From a virus: a DNA stretch of 28,894 bases. Below are positions 1-28,894 of this stretch, piece by piece (within the stretch, counting starts at the first letter, position 1; every line of letters begins with the position of its first letter). Below the pieces are notes generated by a model that searched no databases, was not told the origin of the DNA, and saw nothing but the letters and a program-made list of their open reading frames with translations. The translations under genes and the position numbers were made by a program. The DNA is taken from positions 1 to 28,894 of the IMG/VR virus record IMGVR_UViG_3300047297_000042; one strand, given 5' to 3'.

Positions 1-483
1 ATCGTAGGTTCTACCCCATACCCAACCCGATGGTAGAATGAAAGTTCTCGGATCAACCAGATGCGTTTTACCGCTGGGTTCAACGCACCATTTACGAACA
101 CGAATACTTTGCATCATACTCATTTTTCGACGTGTTTCGTATGAGTGTCTCCGATTATACATCGGATTATTCTCACCACGTCGAGTTCCTCGCATCGTCC
201 TACTGATTTTCGCCCGATGTTCGTTCGTCAATCCTTTGGCATTTGGGTTCTTATCGCCCATTTTTGCTTCAGCGATTTTTTGTCTTCCCTCGTCAGTATG
301 CCATTTATTTCGCTGACGAGTTACCTTATCGATTGTCTTGGTTATTTTTTGTTGCTTACTAGCAGTCGTTCGGAGTAATTCTATGTTTGTTGTTTGTAGA
401 ATTAACTCACGAGGTTTCGGAACTAGGTTCGGATCTTTTACGATCCACAATTCTGTCTTGTGTTGAAACAGAAAATATTTCAA
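1..483 (-). CDS. NUMOD3-motif protein, probable homing-endonuclease relative (3' end beyond window)
   Basis: A frame with no stop runs from the end of speD to the window edge. It carries two NUMOD3-like DNA-binding motifs: one around EGRQKIAEAKMGDKNPN and a better one around GENNPMYNRRHSYETRRKMS. A late segment ending in PSGWVWGR resembles the GWxxGR segment that often follows NUMOD3 units in phage proteins. NUMOD3 is known from GIY-YIG and HNH homing endonucleases, where it contacts DNA. No GIY-YIG or HNH nuclease motif is visible in the part present, so catalysis is unproven. The frame has no early ATG. I chose the TTG that overlaps the speD stop (TTGA), with AAGGG just upstream as ribosome binding site. 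The gene could instead be a non-nuclease DNA-binding protein. Confidence 0.6.
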   Translation of the reverse strand, partial: MKYFLFQHKTELWIVKDPNLVPKPRELILQTTNIELLRTTASKQQKITKTIDKVTRQRNKWHTDEGRQKIAEAKMGDKNPNAKGLTNEHRAKISRTMRGTRRGENNPMYNRRHSYETRRKMSMMQSIRVRKWCVEPSGKTHLVDPRTFILPSGWVWGRTYD

Positions 484-866
484 GCAACACCCTTGTCAAT
501 CAACGTCAATTCATGCTCACGATCAATATACTTATACTCAACATGCAATGGATAAAATTGTTGTAGAGCATCGAAGACATCGTCAATGTTCAATTTCGAA
601 CAGGTGTAAACATCCAGTTGCATCAAAGCAGGTTCGACCTCATCCCACACATGCATGGCAATGTGCGAAGTTTCTATGATTGTAACTGCAGTCAGTCCGC
701 GATTACCAACCATGTCAGAATAAACTGCATATGGACCCATAAGAATCTTCATACCGATCTTATCGACCAAAAGTTTCATCCAGTCCTGAATCGCTTCTGC
801 GCATTGCGGAGGATTCGTCAGTTCTGCACGAATAATCAAATGTTTATGTTCCAAAATTGCGCCCAT
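480..866 (-). CDS. speD: S-adenosylmethionine decarboxylase proenzyme (SpeD)
   Basis: At 128 residues this is the size of the bacterial class 1B proenzyme. The segment IIETSHIAMHVW contains the Glu-x-Ser-His processing site: Ser67 should become the pyruvoyl group after self-cleavage. DVYTCS places Cys89 where the family has its catalytic cysteine. The enzyme makes decarboxylated SAM, the aminopropyl donor for spermidine synthesis. No speE is present in the window, so the phage probably feeds a host spermidine synthase. speD is a known auxiliary metabolic gene of marine T4-like phages. The ATG has AAGG seven bases upstream, and an exact late-promoter octamer lies about 33 bases upstream, suggesting late expression. 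Polyamines could help condense DNA during packaging, which is inference. Confidence 0.92.
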   Translation of the reverse strand: MGAILEHKHLIIRAELTNPPQCAEAIQDWMKLLVDKIGMKILMGPYAVYSDMVGNRGLTAVTIIETSHIAMHVWDEVEPALMQLDVYTCSKLNIDDVFDALQQFYPLHVEYKYIDREHELTLIDKGVA

Positions 867-897
867 CGAAGTACCTTACATGTAGTGGAAAGAAAAG

Positions 898-1719
898 TTA
901 TTTATATGGTGTCCACCAAATACTTTCTATGAAGTCTTTTCCGAATTGTTCTACCGCAAACTCATAGTTTTCTTTATAGAATGGATAATTCTCATACACA
1001 GTTTGTTTATCATCCTCAGTCAGTTCAACCCTGTTTCCCAGAGAAAATATTTTTTGCTGGTAGTTAAATTCATGATATGGAATTTCAAGGTAATCTGTGA
1101 TACCTTTTAAAGAATCTGGATTGAACAAAGTCTCATAGAAATTAATCTTTATCTTACCGAATACCGCATTACAATTATCAATTGTTTGTGACCACGGGAA
1201 AACATCCCACAACAATGGAGTAGTAGCATGTTTCATAATATCATCTATAGTCACGACATGAGTTTTATCATGCTGACTCATAATGGTTGAAACAATATTT
1301 TTTCCATGTTCGTCAAGTGTCTTGGTGTTCTGAGTAAGTATACCAACAGGATCTATGTGCTTAAACACCATGACCTCTGACATTATTTGCGTTATTGGAT
1401 CACGTAATGTCATTAACGGTAGAATTTTAAATCTGCGAGTAGAAAGTTCTTTGTTATACGCAATCAACTGATCACGAGAAGCATATGCATTGTTGGGACA
1501 TATATCACCTACCAATTTAATACATTCTGGTTCTGCCAACGACGAATAATAATCGTAGTAATCGGATTTATTAAAATCCGGAGAAAGATCAACTTTTTCT
1601 TGAAAGAAGAATTTTTCTTTTATCTTACCAAAATCACAGTCCCCACGGACGTTTAACTGCCCATACAACCAAGTGCTTGCTGCTCGTGCGTTTCCTACGT
1701 ATAAAAGAAAGTTTTTCAC
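898..1719 (-). CDS. Sulfotransferase-like protein
   Basis: The 273-residue protein opens with VGNARAASTWLYGQL (residues 8-22), which matches the phosphosulfate-binding loop of PAPS-dependent sulfotransferases (usually G-x-x-K/R-x-G/S-T/S-T-W-L). LRDPITQIMSEV (residues 105-116) matches the second PAPS-binding motif, R-D-P followed by a conserved Ser. Size fits the family. The usual Lys of the first motif appears replaced by Arg12 or shifted. The acceptor substrate cannot be told from sequence; in phages it could be a host surface glycan, a small metabolite or a virion protein. The start is GTG, preceded by GGAG at six bases, and that ribosome binding site lies in an inverted repeat at the end of the upstream gene. 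Confidence 0.7.
   Translation of the reverse strand: MKNFLLYVGNARAASTWLYGQLNVRGDCDFGKIKEKFFFQEKVDLSPDFNKSDYYDYYSSLAEPECIKLVGDICPNNAYASRDQLIAYNKELSTRRFKILPLMTLRDPITQIMSEVMVFKHIDPVGILTQNTKTLDEHGKNIVSTIMSQHDKTHVVTIDDIMKHATTPLLWDVFPWSQTIDNCNAVFGKIKINFYETLFNPDSLKGITDYLEIPYHEFNYQQKIFSLGNRVELTEDDKQTVYENYPFYKENYEFAVEQFGKDFIESIWWTPYK
899..906 (-). promoter_or_regulatory. T4-type late promoter, exact TATAAATA
   Basis: Read on the minus strand the octamer is TATAAATA, identical to the T4 late promoter recognised by host RNA polymerase with gp55 and gp33. It sits in the short gap between the sulfotransferase stop codon, which it overlaps, and the speD start. The speD ATG is about 33 bases downstream, leaving room for a short leader with AAGG. 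The sigma factor genes are outside the window. Confidence 0.7.
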
Positions 1720-1722
1720 GGA

Positions 1723-2232
1723 TTACTCCGAGACAGTCTCGGACTTTTTTGATACTTTCTTCTTCTTAACCTCGGGTGCCTTCCAACCAATAAGAAAAAC
1801 ACTAAGAACTTCTGCTAGTCTTGGATATTTTTCCAACAATTTCTGGTCTTTTACCAGATCGAGCAATTCATATTCTTTTGCATGCACACCATTACAAGTC
1901 TGCATCCAGATTTCTTCTCTGCGCCACTGCGGCAGATTCTTTGCGCTTCCTTCCGGCAACAGAGTCAGAATACGACGAAACTCTTGCGTGATTGTGGTAT
2001 CTGCCATATTTGAAGGTACACCATCATCCTTATAAGGAGTCTTACCTTCGGGTAGATTATATGGACCCTGTTCGTAACCTACGCCCCACGCAACAAAACG
2101 CATGAGAATGGAGTTACCCAACGAAATGGCACGAACTCGCTCGGCGAGTTCATCAGTATCTGATGCCTCGCACGCCCAGTCAAGTGCCTCGTTTATCTGT
2201 TTGAATCGTCTAGGTTGTAGTCTTTGTGCCAT
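1723..2232 (-). CDS. Conserved T4-like phage protein, DUF6433-like
   Basis: The 169-residue protein has an all-helical look, a central LPEGKTPY segment and a lysine-rich tail. These resemble small phage proteins I recall as DUF6433, including the stretch predicting a short N-terminal helix pair, then a GN-x-I-L-x-R-F helix, then PEGxxPY. Function is unknown in that family. The open frame extends upstream into the cytidylyltransferase gene, but the ATG of MAQRLQPRRF is preferred because it has GGAAG upstream and limits the overlap to about 23 bases. The family name rests on memory of the motif, not on a search. Confidence 0.55.
   Translation of the reverse strand: MAQRLQPRRFKQINEALDWACEASDTDELAERVRAISLGNSILMRFVAWGVGYEQGPYNLPEGKTPYKDDGVPSNMADTTITQEFRRILTLLPEGSAKNLPQWRREEIWMQTCNGVHAKEYELLDLVKDQKLLEKYPRLAEVLSVFLIGWKAPEVKKKKVSKKSETVSE
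1727..1751 (+). terminator. Inverted repeat with plus-strand T tract; also covers a minus-strand ribosome binding site
   Basis: TCCGAGA and TCTCGGA form a 7-bp stem with a CAG loop, followed on the plus strand by CTTTTTT. That is the form of an intrinsic terminator for antisense transcription. On the minus strand the same repeat encodes the last residues of the upstream gene, and its 3' arm contains most of the GGAG ribosome binding site of the sulfotransferase. It could therefore act as a translational hairpin instead. Both roles are inferences from the repeat. Confidence 0.45.
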
Positions 2233-2629
2233 TTTCAATTTTCTTCCGTAAATTCGTCGTGCTAAAATCATGTCGACGAGAGTTGTAATACATTTCAATT
2301 CCCAATTCATGACCAGTAAAGGGTTTACCGTAATATTCTTCACCAATGATGCGAACATCCCAGTCATACGACTTCAGAATATTGAGAAGATCTTCTTCGG
2401 TTGCGTATGGGACAATCTGGTCGACATACTTACATGCCTCCAACTGAACCCACCGTTCAAAGATAGACTGAACAGGTTTATTCTTCTCAGGTCGATCGAT
2501 TGTTGGATCAGTTTGCAGTGCCACGACTAGTCGGTCACATTGTTCTTTTGCTTCTTGTAGCATAAGAACATGACCTGCATGGAACAGATCAAAACAACTC
2601 GCGGTAATACCTACACGTTCAGAACTCAT
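2210..2629 (-). CDS. Cytidylyltransferase-like nucleotidyltransferase
   Basis: TASCFDLFHAGHVLML contains the H-x-G-H signature (His17 and His20) of the cytidylyltransferase superfamily, near the N-terminus as expected. FSTTNLRKKI near the C-terminus matches the S-T-T/S-S-T motif that closes over the nucleotide. At 139 residues it is close to glycerol-3-phosphate cytidylyltransferase (TagD), which makes CDP-glycerol from CTP. The true substrate could be another alcohol phosphate or a sugar phosphate. The open frame begins at a TTG four codons earlier, but I chose ATG for MSSERVGI, which overlaps the RNase H stop by 11 bases. The overlap implies translational coupling with rnh. Confidence 0.75.
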   Translation of the reverse strand: MSSERVGITASCFDLFHAGHVLMLQEAKEQCDRLVVALQTDPTIDRPEKNKPVQSIFERWVQLEACKYVDQIVPYATEEDLLNILKSYDWDVRIIGEEYYGKPFTGHELGIEMYYNSRRHDFSTTNLRKKIENGTKTTT

Positions 2630-3500
2630 CGACCAACTCAATCATTTGCTTCATACGATTTGCAATAAAATAATTCAACAGTCCGGAGCGATCGCCACCC
2701 TTCTGTTTCTCATAACTATCTATAATCGCTTCCTTGATGTCTTCTGGAATGCGCGACAGATCAACGAGTTCACGGTTGCGCTGGAAGTTACGCCACATCT
2801 CATCGTTCGTGATGAAATCTTCTGGTTTCATTTTCTTCCACTCGGCAACCTTGTCTTTCTTCATGGGACGTTGACGCTGACCAGTAACAAATGTATCATC
2901 ATCAGAAAGGATATTTGGAACACCATCGCCCTTATCGCCCATGATAATATGCTCCATGAGAACTGCCTCCGGTGACTCAGTCAACTTGACGAACTTCTTC
3001 TGGATTGGTGCATACTGCTTGACATTGCTCCACTTCTGCAACTGATTGAAGTCATGGTCACCCGAAAGAATTAGGAATGGTTCCTGCGAGGGCATTAGAC
3101 CATCAGTGTTTGAAGTCTGGCAATATTCAGCGAGGGTTGCGATGACATCATCTGCCTCTGCGCCATCAACGTCAATAACAGGATACGGAAAATGTTCTGC
3201 CAGTTCTGAGCGAATCTGATGTAGTGCTTCGAAGATCGAAGACCAGTCGAAACCACTATCCTGACGTGCCTTCTTGCGATTCGCCTTATAGTTGGGGAAA
3301 TACTGACGACGCCAGTAGTGACGATTGTCGCATGCGATAACAATGTCGCCAAATTCATTACCAAACTTCTTCTTATAAGACCGAATGGCATTGATGATCA
3401 TGTGACGAATCAGAGGCAGATTAACCTCTACGTCGCGGCGACCACCTAGTTCTGCCATCATGCTACTAATAGCAGTCTGGTTAAAATCAACAACAATCAT
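2619..3500 (-). CDS. rnh: T4-type RNase H (5'-3' exonuclease, FEN1/Rad2 family)
   Basis: The 293-residue length matches T4 RNase H (305). Acidic metal ligands are placed as in the FEN family: Asp5 in IVVDF, Asp58 in IACDNRHYWR, the Glu115/Asp117/Asp118 cluster in DGAEADDV, and Asp148/Asp150 in SGDHDF. GDKGDGVPNIL (residues 188-198) is the helix-3-turn-helix DNA-binding motif with its conserved aspartates. The enzyme removes RNA primers and adjacent DNA from lagging-strand fragments at the phage replication fork. Its ATG overlaps the stop of the upstream gene (ATGA). Confidence 0.92.
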   Translation of the reverse strand: MIVVDFNQTAISSMMAELGGRRDVEVNLPLIRHMIINAIRSYKKKFGNEFGDIVIACDNRHYWRRQYFPNYKANRKKARQDSGFDWSSIFEALHQIRSELAEHFPYPVIDVDGAEADDVIATLAEYCQTSNTDGLMPSQEPFLILSGDHDFNQLQKWSNVKQYAPIQKKFVKLTESPEAVLMEHIIMGDKGDGVPNILSDDDTFVTGQRQRPMKKDKVAEWKKMKPEDFITNDEMWRNFQRNRELVDLSRIPEDIKEAIIDSYEKQKGGDRSGLLNYFIANRMKQMIELVDEF

Positions 3501-3832
3501 TCTTCTTCACCTTTTTTAATAGTAAGTGCTTCGCGCACATCATCAAGTAAATGTATCTCAGGGCATTCAACACCTGCCTGTCTCATATACAACCCAGTAA
3601 TCATAACAGCAATAACGGCAGCATCCGAATGGAACTTTTCATTCTTCAGACCAATCTTCTTTTCTGTTGCCATCAGAATACCACGCATACAAGCACCAGC
3701 AAATGCTTCTGATTCTTGATATGCTGCATATTCACTGGCACCTTCTAAGAAGTAACTGAGAGATTCTTTGTCGATTTCCCTCTCAGTTGTCTTAGGTTTA
3801 AGGTAGGTTACGTTATCACTATTATCGTTCAT
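3497..3832 (-). CDS. Hypothetical protein, 111 residues
   Basis: I do not recognise this family. It has an acidic, charged N-terminal third, then a predominantly helical core with the alanine-rich segment EYAAYQESEAFAGACM and a hydrophobic helix around AAVIAVMITGLYM. The helix is too short and interrupted to call transmembrane. The C-terminus is lysine and glutamate rich. It is translationally coupled on both sides: TAATG with the gene upstream and ATGA with rnh downstream. That position argues for a small replication-associated or regulatory protein, which is inference only. Confidence 0.6.
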   Translation of the reverse strand: MNDNSDNVTYLKPKTTEREIDKESLSYFLEGASEYAAYQESEAFAGACMRGILMATEKKIGLKNEKFHSDAAVIAVMITGLYMRQAGVECPEIHLLDDVREALTIKKGEEE

Positions 3833-4950
3833 TAAAATACTTTCAAAATAAGTGTGGTTGCAGTAAGTCGCGCACGCACAGGTCCACTCTTACTTTTAAT
3901 GGCAGAATACCATTTTGTCAAGTCATTTTTCTTCAGATCAGAAAATTCTTTCAGTTGAACCTCTGGTTTCCGAAGTAGACGAGAGGTGGACATAGACTCT
4001 TCATAACCCACCAGTGCTGCACCCTTGACGGTGATGCCACCACCAATCGGACTGTAGAACTTAGAGATCTTACGAGTCTTGGTGTCGTAGGTCCAGATCT
4101 CACTGCAGTTTAGCAGGTTGATAGGTTCAACGCTGGTGATACCAAGTTCGGTATCCTGAGCAAGAAACTTGATATTCTTAACCAACTTGGTCTTGTCTTT
4201 CGGTTTCTTCTTGCGAACCTTAGCGACCTGCTTGCTGACATGGGACTTCTTAAGATCGCTGATATAGGATTCGAGCAACTTTACGATATCCTTGACGATC
4301 TTCATACCAGAGAGATGCTCATATGATTCAAGCAGTTGCATCTGATCATCACTCAACTGACCCTTCGGCAGTCGACGCACCTCAACTAGTTCGCTGAATT
4401 CAGCAAGCATCGGTTCGATCTTAGCAATGCAATCGAGATAATGCTTGTCAGTCATACGATATGGCATGAGAATCTGACCCATTGTCTTAGTGTCTTCACC
4501 GATGATCAGATTCTCGATCTCATCATCAACATCCGATACGATAAAGTTCGGAGCGAGAGGAAGAACTTTAGCAATCCTGACAACAGGTTCTGCGTTATCA
4601 TCCTCTTCAAGTTTGATACGCTTATTGGCAAGTTCCTCGACCTTTTCCCAGATACGTGCCTTATGTTCATCACTAATCGGGAATCCACGCATCGCAATAC
4701 GAGCAGTATTAGCATAGGTGCGAGGAAGTAACTTGTCAGGAATCTTCGCGAGTGCCTTCAACTTATCCTTGTCTGCCTTGAACCAGTCGACGAGGAACGC
4801 ACGGCAATCTTTTTGTTCTACGATGTAACTATACCAATTCAGAGCAGTTCCGAACTCGGACTGATAGTCGGTGGGTTCGTAGTTATCGACCCAGATCGGT
4901 TCAGTCCCGAGATACTTAGACTCAGAAACGGGAACTTTAAACTTATGCAT
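3832..4950 (-). CDS. Conserved T4-like phage protein of unknown function, 372 residues
   Basis: The protein starts HKFKVPVSESKYLGTEP and is mostly charged and helical, with a Lys-rich stretch (VRKKKPKDKTKLVKN) two thirds along. Its C-terminal half is predicted beta-rich (WTYDTKTRKISKFYSP) and ends with a hydrophobic segment TLILKVF. Similar proteins occur in marine T4-like phages as hypotheticals, as far as I recall. The Lys-rich patch would suit nucleic-acid binding, which is inference. I preferred the second ATG because AAAGGTGA stands immediately before it; the frame continues six codons further up. It is the first gene after a sigma70-like promoter, so it may head a transcript running through rnh to speD. 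Confidence 0.65.
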   Translation of the reverse strand: MHKFKVPVSESKYLGTEPIWVDNYEPTDYQSEFGTALNWYSYIVEQKDCRAFLVDWFKADKDKLKALAKIPDKLLPRTYANTARIAMRGFPISDEHKARIWEKVEELANKRIKLEEDDNAEPVVRIAKVLPLAPNFIVSDVDDEIENLIIGEDTKTMGQILMPYRMTDKHYLDCIAKIEPMLAEFSELVEVRRLPKGQLSDDQMQLLESYEHLSGMKIVKDIVKLLESYISDLKKSHVSKQVAKVRKKKPKDKTKLVKNIKFLAQDTELGITSVEPINLLNCSEIWTYDTKTRKISKFYSPIGGGITVKGAALVGYEESMSTSRLLRKPEVQLKEFSDLKKNDLTKWYSAIKSKSGPVRARLTATTLILKVF

Positions 4951-4977
4951 ATTGTCACCTTTCTTCATGATATAATT

Positions 4978-5006
4978 ACTCTACTATAATTTTCGAGAAA
5001 AGTCAA
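4978..5006 (-). promoter_or_regulatory. Sigma70-like promoter
   Basis: On the minus strand TTGACT (five of six to the -35 consensus) is separated by exactly 17 bases from TAGAGT (four of six to the -10). It lies in one of the few intergenic gaps, about 28 bases ahead of the 372-residue gene. The -35 overlaps the upstream stop codon region. The spacer is A/T rich. It shares the TTxACTTTT start with the element before the primase gene. Activity is not shown by sequence. Confidence 0.5.
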
Positions 5007-5266
5007 GCCCCAAATTTAACTGATTTCACACTATCGTAACGAAATGCTCGCCATTCACCCTTTTCGAGATCCCACACAGCAAGAACATCGCCACTGGGAG
5101 GATTCTTTCGAGTTCCTTTTTCACTATACGGAGGAATGACACCTTCCTGTAACGTGCAGCGCATAGTGCGTTCTTGACCATTCAGTTTGGTAAACACTAC
5201 AGTTGCTTCACCCTGCGCGAGAGTGTTTTTAAGTCCATCGCGCCATTCTTGATTAGCAGTATCCAT
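5003..5266 (-). CDS. Small SH3-like beta-barrel phage protein (DUF2693-like)
   Basis: This 87-residue protein has the pattern VVFTKLNGQERTMRCTL, then PPY, then DVLAVWDLEKGEWRAFRYDSVKS. I recognise that pattern from small phage proteins annotated as SH3 beta-barrel fold or DUF2693. The conserved W-R-x-F-R and D-S-V-K-S end is clear. Function is unknown; the fold and small size suggest nucleic-acid or protein binding. Two starts are possible, GTG and the next codon ATG. The ATG is better spaced behind AAGGA and makes a one-base TGATG overlap with the membrane protein gene upstream, so the two are probably coupled. Confidence 0.7.
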   Translation of the reverse strand: MDTANQEWRDGLKNTLAQGEATVVFTKLNGQERTMRCTLQEGVIPPYSEKGTRKNPPSGDVLAVWDLEKGEWRAFRYDSVKSVKFGA

Positions 5267-6264
5267 CACATTTTCCTTACATTGTTTTCATCTATAATAA
5301 TTTTACCATCCCTCCAAGATTTTCTGGGAGGATCTGGTGCTGGTATGTCGTGAGTCGAAATAGGTTTATCCTCGTGCTTAGCAAACGCAAAGAAGTCTGG
5401 TGCCTCGACAGCAGGTTTCTTTTTCTTCACTCTTTTTTTCTTCGCAGCGCGAACAACCTTTTTCAATGCTTCGGTTGATGGAGTTGGTTCAACTTCATCA
5501 ACGACGACATAGTCTACTATACTCGATTCTTCCTTCTTTGTCAAGCTTAAAAATGTCATATTCGCAGCAATGATTAAAAGAATTGCCAGAGGATCGAATA
5601 CAAAAATAAGAACGATGATCATCATGCGCACTGCTTTATCTACAGTAGCGTTATCACCACTACCGTAGAATAACTCAGCAACGTATTTGATTGGACCTAC
5701 TTCCGCTTCGAGTTTGAGATTTTCAGTTTTGAGCGGTATGAGATCAGTCTCAACAGTTTGAATGTCATCAGTCGCACTTTCAATTTCTTGATTGAGGGAC
5801 GCACGTTCCCTCTTTTGTCTATTTCGAATGAAGTTAGCATCGAGTACATCTTCTGCAGTAGTGAGTCGGTCCAGAGTATCCAGAGATGTTTGTGCATTCT
5901 TTAGTCTCCTTTCCGCTGATGCCTTTTTACTTTCGAGTTGTTCAATCTTTAATTGCGCCGATCCACCCACGGTGGTATGTTCGATGTGTGCCTTACTGAG
6001 ATAACCGAATACGCCCATACTCGTGATAAACGAAAGGACGACGACTGCTATCGTGAAGTATGTCTTCAATAGTTTGTTGGCATTTTCCCAGTTGCGATAC
6101 ACCCAACTTGCAGTAACAAGTTTAGCGACTTCAAGCACACCACCCATCGCTGCTACAGCGATTGGCGAGGCAGGGAAAATTGCCATCAAACCCAATATTG
6201 AAAAATAACCAGCGACACCAGTAATTGCTAGTGCCACTAGCATTAAGAGTGCTGCGAAAAACAT
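5266..6264 (-). CDS. Membrane protein with central coiled coil
   Basis: The N-terminal 95 residues hold about three membrane helices: MFFAALLMLVALAITGVAGY, a second around PIAVAAMGGVLEVAKLVTASW, and TIAVVVLSFITSMGVFGYL. A long heptad-rich segment follows (about residues 105-190; Glu/Lys/Leu/Ala rich). A further strong helix is AVRMMIIVLIFVFDPLAILL. The tail is Lys-rich and Pro-rich and presumably cytoplasmic. The same architecture is conserved in marine T4-like phages as an uncharacterised membrane protein. A role at the host inner membrane, such as superinfection exclusion or lysis timing, is possible but unsupported. The open frame begins at a TTG; I chose the ATG four codons later, which has GGAG six bases upstream. 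It overlaps the GIY-YIG-like gene by 22 bases. Confidence 0.7.
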   Translation of the reverse strand: MFFAALLMLVALAITGVAGYFSILGLMAIFPASPIAVAAMGGVLEVAKLVTASWVYRNWENANKLLKTYFTIAVVVLSFITSMGVFGYLSKAHIEHTTVGGSAQLKIEQLESKKASAERRLKNAQTSLDTLDRLTTAEDVLDANFIRNRQKRERASLNQEIESATDDIQTVETDLIPLKTENLKLEAEVGPIKYVAELFYGSGDNATVDKAVRMMIIVLIFVFDPLAILLIIAANMTFLSLTKKEESSIVDYVVVDEVEPTPSTEALKKVVRAAKKKRVKKKKPAVEAPDFFAFAKHEDKPISTHDIPAPDPPRKSWRDGKIIIDENNVRKM

Positions 6265-6599
6265 CCAGGTCTCCAATCAGGTAATTCTAGGGTCTTCAAA
6301 TGCGATAGTCTAAGACGCACGTTCCACATATCATTTATGCAACGTTCATCAAATCTATGCTCCCACTGTAAGAGATGCTCAACTGCTTTCGCATGTGCTT
6401 TGCTGTCATATTCCGCGACAACTTCTTTGCGCATCTCGCCTTCATAGTTAGTCACATAAGAGGAACTGCCGAAATATTTTTCGAACAACTTCTCAGTCTT
6501 ACATGAATACCCAATATAAAATTTGCCGTCATCGAAGTAAGTGCAATATACTCTATGCACTTTCTTCGGTAACGGCTTACGTTTTTTTCTAACTGTCAT
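6243..6599 (-). CDS. GIY-YIG-like nuclease domain protein
   Basis: In this 118-residue protein HRVYCTYFDDGKFYIGYS (residues 15-32) follows the V-Y ... Y-I-G spacing of the GIY-YIG nuclease fold. The usual first Gly-Ile is replaced by Arg-Val. Glu74 in AVEHLLQWE stands where the family has its metal-binding Glu. Only the nuclease-sized domain is present, with a Lys/Arg-rich N-terminus and no separate DNA-binding domain. It could be a compact endonuclease, a degraded homing endonuclease, or a domesticated phage protein. The ribosome binding site GGAG lies in the loop and 3' arm of a small hairpin just upstream. Confidence 0.6.
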   Translation of the reverse strand: MTVRKKRKPLPKKVHRVYCTYFDDGKFYIGYSCKTEKLFEKYFGSSSYVTNYEGEMRKEVVAEYDSKAHAKAVEHLLQWEHRFDERCINDMWNVRLRLSHLKTLELPDWRPGCFSQHS

Positions 6600-6619
6600 A
6601 ATCTACTCCGAAGTAGACT
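6600..6619 (-). promoter_or_regulatory. Hairpin covering the ribosome binding site of the GIY-YIG-like gene
   Basis: On the minus strand AGTCTACT and AGTAGATT pair around a TCGG loop (eight pairs, one of them G-T). The GGAG of the next gene sits in the loop and 3' arm, six bases before ATG. No T tract follows, so it is not an intrinsic terminator. T4 hides ribosome binding sites of some genes in similar hairpins within long early transcripts. The near-late octamer AATAAATA at 6619-6626 overlaps it upstream. Confidence 0.4.
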
Positions 6620-6621
6620 AT

Positions 6622-6777
6622 TTATTCGTCCCAGTCTCCATCATCCCACTCATCGATTTCTTCCTCGACTACAGCAGAACCACAAAACGGACAATGCTTT
6701 ACTTTATAGTAATCGTCATCTAAGTCATGGTTGACAGTAAAGACAGCATCACAAGAGAAACACTCTAGTTCTTCCAT
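6622..6777 (-). CDS. Zinc-ribbon miniprotein, 51 residues
   Basis: A 51-codon frame starts MEELECFSCDAVF and contains two Cys-x-x-Cys knuckles: Cys6/Cys9 and Cys29/Cys32 (HCPFCGSA). This is the layout of a rubredoxin-like or DNA-binding zinc ribbon. The C-terminus is strongly acidic (EEEIDEWDDGDWDE), unlike a simple DNA-binding protein. It may instead bind a basic partner, for example as an adaptor to a polymerase or nuclease. Its ATG overlaps the upstream stop (TAATG), as in most junctions here, which supports it being a real gene. It is shorter than common gene-caller cutoffs. Confidence 0.75.
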   Translation of the reverse strand: MEELECFSCDAVFTVNHDLDDDYYKVKHCPFCGSAVVEEEIDEWDDGDWDE

Positions 6778-7076
6778 TAGACGTCTTCAACTGTAATTTC
6801 GTAGGTGATACCATTTGCGGCACAGTATGCAGACATTGTCGAAACAATTTCTTGAGTCAATCCTGTGAATTCATTATACGTAGATTCATCTGCGCAAGTA
6901 ACAACGGAAGTAAGAGTCGTCGCAGTTTCCGTCACATTGGTAGATATTGCATGGTTTTCTGCCATATAATATAATCTCTGATTCCATGAGGAATTTGATG
7001 ATGATTCAGCAGTTTGATGATACCAGTTTGTAGCAGGATCTGCTCTAGTAGCAACGTATGTTATTCTTTTTGCCAT
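6777..7076 (-). CDS. Hypothetical protein, 99 residues
   Basis: I do not recognise this protein. It is rich in Thr, Ser, Asn and Ala, has no membrane helix, and starts MAKRITYVATRADPATNWYH. Two cysteines (TCADE and YCAAN) are not in a metal-binding arrangement. The composition is closer to virion or host-interaction proteins than to enzymes. AGGA lies seven bases before ATG, and the stop overlaps the zinc-ribbon start by one base. Confidence 0.55.
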   Translation of the reverse strand: MAKRITYVATRADPATNWYHQTAESSSNSSWNQRLYYMAENHAISTNVTETATTLTSVVTCADESTYNEFTGLTQEIVSTMSAYCAANGITYEITVEDV

Positions 7077-7077
7077 T

Positions 7078-7536
7078 TTAGTTTCCTATTCTGTGAATGG
7101 ATATCGCATAACGATCAGAAGTTATGTTTTCTGCATTATGTTTGACATCAACAATAAGTTTATGCCAACGTTTCTTTTCAATGATATGCTGATCAATTAC
7201 TTGATCGTTTTCGTCATACCATTTAGTGATAACGTTATCACCACCCAATTCTATTATATAGTTATGCGCAGTTTTTCGTCCAAAGTCAGTATGTATACCT
7301 AAATCTTTTCCGATATATTGATAAAAGATATGTCCAGTTATGTTAAAATCAAAATATGGTTGTAACAACTGGATTATTCTATCATCAGTCAACTGTCGCA
7401 GATAATATAAATTCAACTCTTCCAGAGCAGGAGGAGAATATGGAGGAAGTTGTTTTATTTCTTCTAGACTTGGCAACCATTCATCAGGAATAGTCGGCAA
7501 GTCTAGATACTCAAGCAGCAACGCCCCAGACATCAT
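7078..7536 (-). CDS. Probable 2-oxoglutarate/Fe(II)-dependent oxygenase-like protein
   Basis: The C-terminal two thirds fit a small double-stranded beta-helix oxygenase. GIHTDFGR gives a His-x-Asp pair, KHNAENITSDRY gives a distal His about 50 residues later, and DRYAISIHR gives the Arg that would bind 2-oxoglutarate. Similar small oxygenases are frequent in marine T4-like phages. The substrate is unknown. The open frame runs back into nrdB, but the two adjacent ATGs starting MMSGALLLEYLD follow AGGG and limit the overlap to 26 bases, so I used the first. The nrdB coupling suggests coexpression with ribonucleotide reductase. Function is a motif-based inference; a structural search could overturn it. 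Confidence 0.5.
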   Translation of the reverse strand: MMSGALLLEYLDLPTIPDEWLPSLEEIKQLPPYSPPALEELNLYYLRQLTDDRIIQLLQPYFDFNITGHIFYQYIGKDLGIHTDFGRKTAHNYIIELGGDNVITKWYDENDQVIDQHIIEKKRWHKLIVDVKHNAENITSDRYAISIHRIGN

Positions 7537-8485
7537 CCCATTTCCCTGAGAGCGCACCCTTTGCATAATCGGTTGCACGATTTTCAAAGAAGTTAGTATG
7601 AGTTGGAGCATTGATCATTTCTTCAACCCATGGTAGTGGGTTCTTCTTGACCTTGAAGATACCCTTCATACCAAGACTGATCAGTCGACGGTCGCAGATA
7701 TAACGGATATACTTCTTAACATCTTCTGCAGTAAGATCTTCCATCTCACCCATAGAGAATGACAGTTCGATAAACTTGTCTTCAAGTTCCACCATCTTTT
7801 CAGCAATGGTGTAAATCTGCGACTTCAGTTCGTCATTCCAGAGTTCGCGATTTTCCTCAACATAAGTGCGGAACAGTTTGATCATACCTTCAGCGTGTTG
7901 CGTTTCATCAACAATCGACCAAGTAACGATCTGCCCCATGCCCTTCATTTTTCCGTGACGAGGGAAGTTGAGGAGCATGATGAAGGATGAGAACAACTGC
8001 ATACCTTCAGTGAATGCACTAAACGCAGCGATATTGGTTGCGACTGATTCAGGTGTGCCATTTGAATTCGACAGATCTGTAAAGTAGTCGTGCTTTGCTC
8101 GCATTGATTCGTACTCGAGGAATTCCTGATACGTCGATTCTGGCATACCCAGAGTTTCAATAAGGTGAGAATACGCAGCAACATGTAGTGCCTCCCGAGC
8201 GGCAAAACCAGCAAGCATCATTCGCACTTCAGGTTGCGGGAAGTATGGAAGATAGTTCTTCACATATCCACCTGCCACGTCGATATCTCCCTGTGTAAAG
8301 AATCGGAAGATATTTGTCAGAAAATGCTTCTCGCTGTCCTTTAGTCGCTTCTTCCAATCGTTTACGTCTTCAAGCATTGGCACTTCGGTGTGTAACCAGT
8401 GCGACTGCTCGTGCTTTAACCATGCGTCATACGCCCATGGATAGTTGAACGGTTTAAAATACGCTCTTTCTGTCATTAATGTCAT
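7511..8485 (-). CDS. nrdB: Ribonucleoside-diphosphate reductase class I, beta subunit
   Basis: The di-iron ligands line up with E. coli NrdB by spacing: Asp67 (FTQGD), Glu98 and His101 (REALHVAAY), and Glu/His in VDETQHAEG. The radical tyrosine, seven residues after the first Glu, is present as Tyr105. This argues for a classical class Ia-type tyrosyl-radical enzyme. The 324-residue length and C-terminus WDDVW fit phage NrdB. It generates the radical used by NrdA to reduce ribonucleotides. The open frame starts at GTG, but the ATG overlapping the glutaredoxin stop (ATGA) is the likely start. A further ATG lies three codons on. Confidence 0.93.
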   Translation of the reverse strand: MTLMTERAYFKPFNYPWAYDAWLKHEQSHWLHTEVPMLEDVNDWKKRLKDSEKHFLTNIFRFFTQGDIDVAGGYVKNYLPYFPQPEVRMMLAGFAAREALHVAAYSHLIETLGMPESTYQEFLEYESMRAKHDYFTDLSNSNGTPESVATNIAAFSAFTEGMQLFSSFIMLLNFPRHGKMKGMGQIVTWSIVDETQHAEGMIKLFRTYVEENRELWNDELKSQIYTIAEKMVELEDKFIELSFSMGEMEDLTAEDVKKYIRYICDRRLISLGMKGIFKVKKNPLPWVEEMINAPTHTNFFENRATDYAKGALSGKWDDVWGVAA

Positions 8486-8721
8486 ACTGTTTCTGCCCAC
8501 TTCACTAAATCGTCATATCCACCAACATGATTGCCATTAACCCAGATCTGGGGAACAGTCTTAACGTCTGGTAGTTGTGCTGTAATATCTTCCCACAGGC
8601 AATCTTTTCCGACTACCATTTCAGTATACTGAATATCCATACCTACCATAAACTCCTTAGCAAGAGTGCAATAGGGGCAATCAGGTTTTGATACTATTTG
8701 TGCAAAATATTGTGTTATCAT
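8482..8721 (-). CDS. Glutaredoxin
   Basis: A 79-residue thioredoxin-fold protein with the redox motif Cys15-Pro-Tyr-Cys18, the cis-Pro segment TVPQIW and the glutathione-binding GGYDDL. These are all three standard glutaredoxin features. It reduces disulfides formed in NrdA during each catalytic cycle, as T4 NrdC does. It lies directly upstream of nrdB with a four-base overlap and downstream of nrdA, with only the radical SAM gene between, which fits that job. Confidence 0.9.
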   Translation of the reverse strand: MITQYFAQIVSKPDCPYCTLAKEFMVGMDIQYTEMVVGKDCLWEDITAQLPDVKTVPQIWVNGNHVGGYDDLVKWAETV

Positions 8722-8732
8722 TTTTCTCTATC

Positions 8733-9617
8733 CTATCCTGTTAGCGAGGAACTATTTATCATTTTACGAGAGAAAATCTCTTCATTTGTCAATTGACGAT
8801 ATGGAGAATTGGTAGGTTTTACTGCATCACCAAATCCCTTACAGTATCGACAAGCATTTATGTTTATCTTGGTTGATGTTTCATGCTTATTATAGTTCTC
8901 TATGAAATCTTTGTCAATAGGAATTTTATCCGTTTCCCGTAAATCTTGCTCCAACGGCACTCCAATGCTATCATAGTATATGTTTCTGTGTATAGAAAAC
9001 CCACAACGATAGTAATTACCATTTTTAAAAGTGTGACACCACTGATGCATTAAACAAGTGGCATAGACATTCTGTGCCGTTTCATCATCATGCGGTTCAA
9101 ACTGATCCAACACTCTAAACTCGGATCCCCAATCTAATTCTACCTTTTGAAATCCTGAGACTTTTTCGGTAGAAGAACTCTGGACCGTCTTTGTAGTTAG
9201 TGGTTTGTTTGTGACATTATATGTCTTGCCTTTTCGAGACAACAACTCAAATATTTTTTCGTAGTTTATTCCTGTGTTAGGATAGACACTTAAATTGATA
9301 TAATCACACCATTCCCAAAACTCATCTGGCATGGACAGTAACTTAATACCATTTGTGGCAACAGAGGTAGTATCTGCAAACCCACTAGTTTTTGCATACT
9401 TTAGATATTCTACTATCTCTGGATTTAGAGTTGGTTCGCCGCCAATCAATCGCATAGTTCCAATGTGCATATATTCCCGTAAGGAATCCACATCTCGTTT
9501 ATACGATTGCAAGTCACTATATCTGGGGTCTATAAACGGCGAACCAACCGAACAATTTTCACACTTAAGATTACAATGATATGTGATATAATATTCCAGA
9601 TATGGTCTCTGAATCAT
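8733..9617 (-). CDS. Radical SAM enzyme with C-terminal cysteine (twitch/SPASM-like) region
   Basis: YHCNLKCENC carries the Cys15-x3-Cys19-x2-Cys22 motif for the 4Fe-4S cluster that cleaves SAM, and MRLIGGEPTLNP is the SAM-binding GGE motif. The C-terminal third has further cysteines (CLMHQWC, YYRCG, CRYCKG), as in twitch or SPASM domains that hold an auxiliary cluster. Such enzymes usually modify peptides, proteins or sugars. It is not an NrdG activase: the neighbouring reductase is class I and NrdG is about half this size. I chose the ATG two bases past the nrdA stop, with GAAGGA upstream; the open frame also offers an upstream GTG inside nrdA. Substrate unknown. Confidence 0.8.
   Translation of the reverse strand: MIQRPYLEYYITYHCNLKCENCSVGSPFIDPRYSDLQSYKRDVDSLREYMHIGTMRLIGGEPTLNPEIVEYLKYAKTSGFADTTSVATNGIKLLSMPDEFWEWCDYINLSVYPNTGINYEKIFELLSRKGKTYNVTNKPLTTKTVQSSSTEKVSGFQKVELDWGSEFRVLDQFEPHDDETAQNVYATCLMHQWCHTFKNGNYYRCGFSIHRNIYYDSIGVPLEQDLRETDKIPIDKDFIENYNKHETSTKININACRYCKGFGDAVKPTNSPYRQLTNEEIFSRKMINSSSLTG
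8753..8760 (-). promoter_or_regulatory. Late-promoter-like octamer GATAAATA
   Basis: Seven of eight bases match the T4 late octamer. It lies inside the last codons of the radical SAM gene, about 32 bases before the glutaredoxin ATG, the same distance as for the exact site before speD. T4 late promoters tolerate little variation, so this may be chance. Confidence 0.25.
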
Positions 9618-9618
9618 A

Positions 9619-11418
9619 TCATCCTTCGCATGCCACGCAGGTATCACCGTCGATCATTGCCTTAAAGTCGATTTCTTTAATCGCCTCGCGCTCGATGCGC
9701 TTAGACACCTTGTCTGCCTTACCGATCTTCTCAGAACGGCAATAGTATAGAGTCTTCAGACCTTGCTTCCACGCAAGATAGTGAACGGCATGTAGATACT
9801 TAATATTTGCATCAGGACGGAAGAATAGATTGAGGGACTGTGCCTGATCAATAAACTTCTGCCTGTCTGCTGCGTGCTCAATAACCCAACGTTGATCAAT
9901 TTCCATTGAAGTCTTATAGATTTCTTTGGTGATCGTATCCATCCAAGTCAGATGTTGAACCGAACCATCGTTGGCGATAATCGAGGACCAGACCTCATCA
10001 TACCAACCTTCCTTCTGATTGACAGATTCCAACTTGATAATCATGTCAAGGTATTTATTCTTATTCAGAAATGAACCCGATAGTGTATCTTGGCGATACG
10101 CATTAGCACGCCATGGTTCAATCGACGGAGAAGTATTACCCATAATAATTGACGAAGATGCGTTAGGAGCAATTGCCTGCATATGAGAGAAACGACGACC
10201 AGTACCTGCAGCATCTGGTGCTTCACCACGCTCAGTGCCAAGTTCTAGATTCGCTTCATCCAACTTCTTCTTAATGTGCTTGAAGATACGCATGTTAGTT
10301 CCCTTGGCAACAGCAGATTCCCAAGCAATGCCCTTACGTTGAAGGTAAGCATGGAAACCTAGTGCACCGATACCGATAGAACGTTCGCGCTTTGCTGAAT
10401 AAATCGCACGAGCAACTTGCTTCGGAGCATTGTCAATGAAATACTGGAGAACATTGTCAAGCATCTCTGCCATGTCCTTGAGAAATAGCGGATCCTTTGA
10501 CCATGCATCGTAGTATTCTAGATTTACCGAGGAAAGACAGCAAACAGCAGTACGCTTCTTGTCAGTCGGAAGAATAATTTCCGAGCAGAGATTAGACTGA
10601 TGAATCTTGAGACCCAATGCCTTCTGAAAGTCAGGCATCGCACGGTTTGATGCGTCGATGAAGTGAATATATGGTTCGCCTGTCATCATGCGAAGTTCTA
10701 GAATCTTCTGCCATAGTTCCTTAGCAGAAACTGTATCGCGAATTTCACCAGACTTTGGATCAGTAAGGTTCCAACTGTCGTCAGCATCCTTATCGGTCAT
10801 ACAGCGTTCGACGATTTCCATGAATTCATCCGAGATGTTGATCCCATGGTGCAGGTTCAGCGCACGCATGTTGGGATCACCAGTCGGTTTCCGCATTTCT
10901 AGAAATAACCCAACATCAGGATGAGAGATGTCAAGATAAGCAGCATAACTACCTCGTCTTGTCCGTCCTTGGCGGTAAGCCATAGAAGAAGCATCGTAAG
11001 TGCGAAGGTGAGGCATAACGCCAGTAGACTTGTCATCTGCTGCCCGAATGCCAAACCCAATCCCAACGCCACCACCAAGCATACTGAGCCAATTTGTTTC
11101 AGATAGGTTTTCAACTAGTCCCTCCGCAGTATCGTCAATGAAGTTCAAAAAGCAACTTATCGGCATCCCACGCTTGGATCGACCAAACGAAAGAATTGGT
11201 GTTGCATATGACAACCAATGCTTCGACGAGTATTCGTATAGACGCTGTGCGTGTTCAGGATTTGAAGCAAAGGTAGTAGAAACAAAAGCGAATCGATGCT
11301 GCGGAGACGTTTCGTCATCCTTCATGTATGATTCTTGAAGTCGCTGAATACCTAGTTTGTCAAACAGGGAGTCCCTTGATAAATCAATCTCAATACCCAG
11401 ATAATTCTCTTTTGCCAT
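9619..11418 (-). CDS. nrdA: Ribonucleoside-diphosphate reductase class I, alpha subunit
   Basis: The active-site triad Asn276, Cys278 and Glu280 is present in NLCSE, the redox pair is Cys89 (PISCF) and Cys293/294 (VCCLS), the radical-transfer pair is Tyr558-Tyr559, and the C-terminal thiol shuttle is Cys594-x-x-Cys597. All catalytic residues of a working enzyme are therefore visible. At 599 residues it is far shorter than E. coli NrdA (761), and the N-terminal ATP-cone is missing, so dATP feedback through that domain should be absent. No intein is seen in the common insertion positions. The gene starts at an ATG just after the MazG-like gene and ends two bases before the radical SAM start. 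Confidence 0.95.
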   Translation of the reverse strand: MAKENYLGIEIDLSRDSLFDKLGIQRLQESYMKDDETSPQHRFAFVSTTFASNPEHAQRLYEYSSKHWLSYATPILSFGRSKRGMPISCFLNFIDDTAEGLVENLSETNWLSMLGGGVGIGFGIRAADDKSTGVMPHLRTYDASSMAYRQGRTRRGSYAAYLDISHPDVGLFLEMRKPTGDPNMRALNLHHGINISDEFMEIVERCMTDKDADDSWNLTDPKSGEIRDTVSAKELWQKILELRMMTGEPYIHFIDASNRAMPDFQKALGLKIHQSNLCSEIILPTDKKRTAVCCLSSVNLEYYDAWSKDPLFLKDMAEMLDNVLQYFIDNAPKQVARAIYSAKRERSIGIGALGFHAYLQRKGIAWESAVAKGTNMRIFKHIKKKLDEANLELGTERGEAPDAAGTGRRFSHMQAIAPNASSSIIMGNTSPSIEPWRANAYRQDTLSGSFLNKNKYLDMIIKLESVNQKEGWYDEVWSSIIANDGSVQHLTWMDTITKEIYKTSMEIDQRWVIEHAADRQKFIDQAQSLNLFFRPDANIKYLHAVHYLAWKQGLKTLYYCRSEKIGKADKVSKRIEREAIKEIDFKAMIDGDTCVACEG

Positions 11419-12036
11419 TTATAGTCCCTGTTCCTTCAATACTCGGTCAATGTCTGGTTTAAAGTACGATTCAGGTTTTAGAATCTTACCATCTTCGCGC
11501 TTTTTAATCTTACCATTATCAGAAACCTTGCTCATGTTTGACGCACGGACTTCTTCCCAGACCTTGTTAAAGTCAATCCCAAGAGTTGTAAACAATCCCT
11601 GGACAACCCATACTAGGTCGGCACCACCGTCAGCAATGTCTCCGATATGACGACGAAGAAATCCGTCGCAAAGTTCACGAAATTCTTCATCGATCAGGTC
11701 AATATATAGTCTTGCCTGTGCCTCGTTATTTTCATTGAGGTGCGGAGTAGCACCAACATACTGGTCTGCGGCAGACATAAACTGTTCAACGTCATTTTGA
11801 TAATTCATATTTTCTTCTTTCATTAGCGTAAAACTTCCGTCTTCATTATCTTCCCAAATGATGGTGTCACCTGGATTCCACCCCAATTTTTCAAAACCAT
11901 CCCACTGAATATAATGTTCTTCTGAAACAGGATCGTATTGAATAGTCACAGTTTCGTGCGACTTTTTGGACTCAAAATTTGGCCGCGAAAAAATCACGTC
12001 CCGAGAAGTTTGAAACTTTTTTCCAGATTGGGTCAA
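11419..12036 (-). CDS. Fusion of AbrB-like domain and MazG-like pyrophosphohydrolase
   Basis: Residues 27-75 resemble small phage AbrB/SpoVT-fold proteins: VTIQYDP, GFEKLGWNPGDTI, GSFTLMK. Residues 77-205 look like an all-alpha NTP pyrophosphohydrolase of the MazG type. EEFRE at 117-121 gives the EExxE motif, and Asp133, Asp136 and Asp140 in DIADGGADLVW replace the usual ExxD. MazG-like proteins hydrolyse NTPs, dNTPs or related nucleotides; phage versions may adjust host nucleotide or ppGpp pools. The start is uncertain. The frame opens with TTG overlapping the thyX stop and no clear ribosome binding site; a GTG lies 13 codons later. An ATG at 11808 exactly at the domain boundary could make MazG alone. 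Confidence 0.7.
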   Translation of the reverse strand: MTQSGKKFQTSRDVIFSRPNFESKKSHETVTIQYDPVSEEHYIQWDGFEKLGWNPGDTIIWEDNEDGSFTLMKEENMNYQNDVEQFMSAADQYVGATPHLNENNEAQARLYIDLIDEEFRELCDGFLRRHIGDIADGGADLVWVVQGLFTTLGIDFNKVWEEVRASNMSKVSDNGKIKKREDGKILKPESYFKPDIDRVLKEQGL

Positions 12037-12737
12037 GGTAGTTTGCTCACGAAGTCATCCCACCTTGCCATCTTATCTAGTGCTGCCTTCACATCGGGGA
12101 AGTGATGAGAAATAATATCCCAGCACTGCTCAGCAACGATGCGGTGTTCCTTTTGAGTTGCCTTGTCCATACGCAACTGACAATAGTGAACCCAAGAACG
12201 CAAAGAACCTGCCATGATCATCACCGACTCAGTGTTACCTTCGGGTAGAACAGCACGTGCCTGTTCTTTAGCAATACCACGTTCAATCGCCCAATTATAT
12301 GCCATCTTGGCAGCATTGGTTGCTTGTGTTTGCATTACGTTCCATTCTTCGGCCAATCTGTTTTCGTCGGGTCCCAACTCGACCGAGTTTTGCCTGTTCT
12401 TGGCATCCTGTAAACGTGCTTCTCGCTTGACAAATCCAAGGTCTTTAGTCGGGTCTGCATATCTCTGCGAAAATTCCTGGAAGGAAAAAGATCGATGGCG
12501 AAGGATTTGACGAGCGATATCACGAGTCGTTTTAATTTCCATTGATACATGAACCATCTCCAAAGGTGACCAATGCTGGTTAGTAATAAGATACTGAACC
12601 AGTTTAGGTGCTGTTGCTGTGTTGTTTTGATTTGAAGGATTAGAAACTCTTGCTGCCCATGCGACTAGTTCGTTGGCAGTTGTGCACTCGGTGTATGCGC
12701 TGGGTTTGGTAATACCGATAAGATTCACTTCACTCAT
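12033..12737 (-). CDS. thyX: Flavin-dependent thymidylate synthase ThyX
   Basis: The family signature R-H-R-x7-S is complete: Arg80-His81-Arg82 to Ser90, in RHRSFSFQEFSQRY. The 234-residue length is typical. ThyX makes dTMP from dUMP using FAD, NADPH and methylenetetrahydrofolate, providing thymidine for phage DNA. It is coupled to the DUF2493 gene by TAATG and lies upstream of nrdA in the same operon. ThyX rather than ThyA is common in marine phages. Confidence 0.95.
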   Translation of the reverse strand: MSEVNLIGITKPSAYTECTTANELVAWAARVSNPSNQNNTATAPKLVQYLITNQHWSPLEMVHVSMEIKTTRDIARQILRHRSFSFQEFSQRYADPTKDLGFVKREARLQDAKNRQNSVELGPDENRLAEEWNVMQTQATNAAKMAYNWAIERGIAKEQARAVLPEGNTESVMIMAGSLRSWVHYCQLRMDKATQKEHRIVAEQCWDIISHHFPDVKAALDKMARWDDFVSKLP

Positions 12738-13102
12738 TAAAATAGATCCTCCAAATTAGATTCTGTTAATTGTAGATAATAGGGTTTCTTGGCGCGAATC
12801 ATTTCATCGACCATGTTACGGGTGCCAGGAGACTTACCGTCCCAGATGATAACAGCAGCATCAGCATATTTCGCCATCTCACGATTGCGAATAGGACCTG
12901 CTGCTTTACCATCGCGATTCCAGTTTGCTGGCATTTCTGTAATTTTAATGTTGTTGGTTCTTGCCCATCGTTCTCCCAAATTGTCAACACCAGTAGCACA
13001 TCCACTTACAACTTCTGTAACAACATACCCGCAACGTTGCATTGCCTGTGCTACCAACAAATAGTTCTCAAGATTGCGAGAACCTGCAATAATGACTTTC
13101 AC
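12737..13102 (-). CDS. SLOG-fold protein, DUF2493-like
   Basis: The protein begins VIIAGSR, followed by VSGCATGVDNLGERWA, then GKAAGPIRNREMAKYAD and IIWDGKSPGTRNMVDE. This succession matches DUF2493 in the SLOG superfamily, whose Rossmann-like fold binds nucleotides or nucleotide-derived ligands. DUF2493 proteins are frequent in phages and plasmids without a proven role. The start is GTG with GGAG six bases upstream, and it overlaps the preceding stop (GTGA). Its place ahead of thyX suggests a nucleotide-related job, which is inference. Confidence 0.8.
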   Translation of the reverse strand: MKVIIAGSRNLENYLLVAQAMQRCGYVVTEVVSGCATGVDNLGERWARTNNIKITEMPANWNRDGKAAGPIRNREMAKYADAAVIIWDGKSPGTRNMVDEMIRAKKPYYLQLTESNLEDLF

Positions 13103-13644
13103 TCAACTCTCCATGACTTCGTATTCAATTTAATATTAGTCGGCCAATCACCCTCGGTAAATGACTTATCATGAAATCGTAATTCGTTTGTTGGCATGAT
13201 ACAAAGTCTGCCATTGTCTAGTTCTATAAACATAAACTCCTTAGACTGCGAAGGATGCATACTGTAACCATCATTCATGGGAATGGCAGTAAACAAATAC
13301 CGACCAAACTCTCCACTGCTACGAATCTCTGCTCGCTGAGTGTTCAGATAATCATAACAAACAACTGAGAACTGATCGCCATAGCAGTCCCATATCTGCG
13401 TATCTTCGAGTTTCCAAAGTGGTTCTGGGTCTGCGGAAAATGCCAGAGCATGCGGTGGAACACTACGCCAGACAGCACCACATTCAAGCATAACATGACA
13501 ACCCCATGAGTGTCCAGGTTTTGAATGTAAAGCAAACCAGATGCAGGGTTCAAAGGTATAAGGTTCTACACCCTTGCGAATGAACGAGGAATCAACCCAA
13601 CAGTAAATATGATGTGGGATGTTTCCCGATCCAGTATACAGCAT
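13099..13644 (-). CDS. Conserved T4-like phage protein of unknown function, 181 residues
   Basis: The protein is rich in aromatic residues and cysteine. Notable segments are IPHHIYCWVDSSFI, FEPCIWFALHSKPGHSWGCHVMLE, and PPHALAFS. The pattern is familiar from hypotheticals in marine T4-like phages, but no function is known to me. No nucleotide-binding or nuclease motif is visible. His and Cys residues are conserved-looking enough that a metal site is possible, without a recognisable arrangement. It is coupled on both sides, by TAATG upstream and GTGA downstream. Confidence 0.65.
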   Translation of the reverse strand: MLYTGSGNIPHHIYCWVDSSFIRKGVEPYTFEPCIWFALHSKPGHSWGCHVMLECGAVWRSVPPHALAFSADPEPLWKLEDTQIWDCYGDQFSVVCYDYLNTQRAEIRSSGEFGRYLFTAIPMNDGYSMHPSQSKEFMFIELDNGRLCIMPTNELRFHDKSFTEGDWPTNIKLNTKSWRVE

Positions 13645-13910
13645 TATTCGACTTCAAACTCCTTAACCTTCTGGAACTGTGCTTTGCTTACAAAACCAAT
13701 GCCCAAAAGAGTATCTATACGATCAGTTGCGTCTGAATAATTTGCATATCTACCATCATCGAACCACCACCAGCGATCGAGACCAAGAAACCAACGTGGT
13801 TCGCGGCGATACTCGACCAACCACATATCGTCTGTTCGATGGATACGCAACTTTGTGATTTTAATATGGTCAAACTCTACGCCATATTCGTTAGCGACTA
13901 ACTCGCTCAT
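13644..13910 (-). CDS. Conserved small phage protein, 88 residues
   Basis: The N-terminal half predicts beta strands (YGVEFDHIKITKLRIHR, MWLVEYRREPRW). A Trp-rich loop, LDRWWWFDDGRYANYSDA, follows, and then a helix. I recall similar small proteins next to primase in marine T4-like phages, with unknown function. The frame extends four codons upstream, but ATG of MSELVANE has a textbook GGAGG five bases ahead and overlaps the primase stop (ATGA), so I used it. The strong ribosome binding site suggests it is made in quantity relative to primase. Confidence 0.7.
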   Translation of the reverse strand: MSELVANEYGVEFDHIKITKLRIHRTDDMWLVEYRREPRWFLGLDRWWWFDDGRYANYSDATDRIDTLLGIGFVSKAQFQKVKEFEVE

Positions 13911-14941
13911 ATCTTCCTCCACATGGCATACTTTGCCTTTGCTGCTAGACCTTTAAACGTATTATGATTTATAATACTCTGAATTTCATCGGAAGTCAAT
14001 CCATTTTGAATCATTTCATTAATATCTTTTCCTGGAACATCAGGCCAGATAACGATCTTGTATCCTTGTTCAATATACTTATTCATTAACTTACCGACAT
14101 CTCGGTTCTTTGGTTGATTATCAAAAATAATTGTTATGTTTTCTTTTGGGATCGGGAGTTGATCAATCTTTCCGAATGAGGTTCCAGCACAAGCAATAGA
14201 ATTATCAAGAAAAAGGGAGTCAAGAGGCCCTTCGACGACGAATACTTCTTGCTTAGGGTCGACCTGATCCAATCCAAAAATCGATGGCGCATCTTCATCT
14301 ACCTTAACATTAATATAACGTAATGACTCGCCTCGGATTCCGCGAAGGCTAACAACCAGGAGTTTACCATTGCCATCAAGAAAAGGAATCGCAAGTCGCG
14401 GTTCAGATGTAACGATCGACTCTTTGTATTTGTCATTGAGTTGTATGACATCTTTAACATTAGATATGAAATACAACCGACTAAAAGCATCGCGAGGGAT
14501 TTTGCGGTCAGTAACATATTGGATTACCTCATGATCATCTGGTAGTGTATCGAGACGATCCATAATCGAGTCGATTTGTTTTGGTTCTGGTTTCTTAGTA
14601 AACTTTGGTTCTTCAAAATTTAGCACTGCTTCAACATTCTTATGAGCAATCGCTCGACCCTGTCCGCCATCAGCATAACGTTCAACAACGTATTGCCCAT
14701 ACTGTGTGGCATCAAAGTTCTTCAAGAATGTCCCGAAATGCTGACTCGCACCACAGTTATGACACTTGTAATATAGATCCTGCTTACCACGATAAAAGTA
14801 ACCACGGGACTTCTTCTTATTACGCGAGGAATCACCACAGATGGGACACCTGCAGTTCCAAAGATCCGTTGATTTTTTCTTGAAGTTCTCGAGACGATAC
14901 GCGATCGCGTTGAGATACTTGATGTCAATATATAAACTCAT
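13907..14941 (-). CDS. DNA primase, T4 gp61-like
   Basis: The N-terminus holds a zinc-binding domain with Cys32-x-x-Cys35 (CPICGDSS) and Cys60-x-x-Cys63 (CHNCGA), as in DnaG-type primases. A Toprim core follows with the glutamate motif EVFVVEGPLDSLFL and the acidic motif IIFDNQPKNRD. The 344-residue length agrees with T4 gp61 (342). It synthesises RNA primers with the phage helicase on the lagging strand. It is the first gene after a sigma70-like promoter. Its start is odd: the putative -10 lies only seven bases before the ATG, and the nearest GAGG is twelve bases away. Confidence 0.9.
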   Translation of the reverse strand: MSLYIDIKYLNAIAYRLENFKKKSTDLWNCRCPICGDSSRNKKKSRGYFYRGKQDLYYKCHNCGASQHFGTFLKNFDATQYGQYVVERYADGGQGRAIAHKNVEAVLNFEEPKFTKKPEPKQIDSIMDRLDTLPDDHEVIQYVTDRKIPRDAFSRLYFISNVKDVIQLNDKYKESIVTSEPRLAIPFLDGNGKLLVVSLRGIRGESLRYINVKVDEDAPSIFGLDQVDPKQEVFVVEGPLDSLFLDNSIACAGTSFGKIDQLPIPKENITIIFDNQPKNRDVGKLMNKYIEQGYKIVIWPDVPGKDINEMIQNGLTSDEIQSIINHNTFKGLAAKAKYAMWRKI

Positions 14942-14947
14942 ACTATA

Positions 14948-14976
14948 GTTATACCTCGAAACGAGGAAAAAGTAAA
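14948..14976 (-). promoter_or_regulatory. Sigma70-like promoter with inverted repeat filling the spacer
   Basis: On the minus strand TTTACT (four of six) is 17 bases from TATAAC (five of six). The spacer contains the perfect inverted repeat CCTCG-TTT-CGAGG (14954-14966), where an operator would sit. The expected transcription start is at or next to the primase ATG, so a transcript from here would be leaderless or nearly so. The repeat could alternatively be a hairpin acting in a longer transcript. Confidence 0.45.
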
Positions 14977-14981
14977 GGGAT

Positions 14982-15449
14982 TTATCCGATAAATTTCATA
15001 AGCATTGGAAGTATCTTGGTTATGATAGCGCCGATAACGATACCACCACCAATCATAATATACTTGGTTTTTTCCAATTTGTCAATACGGTTTTTATGTT
15101 TTTCTTCTTCTTTATCGACAGAACCCTTCAGTTCTTTGATAGCAGAAAGAAGTTTATCTTCAGTGGACTGAATTTTTGCTTCAAGTTCTCTGGTAGTAGT
15201 AGTGATACGCGAATGTAACTCGGCGTTACTTGCCTGTGTTTCTTTACGGTGCACTTCTAAACTTTGGTAAATATCTTCGTTGACATTTTCTTGCCTCTCC
15301 AGTTTAGTATCGTGCACCGCAAGCATTTTGTTGATACAGTTGGAGACGTCGCCGATCTTTTCAATCGCCACATCTAGGCGACCGAACACAACCTGCACTT
15401 GCTTCAGGTCATGCTCAAGAACGGCGACTTTTGTCTCCAACGTGTCCAT
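14982..15449 (-). CDS. Coiled-coil protein with C-terminal membrane anchor
   Basis: About 125 residues of heptad-rich, charged sequence (from LETKVAVLEHDLKQVQ to KNRIDKLEKTKY) are followed by one C-terminal hydrophobic helix, IMIGGGIVIGAIITKILPMLM. This makes it a tail-anchored protein with the bulk on one side of the membrane. The arrangement resembles XhlA-type accessory lysis proteins in outline, but without clear sequence identity. It is the last of a set coupled with the endolysin, so a lysis-related role is plausible. The start overlaps the EF-hand gene stop (TAATG). Confidence 0.65.
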   Translation of the reverse strand: MDTLETKVAVLEHDLKQVQVVFGRLDVAIEKIGDVSNCINKMLAVHDTKLERQENVNEDIYQSLEVHRKETQASNAELHSRITTTTRELEAKIQSTEDKLLSAIKELKGSVDKEEEKHKNRIDKLEKTKYIMIGGGIVIGAIITKILPMLMKFIG

Positions 15450-15637
15450 TATTTTGCCTTTGGTTTACGTCCGCGAGCCTTCTTGACTGCGGTTTCTACC
15501 TGTGCCTTAACTTCCTTGACCTTGACTTCTGCCTTGTCGACAGCAGCATTGAGTTCAAGAATGTCGATCTTTCCGTCGTTGTTTGTGTCAACGAAACCGA
15601 AAAGTTTTTTAATTGCGTCTTTAATCTTAGTAAGCAT
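15449..15637 (-). CDS. EF-hand miniprotein, 62 residues
   Basis: VDTNNDGKIDILEL matches the 12-residue EF-hand calcium loop at every ligand position: Asp17, Asn19, Asp21, Lys23 backbone, Asp25, and Glu28, with the fixed Gly22 and Ile24. An amphipathic Lys-rich helix precedes it. An Ala/Lys/Val helix and a basic tail (KKARGRKPKAK) follow. A single EF-hand usually works as a dimer or as part of a larger complex. An earlier ATG five codons upstream lies within the endolysin stop, but the chosen ATG has GGGGA eight bases upstream. Position between the endolysin and the coiled-coil membrane protein hints at calcium-dependent control or assembly, as inference. Confidence 0.7.
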   Translation of the reverse strand: MLTKIKDAIKKLFGFVDTNNDGKIDILELNAAVDKAEVKVKEVKAQVETAVKKARGRKPKAK

Positions 15638-15642
15638 TGTTG

Positions 15643-16818
15643 TTATCCCCATGCTGCGTATTGTTTGGTTTTCTTAATTCGATCATCGAGACCATGAGTA
15701 CCACCGTTTACACGACGAGTGATCTGTCCGATAACTGCATCACTCACACCCTTGTCAGCGATTGCAAACAGGTTGTTCTTACGGAAGAACCACAATGCTG
15801 ATTCGAATGCAAGTTCAGTCGCAACGATATCTGGATTTGTCAGAACATCTGGTCTTCCAATATCTTGAGCGAATTGAGTGTAATTGCTCTTACCAGTTAA
15901 CTGGATCGGACCACGTCCACGGAACTTCCATCCATCACCTGAAGATTCTGGTCCATTACCCATGCGATTAGCATAAACCTTGTTGGCAATCTTCTCTGGT
16001 TTACGAGCATATCCAGCAGTCGATGCGATTGTTGGGAAATACTTCTTGAAGATACCGTTGAGTCCCTTGTCTGAATAGTTCAGGTTCTCTGAGAATACCT
16101 TAAATCCACCTGACTCGTGCGCACACTGACCGAAGAAGTGTGCTGCTTGTGAAGTCGAAAGTTTGAAGTAATCTTTTGCTGCCTTGAAAGTTCCTGGACC
16201 CCACTTACCATCAGCGGCGACACCACACTTCGCTTGAAGTGCTGCCATTGGACCAAGACCAGATACATTCGCTGCTGTTTTTGTTGCTGCCTTAGCAACC
16301 TGAGCAACTGCTTGAACGGGTGCACCTGCTTCCTTGGTAGTGCTTGGATCAAAGTCCTTAACTGGTGTGTAAGATGTTCCACCTGACTTAGACTTGGTAG
16401 CGATCAGACGTTGACGACGATTGCCACCTTCTTTCTTGATCGATGCATGCACCCATCCAGAGTTCTTGTCACCTGCAGTGTAGAATTCCAGAATGACTTG
16501 GTCAAACTCTAGATTATCTGCCACCCAGTCTGCTACGACCTTGTTCGAAACACCTTGGACTTCAAAGTCAATCGCTTGACCATTAACGTGCTGGGATGTT
16601 TTCGATCCACCAACTGCCTTATTAACCAGTGGTGCGCGATACGAAGAGTTGACTGTAACTGGTCCAAACTTAGCACGAACAGGTTCGAGAATCTTTTCGC
16701 AGCAGTAGCGCATGTTCTCAATATGTTCAGCAGTTGGTGTGTTAGGAATACCAAGACGCTTTGCGGTTGGTGAGACAATCATCTCTGCTAGTGTAAAATG
16801 TTCAGTTAGTTGTGTCAT
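15643..16818 (-). CDS. Bifunctional endolysin: M15 peptidase plus GH19 glycosidase
   Basis: Residues 1-135 are an M15-type peptidase (D-Ala-D-Ala carboxypeptidase/L-alanoyl-D-Glu endopeptidase fold) with zinc ligands His77, Asp84 (SQHVNGQAIDF) and His124 (GWVHASI). An Ala/Thr/Lys linker (about 140-185) leads to a GH19 domain resembling chitinase or lysozyme. CGVAADGKWGPGT opens it, Glu235 in AHESGG and Glu244 in SENLNYS are the catalytic pair, and FRGRGPIQLTGKSNY is the classical GH19 signature. It should cut both peptide cross-links and glycan strands of peptidoglycan. There is no signal peptide, so it needs a holin. The start is coupled by TAATG to the two-helix membrane protein. Confidence 0.88.
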   Translation of the reverse strand: MTQLTEHFTLAEMIVSPTAKRLGIPNTPTAEHIENMRYCCEKILEPVRAKFGPVTVNSSYRAPLVNKAVGGSKTSQHVNGQAIDFEVQGVSNKVVADWVADNLEFDQVILEFYTAGDKNSGWVHASIKKEGGNRRQRLIATKSKSGGTSYTPVKDFDPSTTKEAGAPVQAVAQVAKAATKTAANVSGLGPMAALQAKCGVAADGKWGPGTFKAAKDYFKLSTSQAAHFFGQCAHESGGFKVFSENLNYSDKGLNGIFKKYFPTIASTAGYARKPEKIANKVYANRMGNGPESSGDGWKFRGRGPIQLTGKSNYTQFAQDIGRPDVLTNPDIVATELAFESALWFFRKNNLFAIADKGVSDAVIGQITRRVNGGTHGLDDRIKKTKQYAAWG

Positions 16819-17270
16819 TAGAATGGTCCAAAATCGTCATCAGAATCTTTATACTTGTCAATCGCTGCCATCAGTTTGATTTCAGTATCTGCTTCGATCG
16901 ACTCTGCTTGCGCATTAATTACATGCGCTTCTGCTAGTGCTTTATGATCAGTCTTACCCAGTTCCTGGACCTTTACGTTAGGATCAAACTCAGAAGTCTT
17001 CATACCCATCATAGTTGCGAATGCACCAACGAAGGCACCTACGATTGTCGAGAATGCAGGTCCAATAATCTTGAAGATTTCATTGTTGTCGATTGTCTCG
17101 TTTGGAACAAACAGACCAATCATCATTGTAACAACAACTGACATCATGATGATGCCTAGAATTGCTGCTGCCATCTTCATAATGGTAAGTTGGATCTTGC
17201 CCTTTTCGATTTCTAGTTCTTGAAGAGTATCAATCTCTTTTCCAACTGAGAAAAAATTTAACAAACTCAT
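16818..17270 (-). CDS. Two-helix membrane protein, holin candidate
   Basis: The 150-residue protein has two strong membrane helices, MAAAILGIIMMSVVVTMMIGLFV and a second in IIGPAFSTIVGAFVGAFATMMG. An N-terminal charged helix precedes them, and the C-terminal tail is acidic and helical, ending DSDDDFGPF. This topology and the direct coupling to the endolysin gene favour a holin or holin-like role. Similar proteins are present as unnamed membrane proteins in cyanophage-like genomes. The tail of about 60 residues is longer than in most holins. AAGGA lies six bases before ATG. Confidence 0.5.
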   Translation of the reverse strand: MSLLNFFSVGKEIDTLQELEIEKGKIQLTIMKMAAAILGIIMMSVVVTMMIGLFVPNETIDNNEIFKIIGPAFSTIVGAFVGAFATMMGMKTSEFDPNVKVQELGKTDHKALAEAHVINAQAESIEADTEIKLMAAIDKYKDSDDDFGPF

Positions 17271-17271
17271 A

Positions 17272-17823
17272 TTACTTCCTTCTAATCAATGCAGCAGTAG
17301 ACTTCTTCTTGTTCTTTTTCTTGTATCTTGCTTGCTGACCTTTTGTAATTCCAGGTTCTGCTTGGTTTGCCTTGGTTGGATGTGGGATACCGATACCCGC
17401 AACACCACCACCAGCAACACCCATTTCTTCAATGAATTGAGCGAAAGACTTTAACTTCTCTGATTCAAGTTCCTCAGCGAGATCCTTAACATCTTGTCGT
17501 TCTTGTGTCATATAGAATACTTCCTCTAATATCTCGTCGTCATATTCGACACCCTCTCTTACCAGCGCAACAGCAGTAGCAAAAGATAGGAATTGTTTGT
17601 TCTCAAGAGGAACCTTCTCAATAATACGCTTTAAGCGGAACACCATACGATGAAGTAGACTGTATGCCTCTTGTTCTTCAGTTGTATTTAGTTCGTTTTC
17701 TTTTTTGAGACGATTACCACGTTTGTCTATAAGTCCGAGACGATATGCGTCCTGCTGATCGAAGGGAGTCGTCAGCAAACGTAGAATTCTATAAGTTATA
17801 AGTGCGTCAACAAACCTAGACAT
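17272..17823 (-). CDS. Conserved T4-like phage protein, 183 residues
   Basis: It opens MSRFVDALITYRILRLLTTPF, then AYRLGLIDKRGN, then LLHRMVFRLKRIIEKVP. I recognise this from a family shared by marine T4-like phages, always annotated as hypothetical. The core is helical. The middle has a Gly-rich stretch (GVAGGGVAGIGIPHP) followed by a strongly basic C-terminus (QQARYKKKNKKKS) that could touch DNA or the membrane. Its gene neighbours across related phages are structural and lysis genes, as here, so it may be virion-associated. It overlaps the preceding gene by eight bases. Confidence 0.65.
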   Translation of the reverse strand: MSRFVDALITYRILRLLTTPFDQQDAYRLGLIDKRGNRLKKENELNTTEEQEAYSLLHRMVFRLKRIIEKVPLENKQFLSFATAVALVREGVEYDDEILEEVFYMTQERQDVKDLAEELESEKLKSFAQFIEEMGVAGGGVAGIGIPHPTKANQAEPGITKGQQARYKKKNKKKSTAALIRRK

Positions 17824-18178
17824 TAAGTTCCCTTAATTTAGTAACGATATCTGAATCAAAATTTATGTCATTCTTATAATCTGGAGTTATTCTATTGATG
17901 AACACTAGAAAAGTTTTTAAATACGACCAATACTTCTCTTCAATTTTGTAGAACAGCATTTGTGTTGCTGAATTATCAAATACATTATAAAGAATTATTA
18001 GATGATTCAAAATAAGACGTTCATTTAAGACACCAGAAGATTCATATCTTTTGAATAATCTCTTTATATATTTAAATCTTTTTATGTCTTCTTCAAGATC
18101 TGACATTCCATTACAACTGGGATTGTCATAGTTCTTAATTGCAAACATCAAAAAATTATCATTATTAAGTTCAATCAT
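17816..18178 (-). CDS. Conserved T4-like phage protein, 120 residues
   Basis: An all-helical protein with the recognisable segments KNYDNPSCNG, DIKRFKYIKRLFKRY and NERLILNHLIILYNVF. I recall this family from T4-like phages (probably DUF7207), with no known function. It is more A/T-rich and Asn/Ile-rich than its neighbours. It overlaps the next gene by eight bases and is coupled to it. No catalytic motif is seen. Confidence 0.65.
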   Translation of the reverse strand: MIELNNDNFLMFAIKNYDNPSCNGMSDLEEDIKRFKYIKRLFKRYESSGVLNERLILNHLIILYNVFDNSATQMLFYKIEEKYWSYLKTFLVFINRITPDYKNDINFDSDIVTKLRELNV

Positions 18179-18179
18179 A

Positions 18180-18632
18180 TTATGATACTGTCGCAGTTCC
18201 CCCGAGGAAATACCAATTTCCTGACAAGAAGATCAATGTTGCAGTATCACCTGCCGAATTGAATACGATCGAAGAATGACCAATATTTGCACTGATTGTC
18301 AGAGCATGTCCACCTGTGTTACTGATCATAGCAACCACTTTAATCTGTCCTTCAGTTCCATCAGCAATAGTAAGAGTTCCTGCACCAGAAGGTGAAGTAA
18401 TCTTTGTTACTAAGGTAGTGATGCTGATGGCACCGCCAGCACTTAATGTCTGAGCGGTGCCACCGAGAACAAGATCGTCTTCCAGAACCACGGGAACTGG
18501 AATACCACCAAACAGATTGGCAACAGTAACTTTATGATCATATGGACTTGTCGTTGGTTTCACGAGATACAGGACATCGGTCGGTGAGACCGATGTCGCT
18601 GCAGTCATGGCGGTTACTTTGCTATCTGCCAT
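18180..18632 (-). CDS. Beta-rich virion structural protein, probable fibre or decoration subunit
   Basis: The N-terminus KVTAMTAATSVSPTDVLYLV is of the type found at the start of phage fibre proteins. The remainder is Gly/Thr/Ser/Val rich and beta-predicted, ending in a repeat-like layer (GTEGQIKVVAMISNTGGHAL, then LIFLSGNWYFLGG). That C-terminus is common in receptor-proximal and appendage proteins of marine phages. Its location after the larger structural gene suggests that both are virion components. An unusually strong inverted repeat lies in its first codons. Exact role, tail fibre or capsid decoration, cannot be decided. Confidence 0.6.
   Translation of the reverse strand: MADSKVTAMTAATSVSPTDVLYLVKPTTSPYDHKVTVANLFGGIPVPVVLEDDLVLGGTAQTLSAGGAISITTLVTKITSPSGAGTLTIADGTEGQIKVVAMISNTGGHALTISANIGHSSIVFNSAGDTATLIFLSGNWYFLGGTATVS
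18573..18597. repeat. Perfect 10-bp inverted repeat in the 5' coding region
   Basis: GACATCGGTC and GACCGATGTC are separated by five bases, giving a 10-bp GC-rich stem without mismatch. It lies 35-60 bases inside the structural gene above and encodes ATSVSPTDV. No T tract follows on either strand. Confidence 0.7.
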
Positions 18633-18638
18633 TTTCTA

Positions 18639-20201
18639 TTAGTCCTCTGGGAACTGGATATCGTCCGAAGCATCGCTGTTAATGCCATTCTTGGACATCG
18701 CAACGAGAACCTCATACTGAATACGACCAGCATGTGCTCCAGTTAGAACCTTGCGCTTGACCCAACCAGTATGAGCAACAGCACCAGAGGCACCAACCGA
18801 ATCACCTTGGTTTACACCAAGAGCAGCATTTGCTGTTGCGGCAGTTGCTGCATACTTTTCGAAATACTGATCATTGTTACCTGTTCCTGAAATATCAATA
18901 ACAGTTTCAGTTGTATATGTTAAACCAGTTAGAGTACCAGCAGTTGTGGTAAGAGCACCACCTGATTCATCTGTCAGAGTGAACCCAGTTACGTTTGGTG
19001 AAGTACCAGTTACAGCAGAAACCTTATAGACGTTTCCTGTTGCATAACCAGTGATTGTTGCAGTACCACCAAGAGTACCAGTGATAGTAACACGGTCACC
19101 AGCAGCGAGACTTGAGGCACCACAAGTAAACTGACCACCAGTGCCTGAAACAGCAACAGTTGCTGCTAGAGTTCCAGATGAGTTTGCTGCTTTGACCTTG
19201 AAGGCATTCGCAGTACGCCCAGCAGTAGCAACATAGTAACTTGTGCCAGATGTTAGACCTGTAGCAGAAGTGCCACCACCGTTGTTATAGACAACGCGAT
19301 CACCAGCAACAAGACCGTGTCCTGTGTAAGCAATAGTGTCTGTTCCTGTAGTTACACCCGAAGTTGGGATAGTAACTCTTGCCTTAGCAATTGTAACAGT
19401 TGGTGCAGTTTCATACGATGAACCGTTATTTGAAACTGTAATTGCTGTGACAGCGCCACCAGAGATAGTAGCAGTCGCAGCAGCACCCGATCCACCACCA
19501 TTCGCAAAGGTAACAGCAGGTGCTTCAACGTAAAGAGTACCACCCTGAATCAGAGCAACTGCCGACACGTAACCACCAGATTGGTCACCATGAATTTCGT
19601 ATTGATCAACACCAAATACTTGTGTCGATTCAAAGTCTGTCGTCGCAACCGAAGCAATCGAAGTTGGTTTTTCGTGGATGCTATAGTTAGTTCCTGAACC
19701 AACAGCAGTTAGCGTTGTTCCTGGGTTAGCATTAATTACTGTTGCAACTGTATCGCTGGTGATAGCGATTACAATCATTTCTTGGGTATCAATACGAACA
19801 ATATCACCAACTAGAAGTTCAGTTGTAAAAGCAGTGCTCGAACCTGTTAGAGTTGCACGACCATATACGAGACTTAGTGTGAATGTATGCGCCGAACCAA
19901 CACCATCAGTCGACGCGATGACTGTTGGAACATTGTGAAGTGCATTTGCTTCTGTTGTTGCAAGAGCAAATGTATTTGCAGTAACGTTAGTTACATAGTA
20001 TGTGCTACCATCAGTCAAACCAACCACGGAAGTACCGCCACCGTTGGAATAAACTACAGGATCACCAAGTTGAAATGGATGGCCCGATGAAGTATAAACA
20101 CCAGCAGCGTGACCTGATGCTGCATTGAATGTGATAGAAGGTGCAGTAAGTTCTACTGTACCCGATTGTGACTTTCTGTCGTAATTACCCCATGCTGACA
20201 T
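18639..20201 (-). CDS. Large beta-rich virion structural protein with internal repeats
   Basis: The 520-residue protein is rich in Thr, Gly, Ser, Ala and Val, almost without Cys. It contains a repeated unit of about 45 residues. Copy 1 (39-84) and copy 2 (293-338) share SGHP/TGHG, GDxVVYxNGGGTSxxGL and STYYV/TSYYV, ending in an ANTFAL or ANAFKV strand. A weaker third copy spans about 362-415. Residues 209-272 form another module with GGGSGAAATATISGG and a YETAPTVTI ending, known from cyanophage structural proteins. The first residues, MSAWGNYDRK, are typical of such proteins. It is probably a tail-appendage or decoration protein. It is coupled to the repeat protein upstream (TAATG). Confidence 0.7.
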   Translation of the reverse strand: MSAWGNYDRKSQSGTVELTAPSITFNAASGHAAGVYTSSGHPFQLGDPVVYSNGGGTSVVGLTDGSTYYVTNVTANTFALATTEANALHNVPTVIASTDGVGSAHTFTLSLVYGRATLTGSSTAFTTELLVGDIVRIDTQEMIVIAITSDTVATVINANPGTTLTAVGSGTNYSIHEKPTSIASVATTDFESTQVFGVDQYEIHGDQSGGYVSAVALIQGGTLYVEAPAVTFANGGGSGAAATATISGGAVTAITVSNNGSSYETAPTVTIAKARVTIPTSGVTTGTDTIAYTGHGLVAGDRVVYNNGGGTSATGLTSGTSYYVATAGRTANAFKVKAANSSGTLAATVAVSGTGGQFTCGASSLAAGDRVTITGTLGGTATITGYATGNVYKVSAVTGTSPNVTGFTLTDESGGALTTTAGTLTGLTYTTETVIDISGTGNNDQYFEKYAATAATANAALGVNQGDSVGASGAVAHTGWVKRKVLTGAHAGRIQYEVLVAMSKNGINSDASDDIQFPED

Positions 20202-21811
20202 TAATTGTCTCCCTTTTTATATTCTTGATCTACATGATTGAAAAATTCTTTACGCTTTGCTTCATCAAGTTCCGAGGGAGACTTGATGCCATATTCATTT
20301 AGAGCAGTTTCAAATGCAGTCTTGTATGACTCATTCATCTTCTTTACTGCATCAATATCTTCTTTGGTCAGTTTCTTGACTGCGGTGGAAATACCTCTTT
20401 CGCGCTTACCAATAGTGTCAAAGTTTTTCTGAGATCTTTCATCTTTAGCAATCTTTAGGCCGGCTGTAACACCTTGAGTACCTATCTTTGTGGCAGCCTT
20501 CTTGATGTAACGACCCATTGTATCCTTTGAAAGCTCATCAATCTGCTCTGCGTCTTCAGACACAATCCGCGCACTCTTTGTTGTGCTAAGGCTCTTATAA
20601 TGATTTAGAGCCTTAAACGCATTATCTGCGCTAACAGGTTTTTTGCTCTTTTGGCCTGTAACATGAGTTACCTCGATGTGCTGTTTGCCAGCTTCATCGA
20701 TCTGCTCTGCATCTTCTCTAGTCAACTTCTTGACAGCAGTTTCGATACCCTTGTGACGCTTCGATAACTTCTTTTCCAAATGCTTCGAAGGATTACCAGC
20801 GCCTGCTTCTTTGTATCCTTGTCTCCAAGCAGTTAGATCAATGGAAGCAGCAGCCTTTTTAACATAGCGGCCTGCCATTGCCTTTGAGATCTCATGGACC
20901 TGTTCGACTTCTTCCTTAGTCAGTTTATCAACTGCTCTTTTGATTCCTGTCTCACGATTCTTACGCAGACGCTCTGCCTTATCGTAAGTGTGTTGGTTAA
21001 ATCTTTTACCGAAGTGTCCTGTCTCACTGTCACCTTGGTATGCAGCGATTTTTGTCAACGGAACATTCTTTGGTGACATTACATTCTTTGGTTGTTCAGC
21101 GCCTGATGCTTTCTTAACATAAGAACCTAGTGTTGCCTTTGAGATCTCGTCAACCTGTTCGACTTCTTCAGTAGCAGGAACACGAGCAGGTTTAACACCT
21201 GACATAGTGCCACCCCATTTCTTACGACCAGCAAGTTCGCGACTCTTGGTGCGATCCTTACCACCTTCGTTGTCAGCAATAGACTTTGCCTTCATCGAGT
21301 AGCGACCAACAGTAGCACGCGACAGTTCGTCGATGCGCTCTTCGTTCATCTCACCCTGCATGTAGTTGCTTGCGGTTGTGATGTAATCTTCTGCCAGAGT
21401 AATCTTTGACTGAACCCACTCAGGTAGGTTCGTATCAGCACTCAGCATATCATGCATTTGCTGCGAGTTAGCAATGATTGACTTCAGTTGGGACATTGCC
21501 ATGTCACCTTCGTAGTCATACTCTTGCTTTTCTTTTGCCTCAGTAGCATAAGTCTTAGCACCAGCACGTGCCTTATTGAAGATTGTGTCGTCACCAAGAA
21601 CGATATACATCATCGAGTTGATGAATGTTGCCATTACATCACGCTCTGGACCTTGTAGTGCTGCACCCATCTGAACCTTAGCAATCGACTTACGAAGCAG
21701 TGGCAGAGTGTTTTGCGGCATCAGACCAGCACGAACTAGTTGCTGCAAACGAGCATCCATATCCATGCTTTCTGAGAGAACTGTATCTCTAATTGTTTGT
21801 TCAAGTCTCAT
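20201..21811 (-). CDS. Repeat-bearing phage protein, probable internal virion or scaffold-associated protein
   Basis: The N-terminal 150 residues are unique and helical. The rest is built from a repeated pair. Unit A, of the form EQ-I/V-DE-I/L-SK-x-T-x-GRY-x-KKA, occurs at about 160-175, 215-235, 300-320 and 419-439. Unit B, GI-x-x-AV-x-KLT-K/R-E, occurs at 289-300, 355-366 and 473-484. The C-terminus has SPSELDEAKRKEFFNHVD, a motif I know from other phage proteins of this group. It is highly charged and soluble. It follows an exact late promoter, and AGAGGA is eight bases before ATG, so strong late expression is expected. Function is unknown; head-interior or scaffold roles are inferred from context. 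Confidence 0.6.
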   Translation of the reverse strand: MRLEQTIRDTVLSESMDMDARLQQLVRAGLMPQNTLPLLRKSIAKVQMGAALQGPERDVMATFINSMMYIVLGDDTIFNKARAGAKTYATEAKEKQEYDYEGDMAMSQLKSIIANSQQMHDMLSADTNLPEWVQSKITLAEDYITTASNYMQGEMNEERIDELSRATVGRYSMKAKSIADNEGGKDRTKSRELAGRKKWGGTMSGVKPARVPATEEVEQVDEISKATLGSYVKKASGAEQPKNVMSPKNVPLTKIAAYQGDSETGHFGKRFNQHTYDKAERLRKNRETGIKRAVDKLTKEEVEQVHEISKAMAGRYVKKAAASIDLTAWRQGYKEAGAGNPSKHLEKKLSKRHKGIETAVKKLTREDAEQIDEAGKQHIEVTHVTGQKSKKPVSADNAFKALNHYKSLSTTKSARIVSEDAEQIDELSKDTMGRYIKKAATKIGTQGVTAGLKIAKDERSQKNFDTIGKRERGISTAVKKLTKEDIDAVKKMNESYKTAFETALNEYGIKSPSELDEAKRKEFFNHVDQEYKKGDN

Positions 21812-21836
21812 TGTAGTTTTCCTCTAATCTTTTCTC

Positions 21837-21844
21837 TATTTATA
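21837..21844 (-). promoter_or_regulatory. T4-type late promoter, exact TATAAATA
   Basis: The exact octamer on the minus strand lies between the Dps-like gene stop and the start of the 536-residue repeat protein, 26 bases ahead of its ATG. It is in a true intergenic gap. A late start here would drive the repeat protein and the structural genes below it. Confidence 0.75.
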
Positions 21845-22282
21845 TCATTTAGAGGTTGCGCGAAGCACCCAACCATGTTTAGCATGGACATCTAAACGTT
21901 CTTCAAGAAGATTTACTAATCCGCGATTACCGTCTGCATCTGCTAGTTTATGTGCAGAATTTAATGCTTCAATCACTGCACCATTGGCATCAATTAAATC
22001 CACAATCATACCAGAAACATCAACACCGAAAATATTTGATTCTTTGACTGTAGTCATTGATGCCAATTCAGTCATATTGTATGGTGCATAATCATCAAGT
22101 GTGCGAATCTCTTCCGCGATTGTATCAACTGCTGCAAATAACTCTTCGTAAATACCAGCAAAGAAATCATGCATCTGGGAGAAGTCTTTTCCTTCAACAT
22201 TCCAGTGATGCCCGTGTGCCTTGAAATACATACCGAATGTATTTGCAAGAACAACCTTCATTGCTGTTTGTAATTCATCCAT
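21845..22282 (-). CDS. Dps-like ferritin-fold protein
   Basis: HGHHWNVEGKDFSQMHDFF is the Dps signature, and the spacing of ferroxidase ligands fits E. coli Dps: His26, His38 (twelve later), Asp53 and Glu57. The ligand equivalent to E. coli Asp67 is Ala42, so the iron site is probably altered. The 145-residue length is slightly short, without the Lys-rich tail used for DNA binding. Dps proteins form dodecamers that oxidise and store iron and protect DNA from peroxide. The open frame extends 17 codons upstream into the preceding gene, but the ATG two bases after that gene's stop is more likely. A phage could use it to protect DNA during infection or as a virion component. Confidence 0.85.
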   Translation of the reverse strand: MDELQTAMKVVLANTFGMYFKAHGHHWNVEGKDFSQMHDFFAGIYEELFAAVDTIAEEIRTLDDYAPYNMTELASMTTVKESNIFGVDVSGMIVDLIDANGAVIEALNSAHKLADADGNRGLVNLLEERLDVHAKHGWVLRATSK

Positions 22283-22283
22283 A

Positions 22284-22562
22284 TTAACAATCCCATGCTC
22301 TACGCGACCAATAGTTCGCTGATGTTTTATCACTTAAATTACCTTGTCCACCAGAACGTGCACAATATGACTTCTTACGATTCGGAATATGCTTCTTAAT
22401 CGAGAGTTTCTTATCACCAAAGTTTACCTTCTGTGCCTTACCGTCACCATCTGGATCGACATAGACTTTGGACTTCTTAACATCACCTGCCATTGGTTTA
22501 TTAAGAGGAACCTTCTTACCTTGATAGGTTGCTTCAGCAATAAATTCTTTGAATGATAGCAT
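22284..22562 (-). CDS. Small phage protein with capsid-targeting-like N-terminus (DUF6321-like)
   Basis: The 92-residue protein starts MLSFKEFIAEA, very close to the T4 internal protein III start MKTYQEFIAEA, the capsid-targeting sequence cut by the gp21 protease after I-x-E. Here cleavage would fall after Glu10. The rest has VPLNKPMAGDVKKSKVYV, then NFGDKKLSIKKH, then KKSYCARSGG and SANYWSRRAWDC. I recall this pattern as DUF6321 from many marine phages. It is basic, which suits DNA contact inside the head. I used the ATG after the upstream stop, with GAGGAAG ahead; the open frame runs 15 codons further. Head packaging is inference. Confidence 0.7.
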   Translation of the reverse strand: MLSFKEFIAEATYQGKKVPLNKPMAGDVKKSKVYVDPDGDGKAQKVNFGDKKLSIKKHIPNRKKSYCARSGGQGNLSDKTSANYWSRRAWDC

Positions 22563-22563
22563 G

Positions 22564-24621
22564 TTATTTCTTCCTCGCTCTAGCATTTTTGATTCTTGAT
22601 TGCTCAAGTTTACGAACTGCTGGCATAACTCTTATTGATAGACGAGCAACCATTGGTGCCATACGCTTTACTTGCGCTTCTAGTCTTGTCTTTTCTGCTG
22701 CAGATACAGTTGAGATATCGCGATTGCGAAGTAGTCTCTTGTAAACCATGCGACGAGCAGCACGAATAGATCTCGACTTAATCTTTTCTGGTGTCGAGAC
22801 ACGTTTGATTGCAATATTTCTTGCCATCATACGACGACTCTTTGTGCGCATCGCATTAAACTTTTTCTTCAAACGACCAGCAGGAGTGATTGCTTCTTCT
22901 AGATCTTCTTCTTCATCGTCTTCCTTCTCAGGACTATCGACATATTCAATTTCATCTTCGTCATAGAGATCTACAAGATCTTCCCAACTGAGTGCTAGAA
23001 CATCTGCTTCGAGTTCCTTCTCGAATTCAGTTTCATCAAAATCTGAGAAACGAATATCGTCATCATCGTGTGAAATTACAGGGGAGATCTGATCACCAGA
23101 ACCTCTGTGTGCTTCGTAGGAATCAACATGGTGTGTTCCCATCTCAGCAGTGTCACACATCTGGCAGCAGTCAGGAGTTCCGCAGTTTTCGTGGACTGCT
23201 TCAGCAATAGTCTTCATGAATTCAGAGTGAGATTTATGAGCACGCTTCTGTAGTGCTTCTTTTTCAATCGCAGACTTGGCAGAGTTATACTTCGACATGA
23301 ATACATCTGCGTGATTGGGAGCAATAGTGTGGTGCGATCCATCTTGGAAGTGAACCTTCGAACCAATGCTTACTGCCTTACGTAGTTGCATTACAAGGTG
23401 GGCAGGTTCTTTTGCTTTTTCTTCTGCCTTCTTCTTAGCGATTGCTTTCTTTGCTCTCTTGATATTTGCAGGATCAGCGAGAACCTTTTGTACTCTTGCT
23501 TGGAACTTAGCACGTGCTTCAGCACCCTTCGCAGAAATCTCAGCAAGATAACCTTCACGAACAGGATGCAGACCAAGATGCTGAGTTGTTACATCATCAT
23601 AGCGTGGATCGAAAGTTGGAATCTTATCCGCTGCCATACCTTCCTGACCTGGAGTCATAGCAGCAAACTTCTTGCGTAGTTCTGGACGACCCCATTCATT
23701 GTCCTTACCGAGGTCTTCTGGAAGAATTGAAGACTTAGTTACCTTCGACTTGAACATCTTATGATCAACACCGACTCTCTTAGCAGCAACCTTGTGAGCA
23801 TGAGCAGTGTTCTGTGCCTTAACGTGAACCGAACCAGCAGCAACTGCCTTACCAGCGTGTTGCTTAGGGAAGTCTACCTTCCACATGCCGTATGCTTCTT
23901 CGATCTCTACTTCTTCCTTGGCATAGACTTTATAGAGAGGATGCTTCATCGCCTTAACGTCTGCCTCATCCTTGGTTTTGTGTGTAGAAACAACTTCGGT
24001 TCCCTTCTTCACGACCCATCCTTCTTCCATCTGTTCTTCTGGCAGAATGAAACGATCCTTATCGATCTTGGCACCAGTCAATGGATCTTTCTTCGACTTT
24101 GCCTTTGCCTTCTCGATAATTTCTCTTGCTTCTGGTACGCAGTTAGGAACCATTCTATCGCCTTTCTTTTTCATGCCGACACGCTTGTAACCTTTCCAGC
24201 ATGCTTCTTCAACGGATTCTTCACTGACCGAACGCCATCCGCCACCCTTTGACTTGTAATACTTTGCTGCCCAACCATTGGCATACGCAGAAGGATACAC
24301 GTCGAACTTCTTCTTTGCCATTGCCTTTGCTCTTGACCAAAGTGCTGGGTTAGTAGGTTCGTTCCCTTCTGGGATAAATTCTTCTGTATTCACCATGATT
24401 GGTTTATTTCCTTTACCTTTACGATCAGCAACTGGATCTTCTCTTCTTTTTCTACGAGCAGCAGTCGCCCTATCTTGCTTTGACATTGATTTTGCTTTGG
24501 CAGCAGGTAGGCATTTAGGTTTACCCTCGCCATCCTCTCTTGCACATGGACCTTTGATCTCGCCCTTGGTGTCCATTCGCACCCACTTCTGACGAAACCA
24601 AGTTCTTAGATCCTCGTTCAT
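22564..24621 (-). CDS. 685-residue mosaic phage protein with DUF5872-like module and basic tail
   Basis: Several phage modules are joined in this one protein. Residues 5-65 have W-x3-KWV, PCAR, PKCLPAAKA and a basic stretch. Residues 90-130 (NPALWSRAKAMAKKKFDVYP, SAYANGWAAKYYK) match DUF5872. Residues 139-164 form a CWKGY ... VPNCVP motif. A Cys cluster (ENCGTPDCCQMCD) occurs further on. An acidic segment (about 540-580) precedes a strongly basic helical C-terminus (about 582-685). The N-terminal modules are elsewhere separate phage proteins, often of the internal-head type. It may be a prohead core or co-packaged protein. It is coupled to the spanin gene by ATGA. No enzyme motif is seen. Confidence 0.65.
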   Translation of the reverse strand: MNEDLRTWFRQKWVRMDTKGEIKGPCAREDGEGKPKCLPAAKAKSMSKQDRATAARRKRREDPVADRKGKGNKPIMVNTEEFIPEGNEPTNPALWSRAKAMAKKKFDVYPSAYANGWAAKYYKSKGGGWRSVSEESVEEACWKGYKRVGMKKKGDRMVPNCVPEAREIIEKAKAKSKKDPLTGAKIDKDRFILPEEQMEEGWVVKKGTEVVSTHKTKDEADVKAMKHPLYKVYAKEEVEIEEAYGMWKVDFPKQHAGKAVAAGSVHVKAQNTAHAHKVAAKRVGVDHKMFKSKVTKSSILPEDLGKDNEWGRPELRKKFAAMTPGQEGMAADKIPTFDPRYDDVTTQHLGLHPVREGYLAEISAKGAEARAKFQARVQKVLADPANIKRAKKAIAKKKAEEKAKEPAHLVMQLRKAVSIGSKVHFQDGSHHTIAPNHADVFMSKYNSAKSAIEKEALQKRAHKSHSEFMKTIAEAVHENCGTPDCCQMCDTAEMGTHHVDSYEAHRGSGDQISPVISHDDDDIRFSDFDETEFEKELEADVLALSWEDLVDLYDEDEIEYVDSPEKEDDEEEDLEEAITPAGRLKKKFNAMRTKSRRMMARNIAIKRVSTPEKIKSRSIRAARRMVYKRLLRNRDISTVSAAEKTRLEAQVKRMAPMVARLSIRVMPAVRKLEQSRIKNARARKK

Positions 24622-25130
24622 TTCTTTTCTTTCTTATTCAGTTCGTCGATGGACTGTTTATTGTCGTTGATCCACTGTTGCAAACTGATAAGTTGTTGAC
24701 TGTTTTGCATGCATCTGTTGTAATTGTTGATGATGGTGAAGAGGGCTTCATTGTCTTTAATTCCAGAGGGGGACGCATCAGAACTGAGGGTGGGGTCGGC
24801 ATCACTGCCTGTGGCACTAGCGTCGTGCGTGAACACCCAGCCGTTAGACATAACAGACTGACTAGGAACATTGTTTTTGGCGCGATCAAGGTAGACATAT
24901 TCTTTTTCCTTAATTGTATTGACACGGTCGACATATTCAGTAACTACTTTATTGCTGATCTCAGCATTTTTCTTTTCCATTTCTGCTACTTGTGTTGCAG
25001 ATTTGGCAGCAAATCTTTGCAGTTCTGCTTCAGCATAAGCAGATCCCTTCATATAACCAAATACAAATACTCCGAGTAGGAGAGCAGCACCTGCTAGTAA
25101 CTTATATGGTAATGGGATCATACCGAACAT
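24618..25130 (-). CDS. Inner-membrane spanin subunit (i-spanin, Rz-like)
   Basis: A 170-residue protein with one N-terminal membrane helix (KLLAGAALLLGVFVFGYMKG). A long heptad-rich periplasmic segment follows (AEAELQRFAAKSATQVAEME and on to about residue 85), then a variable region and a C-terminal amphipathic part. The topology is that of lambda Rz. With its outer-membrane partner it spans the periplasm and fuses the two membranes at the end of lysis. I chose MFGMIPLPYKL because AGAGGA lies seven bases upstream; the frame continues 35 codons up into the holin-like gene. The o-spanin gene lies wholly inside this one. Confidence 0.85.
   Translation of the reverse strand: MFGMIPLPYKLLAGAALLLGVFVFGYMKGSAYAEAELQRFAAKSATQVAEMEKKNAEISNKVVTEYVDRVNTIKEKEYVYLDRAKNNVPSQSVMSNGWVFTHDASATGSDADPTLSSDASPSGIKDNEALFTIINNYNRCMQNSQQLISLQQWINDNKQSIDELNKKEKK
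24638..24898 (-). CDS. Outer-membrane spanin lipoprotein (o-spanin, Rz1-like), embedded
   Basis: This frame starts MSTLIAPKTMFLV and continues with a hydrophobic stretch to the lipobox Leu-Thr-Ala-Gly-Cys22, so signal peptidase II would leave a lipidated Cys22. The residue after it is Ser, not Asp, which directs outer-membrane sorting. The 65-residue mature chain is proline-rich near its start (PQAVMPTPPS, MRPP), as in Rz1. AAGGA lies eight bases before the ATG, which argues for real translation. A second ATG (24871) is possible but would shorten the signal peptide. Full embedding in another frame of the i-spanin gene copies the lambda Rz/Rz1 arrangement. This is the only overlapping-frame shadow here with independent protein evidence. 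Confidence 0.88.
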   Translation of the reverse strand: MSTLIAPKTMFLVSLLCLTAGCSRTTLVPQAVMPTPPSVLMRPPLELKTMKPSSPSSTITTDACKTVNNLSVCNSGSTTINSPSTN

Positions 25131-25152
25131 ATCAATTTCCTCTTGTTTCCTA

Positions 25153-25160
25153 TATTTATT
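25153..25160 (-). promoter_or_regulatory. Late-promoter-like octamer AATAAATA
   Basis: Seven of eight bases match the late octamer. It spans the holin-like gene stop codon and lies 23 bases before the i-spanin start. It could add late transcription of the spanins, or be chance. Confidence 0.3.
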
Positions 25161-25404
25161 CTTCGTCAGATTTCTTGGTTGGTTTCTTTGGTGCGAACTT
25201 CTCAACACCAGTAATACCAAGAGTACCGATAACAATATACATTACACCATTGAAGATAAACTCTTCGATAGTGTAGCCCCAGAATAGATTAGCAATGTAA
25301 CCAGTGGCGATAAGGATTGTTGAAACAACAGCAACCATTCGCTTGGTTGATGGATTACCACCATCTGACATCATGTCTTTAAGGTATGTTAGAAAGTTTG
25401 CCAT
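25156..25404 (-). CDS. Holin-like two-helix membrane protein
   Basis: In 82 residues there are two hydrophobic helices (MVAVVSTILIATGYIANLFW and FNGVMYIVIGTLGITGV), with a short charged N-terminus containing DGGNPSTKR and a Lys/Glu C-terminal tail. The GNPSxKR segment before helix 1 is common in small phage holin-like proteins. With spanins directly downstream, this is the better holin candidate of the two in the window. The ribosome binding site AAGGAG six bases before ATG is the strongest in this region, suggesting high expression. Confidence 0.65.
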   Translation of the reverse strand: MANFLTYLKDMMSDGGNPSTKRMVAVVSTILIATGYIANLFWGYTIEEFIFNGVMYIVIGTLGITGVEKFAPKKPTKKSDEE

Positions 25405-25414
25405 TACTTACTCC

Positions 25415-26686
25415 TTATAGTTCAAACCAACCAATTTGCCCACTGGCAGTCTTGGAGTTTGATGCCGATGTTATTGCAAGAGTAACAACATCACTGACTC
25501 CTGCTAAAGTTCTTCCTAGTTGTAGGTTGAAGTTGTCAAGACCACCAACTGTAGATGCACCTTGTGCATTTGTAATATAATTAGAACCGACAACTGTTCC
25601 ACCTGATATCTCAGAATCAGTGATAGAATACTGCACATGACTTTCTGCTGAATAATCATTCCATGTTGGAGTTGATGCGAATGTCGGATTCAATAGTAAC
25701 ACCCAACGATAATTAATATTGCTTTCTGCAAGTAGATCGACCTGCGATGGTAAAACAATACCATCCAATCTAGAAGATTTTAATCGGATACTTGCAACAT
25801 GATAATATGTTCCGCTTGTTGTCAGCGAAACATTAGATATGCCTCTACCAGCAACTTTAATAGAGGACATGCCTTGATATCCACCTTCTGAAATTACTGT
25901 GCTACAAATTTGTTTCATCGTAGCGGCGGAAGAAGATCCAGTATTTTCTATTTCGTAACGGACTGGTAAATTCGCAGTCGTCATGTATGTTCCAGTGATA
26001 GAGTTTGCGTGATGGAATGTGTGAACGATGTAGTATTTACCATCGATAATAAAACCACAACGAACCGAACCGACGCCCAACCATTCAATATCTGTGAAGA
26101 AAATCTGAGACTTAGAAAGATCAAGTGTTATACCCGACAGACCTGAACCATCTAGAGTATCTGGTCCATTCCAATTTTCTTGTGCGATTCTATTTTCTGA
26201 AACAGAACCACCAGTATATGATCTCTTTACGATATTAATCGTTGAACCATCTTGCTCAAGAAAAATACCATTTTGGGAACTAAAGTATCCAACACGTTGG
26301 CGTAGATTTGCTGCTGCTGCATTCATTGTGAATGTAGTAAGAACCAGCAAAGACTTTCCTGGTTGATATGGGAAAACTTTTGTTGATTCGCGAACAACCT
26401 TGTCACCAGATGCACCAGTTACTATCATGGAGAGGCAACTGTCATTGGTATTATGCGTTGTAGATGCACTACCAGAAGTGCTGGTGCTGAATTTACCATT
26501 GTCTTGATAGCGCATTTGGGAATCAAACAATGTAAATTGTGTAGAAGTTCTTAGACGACCAAAGGCATCACCAGTCATACCGACAGGACTCGATGGATCA
26601 ACTACGTTACCATGTTGATCAGCAAGCATGATAACTTCAAAGAACTCATGCGGATCACCCAAATGTGGTTTGATTACTTGCGCCAT
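25415..26686 (-). CDS. Conserved virion structural protein
   Basis: The 423-residue beta-rich protein contains GDAFGRLRTSTQFTLFDSQM and RYQDNGKFSTST near the N-terminus, and SVRCGFIIDGKYYIVHTFHH, then LPVRYEIENTG and KQICSTVISEGGYQ in the middle. I recognise this series from a structural protein of marine T4-like phages, often of unassigned position. The C-terminal part is Ser/Thr/Gly rich and ends GQIGWFEL. It has no enzyme motif. It lies between the nucleotidyltransferase and the lysis block. Whether it belongs to head or tail cannot be told from sequence. Confidence 0.75.
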   Translation of the reverse strand: MAQVIKPHLGDPHEFFEVIMLADQHGNVVDPSSPVGMTGDAFGRLRTSTQFTLFDSQMRYQDNGKFSTSTSGSASTTHNTNDSCLSMIVTGASGDKVVRESTKVFPYQPGKSLLVLTTFTMNAAAANLRQRVGYFSSQNGIFLEQDGSTINIVKRSYTGGSVSENRIAQENWNGPDTLDGSGLSGITLDLSKSQIFFTDIEWLGVGSVRCGFIIDGKYYIVHTFHHANSITGTYMTTANLPVRYEIENTGSSSAATMKQICSTVISEGGYQGMSSIKVAGRGISNVSLTTSGTYYHVASIRLKSSRLDGIVLPSQVDLLAESNINYRWVLLLNPTFASTPTWNDYSAESHVQYSITDSEISGGTVVGSNYITNAQGASTVGGLDNFNLQLGRTLAGVSDVVTLAITSASNSKTASGQIGWFEL

Positions 26687-26687
26687 C

Positions 26688-27302
26688 TTAGATTCTTTCT
26701 AGAAACTGTTTAAAGGAAATAGATTCGTTTATACCCATACCACGACGGACGTCTTTATACATCTCGCGCTTATGTGTTGTTGACATAGAACTTGGTGCCA
26801 TAGCATGAAATGCTTTTTCATTACCAGATGATGCTGCCTTGCGCATCTTAGTGGCGGATGCACCAGCAACACCTTCGTCGGCATCAGTTCTCTCGCTGCC
26901 GACAGTCTTAACTTTGATCGAGTCAAACTTATAGTGTCCGTGACGACCTTCGACATCATTATACTTATGGATTAGTGTGTGATATTCATGTGCTCTGTCC
27001 GAACCTGCATGAACAACGATGTTCTTCACACCTTGACTATGCAACTTTGACAGATGGTGGAGTAGAGTAGGATGACCTTTACTCAATGCCTCAACATTCG
27101 CAGCAGGAAATGCTCTCTTAAGATGCTTTACCTTTTGCTCTGGAGTCAGAGGATTCTTGTTACCATCATGAGTCGCAGTTGTCAGGATAGTGTGTTTTGC
27201 ATTGTCATGCTTTGCTGCATCCAACACCTTATTGATCATCATAGCATGACCAGCATGAACAGGAGCAAATCTACCAATTGTTAAGTGATGCGTTTCGCTC
27301 AT
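26688..27302 (-). CDS. Nucleotidyltransferase with capsid-targeting-like C-terminus
   Basis: GRFAPVHAGHAMMI carries the H-x-G-H signature (His16, His19) of the cytidylyl/adenylyltransferase superfamily, and GASATKMRKAA (about 147-157) replaces the usual I-S-S-T-x-x-R. The protein is His-rich and resembles nucleotidyltransferases annotated in phage structural regions. It ends NESISFKQFLERI, which resembles the capsid-targeting helix SFKEFIAEA of the small internal protein, but placed at the C-terminus. The substrate is not known. It overlaps the DUF6267-like gene by four bases (ATGA), so the two are probably one functional unit. Confidence 0.7.
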   Translation of the reverse strand: MSETHHLTIGRFAPVHAGHAMMINKVLDAAKHDNAKHTILTTATHDGNKNPLTPEQKVKHLKRAFPAANVEALSKGHPTLLHHLSKLHSQGVKNIVVHAGSDRAHEYHTLIHKYNDVEGRHGHYKFDSIKVKTVGSERTDADEGVAGASATKMRKAASSGNEKAFHAMAPSSMSTTHKREMYKDVRRGMGINESISFKQFLERI

Positions 27303-28417
27303 TTGCCTCTGCTCGCTCTTAAGATTTCGCTGCGCGCACGATTCGCTTTAGAGAATCCTTCACGGTCAACAACCTTCAGTCCATTATAGACGTGACCTTC
27401 ACCACCCGATGCTTCACCACCAATAGTTGTGTGGAAACCACCCGCACCAAACGAATCCAGTCCTCTCGAAAGATGATTGGTTGCTTGTTGCAGATGGTGA
27501 TGGATTTCTAGTGTCTTATAGAAGTCTTGCTGGTGTTTGGAAACATGATCAACCATGTCATCCATAACTTTTTTCTTTGCAGTTTTTGCCTTGTCAGTCT
27601 TAACAGCATCGATCTTCTTCTGATGCCATTTGCGAAGATAACCTTTATATCCCTCTGCCGATGGAGTCTCATCAGTTGTTACTGTCGAGTTGATATACTG
27701 ACGGAGAGTTTGTTCATGTCCAGGAAGATGCTCATGACCATGTGATGCCATCAACTGTTCTGCTTTTTTCAGATGATCATCTGCTGGCGACTTATATTCC
27801 TTTGGAACAATCGCGTGATCTTTTGACACTAGGTGAGGAACTAGATGAACGTCTGGGTGATGCCCAAAACCTTCCATGCTAGTTAATGGTTTTGGTCCAG
27901 CAGAAGTAATTTTGGTGTGAATTACGGCACTGACTTTAGACTTCGCTAGTGCCTTGCCTTCTGGACTGTCTGCATCAGCAGCGTATTTAATTGTGTTTGG
28001 AGTATGAGAGATCTTACCATTCTCGTGCTCTCTCGATTCACGATCCGACATATATCCACCCTGATATTCACCAGGAGTATGCGGAATAACTTTAGGGAGA
28101 TGTTGTAGAAGAAGTTTTAATGGGTGAGCGAGATATGGTTTATGACCATGTTGGGTGTCAATATCTTTCTCAGAAAAGTTATAAGAAGATCCAGTTCCCT
28201 TATACTTGACACCAACCTTACCGTCTGCTCTACGAATAACATTGAACGACATCTTGTCGTCAATCTTACGAGTCATGCTTGGTGCTTTACCAGCAGACAC
28301 TTGCTTCAGAGTTCTCAATGCATGCTTTGCTGCTTGTGGTCCATCGAATAATCTATCGGAAGGATGCTCAATGTGCAGAATTGCTGCTTCAGTAAGGAAA
28401 TTTATAAAACTATGCAT
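27299..28417 (-). CDS. DUF6267-like phage protein with capsid-targeting-like N-terminus
   Basis: The 372-residue protein starts MHSFINFLTEAAILHIEHPSD. Its first eleven residues resemble the T4 capsid-targeting sequence, with L-T-E as a possible gp21-type cleavage site. HIEHPSDRLFDG, then TRKIDDKMSFNV, then HTPNTIKYA and VSAVIHTKI follow the pattern I recall for DUF6267. In that family the segment equivalent to KIDDK reads K-x-D-G, like motif I of ATP-dependent ligases; here it is Lys51-Ile-Asp53-Asp54. A ligase-type nucleotidyl transfer activity is therefore conceivable but unproven. The protein is His/Lys-rich. A late promoter stands directly ahead. Confidence 0.65.
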   Translation of the reverse strand: MHSFINFLTEAAILHIEHPSDRLFDGPQAAKHALRTLKQVSAGKAPSMTRKIDDKMSFNVIRRADGKVGVKYKGTGSSYNFSEKDIDTQHGHKPYLAHPLKLLLQHLPKVIPHTPGEYQGGYMSDRESREHENGKISHTPNTIKYAADADSPEGKALAKSKVSAVIHTKITSAGPKPLTSMEGFGHHPDVHLVPHLVSKDHAIVPKEYKSPADDHLKKAEQLMASHGHEHLPGHEQTLRQYINSTVTTDETPSAEGYKGYLRKWHQKKIDAVKTDKAKTAKKKVMDDMVDHVSKHQQDFYKTLEIHHHLQQATNHLSRGLDSFGAGGFHTTIGGEASGGEGHVYNGLKVVDREGFSKANRARSEILRASRGK

Positions 28418-28442
28418 AGGGATCCCATCTTATGTTACTCCC

Positions 28443-28450
28443 TATTTATA
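28443..28450 (-). promoter_or_regulatory. T4-type late promoter, exact TATAAATA
   Basis: Exact octamer on the minus strand, in the gap between the glycosyltransferase stop (which it overlaps) and the DUF6267-like gene, about 26 bases ahead of its ATG. It would start late transcription of that gene, the nucleotidyltransferase and the structural gene below. Confidence 0.75.
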
Positions 28451-28894
28451 ATAATTGTTCCCAGTTGAAATTGATTTTCGCATTGGTTTTAGGGATTAAG
28501 TTCTCATCAAATTTTGGTGTGTAAAATACCATGTTTTCATCATCGTATACTGGTATCTTTGCAGTTTCGTCGACGATTGCTTTTCTACCACCTCTACGAC
28601 AAGTCAAAGTCAACCAATCGAGATTCTTCTTATTGTATTTACTGGCGAGTTTATTGAGAAGTTCTCTATCACCATGATGATATGGAACAAAGGATTCATC
28701 ATAACCACCTTCTTCCAAGAACATATTTCTGGTAATAACAAATTGATTTAATGCCATGTAAGAATCCCCCTGACCCATAAACTTGGCATTCATTTCATAC
28801 CATGTATCAGAGTCAAGGGGATCGTTTTTCAATTTATGTAAATGACTTGGTTGTAGCGTGTAGTCAATATCTAAGAATACCAACCATTCAGTAT
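28446..28894 (-). CDS. Glycosyltransferase, GT-A fold, partial (5' end beyond window)
   Basis: The frame stays open to the window edge, so the start is not in this window; the first ATG-like codon seen is an internal TTG. WLVFLDIDYTL carries the Asp-x-Asp metal/sugar-nucleotide motif of GT-A enzymes. LNQFVITRNMFLEEGGYDES, then YHHGDRELLNKL, matches the galactosyltransferase-type C-terminal domain (family 7C-like), where an acidic residue acts as base. It ends shortly after FNWEQLL. It would transfer a sugar from a nucleotide sugar to a host surface glycan, phage DNA or a virion protein; which one cannot be told. Confidence 0.75.
   Translation of the reverse strand, partial: TEWLVFLDIDYTLQPSHLHKLKNDPLDSDTWYEMNAKFMGQGDSYMALNQFVITRNMFLEEGGYDESFVPYHHGDRELLNKLASKYNKKNLDWLTLTCRRGGRKAIVDETAKIPVYDDENMVFYTPKFDENLIPKTNAKINFNWEQLL

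Follow-up and report, generated by a model that had tools for sequence, protein, structure and literature searches.

A predicted embedded two-component spanin in a probable T4-like phage, from a family in which the o-spanin gene lies inside the i-spanin gene or just downstream of it

The window analysed here, a 28,894-nucleotide stretch of viral DNA (IMG/VR record IMGVR_UViG_3300047297_000042), contains on its minus strand a spanin-like gene inside which a second, 86-codon reading frame is open. Is this inner frame a gene, do the two frames encode the i-spanin and o-spanin of one lysis system, and how did such a nested pair come about in its family? The reading that we put forward, with a probability of about 0.94, is that the locus encodes a two-component spanin, and that the pair belongs to an old family of embedded spanins that occurs in P2-like prophages and T4-like aquatic phages, and in which the o-spanin moved out of the i-spanin gene at least twice and the inner frame then decayed. 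Together the two nested genes very probably encode the pair of membrane proteins by which the outer membrane of the bacterium is opened at lysis. They and the signals of the inner gene are as follows.

24618..25130, minus strand: i-spanin gene, 170 aa counted from its ATG; the protein starts MFGMIPLPYKLLAGAALLLGVF
24638..24898, minus strand: o-spanin gene, 86 aa, wholly inside the i-spanin gene in the +1 frame; the protein is MSTLIAPKTMFLVSLLCLTAGCSRTTLVPQAVMPTPPSVLMRPPLELKT...
24899..24914, minus strand: Shine-Dalgarno-like site of the o-spanin gene, ATTAAGGAAAAAGAAT, directly before the inner ATG and within i-spanin codons
24833..24847, minus strand: lipobox region LTAGC, in which the cysteine is residue 22 and the codon of this to-be-lipidated cysteine is 24833-24835

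The 170-aa outer protein finds Rz-like spanins among its PHROG matches (PHROG 8821, Rz-like spanin, E 2.6e-9). Its single hydrophobic, predicted transmembrane segment is N-terminal (residues 5-23), and its AlphaFold model, of low confidence (mean pLDDT 54, with a low-confidence linker), comprises the membrane helix, a long helix at residues 32-87, a linker at approximately 88-122 and a C-terminal helix at 123-168. This modelled layout is also the one published for lambda Rz (PMC5295617). The outer protein thus combines one N-terminal transmembrane segment with a periplasmic domain that is helical in a low-confidence model, as an i-spanin does. Its only cysteine, Cys140, is present in 49 out of 49 distinct genes from close relatives (see below).

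The inner gene stops 20 nt ahead of the i-spanin stop and occupies approximately 0.45-0.96 of the i-spanin length, close to the range in which embedded spanins usually lie (Kongari et al. 2018, PMC6139136). A preliminary description of the window had credited this gene with its own ribosome binding site, a signal peptide, the lipobox LTAGC and a proline-rich mature part, and each of these is present, with AAGGA 8 nt upstream of the inner ATG. The lipobox has Thr at position -3, and so passes the PROSITE PS51257-type rule but fails the strict form L-[AS]-[GA]-C; that Thr is not the commonest residue at this position speaks against an embedded two-component spanin. The conserved o-spanin stretch LVPxxxMPTPPxxLMRPP is encoded opposite the i-spanin linker, and this recalls a complementary pattern that has been described for Rz and Rz1 of lambda (PMC5295617). 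One relative (L198) has His at position -4. Among relatives the C-terminus of the o-spanin varies in length (positions 24680-24709 of the window; L002, L031, L032, L039, L046, L069 and L080), and an extra pair of o-spanin cysteines (mature residues 43 and 52) is restricted to the long forms, while Cys140 of the i-spanin does not vary. A requirement for two cysteines is reported for PseT.2 of T4 (PMC6139136).

Taken alone, the window sequence is suggestive of an inner gene and no proof of it, because when the i-spanin protein was held fixed and synonymous codons were shuffled within the gene or redrawn from window codon usage, a +1-frame ATG ORF of at least 86 codons arose by chance in 3.3% (shuffled) or 12.2% (window codon usage) of the trials, and a lipoprotein-like +1 ORF in 2.5%. 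The relatives provide the stronger evidence. From 80 loci of viral contigs together with the window we obtained 49 distinct complete genes, and the inner frame, its start and its lipoprotein-like signal are kept in all 49, compared with an open inner frame expected in 27% per gene under synonymous randomisation. This conservation is far beyond chance and bears out the embedded 86-codon o-spanin that had been proposed; a check for stops in the inner frame of relatives, suggested at the same time, revealed none. Under the PS51257-type prolipoprotein rule, a lipoprotein-like ORF is found in the +1 frame of 49/49 genes and in the +2 frame of 0/49. Further ATGs in the same frame lie upstream, and only the one at i-spanin codon 78 is common to the 49 genes; the Tyr codon 78 that creates it is TAT in every one, against a TAT share of 66% among all Tyr codons.

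Both frames are under purifying selection, which the preliminary description had proposed to look for among related phages. Divergence at fourfold sites of the i-spanin gene is 0.464 in codons 1-76, falls to 0.149 in codons 78-145 and is 0.607 in codons 146-163, which lie beyond the inner stop in most members. The drop in third-position divergence over the overlap is highly significant (p = 3e-10), with first and second positions unchanged. Both frames are real and selected, and both carry spanin membrane signals and family matches. We infer that the two genes are expressed and the o-spanin lipidated, and that the proteins form a complex and fuse membranes. The outer frame would give an inner-membrane i-spanin with a helical periplasmic part, and, by analogy with lambda Rz/Rz1, the i-spanin and o-spanin would join via their C-terminal parts across the periplasm. 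Once the endolysin has cut the peptidoglycan, the pair would fuse the inner and outer membranes, as in lambda, leading to phage release.

A wider search returned family members whose +1 frame is closed and which have a homologous lipoprotein gene just downstream. Among 99 distinct i-spanins, 79 have an embedded o-spanin (all +1), 19 have a downstream one, and one is undecidable since its contig (L228) ends early; the 19 comprise 18 recognised by profile and L205, whose downstream copy is in the i-spanin's own frame and outside the profile count. No locus among the 99 has both an inner and a downstream o-spanin. The downstream genes mostly overlap the i-spanin stop by approximately 4 nt, those of L205 and L256 being approximately 180 nt away. 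In L405 the inner lipoprotein frame runs on into the C-terminal sequence of the i-spanin, as if the frame had shifted, which may reflect either a mutation or an error of sequencing.

For the nearer lineages, embedded and separated members are 48-60% identical in their i-spanins and 41-53% in their o-spanins, and since these values exceed the 40% identity threshold of Kongari et al. 2018 (PMC6139136), they form one family by that criterion. Comparison of the embedded with the separated profiles gave a probability of 100 (E 1.7e-45) for the i-spanins and 97.9 (E 4.8e-13) for the o-spanins, and the two architectures have homologous versions of the i-spanin segment that houses the inner gene. Both architectures also have as neighbours a holin-like protein, a coiled-coil membrane protein and a T4-type primase. 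The separated-type contigs are fragments in which gp23 was not found, so that their phage type is read from primase synteny only. Kongari et al. 2018 reported no family that mixes the embedded with the separated architecture (PMC6139136), and full-text literature searches, whose scope left aside subscription papers, supplements and later SpaninDB updates, yielded no report of an embedded-to-separated spanin transition. Judged by these sequence comparisons, the mix of architectures in one spanin family is new with respect to Kongari et al. 2018.

In which direction did the change go? A tree of 72 i-spanins requires three architecture changes, one of them resting on the long-branch row L325, which we set aside as a third separated origin on account of its branch. 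A second tree, built after removal of the overlap columns and the longest rows, requires two changes; the bootstrap trees all give two (range 2-2), and none gives one. In the AU test, rejection of a single separated origin is borderline (p = 0.054). The first separated clade (L213 and its kin) is sister to the embedded L203, and the second (L200, L253 and L256) is nested in the clade that holds the window. L203 has a second embedded relative, L332, and the two differ at 32 third positions over the 76 codons that precede the overlap, against 7 over the 70 codons within it. In the first separated clade, fourfold divergence rises from 0.37 ahead of the region equivalent to the overlap to 0.48 within it; therefore the constraint is gone. 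In each of the 67 relatives from bacterial genomes, the o-spanin profile finds its match within the i-spanin gene, in the +1 frame. Because no decayed remnant of the inner frame was detected in the separated members (mean z 0.33), the direction from embedded to separated depends on the tree and on segment homology: the stretch of the i-spanin in which the inner gene lies has its homologue in separated members too, and this is most simply explained if the o-spanin was copied out of an embedded ancestor.

The data favour an embedded ancestral state, and the trees suggest two or more origins of the downstream state within embedded clades, where the o-spanin would have moved just downstream and the inner frame would then have decayed. 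The opposite order, with separated genes ancestral and embedded later, or an ancestor with both copies followed by differential loss, would agree with the preference of Kongari et al. 2018 for separated genes as primordial (PMC6139136) and with the missing inner-frame remnants in separated members. We consider it unlikely, as the outgroups are all embedded, no locus with both copies was found, and embedding of a downstream gene cannot produce a homologous i-spanin segment together with homologous inner and outer o-spanins. Convergence on the PPxxLMxPP motif could make the separate and embedded o-spanins look alike, and lambda Rz1 does weakly resemble the embedded profile (hhalign probability 69.6), but such convergence is quite improbable given the o-spanin profile match (probability 97.9, E 5e-13) and the location of both architectures in one genomic neighbourhood; moreover, all downstream o-spanins of the L213 group have that of L203 as their nearest embedded counterpart, with match scores of 106-127 versus at most 104 for other embedded ones. 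That the inner frame is a mere by-product of i-spanin codon use can appeal to an ORF length that is unremarkable in one genome (P 0.03-0.12; lipoprotein-like 2.5%), but it is refuted by the synonymous-site pattern, the third-position suppression lying exactly over an inner frame that is intact in 49/49 genes, occurring nowhere else, and being absent where the o-spanin sits outside the i-spanin.

It is thus likely that the family breaks the published rule that the architectures never mix, in that an ancestrally embedded o-spanin moved out at least twice, third positions of the i-spanin were freed, and L203/L332 (embedded) and the L213 group (separated) represent the transition at one syntenic locus. 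As no family in the survey of Kongari et al. connected embedded with separated members, the formation or break-up of nested pairs could not be followed. With homologues of both spanins available in either architecture at a single syntenic locus, one can directly measure what nesting costs and in which order the events took place.

The preliminary description had also taken the region for a complete holin and spanin block. This stands as far as an 82-aa ORF with two predicted transmembrane segments is concerned; the ORF has no holin family match in Pfam, PHROG or NCBIfam models, and the endolysin candidate is encoded elsewhere.

25156..25404, minus strand: holin candidate, 82 aa, two predicted transmembrane segments, upstream of the i-spanin gene
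15643..16818, minus strand: endolysin candidate with Peptidase_M15_3 and GH19-type domains, 8 kb from the spanin block

Homologues of the 82-aa protein occur near the spanin in 17/19 separated and 33/79 embedded genes (some flanks being short), and it is a plausible, unproven holin candidate. A rival holin candidate, of 150 aa with two predicted membrane segments (16818-17270, minus strand), lies directly upstream of the endolysin gene with a 1-base overlap. A 155-aa coiled-coil protein with a C-terminal membrane segment (14982-15449, minus strand) adjoins the endolysin and the primase; it weakly matches a PHROG named hemolysin (E 1.3e-4), and its homologues adjoin the spanin in phage Cr30 and in separated-type loci. 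The gene directly upstream of the i-spanin (25131-25404 in the window) varies widely in close relatives (holin-like, nucleotidyltransferase-like or structural), as if the spanin pair moved as a cassette.

An embedded two-component spanin is a known kind of lysis system, and the preliminary description had called the locus a copy of lambda Rz/Rz1. The window shares with lambda the embedded +1 architecture, a signal anchor paired with a lipoprotein, and a Pro-rich o-spanin. Homology in both frames is lacking, as lambda Rz has no detectable homology to the i-spanin (hhalign probability 1.1) and Rz1 is only weakly similar to the embedded o-spanin profile; both frames match Burkholderia phage AP3 and Caulobacter phage Cr30 instead. 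The best annotated i-spanin matches are T4-like Cr30 (E 8e-18) and the P2-like Burkholderia phages AP3, Carl1, Mana and KS5, and the closest annotated pair is that of the P2-like phages (AP3, KS5), not that of lambda. The LysB/LysC-type genes of AP3 and KS5 resemble those of the window by homology in both frames (for AP3, tblastn E 2e-13 with the i-spanin, and hhalign probability 96.8, E 2e-10, between the inner protein or its profile and the annotated o-spanin), by the +1 register and by the motif PxxLMRPPxxL. They differ in belonging to temperate P2-like phages with their lysis genes in one cassette, and in an N-terminal part of the i-spanin that the window protein does not match.

The window phage itself is probably T4-like, judging from the T4-type gp23 in 6/6 long relatives and from the DNA primase that the window encodes; the window, a fragment, showed no gp23. 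T4 has in PseT.3/PseT.2 a two-component spanin as well, with scattered lysis genes as here, but its architecture, compared by published class only, is separated (Kongari et al. 2018, PMC6139136). Embedding in a T4-like phage is not new, the Cr30 spanins having been listed in 2018 among the embedded ones, as singletons (PMC6139136). In Cr30 (gp058 plus an inner ORF), a T4-like phage with an embedded +1 o-spanin, both proteins are homologous to those of the window (i-spanin, 30% over 98%, E 8e-18; o-spanin, 34%). Unlike in the window, the mature C-terminus of the Cr30 o-spanin is shorter and lacks the extra cysteine pair, and the counterpart of the holin candidate is encoded far from the spanin, between tail genes. 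The inner ORF is missing from the annotation of the Cr30 record, in agreement with the earlier expectation that annotation pipelines drop such frames. The spanin pair of the window is thus a well-supported addition to a known class, whose genes annotation again misses.
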